Below are positions 1 through 64,000 of a stretch of DNA of 64,000 nt, in pieces. This stretch comes from Hydrogenobacter thermophilus TK-6 (GTDB taxonomy: Bacteria > Aquificota > Aquificia > Aquificales > Aquificaceae): assembly GCF_000010785.1 (NCBI RefSeq), contig NC_013799.1:1426001-1490000 (forward strand), given 5' to 3'. The notes beneath the pieces are model-generated. The model searched no databases and was not told the origin of the DNA. It saw only the letters and a program-made list of their open reading frames with translations. Within the stretch, counting starts at the first letter, position 1. Each line of letters starts with the position of its first letter. Made by a program: the position numbers and the translations under genes.

Positions 1-30
1 GTTAGGTTGTCCAAGGGTTGTCTGCTGCAT
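1..30 (-). CDS. Start of a probable sodium:solute symporter (partial)
   Basis: Only the first ten codons (MQQTTLGQPN) lie in the window; the gene continues off the left edge on the minus strand. The ATG (complement of 28-30) is preceded by AGGAGG at 37-42, inside the end of the upstream DUF485 gene. A small DUF485 membrane protein directly before a sodium:solute symporter (ActP/acetate-permease type) is a common pairing, which is the only reason for the suggested identity. The visible residues do not identify a family. Confidence 0.4.
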   Translation of the reverse strand, partial: MQQTTLGQPN

Positions 31-33
31 GGC

Positions 34-324
34 TTACCTCCTGAGCCTGTCTTTTATTTCCTCAACAGCTCTGTCGTAAAAACCGTTTGCCCAGTAAACA
101 TACACACCTGTAAGTATCCAGGAAATAACTATTATGGCTATCCCTATGGGTATTCCAACGGTTAAACCTTCGCCTATTTTTTGACTAAGTATTTCTTTCT
201 TAAAAGCTAATACGAATATAAAACCAAAGTAAATGAGGAGCTGGAGGAATGTTAAAAATCCAGCTACTCGGTTTCTCTTTGACGCTAACTCCTTAAACTC
301 TCTTGACTCCAATATTTCCTTCAT
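34..324 (-). CDS. DUF485 family small inner-membrane protein
   Basis: This 96-residue protein has a charged N-terminus and two predicted membrane helices, roughly residues 22-42 and 54-78, then a basic amphipathic tail. Length, two-helix layout and a conserved-looking FxLAF/TGVYVYWAN pattern fit DUF485, a family usually encoded just before sodium:solute symporters and thought to be an accessory subunit. The ATG is preceded by a strong AAAGGAGG (complement of about 332-339). The next gene starts 3 bases after its stop, so the two are an operon. Function beyond the association is not known. Confidence 0.75.
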   Translation of the reverse strand: MKEILESREFKELASKRNRVAGFLTFLQLLIYFGFIFVLAFKKEILSQKIGEGLTVGIPIGIAIIVISWILTGVYVYWANGFYDRAVEEIKDRLRR

Positions 325-552
325 GTTCCACCTCCTTTTAAATTGTATGATTTATTTTATAAACTCTCTGAATTTTGTAAAGAGTATAAGATTTTTTGCA
401 TATAAATATGGTATATTCTCTGATTTTTCCAATCAATAATCCTTATTATCTCGCGCAAAAACCGTTGATAAACATCATATATTTTTGATATGAAAAGTTA
501 TACAAGGTATAGACCACTTGATGAAGAAGTTCTAAGTTATATTTTTTTATCC

Positions 553-759
553 ATGCTGGTTTATGTAAACGGCGAAGAGAAGGAGATAAGTGGGGATATG
601 AACCTACACGAGCTTTTGGGGTACTTGGGCATAACGTACAGAGAAGTAGGTTTGGCTGTATCCGTAAACGGTGAGGTAGTTCCTAAGTCGGAGTACAAAA
701 ATAGAAGGGTCAGTGAGGGTGATAGTATTGAGATCATACACATAGTAGGTGGTGGTTGA
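553..759 (+). CDS. thiS: Sulfur carrier protein ThiS
   Basis: ThiS is a ubiquitin-fold sulfur carrier; its C-terminal Gly-Gly is adenylated and thiocarboxylated to give sulfur to the thiazole of thiamine. The protein starts MLVYVNGEEKEI, has the beta-grasp pattern VNGEVVPKSEY, and ends HIVGGG, the essential tail. I chose the ATG at 553 because it gives about 68 residues, the normal size. An earlier in-frame ATG at 490 adds 21 residues with no ThiS similarity. Neither start has a clear Shine-Dalgarno. thiG follows after 29 bases. No thiamine-pyrophosphate riboswitch core is visible upstream. Confidence 0.88.
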   Translation: MLVYVNGEEKEISGDMNLHELLGYLGITYREVGLAVSVNGEVVPKSEYKNRRVSEGDSIEIIHIVGGG

Positions 760-788
760 GATAAAATTTAACTTCTTGGAGGTTTGGT

Positions 789-1592
789 ATGTTTGACCTG
801 GAAAAGTTTCTGGAAGAGGACGCTCTGGAAATAGCGGGAAGGACTTTCAAGTCAAGGCTGATAATAGGCTCTGGGAAATTTAAGAGCTTTCAGCAAAACA
901 AGGAGGTGCTTGAGGCAAGTGGTGCAGAAATAATAACGGTAGCGGTAAGAAGGGTGAATATAACTGATCCCAATAAAGAAAACCTGCTGGACTACATAGA
1001 CCCCAAGAAATATCTAATACTCCCCAACACTGCCGGATGCTACACTGCGGAAGAAGCCATAAAAACGGCTATGCTGGCAAGAGAGGCAACTGGTATAAAT
1101 TGGATAAAGCTTGAAGTGATAGGAGACCAGAAAACCCTTTTGCCGGATATGGAAGAGACACTAAAGGCTGCACAGTTTTTGGTGAAGGAAGGCTTTGTAG
1201 TTCTTCCTTACATATTTGATGACCCTGTGTATGCCAAAAAGTTTGAAGATGTGGGTTGTGCTGCAGTAATGCCACTTGCTGCACCTATAGGTTCAGGCCT
1301 TGGGCTTCAAAATCCATATAACATCATGTTTATAAAAGAGTCCGTTTCTGTGCCTGTGATCGTTGATGCAGGTATAGGAAGTGCTGCGGACATACCCCCA
1401 GTTATGGAGTTGGGCGTGGATGGAGTGCTTACCAACACAGCTCTTGCGGAAGCAAAGGATCCCATAAAGATGGCTATAGCTATGAGGCACGCGGTTATAG
1501 CGGGCAGGCTCTCTTACCTTGCCGGAAGAATGCCCAAGAGAACCTATGCAGTTCCCTCCTCTCCTCTCAAAGGCGTTCCCTACAAGTCATGA
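789..1592 (+). CDS. thiG: Thiazole synthase ThiG
   Basis: ThiG condenses 1-deoxy-D-xylulose 5-phosphate, dehydroglycine and ThiS thiocarboxylate into the thiazole phosphate of thiamine. The 267-residue TIM-barrel protein has the family signatures [32 protein letters not shown], the Schiff-base lysine region WIKLEVIGD, and [16 protein letters not shown] at 779-783 precedes the ATG. It follows thiS and its stop overlaps the start of hemG by four bases (ATGA), so thiS-thiG-hemG are probably co-transcribed. Confidence 0.96.
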
Positions 1593-2914
1593 TAGATGTA
1601 GCGGTAGTAGGGGCAGGTATATCCGGGCTATCCATAGCCTATCACCTTAAAAAGGCTGGACTTGAGGTAAAGGTTTTTGAAAAAGAAGATGCCGTAGGTG
1701 GAAACATACAAACAGCATACATAGACGGTTATGTTTGCGAGCTTGGACCTCAGACCATTCTTGCGGACAGTAAAGTAGAAGAGTTTTTAAAAGATGCAGG
1801 TATAAAGCCCATATATGCCAATCCTTCTTCCAAAAAGAGATACATATACAGGAAGGGTAAGTTGGTGGCTCTTCCTCTATCACCCGTAGAATTTCTCTTA
1901 TCACCTTTTCTGTCCCTCGGCGGAAAGCTAAGAGTCCTCAAAGAGCCTTTTGTTCCAAGGTCTCCCAAGCAGGAAGAAAGTATAGCGGAGTTTGTCAGAA
2001 GGCGTTTTGGGAGGGAGTTTTTAGATTATGTAGTAGCTCCTTTCGTGTCTGGAGTTTACGCTGGAGACCCAGAGGAGCTATCTGTTAAATACGCAGTTAG
2101 AAAGGTTTACGAGCTGGAGCAAAAGTACGGAAGCGTTATAAAGGGAGCCATAAAGCTCAAAGCTCTTGGTCCATCGGGAAAGCTCATATCCTTTGAAGGA
2201 GGAAATGCAACTCTTATAAGAAAGCTCTCTGAAAGTTTAGAGGTTCATAAAGAGAATGTGGTTCTGAGGATAAGGAGAAAGGACGATATTTTTATCCTAG
2301 ATACCAAGGAGGGGAAGGTTACGGCTAAGGCGGTTGTAGTTTCTACTCCTGCCACATCTACAGGTTATCTGCTCAGGGATCTGTCTTGGAGCATATCCGA
2401 GGAGTTTGACAAAATATACTACGCTCCTGTTCTGGTGGTGCATGTGGCAGTAAAGTTTGGTGTTCTGCCAGAAGGCTTTGGTTTTTTAGTGCCAAAAAAG
2501 GAAAACAAAAGGATACTGGGGGTGATCTTTTCATCTAATCTTTTTGAAGGAAGGAGTCCAGAGGGCAAGAGTCTTATCACCGTATATATTGGTGGTGCCA
2601 CAGACCCAGAAATAATAGAATACGAAGATGAAGCCATTGTAAGTGTGCTGGAGAGGGAACTAAGAGAGACCGTAGATATAAGAGACTGGGATCTTTTAAA
2701 AATAACGCGCTGGAAAAAGGGTATACCCCAATACACTGTGGGGTACGGAAGGTATCTTGAGCTGGCAAACTCCATAGAGATGGAGCAACCCGGACTTTTC
2801 TTGAGTGGCAATTATCTTTATGGTGTTTCCGTTGCAGACTGTATAAGAGTTTCACATCACATAGCAAAGAGGGTAATAGACTTTTTGGAAGTTAAGGGGC
2901 GTACTGTTGTATAA
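1589..2914 (+). CDS. hemG: Protoporphyrinogen/coproporphyrinogen oxidase, HemY type
   Basis: This FAD enzyme oxidises protoporphyrinogen IX (or coproporphyrinogen III) late in haem synthesis. The 441-residue protein starts with a dinucleotide-binding motif [17 protein letters not shown] followed by the acidic end [14 protein letters not shown]-terminal FAD region reads [18 protein letters not shown], typical of HemY/PPOX. The ATGA overlap with thiG indicates translational coupling. Whether the substrate is proto- or coproporphyrinogen cannot be told from sequence alone. Confidence 0.92.
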
Positions 2915-2934
2915 TAACTACTAGGAGGTTCGGG

Positions 2935-3588
2935 ATGCAGTTCTTTTTAGATACAGGAAATGTAGATGAAGTAAAGCAGGCTTTAGATTGGGGGATTCTT
3001 GATGGTGTGACTACCAATCCAAGTCTTATAGCCAAGACGGGAAGACCTTTTATGCAAGTGGCCAAAGAGATAGTCAAGCTGGTTGATGGACCTGTCAGCC
3101 TGGAGACAGTATCTCTTGATACAGAAGGTATGGTAAAAGAGGGAAGGATGCTGGCAGAAATTGGCGATAATGTAGTGGTAAAGATACCCATGACACCTCA
3201 AGGCATGAAAGCTGTTCAAATACTGGAATCTGAAGGTATACCCGTAAATGTAACTCTTGTCTTCTCACCTGCTCAAGCTCTTATAGCTGCAAAAGCTGGA
3301 GCCACCTTCGTATCACCTTTTATTGGTAGGATAGATGATGTATCTGGAGAGGGCATGAAGCTTATAAGGGAGGTAAAAACCATTTTTGATAATTACGACA
3401 TAGATACGGAGATAATAGTGGCAAGTGTGCGCCACCCTATGCATGTGGTGGAGGCAGCTCTTATAGGAGCGGATATATGCACTATGCCCTTTGAGGTTAT
3501 GAAAAAGCTCTTCAACCACCCACTTACAGATAGAGGTATAGAACTCTTTCTGAAGGATTGGGAAAAGGTGCCGGACAAACCTTTTTAA
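2935..3588 (+). CDS. tal: Transaldolase (short TalC/MipB type)
   Basis: This enzyme transfers dihydroxyacetone units between sugar phosphates in the non-oxidative pentose phosphate pathway. The 217-residue protein is the short class: [20 protein letters not shown], the TTNPSLIAK motif, and the Schiff-base lysine in VVVKIPMT, with C-terminal [21 protein letters not shown] precedes the ATG. It ends convergently with rseP with a 4-base overlap. Fructose-6-phosphate aldolase belongs to the same family, but the phenylalanine-to-tyrosine difference that separates the two was not checked. Confidence 0.93.
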
Positions 3589-4880
3589 AGACGGCTACCC
3601 GTTATAAGCCTCACAATATCATTTAGTATGACAAAGGCAGACAGGGCTATTATGATGGCAAAACCCACCTTTTGCCAATTTTCTTTGAACCTTGGAGATA
3701 GCGGCTTTCTCCTGATGGATTCTATCAGAAATAGCAGAATGAGACCGCCGTCAAGCATTGGAAGAGGGATAAGGTTAAAAACAGCCAATTGAACGGATAT
3801 AAAAGCCATCATGCCAAGGAAGGCAATGAGTCCCTGCTGAGCGGATTCGCCGGCAAGCTGGGCTATGGCTATAGGACCGCCAAGCGTCTTTACAGATATT
3901 CCTCCCGTTATAAGTCCCCAGACAGCCTTCAAAGATAGTACCGTCAAGTCTTTAGTTTTTTCAAGGCTTTCAAAAACAGCTTTACCAAGTGGCTCTTTTA
4001 CCTTGACTACTTCTATGCGTGGTGATACACCAATGATGGGTATGCCGGTATTTTTGTCCTTTACAGGCACTACCAGCTTTTCAAAAATCTGCCCATCTCT
4101 ACGGATCTTTAACCTTATCACATTCTCCTTAGCACTTTTTATGTAGTATGCTGCACTGTACCAGCTTTTGACCTTTTTGCCGTCCACTTCTAATATCTCA
4201 TCCCCTTCCTTAATACCTACTTGCTCTGCAGGGCTACCCGGAAGAACTCTACCTACGATGGGCGCTATATAGGGTTCTGCACCAAAGGAACCTGCCTTAG
4301 AAAGGTCCACCTTCCCTGAGAGTATCACCCTTTGACTGTTTCTAAGAATGTCCACCTTCCACTCTTTTTTCAGTATGCTTTCAAGCACAGCTGCCTCCAC
4401 ATCTTTCCAAGTGCTTACCTTTTTCCCGTTTATTTCCAAAAGAAGGTCACCCTCCTGCAGTCCCAGCTTCTGGGCAGGGCTGTTTTCCACCACATACCCC
4501 ACCAAAGGCTCTTTAAGTACATAGGATGGGGTAGGTCTTCCCACAACAAAAATTAGGGAAAAAACAAGGATGGCAAGGAGGAAGTTAAAAAGCGGACCTG
4601 CAAAGGCTATGAAGATCTTTTGATAGTTTTTTTTAGATGAGAAAGCGCGGGGGTCATCAACGGCATCCTCCTCACCGTAGAGCTTTACAAATCCACCCAG
4701 GGGCACTGCTGATATTCTATATTCAGTTTCCCCCCACTTTTTGCTAAGCAGTACTGGACCAAAACCTATGGAGAAGACTTCCACTCTTACACCAAAGAGC
4801 TTTGCAAACAGAAAGTGGCCAAGCTCATGAAACCACACCAGCACTCCTATTAATACAAGAAAAGCTAAAATTGTTTCCAT
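3585..4880 (-). CDS. rseP: RIP metalloprotease RseP (site-2 protease, two PDZ domains)
   Basis: This intramembrane zinc protease cleaves anti-sigma factors and remnant signal peptides in the inner membrane. The 431-residue protein has the zinc motif HELGH at residues 18-22 in the first membrane helix. Two PDZ domains follow (about residues 120-190 and 200-280), the first with [12 protein letters not shown] and the second with [14 protein letters not shown]-terminal helix carries PLPMLDGG, the third zinc ligand motif. It is the last gene of the minus-strand run galE-sufT-V4R-yjbQ-rseP and starts one base after yjbQ stops. Confidence 0.95.
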
Positions 4881-4881
4881 T

Positions 4882-5283
4882 TTACTTCTCTCCTATAACT
4901 TTTACTATAACTTTGCGCTCTCTTGGACCGTCAAATTCCGCCAAAAATATGGACTCCCATCTGCCCAACAAAAGCTCACCGTTTTCAACTGGTATAACCC
5001 TTGAGTTTCCTATTATAGCACTCCTTATGTGTGCTGCCGAGTTGCCCTCTGAATGAGCATATGTGTGATCTTCCCAAGGGATGAGCCTTTCTAACATGTA
5101 AGCTATGTCCCTTACCACATCAGGGTCTGCACCTTCATTGATAAACACTGCTGCTGTAGTATGAGGGACATATACCACACAAAATCCGGATCTTATACCG
5201 GACTTTTTCACCTCTTCCTTTACATATGAAGTTATGTTTACTATACTTGTCCTTTTGGTTGTCCTCACGCTAAAAACACTCAT
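4882..5283 (-). CDS. yjbQ: YjbQ/UPF0047 family protein
   Basis: This 133-residue protein of the YjbQ family has the conserved VPHTTAAVFINEGADPDV and the histidine-rich HTYAHSEGNSAAHIRS. Some members, including E. coli YjbQ, show secondary thiamine-phosphate synthase activity, but a general role is unsettled. It begins one base after the V4R gene stops. With thiS, thiG and thiL also in this window, a thiamine link is attractive but remains an inference. Confidence 0.9.
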   Translation of the reverse strand: MSVFSVRTTKRTSIVNITSYVKEEVKKSGIRSGFCVVYVPHTTAAVFINEGADPDVVRDIAYMLERLIPWEDHTYAHSEGNSAAHIRSAIIGNSRVIPVENGELLLGRWESIFLAEFDGPRERKVIVKVIGEK

Positions 5284-5284
5284 A

Positions 5285-5770
5285 TCACTTCTGAGTTATC
5301 TTAAATACGCACTTTTCGCTTTCTTGTGCCTTGCACTTTACCTCTTTAACCTCAAATTTCTTTTCAAGAAGCTCACTCAAAAATCCCTCAAAAAAGCCCG
5401 CCATAGGCTCACACACGGGATTCTTGCTTTTGCCCACCGCTTCCACAAGAATAGAACCTTCTACCCTTATTTCCATGGTGTCTATGTCGTACTCAAAAAT
5501 GTCAAGCAGTCTTGAAGATTCAGCTATTACGGTAAGTATCTCAAAAGCCTCATCAAGCCTGTCTGTATAAACGCTATACCTTTCCTTGAGTATTTTGGCT
5601 CCTTTTTTACCTCCGTAGCTTGCCGCTCTCTTTATCACCTTTTCAATGCCCAGCTTAGATAGCTTGTGAAGGTCCCTGTATCCGTCTATGAGAGCTGCAC
5701 GGTGGACAAGAACGGACTCTCTTTCAATAGCTTCTGCCAGAGCACGAAACTTATCTCTCAAATACTCCAT
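5285..5770 (-). CDS. V4R (4-vinyl reductase) domain protein
   Basis: This 161-residue protein consists mainly of a V4R domain. The C-terminal third carries the typical spacing: PVCEPMAGFFEGFLSELL, then VKCKAQ and EKCVFKI, giving three conserved cysteines that probably bind metal or a small ligand. V4R domains are known from bacteriochlorophyll reductase BchJ and as sensor domains in phenol regulators. Here no DNA-binding or catalytic domain is attached, so it may be a small-molecule binder. It overlaps the upstream DUF59 gene by 13 bases, suggesting coupled translation. Confidence 0.8.
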   Translation of the reverse strand: MEYLRDKFRALAEAIERESVLVHRAALIDGYRDLHKLSKLGIEKVIKRAASYGGKKGAKILKERYSVYTDRLDEAFEILTVIAESSRLLDIFEYDIDTMEIRVEGSILVEAVGKSKNPVCEPMAGFFEGFLSELLEKKFEVKEVKCKAQESEKCVFKITQK

Positions 5771-6066
5771 CCCATACTCCTGAGTAATCCTTTCCCTTCT
5801 TCGGATATTTTATCCTTACTCCAGGCAGGTTCAAACACAAAGTTTACCACCACATCTTTCAATTGGGGGAAGTTTTTCAGCACATGCTCCTTTATGTACT
5901 GTGCAAAGTAAGACCTTGCAGGACAACCCTGTACAGTTAAAGTCATATCTATGTAGGCTACATTATCCTTTACCACCACACCATAAACCAATCCAAGACT
6001 CACAATATCCAAGGGTATCTCTGGGTCTCTTATAGCCTTTAAGCTTTCGTAAATTTCCTGCTCCAT
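5758..6066 (-). CDS. DUF59/MIP18 family protein, SufT/PaaD-like Fe-S maturation factor
   Basis: This 102-residue protein has the MIP18 core IRDPEIPLDIVSLGLVY and TLTVQGCPARSYFAQY, including the conserved DPE and the cysteine of the GCP motif. Relatives (SufT, PaaD, eukaryotic CIA2) act in iron-sulfur cluster maturation or targeting. It lies 7 bases after galE and overlaps the V4R gene. The cysteine-rich V4R partner could be a client or a sensor, which is inference only. Confidence 0.85.
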   Translation of the reverse strand: MEQEIYESLKAIRDPEIPLDIVSLGLVYGVVVKDNVAYIDMTLTVQGCPARSYFAQYIKEHVLKNFPQLKDVVVNFVFEPAWSKDKISEEGKGLLRSMGWSI

Positions 6067-6073
6067 GGTCTAT

Positions 6074-7048
6074 TTAAATATAGCTCATTTCCCACTTCCA
6101 TGCAGTACTTATGATAAAGCTTAGGTCGTCGTACAAAGGTTGCCAGTTTATCTTCTTCATAATTTTTGTGCTTTCTGCCACCAACTGTGGAGGATCTCCC
6201 GCCCTTCTTTGACCATACTTTACAGCAAAATCTACATGGGTTACTTCTTTAACTTTGTTTATCACCTCAAGAACGGAGTATCCACGCCCGTAGCCTACAT
6301 TAAACACATCACTTTTACCACCGTCAAGAAGGTAGTACATGGCATCAAGGTGCGCTCTTGCAAGGTCTGTCACATGTATGTAATCCCTTATGCATGTCCC
6401 ATCATATGTAGGATAATCTGTACCGTAAACTTCCAGATAAGGAAGCTCCCCCTTGGCAACCTTTAGCGCTCTGTGTATCAAATGTGTAGCCTTCTTACCT
6501 CTTTGACCAAGCTTGCCCTCAGGGTCTGCTCCCGCCACATTAAAGTATCTTAAAATTATAAAGCCTAAGGAGTAGCCCGAAGATGCCACATCCATTATGC
6601 ATCTTTCTGCCATAAGCTTGCTCCAGCCGTAGGGGTTTATGGGAAAAGCAGGGTCTTCTTCCTTTACAGGTATGGAAGGTGGCACTCCGTAAACCGCTGC
6701 TGTAGAGGAGAATATAAGGTACCTCACTTTAGCTTCCATCATGGCAGACAGAAGGTTCATGGTTCCACAGAAGTTGTTGCTGTAATAGCTTAAGGGTTCT
6801 TTAACGCTTTCCGGAACAGACACCTTTGCCGCAAAGTGCATAACTACGTCGGGTTTAAAGTCAAGGATAACTTCTTTTATCTTCCTTTCATCTAAAAGAT
6901 CGCCAACCACAAGCTTACCGTAAAGTACAGCTTCTTGGCTTCCCGTAGATAAGTTGTCGTAGATAAGAAGATGGTGCCCTGCCTCTCCCAGAAGCTTTAC
7001 CACATGAGAACCTATGTATCCTGCTCCACCTGTTATGAGCACTTTCAT
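6074..7048 (-). CDS. galE: UDP-glucose 4-epimerase
   Basis: This enzyme interconverts UDP-glucose and UDP-galactose for surface polysaccharides. The 324-residue short-chain dehydrogenase has the NAD motif VLITGGAGYIGSH, the serine of FSSTAAVYG, the catalytic YxxxK in PYGWSKLMAE and the GalE-typical YFNVAGAD. Length is normal. There is no Shine-Dalgarno; instead a TATAAT box ends 7 bases before the ATG, suggesting a leaderless transcript starting between clpC and galE. Confidence 0.94.
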   Translation of the reverse strand: MKVLITGGAGYIGSHVVKLLGEAGHHLLIYDNLSTGSQEAVLYGKLVVGDLLDERKIKEVILDFKPDVVMHFAAKVSVPESVKEPLSYYSNNFCGTMNLLSAMMEAKVRYLIFSSTAAVYGVPPSIPVKEEDPAFPINPYGWSKLMAERCIMDVASSGYSLGFIILRYFNVAGADPEGKLGQRGKKATHLIHRALKVAKGELPYLEVYGTDYPTYDGTCIRDYIHVTDLARAHLDAMYYLLDGGKSDVFNVGYGRGYSVLEVINKVKEVTHVDFAVKYGQRRAGDPPQLVAESTKIMKKINWQPLYDDLSFIISTAWKWEMSYI

Positions 7049-7055
7049 GAAGGAT

Positions 7056-7061
7056 ATTATA
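7056..7061 (-). promoter_or_regulatory. -10 box of galE, predicted leaderless
   Basis: TATAAT on the minus strand is followed by seven bases and then the galE ATG at 7048. This spacing puts the expected transcription start at or next to the A of ATG. No clear -35 is visible. Confidence 0.6.
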
Positions 7062-7080
7062 ATTCGGGGAGGTGGAGGCT

Positions 7081-9525
7081 TTACTCCACCTTCTCACTGA
7101 ATATGGCTTCCAGCTTTTCCTTTTTCTTCAGAGGTTTAATATATGGCTTATCGTCTTTTATCCTGATCTCTACCGTATCCACATCTTTGAGACTTCCTTT
7201 AAGAAGCTCTTCCGCCAGAAGGTCCTCAACATGGTGCTGCAGAGCACGCTTTAGACTCCTTGCTCCGTACTCAGGTTTATACTCTCTGTCTATGAGCCAA
7301 TCTACAAAGCTTTTGTGGAGTTTTACACTTATACTCCAGTCTTGCAAGTTTTTGTTTACCTCTTTGAGCTGAAGCTCCAGTATTTTTGCCACATCCTCCT
7401 TCTCCAGAGATCTGTAAACTATGATCTCGTCAAGCCGGTTGAGAAACTCGGGATTAAATGTCTTTTTTACCTGCTCCATCACATTCTTTTTCATCTGTTC
7501 AAAGTCTATAACGCCGAATTTTTGCTCAAAGCCCATCTTTCCACCGTGAGCTATCAGCCTTGCACCCAGGTTGGAGGTCATGATGATAATGGTGTTAGAA
7601 AAGTCCACCGTCCTGCCCATAGCGTCGGTAAGCCTGCCATCGTCAAAAATCTGCAGGAAGATGTTAAACACATCATGGTGAGCTTTTTCTATCTCGTCAA
7701 ACAGAAGAACCGAGTAGGGTCTCCTTCTAACTCTTTCGGTTAGCTGTCCCCCCTCTTCGTAACCTACATAGCCTGGGGGTGCTCCTATGAGTCTTGAAAC
7801 CGTGTGCTTCTCCATATATTCGGACATATCAAACCTCACAAGAGCATCTTCTGTGCCAAATAGATACTCTGCCAATGCCTTGGCAGTTTCCGTTTTACCC
7901 ACTCCAGTAGGACCCAAAAAGAGGAAAACGCCTATGGGTCTGTGTCTGCCTTTTAGCCCCACTCTTGACCTTCTTATTGCTCTTGCAACTGCCTTTATGG
8001 CATCATCCTGACCTATCACCCTCTTTTTGAGTTCTTCTTCTATGTGAAGGAGCTTTTCCATATCACTCTCGTGAACACGCTTTACGGGTATGCCTGTCCA
8101 CCTTGATACCACTTCTGCCACATCCTCTTCGGTAACTTGCGGTCTATTCTTTGCAATTTCCTGTTTCCACTTGGTTTTTAGGCTTTCAAGCTTAGCTCTT
8201 AGCCTTAACTCTTCATCTCTGAGTCTTGCAGCCTTTTCATAATCCTGCTCGTTGGCAGCGTTCTCCTTCTCCAGCTCAATCTCCTTTATCCTCTCCTCAA
8301 GAGCCTTAAGGTCAGGTGGTAAGTTCATAGCTCTCAGTTTTACCAGAGATCCGGCCTCGTCTATAACATCAATAGCTTTATCGGGCAAATTCCTCTCCGT
8401 TATGTATCTGACAGAAAGCTGAACAGCCTTTTCTATTGCAGATGATGTATACTCCACATTATGAAACTCCTCAAACTTCTGCTTTAGCCCGTAGAGTATC
8501 TTTATGGCATCTTCTTCGCTGGGCTGGTCCACCAAAACTGGCTGGAACCTCCTTTCCAAGGCACCATCCTTTTCTATGTACTTCCTGTACTCATCAAGGG
8601 TGGTGGCACCTATAACCTGTATCTCACCCCTCGCCAGAGCTGGTTTTAGCATGTTGGATGCATCAATGGAGCCCTCCGCAGAGCCAGCACCTACAAGGGT
8701 GTGTATCTCGTCTATGAAGAGTATAACATTGGGAGCTTTCTCCAGCTCTTTGAGAATGTTTTTGAGTCTCTCCTCAAACTGACCCCTGTACTTGGTACCC
8801 GCCACCAAAGCAGCAAGGTCAAGAGCCACAACTCTTTTGTTTTGCAGATGCTCTGGCACTTCCCTGTTGGCTATCCTCTGTGCCAGTCCCTCCACTATTG
8901 CAGTTTTACCCACGCCGGGGTCTCCCAGAAGCACTGGATTGTTCTTCCTTCTTCTGACCAGTATCTGTATTACCCTTTCTATCTCCTTCTCCCTGCCTAC
9001 CACCGGGTCAAGCTTTCCTTCTCTTGCCATCTGGGTTAGGTCTCTTGAAAACCTGTCAAGGTTTGGAGTGGGTGCGTATTTCACACTCTCCTGAGGTGGT
9101 AGCTCACCGAGTATCTGCAGAACTTCTCTTCTCACCGAGTACTCATCAAGCCCAAAACCTCTCAGAATTCTTCCGCCCAAACCTGTCTTTTCTCTGACCA
9201 CACCTATGAGAAGATGTTCTGGACCAACAAACTGATGGTGCAGTATGCGAGCCTCTTCAACCGCAAACTCAAGCACCCTTTTGGCATCGGGAGCAAAGAG
9301 TATCTCTCCCGAGTGAGAGCCTCTTGTTATCTGTCCCATGATGGCTTTCCTGACTTTATCAGAGGTGAGTCCGAACTTGGAGAGTATGATGGTGGGAAGG
9401 TCTTCGTCCTTTATTAGAGCAAGTAGGATGTGCTCACTACCAAGGTATGTATGTCCAAGCTCAAGAGCCTCTTCCCTTGCCTGCAAAATAACTTGCCTTG
9501 CTTTCTCAGTAAACTTCTCAAACAT
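7081..9525 (-). CDS. clpC: ATP-dependent Clp protease ATPase subunit ClpC
   Basis: This AAA+ unfoldase feeds substrates to ClpP. The 814-residue protein has an N-terminal double Clp repeat (about 1-145). D1 contains Walker [10 protein letters not shown] and [15 protein letters not shown] middle region includes a UVR-like stretch [17 protein letters not shown], typical of ClpC rather than ClpB. D2 contains [12 protein letters not shown] and [17 protein letters not shown] Shine-Dalgarno lies upstream of the ATG. No adaptor gene (mcsA/mcsB) is adjacent. Confidence 0.96.
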
Positions 9526-9604
9526 TTCTTACACCTCACCTACTTTATAAAGATATATGCACACAGCCCTTTGGCAAGATGTGAACTTTTATAATAATCC
9601 CTTG

Positions 9605-11865
9605 ATGGAAGTACAAGGGCTTACATCACAGCAAGCCACTGAGAATATAAAAAGATACGGTTTGAACCAAATAGAGGAAAAAGGAGAATCGATTTCTATG
9701 AAAATCTCTAAAAAGTTTATATCTCCAATACCTTTGCTTTTAGAGCTTACCATGCTATTTCTTATCGTCCTGGGGAAATACTACGATATCTTCGTAATTT
9801 TTGGACTTTTAGTTTTCAACATAGTCCTATCTCTGTTTCATGAATTAAAGGCGGATAAAGCTATAGAACAGCTCAAAAAACGCCTTGATATAAAAGCCAG
9901 AGTTTTAAGGGATAATAAATGGGCAGATATTCCTTCTCGTTTTTTAACACTAAATGATGTTGTGCTTCTTCAGAGTGGGTTTATTGTACCGGCAGACATA
10001 GAGATACTTGAAGGTAATATTAGTGTTGACCAGTCCTCAATAACAGGGGAATCTCTTCCCAAAAACCTAAAAAAGGGAGATACAGCTTACATGGGTTCTT
10101 TGGTGGTGAAGGGAGAAGCGATAGGCAGAGTTATCGCCATAGGGTCTAAAACCTTATACGGGAAATCTGCAAGACTTGTTCAGGAAGCAAGAAACAAAAC
10201 ACAACTTGAAATTATAGTGTTTGAACTTGTAAAGTATCTATTTATCTTCAGTTTGGTTTTAATTGTTATTCTTCTTGGATTATCATTATCAAGCAAAAAA
10301 CCTTTAGAGGAAGTTCTTCCGCTATTAACGGTCTTATTGCTTCCAATAATACCCGTTGCTTTACCTACAGCTTTCACCATAGCTACTGCACTCGGAGCAA
10401 AGGAACTTGCTCAAGAAGGGGTGCTGATTACAAAACTTTCAGCTATAGAATCCGCTGCGGGAATGGATATTTTGTGCGTTGACAAAACAGGTACGATTAC
10501 AAAAAATAAAATTCAAGTAGCTAAAATTATACCTTATTCTGGATTTTCCGAAAAAGAAGTTATATGCATGGCAGCCTTGGCCTCCGATCCGAAACAAAAA
10601 GATCCAATAGAAAACGCCATATACGACTATCTAAACAATGATGAATCCTGCATGGAGAATTACAAGGTAATAAGTTTTGAACCTTTTGACCCTTCAAATA
10701 AGTACTCAAAATCGGTTGTACAAGTATACCAAGATTATTTTGAGGTTTATAAAGGTTCTCCGAAAGTTGCACCAACTCCACAAGATGCACATGAATTTAT
10801 TGAAGATATGGCTAAAGAGGGAGAAAATCCAGAGAAAAAGTAGAATTTTTAGGTTTTTTAGGTTTTTCTGACCCTATAAGAGAGGATTCAAAGGAGTTAA
10901 TAGAAAAGTTAAAAAATCTTGGTGTAAATGTAAAAATGTTAACAGGTGATACTAAAGAGACTGCAAAACGAATAGCCTCTTTAGTTGGAATTGAGGGCAA
11001 TGTATGTGATATAAAAAACATAAAGGAAGAATGTGGTGTTTTTGCAGAGGTTTTTCCAGAGGATAAATTTACTATTGTAAAAGCTTATCAAAATAAAGGG
11101 CATATAGTAGGTATGACGGGGGATGGTATAAATGACGCACCAGCTTTAAAACAAGCAGATTTTGGCATTGCAGTTTCGAATGCAACGGACATTGCGAAAT
11201 CGTCCGCTTCCGCCGTTCTCACAAAGGATGGCTTAACCAATATGATTTCAGCTATAATTTTATCAAGAAAAATATACCAAAGACTTCTTACATATGTTTT
11301 TTCAAAAACTATAAGGGTTTTTATGATTATTTTGAGCATATTTGTTTATTATATAATCTATAATGAATATATTTTAACTACAAAAATGGTGCTCTCATTA
11401 TTCTTTTTTAACGATTTTATAACAATTTCTTTAGCTACGGACAATGTAGAGTATTCAAATAAGCCTGAAAAATGGAATATAAAAAAATTAACCTTTACTT
11501 CTTTTTTATTAGGTTTATTTTGCACTATTTGGATACCCTTCCTAATACTTTTTGTGGGGGAAAATCTACTACACCTCAATATAGAACAAACAAAAACTTT
11601 TGCCTTTTTGACAATAGTGTTAAGCATCCCCGTAAGCATACTATCTATTAGAGATAGGGGACTTTTTATAAAAGTACCTCCTTCAAAATATCTTATGCTT
11701 GCCATGATCTTATCAATTGTTGCATCAAACCTAATGGCTTTATTCGGTATATTCATGGTTCCTATAAATCCAAAAAGCATTCTTTATGCCGATATTTTTG
11801 TGGGGCTTATGTTTCTACCTTCTTTAAAATTTTTAAAAACCCTTGTGCATAGCCTTTATGAGTGA
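9605..11865 (+). pseudogene. P-type H+-ATPase (plasma-membrane type), split by a frameshift
   Basis: The reading frame from 9605 (or 9557) carries the cation-ATPase N-domain, the TGES-type motif SSITGESLPKNL, and the phosphorylation loop CVDKTGTITKNK, then stops at TAG 10841. The other half, frame 1 from about 10840, continues with VEFLGFLGFSDPIRED, MLTGDT, the hinge GMTGDGINDAPALKQADFGIAV and the C-terminal membrane helices to 11865. Restoring one base in the A-run at 10835-10839 joins the halves into one protein of about 750 residues, a normal length. The gene is AT-richer than its neighbours, consistent with transfer. It may be a pseudogene, a sequencing error or a recoded gene (see finding). 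A TATAAT at 9590-9595 sits 9 bases before ATG 9605. Confidence 0.85.
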
Positions 11866-11892
11866 GTGTGGTATAATTAACAGAGTATAATT

Positions 11893-14568
11893 ATGGAAGG
11901 CAGGATAGCTATAATTCATAAGTTCTTTCCTTTTGATCCTGAGGGAGTTTTGGGTGGTGCTGAAACTGTCAGCGTAGAGATAGCCTCTGGGTTTGCCAAG
12001 TTAGGATGGGATGTTTACTTTTTTGGATACTTACCAAAGGGAAACAGGGTTTTGGAGGGTGTAAAGTTCATAAATTACGGGGAGGATTACCGTCTTTACG
12101 AGATTTTCGGAGAATACAGAGATCTGGAGTTTGACGCTTGTCTGTGCGTACATGCCTACCCGGTAAAAACCCTTTTAGGCTTTGAGAATATAAAGAGATT
12201 TTTCCTTATACCACAGGATATGAGTTTTATAGAGCACGGAGTAAAGCCTTACTTTATAAACAAGTACATGGATGGTGTAGTATGTCTGTCTGATTATCAG
12301 AAAAATGCATACATGCAGTGGGGTATAAGTGAGAAAAAACTGGCAAAGATTCCCTACGGTATAGACACAGATCGCTACAGACCGTTATCTGTGAGAAACT
12401 TCAAAAGGTTGATGTTTGCAGGAGCAACTATAAAAGCTAAGGGAATAGACTTGCTCCTTGAAGCTTTTAAGGGGTTAAAAAAAAGCTTGCCGGACTTGGA
12501 ATTACACATATATGGAGACGCCACCTTATGGGGATCTGCTGAAGGTGTAAAAGTAAACGAATATCTGCCGGGAGTGTTCTTTCACGGTAAGGTGAGTAAG
12601 GAGGAGGTAATAAGAGCATACAGTGAGTCCGCCCTTTGTGTAATACCTACAGTACCGGAGCTTTATCAAGAATCCCTTCCCAGGTCATCCTTAGAGGCTC
12701 AAGCATGCGGTTGTCCTGTTGTAGGGACAAAGAGCGGAGGCCTTCCAGAGACCTTTCTAAATGGCAAAACAGGCTTTTTGGTAGAACCTCTGAGCGTGGA
12801 TAACTTAGCACGGGTAATAGAGAATGCAATAAAAAAGGAAGATAATTTAAAAGCTATGTCAGAAGAAGCGGTAAAATTTATAAAAGAAAACTTCTCTTTT
12901 GAAAAGCAGATAAAGAAGCTTGAAGAGTACATACTCTCTTTGCCCCCCAGAAAGGAAAGGATAAGCAGTATAAATTATAAAGATTTAAACATACTCTATT
13001 ACACGGAAGTTCCCTTAATGCCATCAAAAACATCCTCCTGCAGGAGAGACTACGAAATAATAAATATACTGCTTGAAAAAGGCACTAACATAACTTATAC
13101 GCATGGTTTTTTTACAAAAGATGTAGAGATAGAGATAAAGGGTTTGGCAAGCTCCTATCGGAACTTTAACATGCTCATACCCATATACCAACATCTGTCT
13201 GCTATAGGGGATCATGACTTGCTTTGGATAACGGAAGCGTGGGACCTTGAGAGGCTTCGTAAAGCCTTAGTTTTAGCCAAAAGAGCCAAGCTGGTTTATC
13301 ATGTGCCGGTGGTGCTGGACATTATGGATTCTATATACAAGCAACTCTCAAGGGGTAAAGATGCAGGGGCAAGCTTCACCCAGGAGGAGATAGAGACAGC
13401 ACGCACCATAGAGAGAGAACTTTACCATTTGGCTGACATGGTAATCTTCGTATCTGAGGAAGAAAGAGAGTTTGCAATAAAGGAGTTTGGCATAAACAGA
13501 GAAAAGACCTTTGTAATTTCAAATGTGCATCACCCAGCAGATGCTCCCACAAGAGCGGAGGGCAAGAGCATATGCTTCATAGGTGGCATCTTAAACTACA
13601 ATAACCTGCTAGCTATAAGATACTTCCTAAACACCATCTATCCATACATACTAAAGTACGATGAGGAGGTGGAGTTTTACGCCATAGGGGACAGGACGGA
13701 TGAACTTAGACTTGACCAGCTGGTAGAAGACAAAAGCCTGTTGGATTTATACAAGAAAAAGGTTCACTTAGTGGGTTGGGTAAAGGATATAGGTAAAGAG
13801 ATAAGAAAGCATAAGCTTTCTGTAGCACCTTTGGTATCGGGATCAGGTGTTAAGGGGAAGATACTAAACAGTCTGGAGTGGGGTGTCCCAGTGGTAACAA
13901 CACCCATAGGCGCAGAAGGTTTTCCTGATATTGAAAATTCAGGCATTGTTGTGGCAAAAGAACCTGAGGAATTTGCAAATATGGTGGTAAGCATAGTTAA
14001 CGACGAATCTTTGAGGGAAGAGCTTGCCAAAAAAGGGCTAAAGTATGTGCGCGACAGATTTTCCAAAATAGCCGCAGAAAAAACCCTTGAGGAGATGCTT
14101 TTTAGCATAAGAAATTCCATAAAAACCAACTTTTCTCAGGTAAAGCCATGCCATTACGGTATTTGGGGAAAATACGAATTAATAGTGCCTGATAATTACA
14201 AGAAAGTTGATGACTTTGACAGCGTTGTCTGGAGCGTTATGAGTGTTTTCAAAGACAACTTTGATATAATCTCCTTTAACTTCTTGGATGTTTATAATAT
14301 AGAGCCTCGCGTAAGACCCCTCCTTGAAGACCCACCCGAATCTTACAGATGGCTACCGGCTCTTTTCAAAAGGGACCTGCAGAAAAGTTTTTTTAGGGAA
14401 AATGAGCTAAGGTATCTTCATGTGGATACCATTCTTTGCTACAGAGAGTACAAACCTAAAGGAATCAGAGGAAAGATAATAGAGTGGGGCCTGAGGAACA
14501 AAATGCTTTTCAAAAAATACCCTCTCCTTGAAAGGTTGGCAAAGAGAGTTTACAGGTGGATATCGTGA
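11893..14568 (+). CDS. Double glycosyltransferase (two GT4-like modules plus unknown tail)
   Basis: This 891-residue protein has a first GT-B module at about 1-355 (start IIHKFFPFDPEGVLGGAETVS, nucleotide-sugar region VPELYQESLPRSSLEAQACGCPVVGTKSGG). A second lies at about 365-740 (APLVSGSGVKGKILNSLEWGVP, VVTTPIGAEGF). A C-terminal stretch of about 150 residues matches no family I recognise. Such double enzymes usually add successive sugars in lipopolysaccharide or capsule synthesis; donor and acceptor are unknown. Two TATAAT boxes precede the ATG (11872-11877 and 11886-11891). It overlaps the next glycosyltransferase gene by 13 bases. Confidence 0.85.
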   Translation: MEGRIAIIHKFFPFDPEGVLGGAETVSVEIASGFAKLGWDVYFFGYLPKGNRVLEGVKFINYGEDYRLYEIFGEYRDLEFDACLCVHAYPVKTLLGFENIKRFFLIPQDMSFIEHGVKPYFINKYMDGVVCLSDYQKNAYMQWGISEKKLAKIPYGIDTDRYRPLSVRNFKRLMFAGATIKAKGIDLLLEAFKGLKKSLPDLELHIYGDATLWGSAEGVKVNEYLPGVFFHGKVSKEEVIRAYSESALCVIPTVPELYQESLPRSSLEAQACGCPVVGTKSGGLPETFLNGKTGFLVEPLSVDNLARVIENAIKKEDNLKAMSEEAVKFIKENFSFEKQIKKLEEYILSLPPRKERISSINYKDLNILYYTEVPLMPSKTSSCRRDYEIINILLEKGTNITYTHGFFTKDVEIEIKGLASSYRNFNMLIPIYQHLSAIGDHDLLWITEAWDLERLRKALVLAKRAKLVYHVPVVLDIMDSIYKQLSRGKDAGASFTQEEIETARTIERELYHLADMVIFVSEEEREFAIKEFGINREKTFVISNVHHPADAPTRAEGKSICFIGGILNYNNLLAIRYFLNTIYPYILKYDEEVEFYAIGDRTDELRLDQLVEDKSLLDLYKKKVHLVGWVKDIGKEIRKHKLSVAPLVSGSGVKGKILNSLEWGVPVVTTPIGAEGFPDIENSGIVVAKEPEEFANMVVSIVNDESLREELAKKGLKYVRDRFSKIAAEKTLEEMLFSIRNSIKTNFSQVKPCHYGIWGKYELIVPDNYKKVDDFDSVVWSVMSVFKDNFDIISFNFLDVYNIEPRVRPLLEDPPESYRWLPALFKRDLQKSFFRENELRYLHVDTILCYREYKPKGIRGKIIEWGLRNKMLFKKYPLLERLAKRVYRWIS

Positions 14569-15611
14569 ATATAATTATCGTAGAGAACCATATTCCCTTT
14601 TTGGAAGGTGGCGCAGAAAGGCACTCGGAGGGTTTGAGACAAGCTCTTTTAAAAGCAGGTCATAATGTGGAAGTAGTGAGAATACCCTTCAATTGGTATC
14701 CACCCGAGCATCTTATAAAGCAAGCCTTTATTACAAGAATGCTGAATCTTCAGGAAGTGGCGGGAAGGAGGATAGACCTTTTGATAGCCATGAGATTCCC
14801 TAATTATTACATACAGCACGACTGTAAAGTTGTATGGCTTGTACATCCTCACAAGAGTGCCTACGAGCTTTGGGACAGACCCTACATAGACCTTCCAAGG
14901 GACCCAGGAGGTTATGCCATAAGGGAGTTTATACTTCAGATGGACAGAAAACACCTCAGGGAGGCAAAGAAGGTCTTTGCCAACTCAAAAACTGTGGCAG
15001 AAAGGCTCAAAAGGTACATAGATCTGGAGGCAGAAGTGCTTTATCACCCCCCGCCTAACGCAGAAAAGCTCCACTGTAAAACTTACGAAAGGTTTATCTT
15101 CTTTCCAAGCAGGATAAGCCCATTAAAGAGGCACGCTTTAGCTCTGGAAGCTATCAAATATGTAAAAAGTCCTGTCAAGCTCGTAGTGTGCGGTAGAGCA
15201 GATAGTCCGGATTTGCTCAGGGAGTTTCTTGAAAGTATCAAGGATGTGCAAGACAGAGTTGTTTATCTGGGGGAAGTAAGCGAAGAGGAAAAGATAGACC
15301 TTTACTCAAGATGTCTGGCTGTGCTTTTCCCTCCTTTAGATGAAGATTACGGCTATGTAACTCTGGAAGCCATGCTCTCACAGAAGGCTGTTATAACCTG
15401 CGTAGATTCTGGAGGTCCCACAGAGTTTGTTGAACACCAAATCACCGGCTTTGTGGTAAGTCCCAAGCCAGAAGAGATAGCTGATGCCATAGACAGGCTT
15501 GCCCAAGATGAGAGCTTAGCCGTTAGGATGGGAAAAAGAGCTTATGAAAAAATTCTCTCCATGTCTCTCTCTTGGGAATATGTAGTAGATAGAATTCTAA
15601 GTGTAATATGA
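14556..15611 (+). CDS. GT4-family glycosyltransferase
   Basis: This 351-residue GT-B enzyme has an N-terminal acceptor domain (IIIVENHIPFLEGGAERHS) and a C-terminal donor domain (FFPSRISPLKRHALALEAIKY, VVCGRADSP, LFPPLDEDYGYVTLEAMLS with the EX7E-like acidic pair). It probably transfers a hexose to a surface glycan. The start could be GTG 14556 or GTG 14565; the second gives MNIIIVENH, the more usual N-terminus. It overlaps both neighbours, so the three genes are one operon. Confidence 0.88.
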   Translation: MDIVNIIIVENHIPFLEGGAERHSEGLRQALLKAGHNVEVVRIPFNWYPPEHLIKQAFITRMLNLQEVAGRRIDLLIAMRFPNYYIQHDCKVVWLVHPHKSAYELWDRPYIDLPRDPGGYAIREFILQMDRKHLREAKKVFANSKTVAERLKRYIDLEAEVLYHPPPNAEKLHCKTYERFIFFPSRISPLKRHALALEAIKYVKSPVKLVVCGRADSPDLLREFLESIKDVQDRVVYLGEVSEEEKIDLYSRCLAVLFPPLDEDYGYVTLEAMLSQKAVITCVDSGGPTEFVEHQITGFVVSPKPEEIADAIDRLAQDESLAVRMGKRAYEKILSMSLSWEYVVDRILSVI

Positions 15612-16249
15612 AAATTGCTTTTGTATGTGCGGAAGAGAGCAAACGTGCACTGTTAGTCCTCAAAGCAATAAGGAAGTACTCGGACCTGTCTGTGTGGACG
15701 CCTAAGGGAAGTAATCTCTGGCTGTATCATCTTTGTGATCTCCCTCTCGTAGAGTTCTCTGCAAAAGAGCCTTATGTGTCTTGTCTATCCTCCTTTGATG
15801 CAGTGCTTTACTTTCTGACATCAGACTCCTTTAATCTACTAAGTGGGCTTGTCTGCGTGCCGGGCATATTCCTCATAGTTGATGATATTCCTCTGCCACA
15901 GTTTTCATCTTACCAAGAATCCTTTTTACACTTCTTTTTTGAGGAAGATCCCATAAACAGAGCCCTTCTTATTATGTCCCAAGTGCCACCAAGTTCAAAT
16001 CTGCTTCCACCCTATAAGTCTATAAATCTCAACTCGCCAATTGAAGAGTTGTCAAAAGATATCTTTGAAGGTATAAGGCTTGCTCACGCTTTTGTGCCTT
16101 TTCATAAGTTTATGACTGAATTGAAGGATAGTTTTTTAAAAGATGTTAACAGAGAGCTATTAAAGGGGGAGTTTCTTGAAAATCTCCTTAAAGAGTTAAA
16201 CACCTTTTATAATGTTTACAAGCTTTCTGTAGATTCTCTCTCTCAGTGA
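15608..16249 (+). CDS. Hypothetical protein in glycosyltransferase operon
   Basis: This 213-residue protein is not recognised. Its N-terminus (MKIAFVCAEESKRALLVLKAIRKY) looks like the first beta-alpha unit of a GT-B Rossmann fold, and the middle has hydrophobic strands, but no donor-sugar domain follows. It could be a shortened or divergent glycosyltransferase. The ATG overlaps the stop of the upstream gene (ATGA), supporting expression. Its last 54 bases overlap the convergent PIG-L gene. Confidence 0.65.
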   Translation: MKIAFVCAEESKRALLVLKAIRKYSDLSVWTPKGSNLWLYHLCDLPLVEFSAKEPYVSCLSSFDAVLYFLTSDSFNLLSGLVCVPGIFLIVDDIPLPQFSSYQESFLHFFFEEDPINRALLIMSQVPPSSNLLPPYKSINLNSPIEELSKDIFEGIRLAHAFVPFHKFMTELKDSFLKDVNRELLKGEFLENLLKELNTFYNVYKLSVDSLSQ

Positions 16250-17164
16250 GCCTTCAGGAAAGATTTTGGGCTTTAACGTGTGATAAACATCGTACATCTT
16301 AAAGAAGATGGAAGATTTGAGTTTTTGAAGCTCCTCTTGATGGTTCTTTAAATGGACTTTCAGCATTTCTAACTCTTCTTGGTTAGTCTTTAGGCTATCT
16401 TCCAAAGATAGTCTGATGTTCCTCTCTTCGTTTAGCAATCCCATAAGCATCTGGGCAGATTTTATCTTTTTCAAAAGTTGATTGTGAGGGTCATCGCACA
16501 CAACACCGTAAGACAAAAAGTTTAGTATCTCGTTTACCGTCATGGGCTGGTCAATAACTAAAAAAGCCTCGTAAAGTCTATCTTCCACCGTGTATATGGT
16601 TGGATACTTCATAAAGGCTTCCGTTCTCTTTATCCATATGTAAGAATTCCCCAAGCTATAAGAGTAATTTAAAAGAGCCTTCTTTTTTATTGGATAAACA
16701 TCCGTCACATCCACAAGGAGATTGTGTCTGAAAGTGTTATAAACTCCATAAAGACGGAGTTCAAAAGTGGGACTCTCCTCAAACACAGAAAGAACTGCAA
16801 GGGACGCAGCAATGTGGTCCGAATGGTGGTCAAAGGGGTGAGGAGCATAGACCTTCTGGAAGTTTTTCAGTATTCCACCAAGAGCGGACTTTAGCTCATC
16901 CAAGTGGTTGGCAAGCTCACCCTCTTTAAAATCCAAAAAGTTTACCGTGCTTATTCCCAAAAGGCGCGCGGCAGAAAGACACTCCTCCTTTCTCTTGTTG
17001 GTATCGGTTTTTTCGTATAACTTAGAACCGTCTGTGAGGACATAAAGATGCACTTCATCACCTTTAGCAGTGTGTTGATAAATGGTTCCACCACATCCTA
17101 TCACTTCATCATCAAAGTGAGGCGCTATTACAACAGTATAGCCTTTTTCATTTTTTCCTTCCAT
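16196..17164 (-). CDS. PIG-L/LmbE family deacetylase with C-terminal coiled coil
   Basis: PIG-L proteins are zinc hydrolases that remove N-acetyl groups, often from GlcNAc-containing glycolipids. The zinc motif APHFDDEVIGCGG and the second motif HPFDHHSDHIA are present. The last 110 residues or so (heptad-like LLKKIKSAQMLMGLLNEER onwards) form a long coiled coil with a basic end, which is not part of the usual fold. I chose ATG 17164 because the upstream extension reads through the end of the glycosyltransferase gene. The 36-base overlap suggests co-translation. Confidence 0.85.
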   Translation of the reverse strand: MEGKNEKGYTVVIAPHFDDEVIGCGGTIYQHTAKGDEVHLYVLTDGSKLYEKTDTNKRKEECLSAARLLGISTVNFLDFKEGELANHLDELKSALGGILKNFQKVYAPHPFDHHSDHIAASLAVLSVFEESPTFELRLYGVYNTFRHNLLVDVTDVYPIKKKALLNYSYSLGNSYIWIKRTEAFMKYPTIYTVEDRLYEAFLVIDQPMTVNEILNFLSYGVVCDDPHNQLLKKIKSAQMLMGLLNEERNIRLSLEDSLKTNQEELEMLKVHLKNHQEELQKLKSSIFFKMYDVYHTLKPKIFPEGSLRERIYRKLVNIIKGV

Positions 17165-18177
17165 GACTCTAAGGAAAACCTCCTTGATACTTTTTCGGAT
17201 ATAACTTCTCTGTAGTACTCCCCAAGCCATCTTTGCTTTTTTATGGACATTACTTTTTCAACAAACTCATCAGCTTTCATCTGCTCAACCACCAGGTCCT
17301 TAAGGTAATCTTCCACCTCAATTGGAACAGCCAACTTTGATGCTATAACAGGCACTCCACAAGCCAGAGCTTCCACAATTGTAAGCGGGAACCCTTCATA
17401 CCTTGATGGGAAAAGGACAAAGTCCGCCATGTTGTATATGAGGGGCATATCTCCAAAGGGGACCTGCCTAAAGGTGGTTATATCCTCAAGTATTGGGATT
17501 TGGTTTAAACCACCAGAGGAGATGACCTGAAGCCAAAAGACATCTCTGTAGGTGTAGTTTACAACCTCCCTGAATATGTCATATCCCTTCGTTGTATCAT
17601 TTCTACCTATGTAAAGTCCTACGAAAGCATCCTTTGGTATGTTAAACATGGACCTGATTTTTGCTTTATCCATAGGTTTAAAAGCATCATCCACAGGATT
17701 GTTAATAACTGTTATATCTTTATCAACACCTATGTGTTGTTCAATCTCTTTTTTGACATGCTCACTAACTGCCACTATTTTGTCTGCGGCGTTTGCCAGA
17801 AATACTTCGGCTATATACCCATTTATGTACTTATTACCCAAATAATCCGGGAAATTTATAGCTTCAGTTTCATACATCCCGAAGAATCCCAGATATAGCC
17901 CATGGAACATAGCCACAAATCTTTTAGCTCTGCCTGGAAATAAGCCCAGACCTGCAATATTGTTAGCTATAACAAGGTCGCACTTATCGCACCTAAGGTA
18001 AGCCTCTCTACCAACCCAAAGAGGGAAATAGTCCCCAAACTTTTGGCTGTTGTCTTTGTGTACAATGTCAACTTTAAAACCCTCCTCCTCCAAAAGGTCC
18101 TTTGTATGTAGTACGATTCTCTCGGTACCCCCTTTAAAAGCGTACGGATCAACTAGTGCTGCGATAACTGCATGCAT
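17128..18177 (-). CDS. GT4-family glycosyltransferase
   Basis: This GT-B glycosyltransferase of about 349 residues has an N-terminal FKGGTERIVLHTKDLL glycine-rich acceptor loop. The donor domain shows GLYIGRNDTTKGYDIF and FPSRYEGFPLTIVEALACGVPVIAS, with the EX7E pair. An earlier in-frame codon at 18231 is less likely, because the MHAVIAALVDPYAF start fits the fold and a TATAAT at 18185-18190 ends 7 bases before ATG 18177. It pairs with the downstream PIG-L gene, a typical glycosylate-then-deacetylate combination. Confidence 0.9.
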   Translation of the reverse strand: MHAVIAALVDPYAFKGGTERIVLHTKDLLEEEGFKVDIVHKDNSQKFGDYFPLWVGREAYLRCDKCDLVIANNIAGLGLFPGRAKRFVAMFHGLYLGFFGMYETEAINFPDYLGNKYINGYIAEVFLANAADKIVAVSEHVKKEIEQHIGVDKDITVINNPVDDAFKPMDKAKIRSMFNIPKDAFVGLYIGRNDTTKGYDIFREVVNYTYRDVFWLQVISSGGLNQIPILEDITTFRQVPFGDMPLIYNMADFVLFPSRYEGFPLTIVEALACGVPVIASKLAVPIEVEDYLKDLVVEQMKADEFVEKVMSIKKQRWLGEYYREVISEKVSRRFSLESWKEKMKKAILL

Positions 18178-18184
18178 GTTATTT

Positions 18185-18190
18185 ATTATA
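18185..18190 (-). promoter_or_regulatory. Extended -10 promoter of the glycosyltransferase, predicted leaderless
   Basis: TGA-TATAAT (TGn extended -10) is followed by seven bases and ATG 18177. No Shine-Dalgarno is present. Confidence 0.6.
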
Positions 18191-18220
18191 TCAGCGATTG
18201 TGATGTCCGCTTTACTGGCT

Positions 18221-18895
18221 TTAAATAGCAATGGAGTAGAAATCCTTCACAATTGTGTGTTTTGAGAATGCTTCTCCATCTCTTACCAGTCTTACGGTAT
18301 GCATGCCTGCGCTCTTGGCTGCGTTTAGCTCCTCCTCCACATCAGAAAGAAACAGCATCTGCTCTGGCTTTAAAGATACTGCCTTTGCTATTTTAAGGTA
18401 AGATTCAGAACTCTTTTTACTTCCTATCTTAGCATCAAAGTATCCCGAAAAAAGGTAAGTGATATCACCATAAGGTGTGTGGGAAAAGAGAAGCCTCTGC
18501 GCTTTTACGGAACCTGATGAGAACACATAAAGCTTTATGCCCTTTTGGTGCCACTCTTTGAGCTTTTGATATGCATCCTGGTATATGTGTCCTATCAACT
18601 CTCCTTTTCTGTATCCTTCCTCCCATATAAGCCCCTGAAGGTCTTTAAGTATTGGCTCTTTCCTATCTTCGTCTATCCATTGAGTTAAAAGCTCTGCTGT
18701 TTCTTCAATGCTTAACCTTTTTCCCACCTTTTTGAAAAGCTCCTCTAAGATGGCCTGCACTTCCCTGTCTTGAGTGTGATCTCTTAAAAAGTCTCTTAGC
18801 TTTCTCCTTGAGTACGGGAAAAGCACATCTTTTACGAAGGAAATAGAAGATGTTGTGCCTTCTATGTCGGTAAGTATTGCCGAAATCATAGCCAT
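18221..18895 (-). CDS. mtnC: Enolase-phosphatase E1 (methionine salvage)
   Basis: MtnC enolises and dephosphorylates 2,3-diketo-5-methylthiopentyl-1-phosphate to the acireductone. The 224-residue HAD protein has the E1-specific motif I DIEGTTSSISFVKDVLFPY, motif II YVFSSGSVKAQRLLF, a lysine in FDAKIGSKKSSESY and the acidic motif LFLSDVEEELNAAK. It overlaps mtnD by 10 bases and uses its product as the next substrate. Confidence 0.95.
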   Translation of the reverse strand: MAMISAILTDIEGTTSSISFVKDVLFPYSRRKLRDFLRDHTQDREVQAILEELFKKVGKRLSIEETAELLTQWIDEDRKEPILKDLQGLIWEEGYRKGELIGHIYQDAYQKLKEWHQKGIKLYVFSSGSVKAQRLLFSHTPYGDITYLFSGYFDAKIGSKKSSESYLKIAKAVSLKPEQMLFLSDVEEELNAAKSAGMHTVRLVRDGEAFSKHTIVKDFYSIAI

Positions 18896-19440
18896 GAACT
18901 TACTATGCTGTCGTGGTCGGGAATTTTCTCGGATATATCACTACCTGTAAAGTTAGCTACCCATCCCTCTGGAATAGAAAAGAAGCGTATAGCTTTAAAA
19001 GAGGGATTTTTGCCCATGTCAAACCAGTGGGGTGTATTGGCAGGAACGCTTATAAAATCTCCCTTTTCACAAACAACGGCATAAACTTTATCCCTCAAAT
19101 GAAGGTAAAAGGTACCCATTCCATCCACAAAGAAACGCACTTCAAAGTCAGAGTGGGTATGCTCCCTCAAAAACATGTTTCTAAGCTCGCTCTTTTTGGG
19201 ATGGTCGGGTGTGATACTTGCCACATCCAAAGAAACAAATTTATAAAAACTTTTAATGCTTTCTATCTCTTTCTCGTAAGCTTTTAGGACATCTTCCTCA
19301 GAGGCATCTTCTGGTAGATTTTTTACCTGCCACCTTTGAAAGATTATGCACAGGTCTTCAAGAGTTTTAACTATGCTATCGTGATCCATTTCTACCTTTA
19401 AAACCTTTCCTTCCTCATCATAGAGGACAAGTAAGCTCAT
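18886..19440 (-). CDS. mtnD: Acireductone dioxygenase
   Basis: MtnD oxidises the acireductone from MtnC to the keto acid precursor of methionine (Fe form) or off-pathway products (Ni form). The 184-residue cupin shows the metal ligands in HTHSDFEVRFF and the later histidine in VPANTPHWFDMG. Length is typical. There is no Shine-Dalgarno; a TGT-TATAAT ends 7 bases before the ATG. The start lies 20 bases from the divergent proC start. Confidence 0.95.
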   Translation of the reverse strand: MSLLVLYDEEGKVLKVEMDHDSIVKTLEDLCIIFQRWQVKNLPEDASEEDVLKAYEKEIESIKSFYKFVSLDVASITPDHPKKSELRNMFLREHTHSDFEVRFFVDGMGTFYLHLRDKVYAVVCEKGDFISVPANTPHWFDMGKNPSFKAIRFFSIPEGWVANFTGSDISEKIPDHDSIVSSWL

Positions 19441-19447
19441 ACCTGTT

Positions 19448-19457
19448 ATTATATAAC
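19448..19457. promoter_or_regulatory. Overlapping divergent -10 boxes of mtnD and proC
   Basis: The 20 bases between the two start codons hold TATAAT for mtnD (complement of 19448-19453, 7 bases before its ATG) and TATAAC for proC (19452-19457, 3 bases before its ATG). The boxes share bases, so the two promoters probably compete, and any -35 elements must lie inside the opposing coding regions. Confidence 0.55.
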
Positions 19458-19460
19458 ATT

Positions 19461-20234
19461 ATGCATGTGGGGATCATAGGCTATGGTAATATGGGAAGCA
19501 GTTTTGCAAAAGGCTTTATGGAAAAAGTTCAGGTAGTTGTTTACGATATTGATAAAGACAAGATGCAAAAAGCATTAGAAGATGGTTTTGGAGTTGCCCA
19601 AAAGTTGGAGTTTTTATTAAAAGATGCACATCTCGTGCTTTTGGCAGTAAAGCCAAAGGATGCTAAAGGTGTGTTGGAAAGCTTGAGGGGAAAACTCAAA
19701 GATAGGGTGCTTGTGAGCATAGTGGCAGGCCTTAGTTTGAAGGAGATAGAGAGCATAGTTGGAGAGGGGAAGATAATAAGAGCTATGCCTAACCTTAATG
19801 TTGCAGTCCAGAGGGGGACAATTGCTTATACTTGTAATTCAGAGGTAAGCCATGAAGATGAGGAGGAGTTTATAAGAGTTTTTTCCTCCTGCGGTAGCCT
19901 ATACAGAATAGGGGAGGATCTAATAGATGCCTTTACAGCTCTGGCAGGTTCTGGTCCAGCTTTTGTTTTTAAATTTCTCTCCGCCCTCATTTTGGCAGGC
20001 ATAAGGGAAGGCTTTTCGTATGAGATGTCCAAGAGCATAGTGCTTGACACAGTAATAGGTAGTTGTGAAGTCCTAAAGAAGTTTGGTGGCCATCCGGAGG
20101 AGTGGATCACAAAAGTAGCCTCACCCGGGGGAACTACCATAGAAGGTATAAAGGTGCTTGAAGAGGGAGGTTTTTCTGGCATACTGATGGAATGCGTACA
20201 CAGAGCATGGGAAAAAACAAAAAAGCTTCAGTAG
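19461..20234 (+). CDS. proC: Pyrroline-5-carboxylate reductase
   Basis: ProC carries out the last step of proline synthesis with NAD(P)H. The 257-residue protein has the Rossmann motif VGIIGYGNMGSSFAKGF, VLLAVKPKD, the signature RAMPNLNVAVQRGTIAY and the C-terminal GSGPAFVFKF plus ASPGGTTIEG. The start codon has no ribosome-binding site. It overlaps the next gene by 28-43 bases depending on that gene's start. Confidence 0.95.
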   Translation: MHVGIIGYGNMGSSFAKGFMEKVQVVVYDIDKDKMQKALEDGFGVAQKLEFLLKDAHLVLLAVKPKDAKGVLESLRGKLKDRVLVSIVAGLSLKEIESIVGEGKIIRAMPNLNVAVQRGTIAYTCNSEVSHEDEEEFIRVFSSCGSLYRIGEDLIDAFTALAGSGPAFVFKFLSALILAGIREGFSYEMSKSIVLDTVIGSCEVLKKFGGHPEEWITKVASPGGTTIEGIKVLEEGGFSGILMECVHRAWEKTKKLQ

Positions 20235-20821
20235 GGTTTAGTTTCAAAATAGGGAGCATATGTGCTGGCATAATACCTTGGGAAGAAGGGAGCGATATTT
20301 TTACGCTTCAGCAGGTTCACTCTAAGGAAGTTTACGTGCTTACAGAATTTACTCCCAAGAGTCCAGAGGCTGATGCGGTAATCACTCAGTTAAGAGGTAT
20401 AAAGGTGGGTGTAAAAACGGCAGATTGCGTACCTGTTGCCCTTTTGGGGCAAAAAACCGTTGGGGTTGTGCATGCAGGTTGGAGAGGTCTAAAAGCTGGG
20501 ATAATTGAAGAAACCTTAAAGATATTTGAGCAGTTTGAACCTATCAATAGCCTGATAGCCTTTGTAGGTCCATCGGCAAAGGCGTGTTGCTATCAAGTAG
20601 GTGAAGACTTTAAAAAGAGCTTTATAGCCACTTATTACAGGAACGGCTCTCTTTTTCTGGATACTCAGGAAGAAGCCATCTTAAGACTAAAGAGGTGTGG
20701 GGTAAAGAAGCTTGTTAAACTAAATGTATGCACCATATGCCACACCAATTACCCCTCCCACAGAAGGGATAAAACTAAGGACAGGATCATCACCTACGCC
20801 TACATAGAACAGCACATATAA
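20207..20821 (+). CDS. pgeF: YfiH/PgeF laccase-domain protein
   Basis: Members of this multicopper-polyphenol-oxidase-like family act as purine nucleosidases or peptidoglycan-editing factors. The catalytic triad context is visible: LQQVHSKEVY, VKTADCVPV and GVVHAGWRGLKAG, and FVGPSAKACCYQVG. ATG 20207 is chosen; ATG 20192 is also in frame. The gene lies inside the end of proC, so translation is probably coupled. A short hairpin (20832-20850) follows the stop. Confidence 0.88.
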   Translation: MGKNKKASVGFSFKIGSICAGIIPWEEGSDIFTLQQVHSKEVYVLTEFTPKSPEADAVITQLRGIKVGVKTADCVPVALLGQKTVGVVHAGWRGLKAGIIEETLKIFEQFEPINSLIAFVGPSAKACCYQVGEDFKKSFIATYYRNGSLFLDTQEEAILRLKRCGVKKLVKLNVCTICHTNYPSHRRDKTKDRIITYAYIEQHI

Positions 20822-20831
20822 AAACTCCCAA

Positions 20832-20927
20832 AGTATTGTTTTTCAATACTCTGGTCGCCCGCCCATGCTGAAAGCGAGCTAACCTTACTCGCCTCAAAGG
20901 AGAGAAGTCCCTTACAAAGGACTTCTC
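20832..20927. other. Hairpin-rich intergenic element before the cation exporter
   Basis: Three inverted repeats lie in a row: AGTATTG/CAATACT around a T5 loop (20832-20850), GCGAG/CTCGC (20874-20892) and GAGAAGTCC/GGACTTCTC with an 8-base loop (20902-20927), the last followed by AA. None has a clean U-run, so these are not typical terminators. Possibilities are a small RNA, a leader of the exporter gene, or the end of a lost IS200/IS605 element, whose right end and omega RNA finish in such hairpins. No protein-coding frame fits. Confidence 0.5.
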
Positions 20928-21023
20928 AATTGGATTTCAAGCTATTGATTTACAAGGGTTAGATTTTTTTTAACATGATCTTTTTCATCTGAAGAAATTT
21001 TGGGAAGTGTAATATTTAACTTT

Positions 21024-21932
21024 ATGGAAAAGCCCTTTTGCAAACACCAGCATGTATTTTACACGCCCAAGAGAAAAACTGAGGGTAGGATGCTCCTCGT
21101 ATTTTTTCTGACACTTGTTTTTATGATAGTTGAGGTAGTGGCTGGCTACTCCTTTGGTTCTGTTGCGCTTCTTGCTGATGGTATCCACATGGGTACGCAT
21201 GCGGTGGCTTTTGGTATAGCCTTCAGTGCCTATGTGCTGGCCAGAAGGTGGTCAAGGGATAAGAGCTTTTCCTTTGGCACCTGGAAGGTGGAAGTTCTCG
21301 GAGCTTATACCAGCGCAGTGGTGCTGGGAGTTATGGCTTTTTTAGTCCTTCAGGAAGCGCTGCTAAAACTCATAAAGAGAGAGGAAATAAGGTATGAGGA
21401 AGCCCTTTTTGTTGCCTTTGCAGGACTTGTGGTCAATCTTATAAGTGCGGTAATTTTGTCTGAAGGTGACCATCAGCACCACGACCTTAACTTAAGTGCA
21501 GCATACTTTCATGTTTTGGCTGATGCTCTGACTTCCTTTTTAGCTATTGGTGCCTTGCTGGGTGGAAAATACTTAAGCATGTGGTACTTGGACCCCCTTT
21601 CTGGTATGGTGGGCTTTTTTGTGATCATATCATGGTCTTACAGTCTCATAAAAGATACTTCCAAGATACTCCTTGACAGAGAGATGACCTCACCGATAGT
21701 GCAGGAACTTATAAAAAGGATAGAGAGCGATGGCGCAAGCAGAGTCCACGACATACACCTTTTGAGGGTTCATCACGATAAGTATGCCTGCATACTCGGT
21801 ATAACTACCAGTAAAGAAAGATCCGTTGAGGATTACATCAAACGCATTGAAGAAGTTGACAACATAATCCACACCACCGTAGAGATAATATACTGTCCAG
21901 AGGAAGAGTTAACACACCAACAAAATTGTTAA
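21024..21932 (+). CDS. Cation diffusion facilitator (DmeF-like Co/Ni/Zn exporter)
   Basis: This CDF exporter of about 302 residues has six predicted helices. The metal site is LLADGIHMGTHAV in helix 2 and HVLADALTSFLAI in helix 5. A short histidine-rich loop EGDHQHHDLNLSAAYFH between helices 4 and 5 is typical of DmeF-type proteins. It expels divalent metal in exchange for protons. ATG 21024 is chosen; 21000 is also in frame. The C-terminal domain carries several histidines that may sense metal. Confidence 0.88.
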   Translation: MEKPFCKHQHVFYTPKRKTEGRMLLVFFLTLVFMIVEVVAGYSFGSVALLADGIHMGTHAVAFGIAFSAYVLARRWSRDKSFSFGTWKVEVLGAYTSAVVLGVMAFLVLQEALLKLIKREEIRYEEALFVAFAGLVVNLISAVILSEGDHQHHDLNLSAAYFHVLADALTSFLAIGALLGGKYLSMWYLDPLSGMVGFFVIISWSYSLIKDTSKILLDREMTSPIVQELIKRIESDGASRVHDIHLLRVHHDKYACILGITTSKERSVEDYIKRIEEVDNIIHTTVEIIYCPEEELTHQQNC

Positions 21933-22004
21933 CAATTACACAAAAGAAAACCTATGCACTGCCATCAAAAGGTAATAAAATAAAGCACCAGCAGAGGGAT
22001 GCCT

Positions 22005-22021
22005 TTGGTATGCTCTTTGCA
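22005..22021 (+). promoter_or_regulatory. Sigma-54 (-24/-12) promoter of glnB-glnA-amt
   Basis: TTGGTATGCTCTTTGCA has GG at 22007-22008 and GC at 22019-22020 separated by exactly 10 bases, and matches the RpoN consensus TTGGCACG-N4-TTGCA well. The predicted start lies near 22032, about 13 bases before the glnB ATG. Sigma-54 control is the usual arrangement for glnB/glnA. The NtrC-like activator would be encoded elsewhere. Confidence 0.75.
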
Positions 22022-22032
22022 AGTACATATGA

Positions 22033-22383
<351 letters not shown>

Positions 22384-22406
22384 AACTTCTATAAAGGAGG
22401 TAAACC

Positions 22407-23816
22407 ATGCCCAAGTACTCGCCGGAAGAGGTGCTAAACCTCATTGAGCAGGAAGGGATCCAGTATGTGGATCTGCGGTTTTCTGACCTTTTTGGTCAGT
22501 GGCAACACCTTACCATACCTGCATACGAACTTTCTCTGGACACCTTTGAGAACGGAAGAGGTTTTGACGGCTCTTCCATAAGAGGTTGGCAGTCCATACA
22601 CGAGTCAGACATGCTTGCCTTTCCTGATGCCTCTACAGCTTTTGTAGATCCTTTTATGGAGCCAAAAACCCTCGTGATGATATGTGATATATACGACCCT
22701 ATAACCAGGGAGCGCTACGGCAGAGACACGCGCTACATAGCCCAGAAGGCAGAGCAGTATCTCAAGCAAACTGGCATAGGAGATACAGCTTACTACGGAC
22801 CAGAGGCGGAGTTTTTTATGTTTGACTCTGTAGAGTTTGGCACATCTGCTAACTACGCCTTTTGGAAGGTAGACTCCGAAGAAGGCTGGTGGAACAGAGA
22901 GATAACCTCCTCTGGCTATAAGATACCCCACAAGAGGGGGTACTTCCCAGCACCACCCTTAGATAAAACTCACCACCTGAGGAGTGAGATGGTATCCATC
23001 ATGTCTCAGCTGGGTATAGTGGTGGAGCTACACCACCACGAGGTGGCAACAGCAGGACAGGCAGAGATAGACATACGCTACGATTCTCTGGTAAATCAGG
23101 CTGACAAACTCTTTATATACAAGTATGTAGTTAGGATGGTTGCCAGCAAGTACGGCAAGTTTGCCACCTTCATGCCAAAGGTTTTACCCAACGACAACGG
23201 TTCTGGTATGCACACCCACTTCTCCATATGGAAGGAAGGGCAGAATCTTTTTGCAGGTTCAGAGTATGCTGGGGTCTCGGAACTCTGTCTTTATGCCATA
23301 GGTGGTATTCTCAAACACGGACCCGCTCTTACAGCCTTTACCAACCCAACTATAAACTCCTACCACAGGCTTGTACCCGGCTTTGAAGCGCCCGTAAGGC
23401 TTGCCTACTCTGCAAGGAACCGTTCCGCTGCCATAAGGATACCCATGTATTCCCAGTCTCCAAAGGCTAAAAGGATTGAAATACGCTTCCCAGACCCCAC
23501 CTGCAACCCTTATCTGGCCTTTGCTGCCATCCTGATGGCTGCCATAGACGGCATAGAAAACCGCATACACCCCGGAGAGCCCTTTGACAAGGACATTTAC
23601 TCCCTCCCACCCGAAGAGCTAAAGGACATACCTCAACTGCCCGGTTCTCTGGAAGACTCTCTCAAGGCTCTGGAAAAAGACTACGAGTTTCTACTCAAAG
23701 GTGGTGTCTTCACTGAAGATCTCATACAAACTTGGATAGACTCCAAGCGCAAAGAGATAGACGAGATAAGGTTCATACCCCATCCTAAGGAGTTTGAGCT
23801 TTACTTTGACATTTAA
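22407..23816 (+). CDS. glnA: Glutamine synthetase, type I
   Basis: GlnA makes glutamine from glutamate, ammonia and ATP in the cytosol. The 469-residue dodecamer-type enzyme has DLRFSDLFGQWQH, the FDGSSIRGW latch, YGPEAEFFMF, NDNGSGMHTHFSIWK and the glutamate-flap PGFEAPVRLAYSARNRSA. Tyr398 in DIYSLPPEE matches the adenylylation site of type I-beta enzymes, so control by an adenylyltransferase is plausible. It lies 23 bases after glnB with AAAGGAGG before the ATG. Confidence 0.97.
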   Translation: MPKYSPEEVLNLIEQEGIQYVDLRFSDLFGQWQHLTIPAYELSLDTFENGRGFDGSSIRGWQSIHESDMLAFPDASTAFVDPFMEPKTLVMICDIYDPITRERYGRDTRYIAQKAEQYLKQTGIGDTAYYGPEAEFFMFDSVEFGTSANYAFWKVDSEEGWWNREITSSGYKIPHKRGYFPAPPLDKTHHLRSEMVSIMSQLGIVVELHHHEVATAGQAEIDIRYDSLVNQADKLFIYKYVVRMVASKYGKFATFMPKVLPNDNGSGMHTHFSIWKEGQNLFAGSEYAGVSELCLYAIGGILKHGPALTAFTNPTINSYHRLVPGFEAPVRLAYSARNRSAAIRIPMYSQSPKAKRIEIRFPDPTCNPYLAFAAILMAAIDGIENRIHPGEPFDKDIYSLPPEELKDIPQLPGSLEDSLKALEKDYEFLLKGGVFTEDLIQTWIDSKRKEIDEIRFIPHPKEFELYFDI

Positions 23817-23831
23817 GTAAAAAAACCGCCC

Positions 23832-23848
23832 CGCCCCAATGGGTGGGG
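23832..23848 (+). terminator. GC-rich hairpin between glnA and amt
   Basis: GCCCCA, loop ATGGG, TGGGGC forms a 6-bp stem after the glnA stop. It lacks a U-run and is followed directly by the GAGGAGG ribosome-binding region of amt. More likely an mRNA-end stabiliser or partial attenuator than a full terminator. Confidence 0.45.
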
Positions 23849-23864
23849 CAGAGGAGGAGATAAA

Positions 23865-25142
23865 ATGCGTCGCGTAGCAGGTATTATACCACTACTTTTG
23901 GTCCACTTATCCTTTGCACAGGAGCAAGCTCCAAAGCTTGATACTGGAGATACAGCATGGATGCTCATATCTACAGCACTGGTGATGCTCATGACACTGC
24001 CCGGGCTTGCCCTTTTCTACGGAGGTATGGCAAAAAGAAAGGATACGCTAAACACCATAGCTATGTCCTTTGTAGCCTACTGCTTAGTATCTGTGATCTG
24101 GGTTCTTTACGGTTATAGCTTTGCCTTCAACACGGATATCTCTGGCGTAATAGGAAGCCCGTCAAAACTGCTACTTAACGGAGTTGGTGTAAAAAGCCTT
24201 CAGGGGACTGTGCCGGAGCTTATTTTTGTGGTCTTCCAACTTACATTTGCAGCTATAACTGTTGCCCTTGTGAGTGGTTCCTATGTGGAAAGATTAAAGT
24301 TTTCCACCTGGGTGCTTTTTAGCATCCTTTGGGTCAGCCTGGTATATGTACCCATAGCTCACTGGGTTTGGGGTGGAGGCTTTCTGGCAAAGTTAGGTGC
24401 TCTTGACTTTGCGGGTGGTACGGTGGTTCACATAAACGCTGGTATTGCAGGACTTGTGGGTGCCATACTTTTGGGGAGGCGAAAGGAGGCAACCCTCATT
24501 CCCAACAATCTGCCTATGGTGGTGCTTGGTGCAGGGCTTTTATGGTTTGGTTGGTTTGGTTTTAATGCAGGCTCTGCGGTTGCCTCCAATGGACTTGCGG
24601 CAGCAGCCTTTTTAAATACCAACACGGCAACTGCCATGGCTGCTCTTTCTTGGATGTTTACTGAATGGCTGCATGCCAAAAAGCCCACTCTTTTGGGTCT
24701 TGCTTCGGGTGCAGTTGCCGGTCTTGTTGCCATAACTCCAGCAGCAGGCTTTGTCAATGTAGTAGGTGCTATAGTTATAGGCATTCTTGCAGGCACAATT
24801 CCCTACTTTATGGTTGCAGTTGTCAAACACAAGCTTGGCTACGATGATGCTCTTGATGTTTTTGGCATACACGGTGCTGCTGGTATATTAGGCGCTTTAC
24901 TTACAGGGATCTTTGCAGACCCTTCTATAAACGAAGCTGGTAAAGGGCTTTTATACGGCAACCCAGGACAGGTGATAGTCCAGCTTGTAGCTATAGGCAC
25001 AACCATAGTTTACGATGCTATAGCCACTTTTGTCATACTTGTGGTCCTTAGGATACTTGTAGGTTTGAGGGTAAATGGCGAAGAGGAGGTGCAGGGACTT
25101 GACAAGTCCCAGCATGGCGAGAACGCTTACAACATAACTTAA
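23865..25142 (+). CDS. amt: Ammonium transporter Amt
   Basis: Amt moves ammonium across the inner membrane and is gated by PII. The 425-residue protein starts with a cleavable-looking signal ([12 protein letters not shown]). About 11 helices follow, with the signature region [20 protein letters not shown] and the paired pore histidines in VVHINAG and [10 protein letters not shown]. Its position after glnB-glnA is the classic arrangement and supports co-regulation from the sigma-54 promoter, with partial attenuation possible at the upstream hairpin. Confidence 0.96.
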
Positions 25143-25156
25143 GAAGGAGGCTTATC

Positions 25157-26212
25157 ATGAAAAGATTGATGTTATTTACTCTTGGTGGTTGCGTGGGTCT
25201 CTCACCAGCTCTTGAGCTTAAGACAGACCTTTTTGGCAGCTTCAACATAGGTGGAGCATTGACGGGCTATGGTATTTACACCAATAACAGAGCAGGCACG
25301 GATAGAAAAACAAGGTATGACATAGGCTCTGCTCTTCTAAGCATATCCAAGCCTGCTGAACCTTTTGGCTTTACCCTCGTAGGCGGTGCCTACTCACTAC
25401 CAGTGGTGGGCGTTGGCATCTCAAAAACACCTAATTATACAGACCTTTTTAGCGCGCTACCTATAGCTTACCTTGAATTTGCACCAGTTAAAGGACTTTC
25501 CTTGCAGGCGGGCAAGCTACCCACCATTATAGGCTACGAGTCTGCCTTTACCTACCAGAATAACTACATCCAAAGGGGGCTAATCTGGAACATGCAGCCG
25601 GTTATAAACAACGGCGTAAGACTGACTTACACCTCTGACCTTTTCTTTGTAAAGGTGGGTGTTAATGACGGTTTTTACACACTCAGCACCACACATCCCA
25701 AACCAGCCATTGAAGGAAGCCTTGGTATAACACCTATAAAGGACTTTTCCCTTTCCTTTAATCTCTTCTTGCCAGATAAGAGTGCAAGACCCAACAGCAC
25801 ATCCGCACCAGCCAACAAAAGGGAGTTTAACCTTGTAGCATCCTATACCTTGGGGAAGCTTTCTTTTGGAGCGGATGCCATGTATGTGGAGGCTCCAAAA
25901 GACAACACTGCCCAAGTTCCTCAGAAGGCAAAGGCAAGTGGTGGATGCCTCCACTTCTCTTACGACCTCAAACCCTTTAAGCTCTCGGGGAGGGTTGAGT
26001 ATGTGAAAGACAATTCGGACGCTGGAGGTATAGACTTAGTAGGTCTAGGAGATGGCAACAAGGGGTGGAGCTTTACCCTGACACCAGCTTACAGTAAAGG
26101 ACCTCTCTTTTTGAGAGGTGAGCTCTCTTATGTTAGCGCGGACAAACCCTTTACCAACAACGGAAAGAAAAACCAAACGCGCCTTGGGGTAGAGGTAGGC
26201 TTTATCTTTTAG
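25157..26212 (+). CDS. Outer-membrane beta-barrel protein (OmpL/BBP2-like)
   Basis: The 351-residue protein has a signal peptide (MKRLMLFTLGGCVGLSPALE), many alternating-hydrophobic strands and a C-terminal aromatic residue (VEVGFIF), the outer-membrane assembly signal. The pattern AGKLPTIIGYESAFTYQNNYIQRGLIWN resembles the putative beta-barrel porin-2 family. It lies 14 bases after amt, so it may be an outer-membrane pore for small nitrogen compounds, an inference from position. Confidence 0.8.
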   Translation: MKRLMLFTLGGCVGLSPALELKTDLFGSFNIGGALTGYGIYTNNRAGTDRKTRYDIGSALLSISKPAEPFGFTLVGGAYSLPVVGVGISKTPNYTDLFSALPIAYLEFAPVKGLSLQAGKLPTIIGYESAFTYQNNYIQRGLIWNMQPVINNGVRLTYTSDLFFVKVGVNDGFYTLSTTHPKPAIEGSLGITPIKDFSLSFNLFLPDKSARPNSTSAPANKREFNLVASYTLGKLSFGADAMYVEAPKDNTAQVPQKAKASGGCLHFSYDLKPFKLSGRVEYVKDNSDAGGIDLVGLGDGNKGWSFTLTPAYSKGPLFLRGELSYVSADKPFTNNGKKNQTRLGVEVGFIF

Positions 26213-26215
26213 GTC

Positions 26216-26977
26216 ATGAGCTTGAGGGCAGTGCTTTTGGACATTGATGGCGTTTTATGTATAAGGGATGAAGTTATAGAGGGTGCACCTCAAGCTTTAA
26301 AGGAGCTTAAGAAAAAATATAGAATTGCTCTTGTTACAAACACTACGAGGGTGCCCTCCAAAACCATTTTTGAGAAGCTGAAGTTTTTGGGTTTTGACAT
26401 ACGGGAAAGTGAGCTTTTTACAGCTCTAAAAGTGACAAAGGGTTTTCTGCTTAAGAATAAGGCTGATGCTTATCTTCTTACCACCGATGAAGCGAAAGAG
26501 GAGTTTACTGGGCTTGAGAGCTATCCTCTAAAGTATGTGGTAGTTGCGGATGCGTACAGCAACTTTACTTACCAAAACTTAAACAAAGCCTTCAGGCTTC
26601 TCTTAGAAGGTGCGGAGTTGATAGCCGTAGCTCCCAATAAGTACTTTATGGACAAGGATGGAAAGCTTTCCCTTGATGCAGGACCCTTTATCAAAGCTCT
26701 TGAGTATGCAACTGAAAAAAATGCAATTGTGATAGGCAAGCCATCGCATGAGTTTTTTACTGTAGTACTTGAGTATTTAAAAGCCAGGCCTGAGGAGACC
26801 CTTATGGTAGGTGATGACATAGAGTTTGATGTATTAGGAGCGCAAAAGTTTGGAATGAGAGGATGTCTTGTAAAGACGGGAAAGTTTAGGGATAAAGACC
26901 TTGAAAGGGGTATAAAACCAGACCTTATTATACAGAGCATTAAAGAACTTCCTGAGGCATTGGAGGCAAAGTTATGA
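26216..26977 (+). CDS. HAD-IIA family hydrolase (NagD-like)
   Basis: This HAD phosphatase of 253 residues shows motif I LLDIDGVLC, motif II LVTNTTRVPSKT and motif III/IV MVGDDIEFDVLGAQKFGMRG. The cap inserted between motifs II and III is the C2a type. Substrates in this class include nucleotide monophosphates, phospholysine and phosphoglycolate; the sequence does not decide. Its stop overlaps the next start by four bases. Confidence 0.88.
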   Translation: MSLRAVLLDIDGVLCIRDEVIEGAPQALKELKKKYRIALVTNTTRVPSKTIFEKLKFLGFDIRESELFTALKVTKGFLLKNKADAYLLTTDEAKEEFTGLESYPLKYVVVADAYSNFTYQNLNKAFRLLLEGAELIAVAPNKYFMDKDGKLSLDAGPFIKALEYATEKNAIVIGKPSHEFFTVVLEYLKARPEETLMVGDDIEFDVLGAQKFGMRGCLVKTGKFRDKDLERGIKPDLIIQSIKELPEALEAKL

Positions 26978-27648
26978 AAGCTCTTGCGATAAGACATGTA
27001 AAAATTGAGCATCTTGGTATGCTTGAAAGTGTGCTTAAAGAGCTTGGCTTTGAATTTGAGTATTTGGATACTGCAGAAGGACAAACATTAAAAAGACCCT
27101 TAGAAGACTATAACTTACTTATTGTACTTGGAGGGTACATGGGAGCATACGAGGAGAACATCTTTCCCTTTCTCTCTTACGAATATAGGATTATTGAGCG
27201 AGCCTTAAGTTTAGCCACCCCCATCTTAGGCATATGTCTGGGCGCACAGATGTTGGCAAAAGTACTTGGTGCAAGGGTTTACAGGGGAGAAAAGGGTAAA
27301 GAAATAGGCTGGTTGAAAGTGTATAAAAGGGCGCATCATCCTTTTTTTGAAGACTTTCCAGATGAGCTTACTGTTTTTCAATGGCACGGTGACACTTTTG
27401 AGCTTCCCAGGGGTGCGGTCAGAGTTTATTCGTCAGAAAAGTACGAGAATCAGGCTTTTGTTTACGAGAAGGCGGTGGGACTACAGTTCCACATAGAGGT
27501 AGATAAGGAGATGGTTCTTGAATGGGCAAAGCACTATCAGGACGAGCTAAAGCAGGAAGGTATAAGCTTTGAACATTTGGAAGGTTACAAAGGATCGGAA
27601 AACGTCATCCTTTTAAAGGAACTCATAGGTAAGCTCTGCCTATGTTGA
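26974..27648 (+). CDS. Class I glutamine amidotransferase domain protein
   Basis: This stand-alone triad amidotransferase of 224 residues has the nucleophile elbow ILGICLGAQMLAKVLGA (Cys) and the His/Glu pair in GLQFHIEVDKEMV. It resembles the GMP-synthase-like/GuaA1-type amidotransferases of unknown partner. It may supply ammonia to a separate synthetase, act as a gamma-glutamyl hydrolase, or have been recruited elsewhere. It is coupled (4-base overlap) to the HAD phosphatase. Confidence 0.85.
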   Translation: MKALAIRHVKIEHLGMLESVLKELGFEFEYLDTAEGQTLKRPLEDYNLLIVLGGYMGAYEENIFPFLSYEYRIIERALSLATPILGICLGAQMLAKVLGARVYRGEKGKEIGWLKVYKRAHHPFFEDFPDELTVFQWHGDTFELPRGAVRVYSSEKYENQAFVYEKAVGLQFHIEVDKEMVLEWAKHYQDELKQEGISFEHLEGYKGSENVILLKELIGKLCLC

Positions 27649-27667
27649 TGGAAAGCCCAAGAGGTAT

Positions 27668-27673
27668 TATAAT
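27668..27673 (+). promoter_or_regulatory. -10 box of mqnD
   Basis: TATAAT ends 11 bases before the mqnD ATG at 27685. No Shine-Dalgarno is seen, so the leader would be at most about five bases long. Confidence 0.45.
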
Positions 27674-27684
27674 GAACTTAAGCT

Positions 27685-28521
27685 ATGAGGATAAGGATTG
27701 CCCACAGTCCAGATTCAGACGATGCCTTTATGTTCTATCCGATGGTGTCTGGTGAGATAGACACTGAGGGATTTCAGATAGAGCATGTGCTTGCGGATAT
27801 AGAGACCCTAAACAGGGAAGCTTTCAAGGGAACTTATGAAGTCTCTGCCATATCCTTTCATGCCTATCCTTATGTAGCTGACAAGTATCTGGTGCTTCCC
27901 AGTGGGGGAAGCGTAGGCGATGGATACGGTCCCATAGTAGTTTCCAAAAAACCGCTTGACACACTCAGAGGCAAAAGAGTAGCCATTCCGGGAAAGCTCA
28001 CCACTGCTTATTTGGTGCTAAAGCTTTACGAGCCTGACTTTTGTGAAGAAGTGGTTCCCTTTGACCAAGTTATGGACAAGGTAGAAAGACAAGAGGCGGA
28101 TGCTGGGCTTGTCATACATGAAGGTCAGATAAGTTATGCCGACAGGGGACTTTTGAAATTTGTGGACCTTGGTCAGTGGTGGAAGGAAAAGACTGGATTA
28201 GCCTTACCCTTAGGTTGTAATGTAGTAAGAAAAGACCTGGGAGAGGAAACCATCAGAAAGATAGAGAGGCTTATGAGAAGGAGTGTAGAGTATGCTCTTT
28301 CTAATGTGGACAAAGCTTTGGAGTATGCCAGAGATTACGCAAGGGACATAAAGGAAAGCCAAGAGAAAGCTTTCAAGTTTGTTAGCATGTATGTAAATAG
28401 CAGGACGGTAGATTACGGAGAGGATGGAAGGCAGGCGGTTAGACTTTTGCTGAGTCTTGGCAGAGAAAGGGGCATAATAAATGTGGATATACCAAGTACC
28501 ATCTTTTCTGATGAAGTATAA
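27685..28521 (+). CDS. mqnD: 1,4-dihydroxy-6-naphthoate synthase (MqnD), futalosine pathway
   Basis: MqnD converts cyclic de-hypoxanthine futalosine to 1,4-dihydroxy-6-naphthoate in the futalosine route to menaquinone-type quinones. The 278-residue protein starts IRIAHSPDSDDAFMFYPMVSG, and has the conserved YEVSAISFHAYPYVADKY, GYGPIVVSKKPL and VRLLLSLGRERGI. These place it with MqnD rather than MqnA. Aquificaceae make methylthio-quinones by this route, which fits. A tRNA gene follows at once. Confidence 0.88.
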   Translation: MRIRIAHSPDSDDAFMFYPMVSGEIDTEGFQIEHVLADIETLNREAFKGTYEVSAISFHAYPYVADKYLVLPSGGSVGDGYGPIVVSKKPLDTLRGKRVAIPGKLTTAYLVLKLYEPDFCEEVVPFDQVMDKVERQEADAGLVIHEGQISYADRGLLKFVDLGQWWKEKTGLALPLGCNVVRKDLGEETIRKIERLMRRSVEYALSNVDKALEYARDYARDIKESQEKAFKFVSMYVNSRTVDYGEDGRQAVRLLLSLGRERGIINVDIPSTIFSDEV

Positions 28522-28522
28522 T
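28517..28522 (+). promoter_or_regulatory. -10 box of tRNA-Arg
   Basis: TATAAT overlaps the mqnD stop codon and ends 8 bases before the mature tRNA 5' end, the expected distance if transcription starts at or next to it. Confidence 0.5.
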
Positions 28523-28530
28523 AAATAGCA

Positions 28531-28604
28531 GTCCCCGTAGCTCAGAAGGATAGAGCGCGAGATTCCTAATCTCGAGGTCGGCGGTTCGACTCCGCCCGGG
28601 GACG
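28531..28604 (+). tRNA. tRNA-Arg (anticodon CCU)
   Basis: A 74-base cloverleaf: acceptor GTCCCCG/CGGGGAC, D-stem GCTC/GAGC, anticodon stem CGAGA/TCTCG with loop TTCCTAA (anticodon CCT at 28565-28567, reading AGG), five-base variable loop and T-stem GGCGG/CCGCC with TTCGACT. Discriminator is G at 28604. CCA is not encoded. AGG is used often in this window. Confidence 0.97.
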
Positions 28605-28613
28605 CTTTAAAGG

Positions 28614-29108
28614 ATGGAGATAGTTATACTGGAGGGAAGCCTGCTGGATGTAGAGGCGGATGTTATAGTAAACCCTGCCAACTCCTTGGGGATTATGGGG
28701 GGTGGTGTGGCAGGTGTGATAAAAAAAGCGGGTGGCAGTATCATAGAAAAGGAAGCTATGCTCAAAGCTCCCATAAGCGTGGGTTCTGCCATCTTTACAT
28801 CTGCGGGAAGGCTCAAGTTCAAAGGTGTGATTCACGCGCCCACTATGGAGGAGCCTGTTATGGAAACCACAGAAGAGAAAGTCAGAAAAGCGGTAAGAGC
28901 AGCTCTTGAGCTTGCAGACAACATGGGCTTTAAGAGCATAGCCATACCCGGAATGGGGACAGGAATAGGAAGACTCCCTAAGGGGGTTGCAGCAAAGGCT
29001 ATGATGGGCGAAATTGTGAACTTTATACCCATAAACCTTGAGAAGGTTGTGCTGGTGGACATAGATAGAGAGCTTGTAGAAAAGTGGAGAGAGCATGCCA
29101 GAAAGTAG
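28614..29108 (+). CDS. Macro-domain protein
   Basis: Macro domains bind or hydrolyse ADP-ribose and its derivatives. The 164-residue protein is a single domain with DVIVNPANSLGIMGGGVAGVI, the catalytic-loop region and IPGMGTGIGRLPKGVAAKAM. It resembles archaeal/bacterial Af1521-type stand-alone modules. It starts 9 bases after the tRNA-Arg end and overlaps hisZ by 14 bases. The operon partner gives no obvious clue, and no ADP-ribosyltransferase is visible nearby. Confidence 0.9.
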   Translation: MEIVILEGSLLDVEADVIVNPANSLGIMGGGVAGVIKKAGGSIIEKEAMLKAPISVGSAIFTSAGRLKFKGVIHAPTMEEPVMETTEEKVRKAVRAALELADNMGFKSIAIPGMGTGIGRLPKGVAAKAMMGEIVNFIPINLEKVVLVDIDRELVEKWREHARK

Positions 29109-29964
29109 CCTTCCTTCCGAAGAGAGATTTTTCTCCTTTGAGGATTCAGAAAAACTCAAGAACTCCTTTTTAGTAGCCTGTGAGGTGCTCAAAGATTACA
29201 GATTCGTCATACTTCCAACCGTAGAGAAGTACCAACCGGAGCTATACACTGACCAATACAAACCCTTTGTTATAGGAACCTGTCAGGATGGTAGCCTTTT
29301 GAACCTAAGAACCGATTGGACGGTAAGCCTTGCAAGGTTTTTATCCAGCATAAGGCATTTGGAGCTTCCAGTAAAAGTTTTTTACTGGGGCAATGTGTTT
29401 TCGCCGATGGGGGATACGGAAAAATTTCAGATGGGAATAGAGCATCTGGGCTTTAGCCATGTGAAAAGCGATGCACAGGTCATAGAAAAGCTTTGCGAGT
29501 ACTTAAAGAAGTGTTCCGTTAATGACTTTGTGGTGAATTTAGGACATATGGGCATAGTAAATAGAATACTTGAAAAGTATCGGGAGCGAGAGAAAATAGT
29601 AAAAGCTCTCTTTGAGAAGAACTTTTCGGAGCTGGGAAAGTACCCTGAACTTGTTGACCTTCTTTACACACAAGGTGGTGGCGAAGTAATTGAAGAGTTT
29701 GTAAAAAGGCATCCCGAGTTTTCCAAGGAGTGTGAGGAGCTTCTTAAGGTATCTGAACATCTAAAAGATTTTTCCCTTACCTTTGATCTTTCTGAACTCA
29801 GACTCCAAAGCTATTACACGGGTATAGTGTTTGAGATATTTCATCCCAATTTGGGCTACCCCATAGCGGGGGGAGGAAGGTACGACAGGCTATACAGTAT
29901 GTTTGGCAAGGACATACCAGCAGTAGGCGGTGCGGTCTACTTGGATAGGCTACTTGAACTCTAA
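29095..29964 (+). CDS. hisZ: ATP phosphoribosyltransferase regulatory subunit HisZ
   Basis: HisZ is a catalytically dead histidyl-tRNA-synthetase-like subunit needed by short-form HisG, the first enzyme of histidine synthesis. The 289-residue protein has the class II core GSLLNLRTDWTVSLARF, GIEHLGFSHVKSDAQV and the C-terminal GGGRYDRL, but lacks the anticodon-binding domain. Its presence implies a short HisG elsewhere. The start lies inside the macro-domain gene, and it ends convergently with metK (4-base overlap). Confidence 0.88.
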   Translation: MPESSLPSEERFFSFEDSEKLKNSFLVACEVLKDYRFVILPTVEKYQPELYTDQYKPFVIGTCQDGSLLNLRTDWTVSLARFLSSIRHLELPVKVFYWGNVFSPMGDTEKFQMGIEHLGFSHVKSDAQVIEKLCEYLKKCSVNDFVVNLGHMGIVNRILEKYREREKIVKALFEKNFSELGKYPELVDLLYTQGGGEVIEEFVKRHPEFSKECEELLKVSEHLKDFSLTFDLSELRLQSYYTGIVFEIFHPNLGYPIAGGGRYDRLYSMFGKDIPAVGGAVYLDRLLEL

Positions 29965-31094
29965 GAGAGTCTCTCCTTTAACTCTTCTACCTTTGTGAGC
30001 TTTTCCCAAGAGAGGTCCTCTTTGCCAAAGTGTCCGTAGCAAGCGGTTTTTTTGTATATGGGTTTTCTAAGGTCAAGGAAATCTATGATCTTTTTGGGTC
30101 CTGTGGGAAAAACTTCAAGAAGGGCTGACTTTATTTTTTCCTTATCCACCTTCTCAGTTCCATAAGTTTCAATGTCAAAAGCTATAACTTCGCTTACTCC
30201 AAAGGCGTAAGCCATCTGAACCATACACCTACTGGCAAATCCGCAAGCCACTACATGCTTAGCCATCATCCTTGCCAGATAAGAAGCTGACCTGTCGGTT
30301 TTGGTGGGGTCCTTTCCGGAAAAGGCGCTTCCCCCTGAGTATGCCACATCTCCGTATGCATCCGATACTATCTTCCTTCCCGTCTGACCCACATCCGCAA
30401 TAGGTCCTCCCATCACAAACCTCCCAGAGGGGTTTATCATTATCCTTGTGGCTTCTGAGATGAGCTTTTGTGGTAGCGTCTTCTTTAACACCTCTTCGTG
30501 TATGAACTCTCTGAGTTTGTCCAAAGATACATCCGGGTCGTGCTGAACAAACACCACCAGGTCTTTTACAAAGAGGGGCTTTTCATCTTCGTAGAGGATT
30601 GTCAAAAGCACTTTACCGTCGGGTCTTAAAAAGGGCGCTCTCCCGCTCTTTCTCATCTCAGAGATGCTCTTAGAAAGAAGATGAGCAAGACTTATGGGCA
30701 AAGGCATGTAGTTTTCCGTTTCTCTGCAAGCGTATCCTATCACAGTTGCTGTATCTCCAGCACCTTCGGAGGATATTCCCAGAGCTATTTCTGGACTCTG
30801 CTCCTCTATGGAAGTTATGACGGCAGATGTATCTGCATCAAAACCGTACTCAGGTTTGTTGTATCCCACCTCCTTTATGGTGTTTCTGACCACACCGGGT
30901 ATGTCCACATAGCTTTCTGTAGATACATGACCAGATACGAAAGTCATACCAGAAACGAGGAGTATCTCAAGGGAGACTCTGCTGTAGGGGTCCTTTCTGA
31001 TAAACTCATCAAGAAGGGCATCAGCAATAAGGTCTGCCAGCTTATCTGGATGACCTTCCATAGGTGATTCAGCCATCTTTATGTATCTTTTCAT
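29961..31094 (-). CDS. metK: S-adenosylmethionine synthetase
   Basis: MetK makes SAM from methionine and ATP. The protein of about 377 residues has the signatures ESPMEGHPDKLADLIADA, GEGAGDTA-like EGAGDTATVIGYA, the nucleotide loop GGSAFSGKDPTKTDRSASYLAR and MVQMAYAFGVSE. I chose ATG 31094 over the in-frame GTG 31100 because a TATAAT box ends 7 bases before it and no Shine-Dalgarno is present. With mtnC and mtnD, it belongs to the methionine/SAM cycle. Confidence 0.95.
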   Translation of the reverse strand: MKRYIKMAESPMEGHPDKLADLIADALLDEFIRKDPYSRVSLEILLVSGMTFVSGHVSTESYVDIPGVVRNTIKEVGYNKPEYGFDADTSAVITSIEEQSPEIALGISSEGAGDTATVIGYACRETENYMPLPISLAHLLSKSISEMRKSGRAPFLRPDGKVLLTILYEDEKPLFVKDLVVFVQHDPDVSLDKLREFIHEEVLKKTLPQKLISEATRIMINPSGRFVMGGPIADVGQTGRKIVSDAYGDVAYSGGSAFSGKDPTKTDRSASYLARMMAKHVVACGFASRCMVQMAYAFGVSEVIAFDIETYGTEKVDKEKIKSALLEVFPTGPKKIIDFLDLRKPIYKKTACYGHFGKEDLSWEKLTKVEELKERLS

Positions 31095-31101
31095 AGCCAC
31101 T

Positions 31102-31107
31102 ATTATA
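31102..31107 (-). promoter_or_regulatory. -10 box of metK, predicted leaderless
   Basis: TATAAT on the minus strand, in the short gap after serS, ends 7 bases before ATG 31094. Confidence 0.6.
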
Positions 31108-31109
31108 TT

Positions 31110-32399
<1,290 letters not shown>

Positions 32400-32404
32400 A
32401 TGCA

Positions 32405-32815
32405 ATGAAACCTATGCAAACTCCTTTCCTTGCAGTAGATGGCATAGTAAGACTTTGGAAGGAGGAAAAATTTAGGGGGATAGTGCTCATAGAGAGGCTT
32501 TACCCGCCCTATGGCTTTGCACTGCCGGGCGGTTTTGTGGAGGTGAGCGAGACGGTAGAGCAGGCAGTAATCAGGGAAGTAAAGGAAGAGACGGGGCTAA
32601 ATGCCACCATAAGAAAACTCTTGGGTGTGTATTCTAACCCTAAGAGGGACCCAAGATTTCATGTGGTTTCTGTGGTGTTCGTTCTTGATGCAGAGGGAGA
32701 ACCTTCTGCGGGTGATGATGCCAAAAAGGTGCACATCTTTAGACTGGAAGATGTGCCATTTGATAAGCTCGTCTTTGATCATGCAAAGATACTTGCGGAC
32801 TTTATAAAATCCTAA
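32405..32815 (+). CDS. Nudix hydrolase
   Basis: Nudix enzymes hydrolyse nucleoside diphosphates linked to another group. The Nudix box is complete: GGFVEVSETVEQAVIREVKEETGL spans G-x5-E-x7-REVxEETGL. The protein has about 136 residues; ATG 32414 is a possible later start. Candidate roles include ADP-ribose or oxidised nucleotide clean-up. The sequence does not choose. Confidence 0.9.
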   Translation: MKPMQTPFLAVDGIVRLWKEEKFRGIVLIERLYPPYGFALPGGFVEVSETVEQAVIREVKEETGLNATIRKLLGVYSNPKRDPRFHVVSVVFVLDAEGEPSAGDDAKKVHIFRLEDVPFDKLVFDHAKILADFIKS

Positions 32816-32844
32816 TATTATTATATAATTACGGAGGAGAAAGC

Positions 32845-33162
32845 ATGTTTCAGGTGCCAGAAGTGTCTTACGAGGAAGCCAAGAGAATGCTCGAAGAGGA
32901 TAGCAATGTGATACTTCTTGATGTGAGAACTCCTCAAGAGCATGCACAGCTGAGGATCCCAAACTCTAAGCTCATACCTTTGGATGAGCTAAGGTATGCT
33001 TACAAAGACCTTCCCAAGGATAAAAAGTACATAGTTTATTGCAGAAGTGGGGAAAGGAGCGCCTTCGCCACATACTTTTTAAGACACATGGGATACGAAG
33101 CTTACAACTTGGCAGGAGGCATTCTAATCTGGCCCTACGAAAAAGTTTCGGGAATAGATTAA
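32845..33162 (+). CDS. Single-domain rhodanese
   Basis: This 105-residue sulfurtransferase domain has the active-site loop YCRSGERSA with the persulfide cysteine, the start EDSNVILLDVRTPQEHAQ and GYEAYNLAGGILIWPYE. No signal peptide, so it is cytosolic. GGAGGAG precedes the ATG, and a TATAAT lies upstream near 32822-32828. Sulfur-oxidising relatives use such proteins to pass sulfane sulfur; here the role is not fixed. Confidence 0.92.
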   Translation: MFQVPEVSYEEAKRMLEEDSNVILLDVRTPQEHAQLRIPNSKLIPLDELRYAYKDLPKDKKYIVYCRSGERSAFATYFLRHMGYEAYNLAGGILIWPYEKVSGID

Positions 33163-33172
33163 TATCTTTCTT

Positions 33173-33922
33173 ATGCTTTACCTTCTTTTATTTTTCCTTG
33201 CACTCTCTTCGTGCGGTATAAAAGCAAACCCTAAACCTCTGCCAGAACCGTCGGTGGAGATAAGAAGGATAGGAGAAAGGCTATATGTCAGGTCTTTGCA
33301 GGGTGATGTGCAGGTGGAGGGTTTTGAGAAATTAGACGGATGGTTTGTCAAAGAAAGTAGACACGCCTTGTGTTTTCAGGTAAGAAGGATAGGTGGCAAA
33401 AGTGCCAAATTTTGTGCAGGAAAGCCTGTAGAATCCAAACCCACAGTGAAGCTAAAGGAAGACACCCAGAGTGTTTTAGTAATAGCCTCAGGCTTTCCCT
33501 CCTACAGGCTTTATGCTCTGTCGGAAGGCAGGCTCAATCTTCCACAAGTGGCTCAGTTCAAGGAGGAGTATCGTATAAATAAAGATTACTTTGAGAGGTG
33601 TTATGCCCTGACGGGCAGAGTAGACATTAGAGAGAGCGAGCCTTACACCTTCTGCGTAAGAGCTAAAGAAGCTCCTCCCTTAAAAGATGTGGAAAGGCTT
33701 GAGTATCAGGTGGTAGAAGGGAAAATCTACCTCTTTTGGTCTTATACACCCGATGAACTTTTTAAGGAATTTGTAATTTACAGGAACGGGAAGCAGGTGG
33801 GAAGCACCTCCTCATACATTTACGAAGATACGCTGCCCGAGAAAGAGACTACTTACACAGTAAAAGTAAGGAATAAACTGAATCTTGAGAGTGGTGGAGT
33901 GAGTATAACTTACAGTCCATAG
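33173..33922 (+). CDS. Putative lipoprotein with C-terminal fibronectin-III-like domain
   Basis: This 249-residue protein has a lipobox LALSSCG within a short hydrophobic signal, so it is likely anchored in a membrane by Cys. The last 80 residues (VEGKIYLFWSYTPDELFKEFVIYRN, ETTYTVKVRN) look like a fibronectin type III fold. The middle portion is not recognised. It may be part of an envelope complex. It ends convergently with the biotin carboxylase, overlapping by 13 bases. Confidence 0.75.
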   Translation: MLYLLLFFLALSSCGIKANPKPLPEPSVEIRRIGERLYVRSLQGDVQVEGFEKLDGWFVKESRHALCFQVRRIGGKSAKFCAGKPVESKPTVKLKEDTQSVLVIASGFPSYRLYALSEGRLNLPQVAQFKEEYRINKDYFERCYALTGRVDIRESEPYTFCVRAKEAPPLKDVERLEYQVVEGKIYLFWSYTPDELFKEFVIYRNGKQVGSTSSYIYEDTLPEKETTYTVKVRNKLNLESGGVSITYSP

Positions 33923-35337
33923 TAAGAGGCTATGGCGGCGGATATAGCTAAAGTAATGTCTTCTGGATTTTTCTGGTCTTCTATCTCAAAGTCATAGGTG
34001 GGTAGTTTTTCTTCAAGGAATCTTATGCCAAAGTGCCCGCTTATAAAGTCTTCGTCCCTGACTATCTCCCTGTGAAGTGGTATGTTGGTGGGAACACCTC
34101 TTATGATGAACTCATCTATGGCTCTCTTTGCCCTGGCTATAACCCTGTCCCAAGTGAGAGCCCATACGCTGAGCTTGGCTATCATAGAATCGTAATAAGG
34201 TGGGATGACAAAATCTTTGTAAACACCCGCATCCATCCTCACCCCCGGACCACCAGGAGAATAATAAGCCGTAATTTTGCCCGGTGCGGGTGCAAAGTTC
34301 CTCTTGGGGTCTTCCGCGTTTATCCTAAACTCAATAGCGTATCCCCTAAAGGTTATATCACTTTGAGTAAAGGGCAGAGCCTCCCCCGCTGCTACCCTGA
34401 TCATCTGCTCCACTATGTCAACACCCGAGACCATCTCCGTTATGGTATGTTCCACCTGAAGCCTTGTGTTCATCTCTATAAAATAAAACTCCCCTTTCTT
34501 TATATCCACCAGAAATTCAAGCGTGCCTGCACTTTCGTATCCTACCTGCATCATGGCACGCACACTCAGTCCCAGCATCTTATTTCTCATCTCCTTTGGC
34601 AAAACTGGACAAGGTGTAACTTCAAGCACCTTCTGGTGTTTTCTCTGTATGGAACAGTCCCTTTCTCCCAAGTGGACCACATTTCCGTACTTGTCTCCAA
34701 GTATCTGTACCTCTATGTGCTTAGGATTTTCCAAGTACTTCTCTATAAATAAGTCTCCCTTCCCAAAGAAGGTCTCAGCCTCCCTGTAGCCAGATTCAAA
34801 AAGTTGTGGAAGTTCCTTCTCACTCTTTACTACCCTCATACCCCTGCCACCACCACCATAGGCGGACTTTAGTATTATGGGAAAGCCTATCTCTTTTGCA
34901 TAGTGGAGTGCATCGGTAGGATCTTTGAGTGGCTCTTCAACCCCTGGGACGGTGGGAATACCCAGCTTCTTCATCATCTTCTTAGCTTTAACCTTATCTC
35001 CAAACATCTCTATATGTTCTGGTTTCGGACCTATAAAGGTTATACCTCTTTTTTGACAGAATCTTGCAAATTCGGCATTCTCAGCAAGAAAACCATAACC
35101 CGGATGCACCGCATCAGCACCAACCGACTTGGCAAGGTCCACGATCCTCACATAGTCCAGATAAGCCCATACAGGATCCCCAGGTATTAGATAAGACTCG
35201 TCAGCCTTTTTAACATACAAAGATCGTGCATCCGCCTCAGAGTATATGGCAACCGTCCTAATACCTAACTCCTTGCATGCCCTTATGATCCTGAGAGCTA
35301 CCTCACCTCTGTTTGCTATCAAAATCTTCCTAAACAT
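33910..35337 (-). CDS. Biotin carboxylase subunit (pyruvate/2-oxoglutarate carboxylase type)
   Basis: This ATP-grasp enzyme carboxylates biotin on a partner carrier subunit. The 475-residue protein has the N-terminal FRKILIANRGEVALRIIRA, the glycine loop SAYGGGGRGMR, LGERDCSIQRKHQK and FIEMNTRLQVEHTITEM. The C-terminal ISAAIASYYGL resembles Aquificales anaplerotic carboxylase small subunits (PycA/CfiB) more than acetyl-CoA carboxylase AccC, but this is judged by eye. In the reductive TCA cycle these subunits carboxylate pyruvate or 2-oxoglutarate. Two ATGs (35340, 35337) are possible; TAAAAT at 35346-35351 lies 8 bases before the second. Confidence 0.88.
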   Translation of the reverse strand: MFRKILIANRGEVALRIIRACKELGIRTVAIYSEADARSLYVKKADESYLIPGDPVWAYLDYVRIVDLAKSVGADAVHPGYGFLAENAEFARFCQKRGITFIGPKPEHIEMFGDKVKAKKMMKKLGIPTVPGVEEPLKDPTDALHYAKEIGFPIILKSAYGGGGRGMRVVKSEKELPQLFESGYREAETFFGKGDLFIEKYLENPKHIEVQILGDKYGNVVHLGERDCSIQRKHQKVLEVTPCPVLPKEMRNKMLGLSVRAMMQVGYESAGTLEFLVDIKKGEFYFIEMNTRLQVEHTITEMVSGVDIVEQMIRVAAGEALPFTQSDITFRGYAIEFRINAEDPKRNFAPAPGKITAYYSPGGPGVRMDAGVYKDFVIPPYYDSMIAKLSVWALTWDRVIARAKRAIDEFIIRGVPTNIPLHREIVRDEDFISGHFGIRFLEEKLPTYDFEIEDQKNPEDITLAISAAIASYYGL

Positions 35338-35444
35338 CATTAAATATTTTAGCTTCTGAAAAGAACCAATGGTGGAAGATCAGAATTGTTTGTCTTTTTA
35401 AAAATTAAGTATATATTTACTTAAAAACCCGATGGAGGAGAAAG

Positions 35445-35840
35445 ATGGTGATAAAAAGGGCGGATCTGCCACAGGTAGCCAACTCCATTATGAATGCCCT
35501 TCATGAGGATGAGATAGAGATCATCAACGAGCTTTATGAGGCTTGTCAGAAAGGCAATATGGAGAGAATAGATGAGCTTATGGAGCTTTTGCTCTATGAC
35601 ATAGAAGAACACTTTTTAACGGAAGAGGAGCTTATGAGAGAAGCGGAGTTTTTTGCATATCCTATGCACAAGGCGGAACATGATGGCATGAGAAAGGAGG
35701 TAAAGGCTCTTATGGAGAGCTGGAAGAAAAACAGGGAAGCTCAAGAGATTTCCAACTTTATAAAGGACAGACTTGTCCCCTGGCTAATACTTCATATTGC
35801 CAGATGGGACTCTACCACTGCCATACATCTCGGTGATTGA
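35445..35840 (+). CDS. Hemerythrin-like protein
   Basis: This 131-residue four-helix protein shows the diiron ligand pattern: His in MNALHEDEIE, DIEEHFLTEEELM (HxxxE), MHKAEH and the C-terminal HIARWD. Such proteins bind O2, NO or store iron. GGAGGAG precedes the ATG. The neighbouring biotin carboxylase and NIL gene give no functional link. The C-terminal HxxxxD motif is close to, not identical with, the classical one. Confidence 0.85.
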   Translation: MVIKRADLPQVANSIMNALHEDEIEIINELYEACQKGNMERIDELMELLLYDIEEHFLTEEELMREAEFFAYPMHKAEHDGMRKEVKALMESWKKNREAQEISNFIKDRLVPWLILHIARWDSTTAIHLGD

Positions 35841-35847
35841 GGTGTTT

Positions 35848-35853
35848 TATAAT
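35848..35853 (+). promoter_or_regulatory. -10 box of the NIL-domain gene, predicted leaderless
   Basis: TATAAT ends six bases before ATG 35860, inside the short gap after the hemerythrin gene, and no Shine-Dalgarno is present. Confidence 0.55.
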
Positions 35854-35859
35854 AAGTGT

Positions 35860-36102
35860 ATGAATTTGGTAAGACTGCAGCTCATATATCCTGAGGAGAA
35901 GGTAAAAGAGCCTATCCTGTGCATGGTGTGTAAGAACTTTGATGTTAGCGTCAACATCAGAACCGCAAAGGTCACTAAAGATACAGGTATGCTCACAGTT
36001 GAGTTGGATGGGGAGGCTGAAGAGATAGAAAGAGCAATAAAGTTCATACAAGAGCAGGGAATTATGGTAGAGCCTCTGGAAGGACAGATATTTTCCGAAT
36101 GA
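35860..36102 (+). CDS. NIL-domain protein
   Basis: This small 80-residue protein (MNLVRLQLIYPEEKVKEPILC onwards) resembles the ferredoxin-like NIL domain (LxFP...KEPILCxLxKxFxVxVNI). NIL domains bind amino acids such as methionine when attached to ABC transporters, but stand-alone forms are found with Fe-S or sulfur genes. A longer in-frame start at 35797 lies inside the hemerythrin gene and is rejected. It overlaps thiL by 4 bases. Confidence 0.75.
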   Translation: MNLVRLQLIYPEEKVKEPILCMVCKNFDVSVNIRTAKVTKDTGMLTVELDGEAEEIERAIKFIQEQGIMVEPLEGQIFSE

Positions 36103-37025
36103 GGATATCACAGGTAGGAGAGTTTGGACTCATCCAGATACTAAAAGGCATCCTATCCTCACCAGTAATAGGCGATGATACCGCACCCGTGCATTTAAAT
36201 GACAAAACCCTGCTTCTTACAACAGATAGCATGCTGGAAGACAGACACTTTAAAAGGTTCTATCCACCACAAGCCGTTGGCTGGAAAGCTATAAGTGTGA
36301 ATGTGAGCGATGTGGTTGCCAGCGGTGGAAACCCTCTCTGGGTCCTCATATCCTTAGCCCTTCCTGACCTGGAAGTTTCCTATGTGGAATCCCTTTACGA
36401 AGGCATAAAGACTGCGTGCGACTTTTACAACTGTCATGTGGTGGGTGGAAATCTTACTAAGTCCGACAGGATAATGATAGATGTATTTATGATAGGCAAA
36501 GCGGAAAGGTTTGTATCAAGGTCTGGTGCAAAACCTGGAGATAAACTTTATGTGAGTGGCACTTTGGGAGACTCAAAGGCAGGGCTTGAGCTTCTGCTTA
36601 TGGAGAGAAGACAATACGAAGAGTTTGAATTAAAACTCATAGAGAGACACACAAGACCTACCGCAAGGATAGATTACACAAGACACATAAGCAAGTATGC
36701 CAACGCCTGCATAGATATAAGCGACGGGCTATCTTCTGATGTGTGGCATATATCTCGCATGAGTAATGTGAAGATAAACATAAATAGCAAGGACATACCC
36801 ATCTCTCAGGAGCTAAGACTCTTTTGCAATAAGCACGGCAAAGATCCCTTAGATTATGCTCTATCAGGAGGTGAAGACTATCAACTTCTCTTTACGCATC
36901 CAGAAGATAGGTATAACCCCTTTCTTGACATGAGGAGTATAGGAAGCGTTGAGGAAGGGTATGGAGTATACCTTGACGGGAGAGAGCTTTCACCTTCTGG
37001 CTTTGATCACTTTAAATTGGCTTAA
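36099..37025 (+). CDS. thiL: Thiamine-monophosphate kinase
   Basis: ThiL phosphorylates thiamine phosphate to the active cofactor thiamine pyrophosphate. The 308-residue protein has VIGDDTAPV, LLTTDSMLEDRHFKR, VNVSDVVASGGNPLWVL and the C-terminal DISDGLSSDVWHIS, SGGEDYQLLFT. It overlaps the NIL gene by 4 bases and is followed 9 bases later by smpB. thiS, thiG and yjbQ lie at the other end of the window. Confidence 0.95.
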   Translation: MRISQVGEFGLIQILKGILSSPVIGDDTAPVHLNDKTLLLTTDSMLEDRHFKRFYPPQAVGWKAISVNVSDVVASGGNPLWVLISLALPDLEVSYVESLYEGIKTACDFYNCHVVGGNLTKSDRIMIDVFMIGKAERFVSRSGAKPGDKLYVSGTLGDSKAGLELLLMERRQYEEFELKLIERHTRPTARIDYTRHISKYANACIDISDGLSSDVWHISRMSNVKININSKDIPISQELRLFCNKHGKDPLDYALSGGEDYQLLFTHPEDRYNPFLDMRSIGSVEEGYGVYLDGRELSPSGFDHFKLA

Positions 37026-37034
37026 AATTCTCTT

Positions 37035-37511
37035 ATGGCTAAGCAAGATGGAAAGCACATTATAGCTATAAACAAAGAGGCAAGGGCAGAGTATGAACTG
37101 CTAGAAACTTACGAGGCGGGAATAGTGTTGGAGGGTTCTGAGGTAAAAGCCTTAAGGAGTAAGCAGACGGTCTCCTTTAAAGACAGCTTTGTGAGGATAG
37201 AAAACGGAGAAGCTTGGCTATACAACCTTTATATATCACCGTATAGATATGCCACCATAAAACCCCCCGACCCCACGAGGAAGAGAAAACTCTTACTTCA
37301 CAAGAGGGAGATCCTAAGGCTCATGGGAAAGGTTCAAGAGAGAGGATACACCATTATACCACTCTCCCTTTACTTTAAAAACAACAGGGTAAAGGTGGAG
37401 ATAGCCCTTGCCAGAGGCAAAAAGCTGCACGACAGAAGAGAGGAACTGAGGGAGAGGGATATGAGAAGGCAGTTGGAGAGGGAGATAAAAGAAGGCAAGC
37501 TAAAACTCTGA
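37035..37511 (+). CDS. smpB: SsrA-binding protein SmpB
   Basis: SmpB brings tmRNA to stalled ribosomes. The 158-residue beta-barrel protein starts KHIIAINKEARAEYELLETYEAG, and has the typical IVLEGSEVKALRSKQTVSFKDSF, LLLHKREI and the basic C-terminal tail HDRREELRERDMRRQLER. No Shine-Dalgarno; a TAAAAT (37023-37028) ends 6 bases before the ATG. Confidence 0.97.
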   Translation: MAKQDGKHIIAINKEARAEYELLETYEAGIVLEGSEVKALRSKQTVSFKDSFVRIENGEAWLYNLYISPYRYATIKPPDPTRKRKLLLHKREILRLMGKVQERGYTIIPLSLYFKNNRVKVEIALARGKKLHDRREELRERDMRRQLEREIKEGKLKL

Positions 37512-37579
37512 CCTTAATCAATGCTGTGCATGCCCTTTGCAAAGTAAAATTAAGGGAGTAAAAACCCAAGGAGGCAAAA

Positions 37580-39763
37580 ATGTGGAGAGTTGTATATACA
37601 GGTCAAAGACCCCATTACGAAAACATAGCTCTGGATAGGATCATGCTTGATTTAAAGGCTGAGGGAAAAATTCCCAACACCATAAGGTTTTTGCAGTTCA
37701 AGCCTGAATGTGTGCTTATAGGCTTTCACCAATCGGTGGAGGAAGAGGTGAGAGTTGATTATACTCAGAGAGAAGGCATACAGGTAGGTAGAAGGATAAC
37801 AGGCGGGGGTGCTATATACTTTGACGAGACGCAGATAGGCTGGGAGGTGATAGCAGACATAAGAGATGTTGATGCTAAAAATTTTGAGGAGCTTACCGCT
37901 ATGATATGCAGAGCTGTAGCAAAAGGTCTCAGAAAGCTGGGAATAAAGGCGGACTTTAGACCAAGAAATGATATAGAGGTAGAGGGGCGGAAGATATCAG
38001 GTACAGGGGGCGTGTTTGAGGGCAATGCCTTTTTGTATCAGGGTACCATACTTATGGACTTTAATGTGGAAAGGATGTTAAAGTCCCTTCAGATACCTGT
38101 TGAAAAACTGACTTCCAAGGGTATAAAGTCTGCGGAGGACAGAGTAGAGTGGGTAAAGAGGGTTTTAGGCTATTTACCACCAAAAGAGGAAGTTTTTGAA
38201 GCTCTGCTCAGAGGCATTTCTGAAGAGCTGGGCATAAACTATCAGTGGGGGAACCTCACTGAGGAGGAGCTTGAGCTTCTTGATAGCAAGAGAGATTACT
38301 ATAAGAGCGACGAATGGATATATCATGTAAAGAGTGCAGTAAAAGACCAGGATACGCTTTTTGGCATACACAGATGCCCCGGTGGTACCTTCAGAGTGTC
38401 GGCAAAGATAGATACCAGAACTAAAGTTTTACAGCAGGTCATTATAAACGGCGACTTCTTTGTAAAGCCTCAGAGGATCATTTACGACCTGGAAGCCTAT
38501 CTAAAGCACACACCCATTGATAATTTGGAAAGCAGAATAAGGGAGTTCTTCAAAGACAGGGATTGGGAAGGGCTAAACCTGAGCGCAGAAGACTTTGTTG
38601 ACGCTATTCTATTCCCCCTTAGGAAAGCGGAGGGCTTACAGCTGGGTATTGAAAAAAAAAGGCTCAATAACATAATAGCCAGCATAGGGGGCGGGCTGAT
38701 AGAGAACATTGAGAAAGCTAAGGTTATGCTCCTTCCTTACTGTGCCAAGCCAAGATGGTGCGATTACAGACATCTTGATGACTGCGGTGAGTGCGGGGGA
38801 TGCACCGTTGGAGATGCTTACAGGCTTGCCTACCAGAAGGGCATGATACCCATAACCATAACCTCCTTTGAGCTTCTTCGGGACACACTCCTATGGTGTG
38901 CGCAAAACGGTTATACATATATAGGACACTGCTGTTATGAGTTTTATGAGAAGCGATACGAAATATTTGCAAAAGCATCTAAGGAAGGTGCAAAAGGTGT
39001 ACTTTTGGACATAGTGGGAACCACATGCTACAGTTTGGGAGTGGAAGAGGAAGAGAGGGCTTATCATGGTGAGTTTACTGTTGAGTTGGACCTTATAAAG
39101 GAAGACATGCAGAGCATTATGTCCGCAAAACCGGATGTAGAAGCTCCAGACAAGAAAGAGGTCAAAAGAGACTTTGACTTTTCTCCTCACTTTTTGGACT
39201 TTAAACCCCCCTATTACAAAAAGCCAAAGGCTGCACCTACCCCTGAGGAGGACATGACAAGAACATCTATGCAAAAGGAAGTTTTTAAGGGAGAAGCTAC
39301 CATAGGAGAGGAGGCTGTCTCTTTCAAGGAGGCGGTAAAACTTCTGGTAAAGTGGATAAAAGAGTCCAAAAACCCCACCCTGGTGATAGGTCCTTTGCTC
39401 TTCTGGGATTGGAAGGAAAAGGAGCTTTTGGAAAAGGGAGAGGTGCTAAGAAGGCTAATAGAAAAGGTGGGAAGGTTTAATGTAAAAGTCATGCCAGATT
39501 ACAGACCCAAGCTCAAAAAGTACGACCCCACCGTAGAGATGGACCCACCCAATCCACACCACGCCGTCCTCTATGGGAAACACGACCTTACCCTTCTGGT
39601 GGGAGTGCATTGCTATAGGACTGACTTTGTGATAAGACTGCTCAAAAAACACACAGACACCAAGGTGGTAGCCCTTTGTGGACTCTATGGCCACCCTACA
39701 GCTGACCTTTCAACCAGCTTCACGGATGCGCAAAAACTTGAGGAAATTCTAAAAATGCTCTAA
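37580..39763 (+). CDS. Lipoate-protein ligase / DUF116 / CdhB-like three-domain fusion
   Basis: This 727-residue protein has three parts. The first (about 1-370) is lipoate ligase: VGRRITGGGAIYFDE at about 69-83, the catalytic-lysine motif RKISGTGG with Lys138, and a C-terminal accessory domain (CPGGTFRVSAKID ... GDFF). Part two (about 383-515) is DUF116, cysteine-rich: PYCAKPRWCDYRH and CGECGGCTVGDAY, then HCCYEF. A linker follows, then a CdhB-like domain (about 559-727: ATIGEEAVSFKEAV, LVIGPLLFWDWKEKELL, CGLYGHPTADLS), known from the epsilon subunit of archaeal acetyl-CoA synthase. AAGGAGG precedes the ATG. Lipoate ligases of sulfur-oxidising Hdr systems are candidates for relatives. No carrier protein is adjacent, so the target is unknown. 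Confidence 0.8.
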   Translation: MWRVVYTGQRPHYENIALDRIMLDLKAEGKIPNTIRFLQFKPECVLIGFHQSVEEEVRVDYTQREGIQVGRRITGGGAIYFDETQIGWEVIADIRDVDAKNFEELTAMICRAVAKGLRKLGIKADFRPRNDIEVEGRKISGTGGVFEGNAFLYQGTILMDFNVERMLKSLQIPVEKLTSKGIKSAEDRVEWVKRVLGYLPPKEEVFEALLRGISEELGINYQWGNLTEEELELLDSKRDYYKSDEWIYHVKSAVKDQDTLFGIHRCPGGTFRVSAKIDTRTKVLQQVIINGDFFVKPQRIIYDLEAYLKHTPIDNLESRIREFFKDRDWEGLNLSAEDFVDAILFPLRKAEGLQLGIEKKRLNNIIASIGGGLIENIEKAKVMLLPYCAKPRWCDYRHLDDCGECGGCTVGDAYRLAYQKGMIPITITSFELLRDTLLWCAQNGYTYIGHCCYEFYEKRYEIFAKASKEGAKGVLLDIVGTTCYSLGVEEEERAYHGEFTVELDLIKEDMQSIMSAKPDVEAPDKKEVKRDFDFSPHFLDFKPPYYKKPKAAPTPEEDMTRTSMQKEVFKGEATIGEEAVSFKEAVKLLVKWIKESKNPTLVIGPLLFWDWKEKELLEKGEVLRRLIEKVGRFNVKVMPDYRPKLKKYDPTVEMDPPNPHHAVLYGKHDLTLLVGVHCYRTDFVIRLLKKHTDTKVVALCGLYGHPTADLSTSFTDAQKLEEILKML

Positions 39764-40312
39764 TATGTAGCATAAAAAACTTCCTGCCAGAGGCAGCGTC
39801 AGGTTGTCATCCACCTTAAGAGGTAAAAGCTCTATCAGCGCACCAAAGAGCGACAGAATGATAGCTCTTCCCCACCCTAAAATAAAGTAAAGCACCAAAA
39901 AACTGCTTAAAAAGAAAGCCAAAAAGCCCTCCAAACTCTTGTCAAAGAGCTTGGTTCTTCCCAAGTGATAACCCACAAGGCTTGCAAAGGCATCACCTAC
40001 TGCAAGAAGGATCACGCCAATGGTGGCACAGTCTCCACCAAACATCAAAAAGCTGAGCATTATACCCAAGTTCGCCCAGAGAGCCTGTATGGAAGGTTTT
40101 TCCAAATTTTTTTCCCTTTCCAGGTAAAGGATACATCTGTAAACTACACCTAAGGAGTCTTGTCCCACCTTTTTTACCACCAGGATGTTTAAAAAAATCA
40201 CCACAAGAAAGGTAAAAAAAGTGAGGAAAGGTGGGAAGAGTTTTAGGGGTACTATCCACAGGCTTATAGCTATTAGGTGAAATAACTTCCTTCTTACCTC
40301 CAGACTCAGCAT
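39749..40312 (-). CDS. Dolichol kinase/phytol kinase-like CTP-dependent membrane kinase
   Basis: This 187-residue protein with about six predicted helices starts LSLEVRRKLFHLIAISLWIVPL (conserved histidine) and contains GDAFASLVGYHLGRTK and KSLEGFLAFFLSS. This is the pattern of the dolichol kinase/VTE5/CDP-diglyceride synthetase superfamily; the KS[LF]EG motif marks the polyprenol/phytol kinase branch. Substrate is not evident; a polyprenol for glycan synthesis or a phytol-like alcohol is possible. It overlaps the CBM48 gene by 7 bases. Confidence 0.8.
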   Translation of the reverse strand: MLSLEVRRKLFHLIAISLWIVPLKLFPPFLTFFTFLVVIFLNILVVKKVGQDSLGVVYRCILYLEREKNLEKPSIQALWANLGIMLSFLMFGGDCATIGVILLAVGDAFASLVGYHLGRTKLFDKSLEGFLAFFLSSFLVLYFILGWGRAIILSLFGALIELLPLKVDDNLTLPLAGSFLCYILEHF

Positions 40313-40593
40313 TTAACTACGCTGTCTGTTGAACCGTAAGGGTTAGGGACATAATCATCCGCATTGGGGTCGTTCTCCCACAGGCTACCATCTATGAGGT
40401 ACTTGAATCTGTATTCTCTGCCTTTTTTTAACCTCTTTACTATCCAAAAGCTACCATCCTTTTTCCTCTTCATCATCTCGGGCATCCAGCCATTCCATTC
40501 TCCCACCAGCTGCACCTGCTTAGCTTTTTCAAATTGAGCGGTGAAAGTAACCACGCAAACTCCCTGTTTCTCAAGGTACGTTTTCTTAATCAT
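40306..40593 (-). CDS. Stand-alone CBM48/AMPK-type glycogen-binding domain protein
   Basis: This 95-residue protein is one early-set domain, with QVQLVGEWNGWMPEMMKRKKDGSF and EYRFKYLIDGSLWENDPNADDYVPNPYGS. This is the AMPK beta/CBM48 fold that binds alpha-glucan. No enzyme is attached, and no glycogen gene lies in the window. A phosphate- or glucan-sensing adaptor role is possible. Its ATG is 12 bases after the shortened tnpB stop. Confidence 0.85.
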   Translation of the reverse strand: MIKKTYLEKQGVCVVTFTAQFEKAKQVQLVGEWNGWMPEMMKRKKDGSFWIVKRLKKGREYRFKYLIDGSLWENDPNADDYVPNPYGSTDSVVKC

Positions 40594-40604
40594 AGCCTAC
40601 CTGG

Positions 40605-41396
40605 TTACCTCAGCTGCACATTAGCGCACAGCTCAGGTGCCGAGCTATTTGTATTGCGCCACTTCAGGCTGGGGATAAACCCGGCAGGCGCTATTTCCCC
40701 AGCCATAGACCCTACCCCAGGTCGCAGAGTCTCACGCTCCCTTAAGGGAGTTCTCCCCACGTCCCCTGAAACCATTAAAGGCTTCAAGGGAGAGAGACAC
40801 CTGGGAAGCCTCTCAGGGAAGAGTGCAGTTAGCCCCTTGTCCTTCGGGCGCCAACCACACCCCACTACCCTCAGCACTCGCCAGAGATTATACGGAGACC
40901 TTCTTAGGTTCTGCGCAGTGCCTGAGTTCCTTCCATCGGTTGACTCAGACACCGTCCCTGACTCACGCTGAGAGCTTTCTATCAACGGAAGGTAATTTTT
41001 CGGGACTCTCTCAGATAACCCCAATCCTCGTTGAGGAGCATACTTGAGTATTCCTATCACGCTCGTGTATGCAGGGTTTACCTCCTTGATTGCTATCCCG
41101 TATCTTCTGGCAAGGCTAATAATCCTTTCCTTGAGCTTCTTGTAGCTGAAGCTGTGTCTTATCCTCCTTAATTTCCTTCCTGAGTAGTCTCCTTTGTGTC
41201 CTTTGTCCTTTATCTTGAGAGACTTTAGCTCGTTTCTTGTCTTTCCTTCAAGTAGTCTTTTGTATGCAAACCTCATGCAGGAAGACCATCTTCTCATAAG
41301 GTCGTCAAGTATCTTTCTCTCTTCTCCCTTGACCTTAAGCCTTGCCTGAATTGTCGTCTTAGCTGTCTTCATCTCAGCCGCACCTGTAATATCCAT
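40605..41396 (-). mobile_element. Shortened IS200/IS605 TnpB-like gene (internal deletion)
   Basis: This 263-residue frame starts with a TnpB N-terminal region (TTIQARLKVKGEERKILDDLM, SSCMRFAYKRLLEG, about residues 10-90). It then jumps to the C-terminal part near the RuvC-III region (RRYGIAIKEVNPAYTSVIGILKYAPQRGL) and a basic tail ending SSAPELCANVQLR. A full TnpB has about 400 residues; the RuvC-I and II motifs and the zinc ribbon are absent, so it cannot be a nuclease. No TnpA gene is adjacent. It is either a decayed insertion or an RNA-bearing remnant. CTCCCTTAAGGGAG at 40737-40750 is a palindrome near its 3' end. Confidence 0.75.
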
Positions 41397-41447
41397 TATT
41401 GTGCACTATTTCTTAACTGTTGTGAACCTCCTTTAAGATTATTGTAG

Positions 41448-41453
41448 TAAAAT
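41448..41453 (+). promoter_or_regulatory. -10 box of tldE, predicted leaderless
   Basis: TAAAAT ends seven bases before the ATG at 41461, between the tnpB remnant and tldE, and no Shine-Dalgarno is present. Confidence 0.5.
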
Positions 41454-41460
41454 CTTTCAC

Positions 41461-42783
41461 ATGGAAGACATAAAAAAGCTGGTTTCAAAGTATGTAAAAG
41501 CCTCTTTTGATTACGAGCTTTACCTGGAGATTACCAACAGGCAGCTTATAGAGGTTTCTGATGAAAAACTTGAAAACTTGGTAAAGGCTAAGGAAGCTGG
41601 CTTGGGTGTGAGAGTTTTGAAAGAAAACAGGATGGGATTTGCCTACACCACCGACCTAAAAGAAGATGCCATAAAGGACTGCGTGGAGAGAGCCATGGAA
41701 ATATGCGAGCTTACTCCTCCAGATGAGGGCTTTTCCTTTAACTGTCAGAAACCTGAGGAGGGTCCTCCCTGTCTATACGATGATGAGGGTGTGTCTGTCC
41801 CGACAGAGGACAAAGTAGAGCTGGTGATATCCATAGAAAAGAATGCAAAGAGCTTAGATAACAGAATAAAGGGTGTAAGAAAGGTCAGTCTGAGCGAAAA
41901 GCACTTAGAGACATACTGTTATAACTCGTGCGGACTTGAATACTACTGTAAAAGCACTTTCTACAGATCACTCATCTCAGCTCTTGCAGAAGAGAAAGGT
42001 GATGCATCCATATCCTACGACTACAGAGCTTCAAGAAGATTAAAAGAGCTGGACTTGGATGGCATGGTAAAGGATGTAGTTTTCAAGGCTACATCCCTGC
42101 TCCATCCTGAATCCTACGAGACAAAGGTGGTGCCTGTTATACTCTTTCGTGATGTGTCTGCCTCACTGCTTGAAGCCTTTGGTAGCATATTTTTGGGTGA
42201 GGCTCTTTTAAAAGATAGAACGCCTCTTAAGGGTAAGGTAGGAGAAAGTGTGTGTTCGGATGAGATTAGCATAATTGACGATGGCACGCTAAGCGGTGGC
42301 TATATGAGCTTTCCCTTTGATGCGGAGGGGATAAAAACCAAAAGAAATGTCTTGGTGGATAGAGGAGTTTTAAGGGGCTTCCTTCACAGCCTTTACACAG
42401 CAAAGAAGCTAAAGACTGAGCCAACAGGGAACTCTCTTAGGGAGAGTTTCAAAAGTCTGCCTGCATGTGGCATAACTAATCTGTACATAGATAAAAAAGA
42501 TGCAAAGCTGGAGGACCTCATAGGGTCTTATGAGGAAGTCTTTTTGGTGCTTGACCTGATGGGACTCCACACCGTTGATCCAGTGTCTGGGGACTTTTCC
42601 TTAGGTGCATCTGGTATAATTTATAAAAGAGGGCAAAAGGAGAAGAGCGTGAGGGGAGTTACCATAAGTGGTAATGTGCTTGAACTTTGGAAGAGCGTGG
42701 TAAAAGTGGGGGGCGATCTTACCTTCTATGGGAATGTAGGTTCTCCCTCTTTACTGATTGAGAAATTAACGGTGGGTGGGTGA
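41461..42783 (+). CDS. TldE/PmbA-family protein (non-catalytic partner)
   Basis: TldD/TldE heterodimers are metalloproteases that open unfolded or microcin-like peptides. The 440-residue protein matches the family in VREFLHSLYTAKK-like VLRGFLHSLYTAKKL, PTGNSLRESFKSLP and FSLGASGIIYKRGQ. The HExxxH zinc motif of TldD is absent; the equivalent stretch reads LLEAFGSIFLGEAL, so this is the TldE-type subunit. The catalytic TldD partner is not in this window. Confidence 0.88.
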   Translation: MEDIKKLVSKYVKASFDYELYLEITNRQLIEVSDEKLENLVKAKEAGLGVRVLKENRMGFAYTTDLKEDAIKDCVERAMEICELTPPDEGFSFNCQKPEEGPPCLYDDEGVSVPTEDKVELVISIEKNAKSLDNRIKGVRKVSLSEKHLETYCYNSCGLEYYCKSTFYRSLISALAEEKGDASISYDYRASRRLKELDLDGMVKDVVFKATSLLHPESYETKVVPVILFRDVSASLLEAFGSIFLGEALLKDRTPLKGKVGESVCSDEISIIDDGTLSGGYMSFPFDAEGIKTKRNVLVDRGVLRGFLHSLYTAKKLKTEPTGNSLRESFKSLPACGITNLYIDKKDAKLEDLIGSYEEVFLVLDLMGLHTVDPVSGDFSLGASGIIYKRGQKEKSVRGVTISGNVLELWKSVVKVGGDLTFYGNVGSPSLLIEKLTVGG

Positions 42784-42785
42784 TC

Positions 42786-43385
42786 ATGAAAAGACTTTTA
42801 GGACTTGCTTTCTGTCTGCTGGGTGTTTTTCTCATGCTTTTTGGAAGCCTGACCTCCTTTGAACTTTACGCAAAAGAAAGGCAGAGAAAAATAAACATAA
42901 ATATGGCAGGTTTCATATTAGATGTTTACAATGGAGCGCCTTCTTCAAAAATTCTTTATCCTGAGTACTCCACCGTAATACTAAAGACCCAGGATGGGAA
43001 AGTAATAACTACGGAAAACTTGTTGAAGGTTTTTGACGAAAGCATGTACTCTTCGGACCTTTACAAAGACAAGAGAGGTAATGAAATTTATGTGTATGTG
43101 AAAAAACCTACCTTGGGTGAATATCTGTACTTCTTTTTAGAGAATCCTCTATCTTTTGGTGTGCTCGTTTCCGGTGCTTTGATGCTTTTTGTGGGGCTTT
43201 TCCTCCTCTTCACTGCAGAAGTCAAGGCGGTAACGAGTAGGAAGGAGATAGATGATGGTTTTATAAATGGTCTTAAGGCTCTCAGATTAACGCTCTCCAC
43301 CAGCAGGATCATACCGGAGGAAAGTCTTAACCAAGCCAAAAGGATACTTGATGATATACTAAAAAAGTATGGGGGTAAGGTATGA
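42786..43385 (+). CDS. Unknown two-helix membrane protein
   Basis: This protein of about 199 residues has an N-terminal helix (LLGLAFCLLGVFLMLFGSL) and a second near residue 135 (SFGVLVSGALMLFVGLFLLF). Between them lies an extracytoplasmic domain of about 100 residues; a charged cytoplasmic tail follows. The layout is that of a bitopic signalling or assembly scaffold, but no family is recognised. ATG 42786 lies 2 bases after the tldE stop, and the stop overlaps the next start by 4 bases, so all three are one operon. Confidence 0.75.
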   Translation: MKRLLGLAFCLLGVFLMLFGSLTSFELYAKERQRKININMAGFILDVYNGAPSSKILYPEYSTVILKTQDGKVITTENLLKVFDESMYSSDLYKDKRGNEIYVYVKKPTLGEYLYFFLENPLSFGVLVSGALMLFVGLFLLFTAEVKAVTSRKEIDDGFINGLKALRLTLSTSRIIPEESLNQAKRILDDILKKYGGKV

Positions 43386-44599
43386 AAGTACTCGTTGTGT
43401 CCTTTGATAAAAGCTTGATAAAGGGTATAAAGGAAGCCTTGAAGGATTACGAGATCATAGATGTAAAGAACGGAGAGGAGGCTATAAATACTGTATCCAC
43501 TTATGTAGATGCTATAGTGTACGATGCCATATCCGGCTCCATATCGGAGGAAGACATAAATAACATGTACCAGAAGAGGTTTAAGGATGCCAAATACATA
43601 GTGCTGGTGGATGAGCTATTCCCCGTTGATATGAACAATATAATAGTAAAAAAGAAGGTGAAACTGCCCAGGGAGGAGGCCCTTAGCAGGATAAAAGAGG
43701 CGCTTTTGGAAGAGCCCAAGGAAGAGGAACTGCCTACCGCTCTTCCAGAGATAGAATTGGTATCTCCTCCTTTACCGCAAATAGAAACAGGCTATACAGA
43801 AACCCCACCTTATGAAGAGGGGAGAAGAAAGGTGCTTGTAGTTTCCTTTGATAGCACCTTGACGGATACCATAAAGGCGACGCTCGGTACGGATTATGAC
43901 ATTACAAGCGTTAAGAATGTAAAGGAAGCTATGGAGAAGGCAAGAGAGGCTGATGTGATCATATTTGACACTATTTCTGGTGTTATAGCACAAAAGGCTC
44001 TCATGGAGATGTCTCAGAGTGAAGAACTTTCCCAAAAGCAATACATCCTTCTCATAGATGAGCTTTTCACCATAGATGTGGACAGCATACCTCTTCCTTA
44101 CAAGTATTCCTTCTCAAGGGAAGCACAGCTTGGAAGAGCCATAGAGAAGGCAAGAGAGCTTTTGAAAGCCCCTCCTCCCATTGAGGCAAAACCGGCAGTG
44201 GAAGAAAGCCCACCTCCCCCTCAAGAGGTTTCCGAGGAAGTGCTGGGTCTTTTGGATGAGCTTTTCAAAGAGCAGAAAGAAGAAATTCCTCTGGAACCTA
44301 CATTTGAAAAGGCGGAAGAAACTCCCCCCAAGTCAGAAAAACCCCTTTTAGAACCTACTGCTATTGACCTGAGCCATCTTGAAAAAACTCTGAAGGAGCA
44401 TATAAAGGAGGTCCTCTCACAGAAAGTTTTAGAAGAAGCCTTTAAAGATGCACTGCAAGAGCTATCTATGGTATCCTCCCTTGAGAAGGTCCTAAAGGAA
44501 GAGATAAACAGGCAGCTCTCACTCATAGATGTAGCTTCTATAATAAGGGAAGAGGCTTCCAAAGCGCTCAGGGAGAGGCTAAAAGAACTTATTACTTGA
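43382..44599 (+). CDS. Tandem pseudo-receiver protein with Pro-rich linker
   Basis: This 405-residue protein has two receiver-like domains (about 1-115 and 145-265). Each opens VLVVSFD and has a predicted phospho-site position in YDAISG and FDTISG. A shared motif follows: VLVDELFPVD in the first, LLIDELFTID in the second. The acidic pair at the first strand, the Thr/Ser and the usual KP are missing, so phosphorylation is doubtful. A Pro/Glu-rich linker (about 265-330) and a helical C-terminus (heptad-like LEKTLKEHIKEVLSQ, then LKEEINRQLSL) follow, suggesting oligomerisation. It is coupled to the membrane protein and tldE. Confidence 0.75.
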   Translation: MKVLVVSFDKSLIKGIKEALKDYEIIDVKNGEEAINTVSTYVDAIVYDAISGSISEEDINNMYQKRFKDAKYIVLVDELFPVDMNNIIVKKKVKLPREEALSRIKEALLEEPKEEELPTALPEIELVSPPLPQIETGYTETPPYEEGRRKVLVVSFDSTLTDTIKATLGTDYDITSVKNVKEAMEKAREADVIIFDTISGVIAQKALMEMSQSEELSQKQYILLIDELFTIDVDSIPLPYKYSFSREAQLGRAIEKARELLKAPPPIEAKPAVEESPPPPQEVSEEVLGLLDELFKEQKEEIPLEPTFEKAEETPPKSEKPLLEPTAIDLSHLEKTLKEHIKEVLSQKVLEEAFKDALQELSMVSSLEKVLKEEINRQLSLIDVASIIREEASKALRERLKELIT

Positions 44600-46331
44600 C
44601 AAAGAGCATCTCGCTTTTGTACCATCCCCAAACGGTAGGGAAGAAGTTGCCAAACTTGGGATATACAGCAAGCATGCTTTTGGGCGTAGCTATAAATATC
44701 ATGGGTTGCTCTTGAGTTATTATAAGAAAGGCTCTTTTGTATATTTCCACTCTTTTTTCCGGATTTAGCTCTCTTGCTCCCTCGTCAAAAAGTTCATCCA
44801 CTTGCCTCTCCCAAGGAGTTTGAGGTGTTTCCTGCCTTGGGTTCCACATGTGCAATGTTCCAGAGGAGTGCCAGACATTCCTGCCAAAGTAGGGGTCTAA
44901 GCTGCCTGTAAGCCCTATTATAACCGCCTCCCAATCGTAAGGTGGTGAGCTTATCTTTGAAACTAAGGTGTTAAAATCTATGGGTCTGAATATAACCTTC
45001 ACACCTATCTTCTCCAGGTCTTCCTTTATTATGTTCCCTATGGTTTCCCTCTCTTTGTTGCCTGCGTTGGTAAGAAGTACTATCTCAAGCTTGTGTCCAT
45101 CAGGGTCTTCCAACACTCCGTCACCATCCCTGTCTTTGAACCCAATACTTTCAAGCATCTTTCTGGCGAGTTTAAGGTCATACTTGTACTTGGGGTAGTA
45201 GTTCTCATCGTAATATGGTCTGTTGGCGGGTGTGATGGGTGTGTAAAGGGGCTGGGCAAGCCCGTTATACACAAGATAGCATATACCTTCCCTGTCTATG
45301 GCATGAGATATAGCTTCTCTGAAGGTCTTATTTTGAAACCACCTGAGTTTATACTCAGGTATCTTGGCTCTTGGGTTCTGGTTAAAAACAAGAAAGGTGG
45401 TAGAAGGTGTAGGACCAAGGTCGTAAAGCTGGACAGACCTTATCCTTGACATAAACAGCAGATCTTGGGGTCTCACACCTATGTAATCAGCATCCTTTTT
45501 GGAGAATCTTAAAAGAGCTGTGTCTGGGTCTTGCACTATGATGCCTGTTAGCCTCTTTATGTAAGGTAGTTTATTTCCGTAAGGATCTCTCTCATAATAG
45601 TATGGATTTGCTTGGTACTCAACAAACTGTCCCTTTACATACCTCTTTATCACATAAGGTCCAGTCCCCACTATCTCCTTAGGGTCTGTGTCCACATTCC
45701 AAGCTGTGGAGAAATTTCCTTCTTTTACATACCTTTCCAGCTTGTGCTTGGGAAGTATGGAAGCGCTCAAGGTCTGGAGAAAGGGTGCGAAAGGCTCGGG
45801 CAGATTAAATTCTACCGTGTACCTGTCTATTTTTTTTACGAATTCTTGCGCATCCTTCTGACTCTTTATAATCCCTCTGAGTATGTCTCCTGTAGAGTTG
45901 GGAATGTCCTTATTAAGATAGAGATCTCTGTATGTGAAGACCACATCGTCGGCGGTAAAGTCGGTGCCATCGCTCCACTTTACATCCTTTCTAAGATGGA
46001 ACACATAGCGTCTCCCTCCATCTTGCTCCTCCCAGCTTTGGGCAAGATCTGGTACCACCTGCATAGTTTTGAGGTCCGTCTTGGTAAGTCCAGTAAACAG
46101 ATAGTTTAAAACTGCTGTGGAGGTGGTCTCCTGCGCCACAACCGGGTTTAAGGTTTTGGGGTCACCATTTAATATAAAGTGCATGCTCCCTCCTTCTTTG
46201 CCTTTTGAAGGAACAAACTCGGAAGGAGAGAGTTTAATAAAGCTCACATTTTCTGAAGAAGGTGAGGAGGAGAGATAGAAGGGTAAAAATGCCAAAAGTA
46301 CAAAGACTATAGCTAAAAAAGTGCCCCTCAT
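44592..46331 (-). CDS. Peptide/nickel ABC transporter substrate-binding protein
   Basis: This 579-residue SBP_bac_5-type protein has a hydrophobic signal (FLAIVFVLLAFLPFYLSS). The family signature is HFILNGDPKTLNPVVAQET and YVFHLRKDVKWSDGTDFTADDVVFTY. It probably binds oligopeptides in the periplasm. No permease or ATPase is adjacent; it is instead the last gene of the ppa-kdsD-dxr run, overlapping dxr by 4 bases. Confidence 0.9.
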   Translation of the reverse strand: MRGTFLAIVFVLLAFLPFYLSSSPSSENVSFIKLSPSEFVPSKGKEGGSMHFILNGDPKTLNPVVAQETTSTAVLNYLFTGLTKTDLKTMQVVPDLAQSWEEQDGGRRYVFHLRKDVKWSDGTDFTADDVVFTYRDLYLNKDIPNSTGDILRGIIKSQKDAQEFVKKIDRYTVEFNLPEPFAPFLQTLSASILPKHKLERYVKEGNFSTAWNVDTDPKEIVGTGPYVIKRYVKGQFVEYQANPYYYERDPYGNKLPYIKRLTGIIVQDPDTALLRFSKKDADYIGVRPQDLLFMSRIRSVQLYDLGPTPSTTFLVFNQNPRAKIPEYKLRWFQNKTFREAISHAIDREGICYLVYNGLAQPLYTPITPANRPYYDENYYPKYKYDLKLARKMLESIGFKDRDGDGVLEDPDGHKLEIVLLTNAGNKERETIGNIIKEDLEKIGVKVIFRPIDFNTLVSKISSPPYDWEAVIIGLTGSLDPYFGRNVWHSSGTLHMWNPRQETPQTPWERQVDELFDEGARELNPEKRVEIYKRAFLIITQEQPMIFIATPKSMLAVYPKFGNFFPTVWGWYKSEMLFVK

Positions 46332-47467
46332 GCTTTTGCGTACCTCTTATAGACTTCCTTGCCCTTTTGGTAAGCCCAACTTATGGTGCTTAGTACCTGC
46401 TCAATGTTTTCCGGGTCTGGCAAACTTAGCATGCTGAGCACATCCTCCACCACATTCACTATGTCCAAAAATCCTATTCTACCCTCCAAGAACATCTCAA
46501 CTGCAGCCTCATCTGCACCAAGAAGCGCTGGAATATAGGCACCTCCCATCTCAGCCACCCACCTGCAAAGGTAAAGAGACCTGAACTTATTTGTATCCAC
46601 CTTCTCAAAGCTCATAGGTGAAAGCGCCAGAAGGCTCTTTCTTTCAAATGGATATGTTTTTCTCTCTGGGTAAAATAATGCGTGCATGATGGGAATTTTC
46701 ATGTCCGTCTGTGAAACATGAAAGAGAAAACTTCCGTCTTTTAGTTCCACTATGCCATGAACGACGCTTTGAGGATGCACTACCACTTCAATACTATCAA
46801 CGGAAAGGTCAAAGAGGTTTATAGCTTCTATCATCTCCATACCCTTGTTCATCAAAGTTGCGGAGTCAACGGTGATTTTGGCTCCCATCTTCCAACGGGG
46901 GTGATTTAGAGCTTCTTCAACGCTGACATTTTTAAGCTCTTCCAATGGTCTATCTTTAAAGGGTCCACCTGAAGCTGTAAGGTAAACCCTCTTTATATCC
47001 TCTCTATCCACCAAGGACAGCAGCTGAAAAAGGGCATTGTGCTCACTATCCACAGGCACGATCATATCTCTTTTTTCTTTTACCAGATGCCCAAGGCATA
47101 TGATAGACTCTTTATTGGAAGCCAGAAGTTTTTTATTTTTGGCAAGAGCATGATATGTGGGTAGGATGCCGTCAATTCCGGATATGGCATTCATCAGATA
47201 TTCTGAACTTTCTATAACCTCAAAAAGTCCCTCATCTCCTCGTAGGTAAGTTGTCCCTTCTGGAAGGCTGCTTAGCCATTCTTTTGATGGCTCTTTATAA
47301 GATACCACATACTGAGGCTTGAACTCTATAGCTTGCTTGAGGAGTTTTTCAGAAGCGTTTTTGGCTACAAGCCCCACCATGTAAAACTCCTCTCTGTAAG
47401 CTCTTATAACTTCAAGAGTCTGACTTCCAACGGAACCTGTAGAGCCAAGGACACTCAACCTTCTCAT
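46328..47467 (-). CDS. dxr: 1-deoxy-D-xylulose 5-phosphate reductoisomerase
   Basis: Dxr converts DXP to methylerythritol phosphate, the committed step of the MEP isoprenoid pathway. The 379-residue enzyme has the NADPH motif [27 protein letters not shown], the metal site [12 protein letters not shown] and the signature [27 protein letters not shown]. It overlaps kdsD upstream and the peptide-binding gene downstream by 4 bases each. Confidence 0.97.
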
Positions 47468-48429
47468 AAAACACCTGCTCTTAGTATATCGTGCATGTGT
47501 ATTATACCTTCTGGTCTTCCTTCATCATCTATAACTATAAGCACTGTTATCTTGTGCTCCTCCATCTTCTTGAGAGCCTCTGCTGCAAGCTCGTCGGATT
47601 TAACCGTTTTCGGGTTTTTAGTCATCACATCCTTTGCAGTGCTTGTGTTGAAATTGCCACCTCTTCTTACAAACCTTCTGAGGTCTCCATCCGTTATTAT
47701 TCCCACCAGCTTTCCTCCTTTGTCAATTACAGCGGTTGCACCAAAGCCCTTACTGGTCATCTCTATAATCACATCAGGCATGGGAGTATCCTCGTATACT
47801 ATAGGCACTTCCTCTCCCGTGTGATAAAGCTCTCTAACCACTCTTAGCTTTCTTCCAAGACTCCCGGCAGGATGCCGAAGAGCAAAATCTTCCTTTGTAA
47901 AACCTCTCAGTTCAAGCAGCACCATAGCAATGGCATCACCTAATACTAAAGATGCGGTGGAGGAGCTTGTTGGTGCAAGCTCAAGGGGACAGGCTTCTTT
48001 CTTTACATTCAAAAATAGGTGTACATCTGCGTATCTGGCAAGTGTAGAGTCCTCCCTGTTGGTTATAGCTATTATGGGAACCTTCAGGAGTTTCACATAA
48101 GGTATGAGTGATACCACTTCGGGAGATTCCCCACTGTTAGATACAGCCAGAAGCACATCCTTATGGTCTATGACACCCAGATCACCGTGCAGCGCCTCCG
48201 ATGGATGCAAAAAGTGGGCAGGAGTGCCTGTGCTTGAGAGCGTAGATGCTATTTTTTGTGCTATATGACCAGACTTTCCTACACCCGTTGTAATGACTTT
48301 ACCCTCACACGAGAGAATAATTTCAACAGCTCTTGCCAGGTTATCGTCAATGCAGTCCCTTAACCTTAAAAGTTCCCCTATCTCTATGTCAAAGACTCTT
48401 CTTGCCTTTTTTAGGATCTCCTCCTTCAT
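47464..48429 (-). CDS. kdsD: Arabinose-5-phosphate isomerase KdsD/KpsF
   Basis: This enzyme makes D-arabinose 5-phosphate for KDO, the inner-core sugar of lipopolysaccharide, so the cell has an LPS-type outer membrane. The 321-residue protein has a SIS domain ([46 protein letters not shown]). Two CBS domains occupy the C-terminal half ([31 protein letters not shown] and a second copy). It is coupled to ppa and dxr by 4-base overlaps. Confidence 0.94.
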
Positions 48430-48953
48430 GAGCTTTTATAATTTTCTATCCCTTTCCTTATCTCCTCTATAGCAAACTGCACACCTTTGAAACTTTCCAC
48501 TTTGACCCATTTGCCAGGTTCTAACTCTTTGTAGTGTTCAAAAAAGTGCTTTATCCTGTCCAGTAGCACCTTGGGAAGGTCATCCACCGATTTTATGTTA
48601 TCATAAGTGGGGTCTACTTTTGAGTGAGGCACCGCAATGAGTTTTGTGTCTGTGCCTTCCTCATCCCTCATCTCAAGCCCACCTATGGGTCTGCACCTTA
48701 TAACACTGCCGGGAAATACAGGATACCTTGATATGACCAGCACATCCACAGGGTCTCCGTCATCCGCCAGAGTTTGAGGTATAAAGCCGTAGTTAAAGGG
48801 GTAGTGCATGGAGGTAAAGAGAAATCTGTCCACAAAAATAGCTCCACTCTCTTTATCCAGTTCGTACTTAATAGAGCTGTCTTGTGGTATTTCAATCACC
48901 ACATAAATGTCCTCGGGAGGGTTTTTGCCGGGGGGTATGTTTTTTATGCTCAT
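48426..48953 (-). CDS. ppa: Inorganic pyrophosphatase
   Basis: This soluble family I enzyme hydrolyses PPi. The 175-residue protein has the active-site signature [27 protein letters not shown] and the lysine in [15 protein letters not shown] lies upstream of the ATG, and this gene opens the ppa-kdsD-dxr-peptide-binding operon. It starts 52 bases from the divergent DUF420 gene. Confidence 0.96.
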
Positions 48954-49005
48954 ACTGTGTCACCTCCTGATAAAAATTTTAGCAGAAGTTGATAAAATAA
49001 CTCTT

Positions 49006-49422
49006 ATGAGCGGGTATGAAATTTTAAACTATCTTAGTCTTTTGACTATAGGGATCAGCGGACTTTCCATCCTTGCCGGACTTTTCTTCATAAAAAAAGG
49101 CAGAAGGGAGCTTCACAAAAAGTCTATGATAAACGCTTCCGTATTTGCCTTGATATTTGTAGCCCTGTACGTAATAAAAAACCTCCTCTTCCCAGCTTCC
49201 AAATACGAGGGTCCATACAGAGGTCTCTTCCTTTTTGTGCTTTGGTCTCATACCGCACTTGCCATCATCAACTTTCCCCTTGCGGTGATCACCTTAAGAT
49301 ACGCTCTAAAAGGAACTTTTGACAGGCACAGGAAAATAGCACCCATCACTGCAGGCGTTTGGCTTTATGTAGCTTTTACAGGCTGGCTCATATACTTCTT
49401 TATGCAGTGGTTAAACCGTTGA
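49006..49422 (+). CDS. DUF420 membrane protein
   Basis: This 138-residue protein has four predicted helices: YLSLLTIGISGLSILAGLFF, SMINASVFALIFVALYV, FLFVLWSHTALAIINFPLAVI and VWLYVAFTGWLIYFFMQW. The layout HKKSMIN...HTALAIINFPL is that of DUF420, a family found near cytochrome oxidase genes (CtaM-like). ATG 49006 is chosen over an in-frame start at 48907, whose extra residues are not conserved-looking. It overlaps fur convergently by 12 bases. Confidence 0.78.
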   Translation: MSGYEILNYLSLLTIGISGLSILAGLFFIKKGRRELHKKSMINASVFALIFVALYVIKNLLFPASKYEGPYRGLFLFVLWSHTALAIINFPLAVITLRYALKGTFDRHRKIAPITAGVWLYVAFTGWLIYFFMQWLNR

Positions 49423-49854
49423 GCTACACTCTGAGCAAACTCCAAAAATCTCAAGGCGGTGGTTTATGGGCGTGAACCTGTACTCTTCGCACACCCTGTC
49501 CTGAAGCTCCTCTATCTCTTCTCTGGAAAACTCTATTATTTTTCCACACTTTACACATATGAGGTGCTCGTGATGAGGCCTTCCAGCCACAAATTCGTAT
49601 ATAGTCCTGTTGCCCAGCTTTATAACTTCCCTTATAGCTCCAAAGTCCTGAAGTAGCCTTATCGTTCTGTATATGGTGGACCTTGATGCTGTGCCTCTGT
49701 CCTGGCTTGTTATCCACATAACAAGGTCCTCTATCTCAAAGTGTGTCCCGTAGGATGCTATCTTATCCACAAGGTCCAGCCTGCTTTTGGTTATCTTGTA
49801 GCCTTTTTGCTTGAGAAACTGCTCAAACTGCTTTTTAAGCTCGCTCAGCTCCAT
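49411..49854 (-). CDS. fur: Fur-family metal regulator
   Basis: Fur proteins repress iron-uptake or peroxide genes in a metal-dependent way. The protein of about 147 residues has the winged-helix start ELKKQFEQFLKQKGYKITKSRLDLVDKI. It has the regulatory-site motif HHEHLICVKCGKIIEF and paired cysteines CVKC and CSEC for structural zinc. ATG 49854 is chosen: an in-frame TTG at 49872 would overlap the operator. A 17-bp perfect palindrome lies upstream. Iron, manganese, zinc or peroxide specificity (Fur, Mur, Zur, PerR) cannot be told. Confidence 0.9.
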   Translation of the reverse strand: MELSELKKQFEQFLKQKGYKITKSRLDLVDKIASYGTHFEIEDLVMWITSQDRGTASRSTIYRTIRLLQDFGAIREVIKLGNRTIYEFVAGRPHHEHLICVKCGKIIEFSREEIEELQDRVCEEYRFTPINHRLEIFGVCSECSSTV

Positions 49855-49869
49855 ACCATTAATATAGAC

Positions 49870-49886
49870 CAAATGAATTTCATTTG
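49870..49886. promoter_or_regulatory. Fur-box-like operator of fur
   Basis: CAAATGAA-T-TTCATTTG is a perfect 8-1-8 inverted repeat, in the style of 7-1-7 Fur/PerR boxes. It lies 15 bases upstream of ATG 49854, where a Fur dimer would block its own promoter. Confidence 0.65.
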
Positions 49887-49950
49887 CAATAAGAAAATGA
49901 CAGCTTCATCTTAAACAGCTCAAGAAGACTCCTTATTATGTCCGACATGC

Positions 49951-49956
49951 TATAAT
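49951..49956 (+). promoter_or_regulatory. Extended -10 promoter of mod, predicted leaderless
   Basis: TGC-TATAAT ends 8 bases before the mod ATG at 49965, with no Shine-Dalgarno. Confidence 0.55.
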
Positions 49957-49964
49957 TAACCCTG

Positions 49965-52463
49965 ATGAGCCAAACCCAGAGTGGTGTCATGACAAAGTCT
50001 GAGGCGAAGTTTTGGGAGGTGCTGGAAAATCTCTATGCGGGAGCCGAGCCAGAAGGCAAGAGTGGGTACATAAATCTCATAAAGCAAAAGCGAGAATACT
50101 TTAGAGAGTTTGTAAAGCCAGAGCTTGAAGAGTATGTGCAAGAGAGAACAAAAGACTTCCCACAAGAGTTTAGAGAGGAGCTATACCACAAGCTTTATAC
50201 CTTCTTTGAACCATACTTTTCTGACACCGGCAGTATATTCTTCGTCAAAAGCTACATCTACTACAAGCAGTATGAGAGAGTTTACACAGAGGAAGATGTA
50301 AAGCTCTTCTGGAAGACAAAAGACCTGTACTACCTCAAGTCAGACCTTCTCATAAGGTCCATGGAAGTGAGGTTTGAAGAAGAGGGAATTACCTTCTACT
50401 TTGACGCGAGTCAGTTGGAACACAAAAAGAACAACGAAAAGAAAAAGCTCATCTACAGTTTTGAAAAGATAGACGAAAAAGGCAGGATAGTGCTAAAGGT
50501 AGAATACTCAGAAAAAGGGAGAGAAACCAGAGAAGATGAAATAATCAAAGACATTAAAAAGAAACTCAAGGAAGAAGGCAAAACGCAGTTAGCTAAAGAC
50601 TTCAAGGAAGAGCATCTGGACAAAGCCATAAATACCTTTGAAAAACAGACAAAGGTGGACTACTTTATACACAAAAATCCGGAGCAGTTTTTAAAAGAGC
50701 AGTTTAACCTCTGGCTCTCTCAGTACTTTATGGCACATGAGGAGGTAAACCTGAGTCCTGAAAGAGTAAACCAACTTCTGGCAATAAAGGATGTAGCCTA
50801 CAGAGTGATAGAGGTTATAGCGAGGTTTGAGGAAGAGCTAAAGAGACTGTGGGAAAAACCAAGACTTGTATTTAACTCCAACTATGTGATAAGCCTGGAT
50901 AGGATAGCAAAGAAGGAGGGGGGACTTGAGGTAATAAAGAAGATACTCAGTTATCCCGCTCTGGAGGAGCAGGTAAGGGAGTGGAAAGAGCTGGGAATGG
51001 TAGAAGAGGACTTTAACCCTAAGGACATACTACTTATAGGAACACTAAACCCAAAATGGCAGTTTTTACCCATAGACACCAAATACTTTAAGGACTTAGA
51101 AGAGGAAATTATAAGCCTTTTTGACCTTGACGAGGAGCTGGACGGGCTTCTTATAAAGAGCGAAAACTGGCAGGCTCTTAACAGCATACTTCCGAGGTTT
51201 AAGGAGAAGGTGCAAACCATTTACATAGACCCACCATTTAACAAGGAGCAAGATGCGGACTACTTTTACGAGGTGGATTACAAGGATGCCACATGGGCTA
51301 CTATGCTGGAAAACAGGGTAAGATTGGGAAGGGAGCTACTCAGGGACACAGGGAGTATTTTTGTAAGATGTGATTATAACGGAAACTGGATTGTTAGACC
51401 TTTGATGGATGAGATTTTTGGAAAGGAGAATTTTAGGAATGAGATTATTGTTAATAGAACAAAAAAAATTTTTACAGGTGTTAAAGGATACAATGTAGCA
51501 ACAGATGATTTGTTTTTTTATTCAAAGAGCCAAGGTTTTTGTTTTAATCCTCAATATAAACGGCGTGAAAAAGCACAAAAATGGTTAAATATGCATTCTC
51601 CTGGAGAAAGGAGACCTCCAGAAAGAATTATATTTGGTAGGTTGTTTTATCCTCCGAAAGGAAGACATTGGACATTTACTCAGGAGACTATTAACAAAAT
51701 GATCAAAGAAGGAAGAATAAGAATTAATGAGGAAGTGGAATATATAGATATAAAAGGAAATAAAGTTAAAGGGATGCCTCAGTATTTAACTGGTGAAGAC
51801 GAATTATTAGATTCTAACTGGACTGATATCCCTGGATACTCTCAAAATCAAGGTTTCCCTACCGAAAACTCCGAAATCCTCTTAAAGCGCGTCATAGAAT
51901 CCACTTCCAACGAAGGCGATTTGGTTATGGACTTCTTTTTAGGATCTGGCACAACAACAGCAGTAGCACATAAACTCAAAAGAAAATGGATTGGTGTTGA
52001 GATGGGAGAGCATTTTTACACAGTGGTTTTGCCAAGGATGAAGAAGGTTTTGTTTTACGATAAGTCTGGCATTAGCAAAGAAAAAGATGTTAAGGAAAAG
52101 TACAACGAAAAATCAGCAGGTGGGTTTTTCAAATATTACGAGCTTGAGCAGTTTGAAGACCTGCTAAGAAATGTAGAATACTCTGAGAAATCTGGAAAGG
52201 AGTTTTATGAGGAGTTTCTTAAAAACTTCAAGGACTATAAGTTTTCTCAAGTGGACCCATTTCTCTTTGACAAGAGACTTGCTAAGGCTGTTAGAGTAGA
52301 TGGAGATGATATTACGGTAAACTTTGAAGAACTTTATCCAGACAAAAAGGTGGACATCACGGAAAGCATAGTAAACACGCTTGGCATTAGCTACAAAGAA
52401 GCGAAAAACATAACTAAAGAAAAGTTGATGGAGTTTTACAGGAGGGTTTTACTGTGCCTGTAG
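49965..52463 (+). CDS. mod: Type III restriction-modification methyltransferase Mod
   Basis: Mod methylates adenine in an asymmetric site and gives the Res complex its specificity. The 832-residue protein has an N-terminal helical region (about 1-400). Then come motif IV IYIDPPFNKEQDADYFY (about 418-434) and motif I MDFFLGSGTTTAVAHKL (about 652-668), the order of beta-class N6-adenine enzymes. Between them lies the target-recognition region. DNA from about 51375 to 51860 is clearly AT-richer than the flanks, matching the recognition domain. res overlaps by 10 bases. Confidence 0.92.
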   Translation: MSQTQSGVMTKSEAKFWEVLENLYAGAEPEGKSGYINLIKQKREYFREFVKPELEEYVQERTKDFPQEFREELYHKLYTFFEPYFSDTGSIFFVKSYIYYKQYERVYTEEDVKLFWKTKDLYYLKSDLLIRSMEVRFEEEGITFYFDASQLEHKKNNEKKKLIYSFEKIDEKGRIVLKVEYSEKGRETREDEIIKDIKKKLKEEGKTQLAKDFKEEHLDKAINTFEKQTKVDYFIHKNPEQFLKEQFNLWLSQYFMAHEEVNLSPERVNQLLAIKDVAYRVIEVIARFEEELKRLWEKPRLVFNSNYVISLDRIAKKEGGLEVIKKILSYPALEEQVREWKELGMVEEDFNPKDILLIGTLNPKWQFLPIDTKYFKDLEEEIISLFDLDEELDGLLIKSENWQALNSILPRFKEKVQTIYIDPPFNKEQDADYFYEVDYKDATWATMLENRVRLGRELLRDTGSIFVRCDYNGNWIVRPLMDEIFGKENFRNEIIVNRTKKIFTGVKGYNVATDDLFFYSKSQGFCFNPQYKRREKAQKWLNMHSPGERRPPERIIFGRLFYPPKGRHWTFTQETINKMIKEGRIRINEEVEYIDIKGNKVKGMPQYLTGEDELLDSNWTDIPGYSQNQGFPTENSEILLKRVIESTSNEGDLVMDFFLGSGTTTAVAHKLKRKWIGVEMGEHFYTVVLPRMKKVLFYDKSGISKEKDVKEKYNEKSAGGFFKYYELEQFEDLLRNVEYSEKSGKEFYEEFLKNFKDYKFSQVDPFLFDKRLAKAVRVDGDDITVNFEELYPDKKVDITESIVNTLGISYKEAKNITKEKLMEFYRRVLLCL

Positions 52464-55363
52464 CCCAAAACGAGCAGGTAGTTATCAAGCCTGTCTTACT
52501 TGACTATGTAGAGGGTCTGTCAGAGGGGTGGGGTATTAAAGTAAGCGAGGACTTTTCTGAGGAGAAAAAGCTTTTTGCTTATCAGGTACAGGCTCTTGAG
52601 AACGCTCTTAAGGCTCTTTACAGTTTTTACGAAAAATACAAAGGAGACAAAGAGGAGTTTGCGAGGATATACACAGAGTATTACGAGCTTCTCTCTCCAA
52701 AGGTTAAAAAGCAAGAACTCCTTGGCTTACTTTCTGAGTTTTACCAGCTTGACGAAAATACTCTGCCGTTTAAAGAGCTTTGCAACCGCATGTCCTTTTG
52801 GATGGCTACAGGCTCTGGTAAGACTCTGGTTATAGTCAAGCTAATAGACCTTCTTTTTGACTTGCAGAAGATGCAATTAATTCCACCAAAACCCGTGCTT
52901 TTTTTAACCGCAAGGCAAGACTTAGTGGATGCTTTTCGCAGGTATCTTGAAGAATTCAACAAAAGCAACCCAGGAAAGCAAATATCTCCTGTAAACCTCA
53001 AAGACTACCAAAAATCGCAGAAAAGTTTATTTAGAGAGGAAGCCAAAGTCTTTTTCTACAGGATGGACCTTATATCCGACGAAAAAGGAAAGGAGACCTT
53101 AGATTTTAGAACCTTCTTAGACAGAGACAGAGAAGGAAACCTGTTAGGAAACTGGTATGTTATCCTGGATGAGGCTCACAAAGGGGATAAGGAGGAGAGC
53201 AAAAGACAGTTTTTGGCAAGTGTGCTTTCCAAAGATGGGTTTTTGTTTAACTTCTCCGCTACCTTCACAGACCCTATAGATATAGCTACAACGGTTTATA
53301 ACCTAAACCTTTCAGAGTTTATAAACAAAGGCTACGGAAAGCAGATTTACCTTTCTTACTCTGAAGTGGAGGGTTTTGAGAAGAAAGAAGAAGAAAGAGA
53401 TTTTTCCAGAGAGGAAAAGAAGAAGGTAATCCTTAAAACTCTTATCCTGCTTGCAGGACTTAAAAAAGCCAAGAGGAAACTTCCAGACCTTTATCACAAT
53501 CCCTTGACTATATACCTTGTCAATTCCGTAAATGTTGAAGAGTCCGACCTTAAGCTTCTATTTGAAGAACTCCTAAACTTTGCCCGCTTCATAGAAAGAG
53601 GTCTTTATGAAAAGGCAAAGGAAGAGCTCATTAATGAGTTTGGAAGCTCTTTTTACATTCTGGGAGATGGAAAGCTTGAATTTATGAAAGAGATTGTCAG
53701 AGATGTAGAGGTACAGGATATTTACAGGGAAGTTTATAACGCAAGCTCGGGAGGGACTATTGAGTATCAGTATTATAAGGAAAACACCCAGGAGGTTGCC
53801 CTAAAGCACACTGGTGCAAATGTACCTTTTGCCCTGATAAAGATAGGCTCAATAGAAAAGATAAAGAAAAACCTTCTGTGGGAGTATCAGGAGACAGTCC
53901 TCTACGAAGACCCAAAGTACTTTGAAAGACTCAATGAGCCTGACAGTCCTGTAAACCTTCTTATCGGTTCAAGAGCTTTTTACGAAGGCTGGGATAGTCC
54001 AAGACCCAATCTCATAGTGTTTATAAATCTTGGAACTCAGGCTGATGCAAAGAAATTTGTCCTTCAGGCTACAGGCAGAGGAGTGAGGATAGAGCCAGTC
54101 AAAAACCAGAGGCAAAGGCTAAAGTGGGTTTCTGAAAACCTTTCGGAGCTAAGAGACAAGATAGACAAACCTGAAGTCAAGGCTCTGGAAACTCTCTTTG
54201 TTTTTGCCACAAGCAGGAAGGCGGTGGAAACCATACTAAGCGAGCTGACCAAACTCAAAGAAGTTGCTGATTATAGTCAGGTGGAGCTTTACAAAAATCC
54301 CGAAGTGGAAAAACACCTTTTACTCATTCCCAAGTATAAAATAAAAGGCAAGAGCGTTTTTGAACTTGAGAGTCCTCCTAAGTTTAAACTAAGCGATGAA
54401 AATTACAAGCTTTTAAAGTTGTATCTTGACCTTATGCCCAAAGAGAGGTTTACGCTTGAGAGAAACTCAGACCTTGAAAAACTCAGAAAGATTGTTCAAA
54501 ACAGTGGAAAATACTTGTTTATTGATGATGAATACCACTACAGGAACTTTGAAAAGCTTTTAAAGGCTCTTCTTAACTACTCAAAGGCTCAGGTGCAGGA
54601 TATTGACGAAAGCGAACCCTTTATACCTCTTCCAGATGACGCTATAGTGCATTTTAAGGAGATTATGGTTAAGAAGGAACTGGTGGAAAAGTTTAAAAGG
54701 TTAGCGGAGGAGGTTTTTAACGCTAAGAAAATGAGCGAAGAGGAAGAGATCAGTAAAAAGTTAAAGGGTGTAGATAAGGAACTTGCAGAAGAGTTTAAAA
54801 GGTTAGCGGAGAAAGCCTTTGAGACTGAGAGAATAAAAGAAATTGATGGCATTACCCTTGAGAAGATCCTCAGTCATTACTACATACCCATGGTTTACAC
54901 TAAGAATGCTCAGGACCTTGTAAAGCATGTTATAAGCGTAGAGAGCGAAGTGGACTTTATTCAAGCTCTAAAGGGAAAGATAGATAAGCTTGATAAAATT
55001 TGTGAGCATTGGTTTTTTAGCAAGCTGGATGAGCAAAAGGATAAAATATACATACCTTACATGGACAAAGAAGGAAGGCAAGCCAGATTTATACCAGACT
55101 TTATCTTTTGGCTCAAGCTAAAGAAAAACAAGTATGTAATCTACTTTATAGACCCTAAGGGCAGTGCACACACGGACTACGAGAGAAAGGTGGATGGCTA
55201 CGAGAGGATATTTGTAGAAAATGGGAAACCAAAGGAGTTTGAGCATAAAGGCTTGAAGGTGGAGGTAAGGCTAAAGCTCTTTAATAAAGACTATAGCGGA
55301 GGAGAAAAGTATAAAGATTACTGGGTAAATTCCCAAGCTCTTTTTGAGGATTTGGTCGTATAA
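52454..55363 (+). CDS. res: Type III restriction endonuclease subunit Res
   Basis: Res is a helicase-nuclease that cleaves DNA after ATP-dependent translocation with Mod. The 969-residue protein has Walker A FWMATGSGKTLVIV (about residue 115), DEAH box VILDEAHKG (about 236), FNFSATFTD and helicase motif VI VLQATGRGVRIEP. The nuclease is C-terminal, with PD-(D/E)xK residues in FIPDFIFWLK and YFIDPKGSAH. The start is GTG, with GGAGG 8 bases upstream. A 34-codon duplication lies at about 54680-54830. The pair with mod looks intact. Confidence 0.93.
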   Translation: MPVAQNEQVVIKPVLLDYVEGLSEGWGIKVSEDFSEEKKLFAYQVQALENALKALYSFYEKYKGDKEEFARIYTEYYELLSPKVKKQELLGLLSEFYQLDENTLPFKELCNRMSFWMATGSGKTLVIVKLIDLLFDLQKMQLIPPKPVLFLTARQDLVDAFRRYLEEFNKSNPGKQISPVNLKDYQKSQKSLFREEAKVFFYRMDLISDEKGKETLDFRTFLDRDREGNLLGNWYVILDEAHKGDKEESKRQFLASVLSKDGFLFNFSATFTDPIDIATTVYNLNLSEFINKGYGKQIYLSYSEVEGFEKKEEERDFSREEKKKVILKTLILLAGLKKAKRKLPDLYHNPLTIYLVNSVNVEESDLKLLFEELLNFARFIERGLYEKAKEELINEFGSSFYILGDGKLEFMKEIVRDVEVQDIYREVYNASSGGTIEYQYYKENTQEVALKHTGANVPFALIKIGSIEKIKKNLLWEYQETVLYEDPKYFERLNEPDSPVNLLIGSRAFYEGWDSPRPNLIVFINLGTQADAKKFVLQATGRGVRIEPVKNQRQRLKWVSENLSELRDKIDKPEVKALETLFVFATSRKAVETILSELTKLKEVADYSQVELYKNPEVEKHLLLIPKYKIKGKSVFELESPPKFKLSDENYKLLKLYLDLMPKERFTLERNSDLEKLRKIVQNSGKYLFIDDEYHYRNFEKLLKALLNYSKAQVQDIDESEPFIPLPDDAIVHFKEIMVKKELVEKFKRLAEEVFNAKKMSEEEEISKKLKGVDKELAEEFKRLAEKAFETERIKEIDGITLEKILSHYYIPMVYTKNAQDLVKHVISVESEVDFIQALKGKIDKLDKICEHWFFSKLDEQKDKIYIPYMDKEGRQARFIPDFIFWLKLKKNKYVIYFIDPKGSAHTDYERKVDGYERIFVENGKPKEFEHKGLKVEVRLKLFNKDYSGGEKYKDYWVNSQALFEDLVV

Positions 55364-55364
55364 T
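55359..55364 (+). promoter_or_regulatory. -10 box of the M16 peptidase gene, predicted leaderless
   Basis: TATAAT, overlapping the res stop codon, ends nine bases before the ATG at 55374. No Shine-Dalgarno is visible. Confidence 0.5.
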
Positions 55365-55373
55365 TCATAATGT

Positions 55374-56657
55374 ATGAAGATTCTTATCTTTCTGCTGGAG
55401 GTTCTTATGGTAAGCTTAGCTTTGGCACAGGAGCTATACACTTACAAGCTACCCAACGGTGCCCACCTTATAGTAAAGAGAAGAGACGATACACAAGCTG
55501 TGGCTCTTCAGGTTTGGTTTAAGGTGGGCTCCATATACGAAAATTACCAGGAGAAGGGTATGGCACACTTTCTTGAACATATGCTCTTTAATGGTTCTGA
55601 AAAGTATCCTTACGGTGAGATAGATAAAAGAGTGGAAAGCATGGGAGGCAATATAAACGCCGGCACTTCCAAAGATTACACTTTTTACCACATAGAGATA
55701 GCAAAGCCTTATTGGAAAGAGGCTCTGGAGCTTCTGTATGAGCTTACCCAAAAACCCCTCCTTTTGGAAAGCATGGTAGAAAAGGAAAAACCTATAGTCA
55801 TAGAGGAGCTAAAGAGAGGCAAGGACAATCCTACAACGCTTCTGTGGGAGGAGTTTGAAAAACTCTCTTACAAAGTCTCTCCTTACAGATTTCCCATAAT
55901 AGGCTACGAAGAAACCATAAAAAGCTTCACAAGAGAGTCTTTGCTAAAGTTTTACAGAAACTTCTATCAGCCCAAAAACATGTACATAGTGATAGTGGGC
56001 GATGTAAACCCCCAAGATGTAAAGGAGGAGGTTTTAAGAACCTTTGGTAAGGAAGAAGGAAGGACTGTTGAGAGGCCACAGATACCAAAAGAACCAGAAC
56101 AGATAGGACCAAGGTTTAAGGAGATCAAAGACAGCAGGCTTGAAAAGGCTTACTGGATAATAGGTTGGAGGTCTCCGGCGGTTGGTTCAAAGGAATACTA
56201 CGCTTTGGTGGTGCTGGATCAGGTGCTGGGTGGAGGCAGAACATCCCTTCTATACAGGGAACTTAAAGAGAAAGGTTTAGTTTACAGCGTATTCACCGGT
56301 GACCTTGGAAGAGCGGAGGACAACATGTATGTTATAAGTGCTACCTTTGACCCGGGTAGGTACCACCAAGTTAAAGAAAGACTAAAAGAGGTTCTTGATG
56401 AGCTTTACAAAAGTCTTAGCGATGAGGAGGTAAAGAAAGCCAAGGAGAGGGTGATAAATTCAGACATATTTTCCAAGGAAAAGGCTGACAACGATGCTTA
56501 TTACATAGGCTACTCAGCAACCGTAATAGGAACGCTTGACTACTATAAGTACTTTGAAAACAACATAAAGTCCGTGAGAAGACAGGATGTGCTTAAAGTT
56601 TTGAAAAAGTACTTAAATGATAACTACAACGAAGTCCTTATGGTGCCGGAAAGATGA
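55374..56657 (+). CDS. M16 zinc peptidase, catalytic subunit
   Basis: This 427-residue pitrilysin-family (insulinase-type) protease has a signal peptide (ILIFLLEVLMVSLALAQE), suggesting a periplasmic location. The inverted zinc motif is HFLEH in GMAHFLEHMLFNG, with the third ligand in IVIEELKRGKDNP. The C-terminal half resembles M16_C. It overlaps the next gene, a related protein without the motif, by 4 bases, so the two form a heterodimer as in PqqL-like and mitochondrial processing peptidase-like pairs. Confidence 0.93.
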   Translation: MKILIFLLEVLMVSLALAQELYTYKLPNGAHLIVKRRDDTQAVALQVWFKVGSIYENYQEKGMAHFLEHMLFNGSEKYPYGEIDKRVESMGGNINAGTSKDYTFYHIEIAKPYWKEALELLYELTQKPLLLESMVEKEKPIVIEELKRGKDNPTTLLWEEFEKLSYKVSPYRFPIIGYEETIKSFTRESLLKFYRNFYQPKNMYIVIVGDVNPQDVKEEVLRTFGKEEGRTVERPQIPKEPEQIGPRFKEIKDSRLEKAYWIIGWRSPAVGSKEYYALVVLDQVLGGGRTSLLYRELKEKGLVYSVFTGDLGRAEDNMYVISATFDPGRYHQVKERLKEVLDELYKSLSDEEVKKAKERVINSDIFSKEKADNDAYYIGYSATVIGTLDYYKYFENNIKSVRRQDVLKVLKKYLNDNYNEVLMVPER

Positions 56658-57910
56658 TGGCAGTACTTTTTTTACTGATGCTGTTTACTCTCTCTTTTGG
56701 AGGTGGAAAGGTGCATGAGCTTGTCCTTGACAACGGTGTAAAGGTTTTGATAAAAGAGACTCACGGAAGTGGTATAGTGTCCGGAGTTATTTTTATAAAA
56801 TCCGGTGTGCATGGAGAGAAAAAGAGGGGTCTTACCTATCTTACCGCCCTTATGCTCACCAAAGGTACTAAAAAGTACACCTCTTATGACATAGCCAGCG
56901 CCTTTGAAGATTACGGCGGTAGCATATCTGCAAGTGCTACGGACGATTATGTGGAGATAGATTTTGCCACCAAACTGGAGGGGCTAAAGAGAGGGCTTGA
57001 GGTTATACATAGTATGCTCTACGAACCAGCCTTTAACCAAGAAGACCTCAACAGAGAGAAGATGAATGTGATAAATGCCATAAGGTCTAAGAGGGAGAGG
57101 GGTATGGAGTTTGCAATGGAACACCTGAGAGCTTTAACCTTTAAGGGCACAGCTTATGAAGTTTCACCTCTTGGAAAGGAAGAGGATGTAAACAGCATAA
57201 GCAGGCAGGATGTGATAGAAAGGTGGGGAGAGATCCTAAAGGGGGAAGATGTGGTAGTCAGCCTGGTGGGGGATTTCAAAACTCAGCAGGTGGAGAGCAT
57301 GATAAAAGAAGCCTTTTCTAAGGTCCCATCTGGAGCTTACAAAGGTTTTGAGCATAAAGATGTATACATAGAGGCTGATGAGATTCAAAAGGTAAAAAGG
57401 CCGGGGGCTCAAGCAACCGTTTTGTGTGCCTTTAACGCACCTTCTATAAAAAGCGAAGATGCCTTTACCTTTAAGGTGCTTACCAGCGCGTTGGGCAACG
57501 GTATGACCTCCAAGCTCTTTAAAGAATTAAGAGAGAAAAGGGGTTATGCTTATGCTACTTATGCCTACTACCCTACCAGATACTTTTCTCCCAGGATGTT
57601 TGCCTATGTGGGCACATCTCCGGAAAAGGGTGAGTCAGCTTTAGAGGACCTCATAAAGGTGGTTCAGTCTTCTGAGCTTACAAAGGAGGATGTAAAGCTT
57701 GCCAAGAGCAAAATAATAGGAGACTTTCTCTTAGACCACCAGACGAGGTTAAAACAGGCATGGTACCTTGGCTTTTATGAAATTATGGGCTTTGGGTGGA
57801 AGATGGACGAGATGTATCCTGATAAGATTGCAAAAGTTAGCTTTGAAGATGTGGTCAAACTCCAGAAGGAGTATCTGAAAAAGTATCAATGCGTTTTGGT
57901 GGAGCCTTAA
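56654..57910 (+). CDS. M16 peptidase-like protein, inactive partner
   Basis: This 418-residue M16 paralogue has a signal peptide (VLFLLMLFTLSFGGG). At the zinc site the sequence is RGLTYLTALMLTKGTKKYTS instead of HxxEH, so it cannot hold zinc. The M16_C domain includes the glycine-rich ALGNGMTSKLFKELREKRGYAY, which binds substrate in catalytic/non-catalytic pairs. Its translation is coupled to the active subunit. Confidence 0.92.
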   Translation: MMAVLFLLMLFTLSFGGGKVHELVLDNGVKVLIKETHGSGIVSGVIFIKSGVHGEKKRGLTYLTALMLTKGTKKYTSYDIASAFEDYGGSISASATDDYVEIDFATKLEGLKRGLEVIHSMLYEPAFNQEDLNREKMNVINAIRSKRERGMEFAMEHLRALTFKGTAYEVSPLGKEEDVNSISRQDVIERWGEILKGEDVVVSLVGDFKTQQVESMIKEAFSKVPSGAYKGFEHKDVYIEADEIQKVKRPGAQATVLCAFNAPSIKSEDAFTFKVLTSALGNGMTSKLFKELREKRGYAYATYAYYPTRYFSPRMFAYVGTSPEKGESALEDLIKVVQSSELTKEDVKLAKSKIIGDFLLDHQTRLKQAWYLGFYEIMGFGWKMDEMYPDKIAKVSFEDVVKLQKEYLKKYQCVLVEP

Positions 57911-58581
57911 AAACTCAGTTCCCTCTTTAAACGCTCCATGTCCTTTATCTTTATCTCACCTCTTCCTAACTCAATGACCCCATCCCTCTCCAGGTCTTTC
58001 AGAAGTCTTGAGATAACCTCCCTGACAGTTCCTATATCTTTTGCTATTTCCTCGTGCGTGGTCCTCAGAACTTTTGAATTTATGGATTTCTCATAGAGGT
58101 ATCTTAGGAGCCTCTTATCCACTCTCTTTGATAAGAGCTCGTTGAGCATGGTGAGAAGCCCGTAAAGGTTCTTTGCTATCATCTCAAGAACAAAGTTTCT
58201 CCATTGGGGATATCTGTCAAAAAACTCTCTAACGGTGCGTGCATCCATTATAAGCCCGATGGTGTCCACTTCTGCCACCGCATAAGCAGGGTAAGGTAGG
58301 TTTTTAAGTATAGAGATGGTGGTAAACATACATGTCTCGCCACTACCTATGGTATACAAAAGGAGCTCCCTTCCGCTCTCCAAAAGTAAGTAAACCTTTA
58401 AGGAGCCGGAAATGACTATGGGAGATACTTGGCACTGGCTACCGGGAAAGCCTAACATGGTGCCTGCCTTTATCTCCACCTTCTGGGATCTCGTAGAAAG
58501 ATCCCTTTTGAACTCTTCGGGGGCAAAGGGGAAAAGCTTACATGCAAAGCCGTAAACCTCTTCAGAAACTTCCCTTATCAT
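57907..58581 (-). CDS. Crp/Fnr-family transcription regulator
   Basis: This 224-residue regulator has an N-terminal cyclic-nucleotide-binding-like barrel and a C-terminal helix-turn-helix, TTHEEIAKDIGTVREVISRLLKDLERDG. It has three N-terminal-half cysteines (FACKLFPF, GSQCQVS, GETCMFTT) but not the CX3CX5C cluster of Fnr. Redox or ligand sensing by these cysteines is possible. The residues for cAMP are not evident. It ends convergently with the M16 pair, overlapping by 4 bases. Confidence 0.9.
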   Translation of the reverse strand: MIREVSEEVYGFACKLFPFAPEEFKRDLSTRSQKVEIKAGTMLGFPGSQCQVSPIVISGSLKVYLLLESGRELLLYTIGSGETCMFTTISILKNLPYPAYAVAEVDTIGLIMDARTVREFFDRYPQWRNFVLEMIAKNLYGLLTMLNELLSKRVDKRLLRYLYEKSINSKVLRTTHEEIAKDIGTVREVISRLLKDLERDGVIELGRGEIKIKDMERLKRELSF

Positions 58582-58599
58582 GCCAAAAAAATATATTCC

Positions 58600-60117
58600 T
58601 CAGTGTCTAAAGTGCCTTATCCCTGTAAAGACCATGGCTATACCATGCTGGTTGGCGGCTCTTATGACCTCGCTATCCCTTATGGAGCCTCCCGGCTGTA
58701 TGATGGCGCTGATGCCTGCCTTGTGAGCAAGGTCAACGCTATCACGAAAAGGCAGAAAAGCTTCCGAAGATAGTACGCTACCTTTGAGGTCAAAGCCGTA
58801 TCTCTGAGCTCGTGCTATGGCGCACCTAAGACTATCCACACGGGATACATTACCAGAACCTATGCCCAGTGTCCTCCCATCCTTTGCAATGACCATACTG
58901 TTGGACTTGGCATATTTGCTGACTTTCCATGCAAAGAGAAGGTCCTTTAGCTCCTCCGGTGTGGGATGCCTTTCTGACACCACCTTTATCTCCTGATAGT
59001 CCTGGTTGTCCTCTTCCTGAAGCAGATAACCTCCGCTGACTTTTTTAATGTCAAAGGAGTAAGAGTAGCCAAAAAACTGTATGACTCTCAGGTTTTTCTT
59101 CTTGGAGAGCAGACTAAGAGCATCCTCTGTAAACTCTGGTGCTATCACCACTTCAAGGAAAATCTCTGTAAGCTTTTCTGCTAATGCTTTATCAACTCTG
59201 TCGTTAAAGGCAACTATCCCGCCAAAGGCTGATTCTCTATCGGTGTTTAGAGCCTTTTCAAAAGCATCTGTAAGGTTCTTTCCAACAGCCACACCACATG
59301 GGTTTCCATGCTTGACTATAACACATGCAGGTTTTTCAAACTCGCTCACAAGCCTGATAGAGCTGTCTGCATCAAGGTAGTTATTAAAAGACATCTCTTT
59401 GCCCTGCACTACTTTGGACTTTGTTATACCAAGCTCCTCTAAGGGATTTTGCAGTAGCCAACCCTTCTGGTGGGGGTTCTCGCCATACCTGAGAGTGGCA
59501 CCAAGAAGGAAAGGAAGGGCAAACTTCTCTGGAAGGGTGTCCATCTCAAAAAGTGAAGAGAGACTCCTTGATATTACAGCATCGTAGTATGAAGTCAGAG
59601 AAAAAGCCTTGTATGCCAAATACTTTCTATCTTTTAAACTTAGTGAACCATCTTTTAACTTCTGAGCTACCCACTCATAATCTTTTGGGTCGCACACCAC
59701 AACAACTCTGTAGAAGTTTTTGGCGGAAGCTCTAAGAAGCGTAGGACCTCCTATGTCCACAAACTCCATAAGCTCCTCTTCTGTAAGGTCATCTTTTAGC
59801 TTTTCCTCAAAGGGATAAAGATTTACCACCACCACATCTATGGGCTTTATACCTAACCTATCTATCTCCTCTTTGTCCTTTTCTACCCAGTGCCGGTAAA
59901 GGATACCTGCATGCACCACAGGATGTAAAGTTTTTACCCTCCCACTTAGCACCTCAGGAAACTGCGTAAGCTCCTCCACCTTTTTAACTTTTATGCCTTG
60001 CTCCTCAAGGAACTTTGCAGTGCCTCCAGTTGATACAATTTCGTAGCCAAGTTCCTCAAGAGCTTTTGCAAATTGGTATATGCCATCTTTGTTGTATACG
60101 GATATTAAAGCTCTCAT
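58600..60117 (-). CDS. purH: Bifunctional AICAR transformylase/IMP cyclohydrolase PurH
   Basis: PurH performs the last two steps of IMP synthesis. The 505-residue protein has the IMP cyclohydrolase domain (RALISVYNKDGIYQFAKALEELG, STGGTAKFLEEQG, RVKTLHPVVHAGILYR). The transformylase domain shows GENPHQKGWLL, VIVKHGNPCGVAVG and the C-terminal HGIAMVFTGIRHFRH. It overlaps yajC by 4 bases. Confidence 0.97.
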   Translation of the reverse strand: MRALISVYNKDGIYQFAKALEELGYEIVSTGGTAKFLEEQGIKVKKVEELTQFPEVLSGRVKTLHPVVHAGILYRHWVEKDKEEIDRLGIKPIDVVVVNLYPFEEKLKDDLTEEELMEFVDIGGPTLLRASAKNFYRVVVVCDPKDYEWVAQKLKDGSLSLKDRKYLAYKAFSLTSYYDAVISRSLSSLFEMDTLPEKFALPFLLGATLRYGENPHQKGWLLQNPLEELGITKSKVVQGKEMSFNNYLDADSSIRLVSEFEKPACVIVKHGNPCGVAVGKNLTDAFEKALNTDRESAFGGIVAFNDRVDKALAEKLTEIFLEVVIAPEFTEDALSLLSKKKNLRVIQFFGYSYSFDIKKVSGGYLLQEEDNQDYQEIKVVSERHPTPEELKDLLFAWKVSKYAKSNSMVIAKDGRTLGIGSGNVSRVDSLRCAIARAQRYGFDLKGSVLSSEAFLPFRDSVDLAHKAGISAIIQPGGSIRDSEVIRAANQHGIAMVFTGIRHFRH

Positions 60118-60452
60118 TCGCTCTTTTCAGACTTCTCTTCCTTTGCTTTTGGTTGATAGCTTACTATGGCTTCCTTTGTAAAGGTAATTCTCGTGTTGGC
60201 ATCCACCCTTAGTGTTATAGTGTCTTCTCCTATCTCCACCACGGTACCCCATATGCCACCGCTGGTTATCACCTTATCACCCTTCTTTAGATTTGCCAAA
60301 AACTCCTGATGCCTTTTTCTCGCCTTTTGCTGAGGTCTTATCATGAGAAAGTAAAAAATGGCAAAGATGCCTATAAGAAAGACAAGCTGAACGAAAAAGG
60401 CTCCTGCTGGTCCTCCCTGTGCAGTCTGCTGTGCAAAAGCTATATCTATCAT
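60114..60452 (-). CDS. yajC: Sec translocase accessory subunit YajC
   Basis: YajC is part of the SecDF-YajC complex at the inner membrane. The 112-residue protein has one helix (FFVQLVFLIGIFAIFYFLMIRPQQK) followed by the family motif RHQEFLANLKKGDKVITSGGIWGTV and a charged tail. A TGT-TATAAT box ends exactly 7 bases before the ATG and no Shine-Dalgarno is present. secD/secF are not adjacent; purH is. Confidence 0.95.
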   Translation of the reverse strand: MIDIAFAQQTAQGGPAGAFFVQLVFLIGIFAIFYFLMIRPQQKARKRHQEFLANLKKGDKVITSGGIWGTVVEIGEDTITLRVDANTRITFTKEAIVSYQPKAKEEKSEKSE

Positions 60453-60459
60453 GATTCAC

Positions 60460-60465
60460 ATTATA
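60460..60465 (-). promoter_or_regulatory. Extended -10 promoter of yajC-purH, predicted leaderless
   Basis: TGT-TATAAT on the minus strand ends seven bases before the ATG at 60452. The opposite strand carries a TAAAAT at 60480-60485 serving accD, nine bases before its ATG 60495. Confidence 0.6.
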
Positions 60466-60494
60466 ACACATCCGCATGGTAAAATTAGTCCTGT

Positions 60495-61337
60495 ATGGGA
60501 ATACTTGACAAGTTCTTCAGAAAGAAGAGGGAAGAAAAGGAGAGTCTGTGGACCAAATGTCCCGAATGTAAGACCATACTCTACATACCTGAACTTTCTG
60601 CAAATCTTAAGGTCTGTCCCAAGTGTAACTACCACTTCCCTATGAATGCAAAGGAGCGCGTTGAATCACTTCTGGACGGTGATGTAGAGGTACTTTTTGA
60701 AAATATCTTACCTAAGGATCCACTTGGCTTTAAGGATACAAAATCGTACAAAGACAGAATAAGGCAGGCGCAGGACGAAACAGGTATGAGCGAGGCTATT
60801 CTGGTGGTGCGTGGAAGACTCAGGGACATTCCTATGGTGCTTACGGTTATGGATTTTAGCTTTATAGGTGGAAGCATGGGCTCCGTTGTTGGAGAAAGAT
60901 TCTACAGAGCTTGTAAGCTTTCCGCATCCCAAAACTTACCACTTGTGTCTGTTATCACATCGGGTGGGGCGAGAATGCAGGAGGGTATACTCTCTCTTAT
61001 GCAAATGGCTAAAACTTCCATAGGTGTGGGACTTCTGGAAGAAAAAGGCTTGCCTTACATAACGGTGCTTACAGACCCTACTATGGGAGGGGTTTCAGCA
61101 AGTTTTGCCTTTCTTGGTGACATAATCTTAGCTGAGCCAAGGTCCTTAATAGGCTTTGCAGGTCCAAGAGTTATAGAGCAGACTATAAAACAGCAACTAC
61201 CAGAAGGCTTTCAAAGGTCTGAGTTCCTTTTGGAAAAGGGCATGCTGGATATGGTTGTCCACAGGAAAGAACTCAAGGATGTGCTTTACAGACTTCTAAA
61301 GATGAGCACACATGGGGGAAGGTATGTTGGTATTTGA
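60495..61337 (+). CDS. accD: Acetyl-CoA carboxylase carboxyltransferase subunit beta
   Basis: AccD, with AccA, transfers CO2 from biotin to acetyl-CoA for fatty acid synthesis. The 280-residue protein has an N-terminal zinc ribbon (CPECKT and CPKC) and the crotonase-fold motifs FIGGSMGSVVGERFYRA, TSGGARMQEGILSLMQM and GGVSASFAFLGDI, FAGPRVIEQT. A lone TAAAAT precedes the ATG. The scpA start lies inside its last codons. Confidence 0.97.
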   Translation: MGILDKFFRKKREEKESLWTKCPECKTILYIPELSANLKVCPKCNYHFPMNAKERVESLLDGDVEVLFENILPKDPLGFKDTKSYKDRIRQAQDETGMSEAILVVRGRLRDIPMVLTVMDFSFIGGSMGSVVGERFYRACKLSASQNLPLVSVITSGGARMQEGILSLMQMAKTSIGVGLLEEKGLPYITVLTDPTMGGVSASFAFLGDIILAEPRSLIGFAGPRVIEQTIKQQLPEGFQRSEFLLEKGMLDMVVHRKELKDVLYRLLKMSTHGGRYVGI

Positions 61338-61923
61338 TGAAGACCATCCTTTTGCCTTAGCTTACAGATTGGTTCAGGAAGGAAGATTAGACCCTTGGAA
61401 TGTAGATATAGCAGAGCTTGCCAATATATACCTTGAAGAGATAAAAAAAATGGAAGTGCTTGACATGCGTGTGCCTGCAAGAGCAGTGCTTGCTGCTGCA
61501 TTTCTCCTCAAAAAGAAAGTGGATCTGCTCTTCCCTGAGCCTAAAAAACCTCGTGAAAGAAAGAGGCACTTTACCCTTGATGAAATACTGCAAGAGTTTG
61601 AAGAGCAAGAAGAACACATAAGCGAATCAATAGTGGAAATTGTGAAAAGTGAGAGAATTACAGTCAGAAAGAAAGCTCCAGTTAGAAAGGGGAAAGGTAA
61701 AATTATACCCATCCATATATCAAGGTTTGAGCATGTACTGGAAGAGATAGATAGACTCATATCTGAAGGTTTGAGGAGGTTTTCCCTGCTGGAGCTTTTT
61801 TGGGGGAAAAATCTGGCTCCTTATGTAATGGCTATTATGGTCCTCTACAGTGAAGGTAAGGTGGACCTCCATCAGAAGGAACCTTACGGCGACCTTGTAA
61901 TTGAGGTGTTAAAAGATGAATAA
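61324..61923 (+). CDS. scpA: Segregation and condensation protein ScpA
   Basis: ScpA is the kleisin of the SMC-ScpA-ScpB condensin. The 199-residue protein starts FDEDHPFALAYRLVQEGRLDPWNVDIAELANIYLEEI, with the kleisin N-terminal contact LLKKKVDLLFPE, and ends with a winged helix (FSLLELFWGKNL...YPYGDLVIEV-like). ATG 61324 is chosen because GGGGAAGG lies just upstream; 61312 is also in frame. It overlaps the downstream methyltransferase by 8 bases. Confidence 0.88.
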   Translation: MLVFDEDHPFALAYRLVQEGRLDPWNVDIAELANIYLEEIKKMEVLDMRVPARAVLAAAFLLKKKVDLLFPEPKKPRERKRHFTLDEILQEFEEQEEHISESIVEIVKSERITVRKKAPVRKGKGKIIPIHISRFEHVLEEIDRLISEGLRRFSLLELFWGKNLAPYVMAIMVLYSEGKVDLHQKEPYGDLVIEVLKDE

Positions 61924-62566
61924 GAAGGTGGTGGGTGAGGTCTTCTCTCAAGTCAGCAAACTTTATGACCCATTCCTGAAAGGTATAACTTTGGGAAACA
62001 TAGATAGGTGGCAGAGAGACCTAATAGAGCTTTTGGATAATGAGGGCAATCGGCTTGATGTAGGAACGGGTACAGGTGAGGTTTTAAAAAAGTCCATTGT
62101 AAAGGGATTGAAGGTAGGTATAGACCTCTCAATAGGCATGCTAAAAAGAGCAAAAACCAAATGTACTGATTGCCACTTTATACTTGCAGATGCGGAAAAC
62201 ATGCCCTTTAAAGACGCTTCTTTTAGAAGCATAACACTATCCCTAGTATACAGGCATATAGATGACAAGAAGGCTTTCCTCAAGGAGGCTTATAGGGTGC
62301 TTGAAAAGGGTGGCCATATATGCATACTTGATATAAACAGATTCTTAGGTACTCGGATTCTTACCTTCATAATGAGATACCCCATAAAACCCTTAGGGCT
62401 TTTGATGTTTGGCAGGGAAAAGTGGGACTTCTTCCTTCACTCTTTAGAGAGCAGTCTGAGCCTTTCTGAGGTAAAGCAGCAGCTTGAAGGAGAAAACTTC
62501 AAAGTTATACACATAAAGACTTACCTTTTTGGTTTAGTTTATCTATTAAAAGCCAGTAAGCTTTAG
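61916..62566 (+). CDS. UbiE/MenG-type methyltransferase
   Basis: This 216-residue class I SAM-dependent enzyme has the start [29 protein letters not shown], typical of UbiE/MenG. The SAM motif is [13 protein letters not shown], then [15 protein letters not shown] and a C-terminal region with [14 protein letters not shown] role in quinone C-methylation fits with mqnD, but small-molecule methyltransferases in general look similar. Its stop overlaps the convergent rpmA gene. Confidence 0.85.
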
Positions 62567-62814
62567 ACGGGTATAACGCTTACATACTTCCTGTTTCTTC
62601 TGTCTTCAAACTTGACTATGCCGTCCTTTAGGGCAAAGAGAGTAAAGTCAGAACCCATACCTACATTGACCCCTGGATACACTTTGGTACCTCTCTGTCT
62701 GACTATTATACTCCCTGCCCTAACCAGCTGACCACCAAACCTCTTTACTCCAAGTCTCTTGGAATGGCTATCTCTTCCGTTTCTTGTTGAGCCACCGCTT
62801 GCTTTTGAAGCCAT
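62563..62814 (-). CDS. rpmA: 50S ribosomal protein L27
   Basis: L27 is an 83-residue ribosomal protein whose N-terminus reaches the peptidyl-transferase centre. The signature [29 protein letters not shown] and [18 protein letters not shown] are typical, with no N-terminal cleavage extension. It follows rplU by 1 base. Confidence 0.98.
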
Positions 62815-62815
62815 T

Positions 62816-63115
62816 TCATACCTCCTTAATCTCTTTAATTAATATTTCAGTGTAAGGCTGTCTGTGGCCTCTCCACCTTTTATAGTTCTTTTTGGCTCTG
62901 AACTTAAAAATGTGAACCTTTTTGTGTTTACCTTTTGCTACAACTTGTGCAATTACCTTTCCTTTGTAAAATTCCATATTTCCGTCATCCTTTCTTAACA
63001 TTATAGGCTCAAACTCTACAGTCTGCCCCTCCGAAGCCTTTATACTCTCTATCCTGATTTTCATGCCCGGCTTTACCACATACTGTTTCCCACCTGTCTG
63101 TATAACTGCGTACAT
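62816..63115 (-). CDS. rplU: 50S ribosomal protein L21
   Basis: L21 binds 23S rRNA. The 99-residue protein has [17 protein letters not shown], then [38 protein letters not shown], the family signature. A strong AGGAGG precedes the ATG, just after a hairpin that ends the upstream lipoprotein gene. obgE, the usual third gene, is not next. Confidence 0.98.
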
Positions 63116-63134
63116 GAGCGCCTCCTATTTAGAA

Positions 63135-63155
63135 ATAGGGGGACAAGCCCCCTAT
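63135..63155 (-). terminator. Hairpin between lipoprotein gene and rplU
   Basis: ATAGGGGG, five-base loop, CCCCCTAT forms a perfect 8-bp stem. On the minus strand it is followed by TTCTAAAT, a weak U-run, then the rplU ribosome-binding site. It could terminate the lipoprotein transcript or act as a leader hairpin for rplU-rpmA. Confidence 0.65.
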
Positions 63156-63165
63156 GAATTTTAGT

Positions 63166-63405
63166 TTACTTCTTCTGCTCACCAGCAGGAGGTTGTGCAG
63201 GTTGCTGCTGCTGCTGTTGCTGTTCTCCTGAGGGTTGTGAGGGTTGTGCAGGTTGCTGCTCTGCCGGTGGTTGTGCAGGTGGTTGTGCTGGTTGCTCTTG
63301 TGCGGGTGGTTGTGCTGGTTGCTCTGCTGGTTGCTCTGCAGGCTTCTTCTGGCAAGAAGCTAACAATGCTACGCCAACTACCCCGAGTGCTAAAAGCTTC
63401 CTCAT
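63166..63405 (-). CDS. Small lipoprotein with Gln/Pro/Ala low-complexity tail
   Basis: This 79-residue protein has a signal and lipobox (MRKLLALGVVGVALLASCQ); the mature part is almost wholly Gln, Pro, Ala and Glu in irregular repeats (PAEQPAQPPA units and a Gln7 run). It is likely an envelope tether or spacer of disordered structure. The DNA at about 63180-63340 is repetitive, so length may vary between strains. A GGAGG lies before the ATG. Confidence 0.75.
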   Translation of the reverse strand: MRKLLALGVVGVALLASCQKKPAEQPAEQPAQPPAQEQPAQPPAQPPAEQQPAQPSQPSGEQQQQQQQPAQPPAGEQKK

Positions 63406-63487
63406 ATTTACTACCTCCTATTAATTTAATGGAAACATTATAAAATAGAAGTGGAAAAAAAGTCAAGGGGGTTTATTTTACTTCACT

Positions 63488-63946
63488 ATGGGACTGTTTG
63501 TTGAAGATCTTCTCAATTTTGGGAACCTTATGGATGCGGAGATTGAGATAAAGCTCACAGAAGATATTCTTAAAAAAGCTTACCCAAATTTGACCTTTGA
63601 GCTTGGGGACGGGCTTCTGAGAATATATGTTGAAAGACGCGGGCTAATTTTTAAAAAAAGGCACGAGCTTAGACTGTTGGAGGATGCGCGAAATGTCAAA
63701 AGCAACAGAGACGAAGGGAGGAGATACATATTCATGAAGGCTCTTGTTAAGGACATTCCGGAGGATATGCTAAAAGGTGAGGAGTTTTTGAAAGATGGTG
63801 AGTACTTAGGTATGGATGTGTGGCCCTGTGTCAAGCTCACAGAAGTTTACGATAAGATTCCCAGGCAGTTCAAGGAAAGGTTAACCATTACAAGGTACAA
63901 GGTAAAAAAGGATGGGTTATCGGTTTTTCTCAGAGTGGAAAAGTAG
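63488..63946 (+). CDS. Hypothetical protein
   Basis: This 152-residue cytosolic-looking protein, rich in Leu, Glu, Lys and Arg, is not recognised. No motif, signal or helix is seen. ATG 63530 (MDAEIEIKLTED) is another possible start, but TATTTT ends about eight bases before ATG 63488. It is divergent from the lipoprotein gene and lies just before ilvC. Confidence 0.65.
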   Translation: MGLFVEDLLNFGNLMDAEIEIKLTEDILKKAYPNLTFELGDGLLRIYVERRGLIFKKRHELRLLEDARNVKSNRDEGRRYIFMKALVKDIPEDMLKGEEFLKDGEYLGMDVWPCVKLTEVYDKIPRQFKERLTITRYKVKKDGLSVFLRVEK

Positions 63947-63979
63947 TATAATCTTTGTAAAAATTTGCGGAGGCTGAAT

Positions 63980-64000
63980 ATGGCTAAGGTTTATTACGAT
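63980..64000 (+). CDS. ilvC: Ketol-acid reductoisomerase (partial, first 7 codons)
   Basis: The visible start MAKVYYD matches the very conserved N-terminus of IlvC, which makes the branched-chain amino acid precursor. GCGGAGG precedes the ATG and TATAAT (63948-63953) lies upstream. The gene runs off the window edge, so identity rests on seven residues. Confidence 0.7.

Follow-up and report, generated by a model that had tools for sequence, protein, structure and literature searches.

A single gene of Hydrogenobacter thermophilus TK-6 probably encodes two proteins by RNA polymerase slippage, and is likely to be this organism's counterpart of sLpl(AB), the lipoate:protein ligase of the LipS1/LipS2 pathway in sulfur oxidizers (PMC6067878, PMC10332631). 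The gene lies in the window, a 64-kb stretch (C1:1426001-1490000) of a genome that consists of one 1.74-Mb contig, and joins a ligase, a DUF116 module, and a CdhB-like module in one frame, with a run of nine adenines (A9) at the joint between the ligase and DUF116 (Table 1). From sequence comparisons, we document this architecture, the conservation of A9, the stops that immediately follow it in the alternative frames, selection across the joint in out-of-frame relatives, and the linkage to LipS1/LipS2; that RNA polymerase rather than the ribosome would slip on the run is what we infer from them. The conserved A9 at the Lpl/DUF116 joint is a new observation. Our literature search found no paper joining “lipoate” and “transcriptional slippage,” and the papers on frame transitions and slippage that we checked mention neither lipoate nor Aquifex.

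Three Modules in One Frame and a Conserved Run of Nine Adenines

The frame is unbroken from an ATG start, just before which stands AAGGAGG. The first-pass annotation had described a one-frame fusion of a lipoate ligase, DUF116, and a CdhB-like domain, and the ORF, the Pfam matches, and the relatives all bear this out. The relatives of this genome are Hydrogenobacter, Thermocrinis, and Aquifex, all members of the hot-spring family Aquificaceae; most relatives compared are MAGs. The identical three-module order recurs in most Aquificaceae genomes searched, so the fusion is not an assembly artefact. What that annotation missed is the A9 run, and its “one fused protein” is probably only half of the output.

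Around the joint the sequence reads GGT ATT GAA AAA AAA AGG CTC AAT AAC, and this A9 is the sole A/T run of at least nine in the window. The 175 ORFs of the genome that were surveyed (176 kb) hold one A run of that length and no T run, compared to 3.9 and 4.7 expected from codon shuffling of the same ORFs, and 31 of the 33 A/T runs of at least nine in 533 kb of Aquificaceae loci are located at the Lpl/DUF116 joint. All 38 distinct in-frame Aquificaceae genes carry A9 or (once) A10 at the joint, while shuffling synonymous codons within the codon use of each gene predicts such a run in 2.5 of the 38. Lysine is encoded inside the run by 89 AAA and no AAG codons, as against 716 AAA and 1425 AAG elsewhere in the genes. 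The run is kept while both its codon phase and the residues that it encodes vary (EKKR, EKKS, EKKT, EKKN, GKKN, KKKE, and KKKL), which indicates that the nucleotides are conserved, not the residues. With one A added or lost, a stop follows 2-24 nt past the run in both other frames, and the two ligases thus predicted for the window gene (363 and 364 residues) have the length of a standalone sLpl(AB).

Table 1. Features of the fusion gene (positions in the window)
Feature	Position	Strand	Basis
Whole gene, Lpl(AB)-DUF116-CdhB-like, 727 aa	37580..39763	+	open ORF; Pfam/NCBIfam domains; architecture common in Aquificaceae
sLpl(AB)-type lipoate:protein ligase, residues 1-345	37580..38614	+	Pfam/NCBIfam, identity, tree, AF2
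DUF116 module, ~residues 355-520	38642..39139	+	Pfam match; 31-sequence alignment; AF2 fold
A9 run, codons 358-361 (EKKR), predicted transcriptional-slippage site	38652-38660	+	conservation, shuffling, rarity elsewhere
TAA stop after one added A; 363-aa product ..GIEKKKAQ	38668..38670	+	predicted
TAA stop after one lost A; 364-aa product ..GIEKKGSIT	38673..38675	+	predicted
CdhB-like module, residues 569-727, POR/OGOR-delta type	39284..39760	+	PF02552 E=1e-37; genome homologs

Relatives with an Interrupted Long Frame

Seven loci (L030, L031, L033, L035, L036, L037, and L038) are one A short of the long frame and have DUF116-CdhB intact; the run is A9 in six of them and A8 in one. L140 is out of frame as well. 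On a tree of 44 rows, with 37 copies in frame and seven out of frame, the frame state changed at least six times, five of these changes being forced by well-supported branches. Most of the out-of-frame copies come from draft MAGs.

L035 and L038, both out of frame, form a supported clade (99/97). The 66 nt from the run to the first possible start codon differ between them at seven positions, all synonymous and none nonsynonymous, and in the downstream ORF dN is 0.11 and dS is saturated. As this stretch has no start codon and only synonymous differences, the long frame must be translated across the joint in these two genomes. In a Thermocrinis MAG (L032, 10001-12000), an A9 run is found inside the ligase part (~codon 230), where the copy is out of frame; it lacks the first DUF116 cysteines and is probably decaying or mis-assembled.

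Proposed Slippage by RNA Polymerase and Its Alternatives

We propose that RNA polymerase slips on the A9 run. Transcripts that are unslipped, or changed by three, would be translated into the 727-aa Lpl-DUF116-CdhB protein, while those with one A more or less would run into the early stop and yield a free ligase of ~363 residues. The free ligase would load octanoate or lipoate onto GcvH-like carriers (LbpA), and the long form would present a ligase-like, carrier-binding part beside the Cys-rich DUF116, which would aid the insertion of two sulfurs by LipS1/LipS2. As a partner mounted on a carrier-binding ligase domain, DUF116 could renew clusters or give electrons, and the CdhB-like module, of the POR/OGOR delta kind, is probably a docking site for a partner or a source of low-potential electrons and may bind a ferredoxin or an oxidoreductase.

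Thermus dnaX is a known case of slippage on nine A's that yields two products, a stop being present in each of the remaining frames (PMC5009743, PMC1088944). As in Thermus thermophilus dnaX, the nine A's here are on the sense strand, the full-length product is in frame, and stops lie close behind in both other frames; the two cases differ in that a cofactor-assembly gene is involved here and a clamp loader there, that the relatives here differ in frame, and that slippage here is predicted. This dnaX-like layout, together with the lack of downstream RNA structure and the fixed length of nine, favours RNA polymerase over the ribosome. Ribosomal -1 frameshifting on A_AAA_AAN, the E. coli dnaX way, could also yield two products, as the slippery heptamer is contained in A9 in every codon phase and a shift would bring the out-of-frame copies back into the long frame. 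However, no stable fold was found in the RNA downstream (z-scores from -0.7 to 2.2), the run stays at nine A's where seven would be enough for a ribosome, and its codon phase varies, all of which makes this route unlikely. Initiation inside the gene, at Met386 (VMLLPYC), would produce DUF116-CdhB in the out-of-frame copies without any slippage; Met386 is conserved, and reinitiation past the Lpl stop is conceivable, but the long frame is still under selection over the 21-22 codons that separate the run from Met386, and six of the seven copies checked lack a standard start codon there; we hold this explanation to be very improbable.

Equally improbable is a phase-variation switch, in which replication slippage would toggle DUF116-CdhB within a population. 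In-frame and out-of-frame genomes do coexist, with six independent changes between them, but the run length is almost fixed at nine, one clade has stayed out of frame while its long frame is under purifying selection, and the protein is cytoplasmic and no surface antigen. The retention of A9 in all but one of the listed out-of-frame loci fits selection for slippage better than a switch based on length. The gene might also encode a single three-module enzyme, with an incidental A9 and with out-of-frame copies that are assembly errors or decaying genes. This would agree with the predominance of in-frame copies on the tree, the proneness of homopolymers to error, and the draft state of most out-of-frame MAGs, and it is very unlikely in view of the excess of A9/A10 over the shuffled expectation, the near absence of such runs elsewhere, and the two-genome out-of-frame clade with its purely synonymous differences across the joint.

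The Ligase Module and Its Link to LipS1/LipS2

Judged by its motifs, identity, and tree position, the ligase module belongs to the sLpl(AB) type that serves the LipS1/LipS2 pathway of lipoate assembly. Pfam LplA-B_cat matches residues 12-213 (E=5e-44), Lip_prot_lig_C weakly matches 264-343, and NCBIfam LplB matches 262-343 (E=3e-12). The catalytic motifs RRxTGGG and GRKISGTGG are intact, including the RRITGGG and Lys138 (within GRKISGTGG) already pointed out in the first-pass annotation, and the accessory LplB is present. The module is 42-48% identical to the sLpl(AB) of Proteobacteria, whose gene sits between lipS1 and lipS2 in sHdr/LbpA operons, and its AF2 model resembles LplA structures, with a TM of 0.84 by target length. 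In a ligase tree, it groups with sLpl(AB) and apart from the genome's second LplA (L002), which is the sole other ligase and only 29% identical to it. Thus, the window gene resembles sLpl(AB) in its catalytic motifs, LplB-like C-terminus, tree position, and the length of its predicted short product, but adds DUF116 and CdhB-like modules behind the predicted slippage site and lies outside the sHdr operon of its own genome.

That sHdr cluster is ordered tusA-dsrE-dsrE-hdrC1B1A-hyp-hdrC2B2-lbpA1-trx-dsrE-lbpA2-lipS1-rdgB-lipS2 (genes named from sequence, with LipS1, LipS2, and the GcvH-like proteins checked against NCBIfam, LipS2 falling below the cut-off). It contains no ligase gene, which makes the fusion the foremost candidate for the sLpl(AB) that the cluster lacks. 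The fusion shares the genome with lipS1, lipS2, and lbpA and co-occurs strongly with them across genomes, yet stands here outside their operon. An RdgB/HAM1-like gene (L084, 6951-7565) is found between the organism's own lipS1 and lipS2, where Proteobacteria have sLpl(AB) and lipT. Five GcvH-like proteins are encoded in the genome (G000:C1 858204, 1171784, 1398404, 1705595, and 1706707), one of them adjoining gcvP (1398895) and two within the sHdr cluster.

Among Aquificota genomes with a completeness of 90% or more and a contamination of 5% or less, every one of the 38 that have LipS2 carries the fusion, in frame or out of frame, a strong association that is not richly replicated, as the losses are few and all inside one family. 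The fusion occurs in 39 of these good-quality genomes, only one of which (G042) has no LipS2 match. Genus g10 of the Aquificaceae has sHdr and both LbpA, with LipS2 and the fusion both absent. Of two genomes below 90% completeness, G006 has neither LipS2 nor sHdrB1 nor the fusion, while G055 has only sHdrB1 of the three. The fit with sHdrB1 is worse: among good-quality genomes, sHdr occurs without the fusion in G058 and G060, and the fusion without sHdr in G002, G013, and G041. Given these mismatches and the pattern in genus g10, we rejected a tie to sHdr itself; the fusion tracks LipS2 better than sHdr among Aquificota. The earlier suggestion of lipoylation of dedicated sHdr-type carriers is upheld, as the nearest standalone ligases lie between lipS1 and lipS2 in proteobacterial sHdr/LbpA clusters, with the refinement that the tie is to LipS1/LipS2 and not to sHdr itself. 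The check for co-occurrence with lipoate or CO dehydrogenase systems that had been proposed gives a good fit for LipS2 and a poorer one for sHdr, and CdhC is absent from the organism's own genome. In the genus g10 loci (L138 and L139), an sHdr/LbpA1/LbpA2 cluster stands without LipS2, and lipoylation is presumably carried out by LipA and another ligase.

The DUF116 Module

For the C-terminal part, the domain searches returned the modules that had been read from the sequence earlier, DUF116 from residue 355 and CO_dh/CdhB over 569-727. The DUF116 match (355-427, E=5e-5) scores 23.4 bits, slightly under the 25-bit cut-off, and relatives that are 38-42% identical score 38-44 bits. Eight cysteines are invariant in a 31-sequence alignment (388, 394, 402, 405, 408, 451, 452, and 483; C-x5-C-x7-C-x2-C-x2-C-x42-CC-x30-C in the window), and the module does look like the metal or redox module that it was taken for. 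For the module, AF2 predicts an alpha/beta fold with moderate confidence (pLDDT 75); Foldseek gave no match to this model at E <0.001, and a profile search of PDB sequences gave chance matches only. For DUF116 (arCOG02078/COG1852/PF01976), metal binding, a flavodoxin-like fold, and electron transfer have been proposed (PMC5898192). The window protein contains a homologous Cys-rich alpha/beta module, but has it joined to a ligase, whereas in arCOG02078 it is joined to two N-terminal transmembrane helices. No paper joining “lipoate-protein ligase” and “DUF116” was found in our literature search.

Three MAGs encode Lpl-DUF116 proteins without CdhB: one of Thermoplasmatales, in an operon Lpl-DUF116 / lipT / lipS1 / lipS2; one of Caldisericia, where lipT comes next; and one of Hydrothermarchaeota. 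Thioalkalivibrio has a diverged Lpl-DUF116 gene divergently beside lipS1, in addition to a normal sLpl(AB). A profile of this DUF116 type was run on 34 genomes selected for their sLpl-type ligase; 16 gave a match (13 of them among the Proteobacteria-locus genomes), and 18, several of which are drafts, gave none. As about half of these genomes are without it, this DUF116 is not strictly needed for LipS1/LipS2.

Many sulfur-oxidising Proteobacteria have separate genes for sLpl(AB) and a diverged Lpl-DUF116. In Hydrogenobaculum, the ligase module of the fusion has decayed (RRITGGG changed to SRLSGPA, GRKISGTGG lost) and the A run is gone, while DUF116 and CdhB are ~75% and ~70% identical and a separate intact sLpl is present. 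In the ligase tree, where some branches are long and placement is therefore provisional, the Hydrogenobaculum pair falls with Aquificaceae, the proteobacterial sLpl(AB)/Lpl-DUF116 pair groups together elsewhere, and the archaeal and Caldisericia Lpl-DUF116 fall outside both pairs. The simplest reading would be two separate duplications, each of which left an active ligase apart from a copy that carries DUF116. If both forms are needed, this would account for slippage in the single-gene Aquificaceae, and the one-gene and two-gene solutions in different lineages permit a clean comparison.

LipS1/LipS2 spend their auxiliary [4Fe-4S] clusters as the sulfur source, and only 1 to 1.5 turnovers were obtained with a ferredoxin system (PMC9585515). 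Expression of lipS1-slpl-lipT-lipS2 of Thioalkalivibrio in E. coli gave mono-thiolated LbpA, with an inefficient second step (PMC10332631). DUF116 would seem to assist sulfur insertion by LipS1/LipS2, likely carrying an Fe-S cluster, sulfur, or electrons. More speculatively, LipS1/LipS2 might have in DUF116 a dedicated factor for Fe-S, sulfur, or electrons, delivered by the carrier-binding Lpl domain, with Aquificaceae making both forms from one gene by slippage; a missing DUF116 could then explain the mono-thiolated stop in E. coli (PMC10332631). This suggests DUF116 as a candidate for the missing factor in the second sulfur insertion, which is poor in a foreign host. The literature searched holds almost nothing on this domain, which a single paper names, and its placement in the LipS1/LipS2 pathway would give it a function. 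If slippage does occur at A9, a cofactor-assembly gene joins the short list of genes with purposeful transcriptional slippage.

The CdhB-Like Module

Within the genome, the CdhB-like module has only two homologs, the delta subunits of POR and FOR (31% identity), encoded beside alpha-subunit genes. In the five-subunit POR/OGOR of Aquificaceae, delta resembles the epsilon subunit of CODH/ACS, and its role is unknown (PMC10052474). The module shares with these delta subunits the Pfam family and, by eye, the motifs PDYRPK..DP..E and VG.HC, but it is located at the C-terminus of a ligase fusion rather than in a separate gene beside alpha. A role in C1 chemistry had been considered in the first-pass annotation, and the Pfam CO_dh match would fit a fusion that serves CO dehydrogenase/acetyl-CoA synthase or another one-carbon enzyme. 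This is almost certainly not the case, as a search of the genome for CdhC (acetyl-CoA synthase) found none, the closest kin are delta subunits of POR/FOR or 2-oxoglutarate:ferredoxin oxidoreductase, and the presence of the fusion follows LipS2; the score against TIGR00315, the CdhB equivalog, is 23.4 bits compared to a cut-off of 101.2.

The idea that the CdhB-like module substitutes for LipT as an electron donor was rejected, because most fusion genomes also carry LipT (~33-42% identical to archaeal LipT; at C1:1592266 in the window genome). Four genomes with the fusion (G040, G041, G056, and G062) have only weak reductase-family matches for LipT.

Neighbouring Genes

A search of a plasmid collection returned ligase-domain matches only, with no record spanning most of the query. 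Beside the fusion, an ORF at 40605-41396 (-) has no Pfam match at E 1e-5; by eye, its N-terminal half resembles an IS605-type TnpB (YTSVIG..KYAPQ), and it is apparently degenerate. Further downstream, positions 49965-55363 of the window hold a probable type III restriction-modification pair, consisting of an N6/N4 DNA methylase (832 aa) and a ResIII helicase subunit (969 aa).
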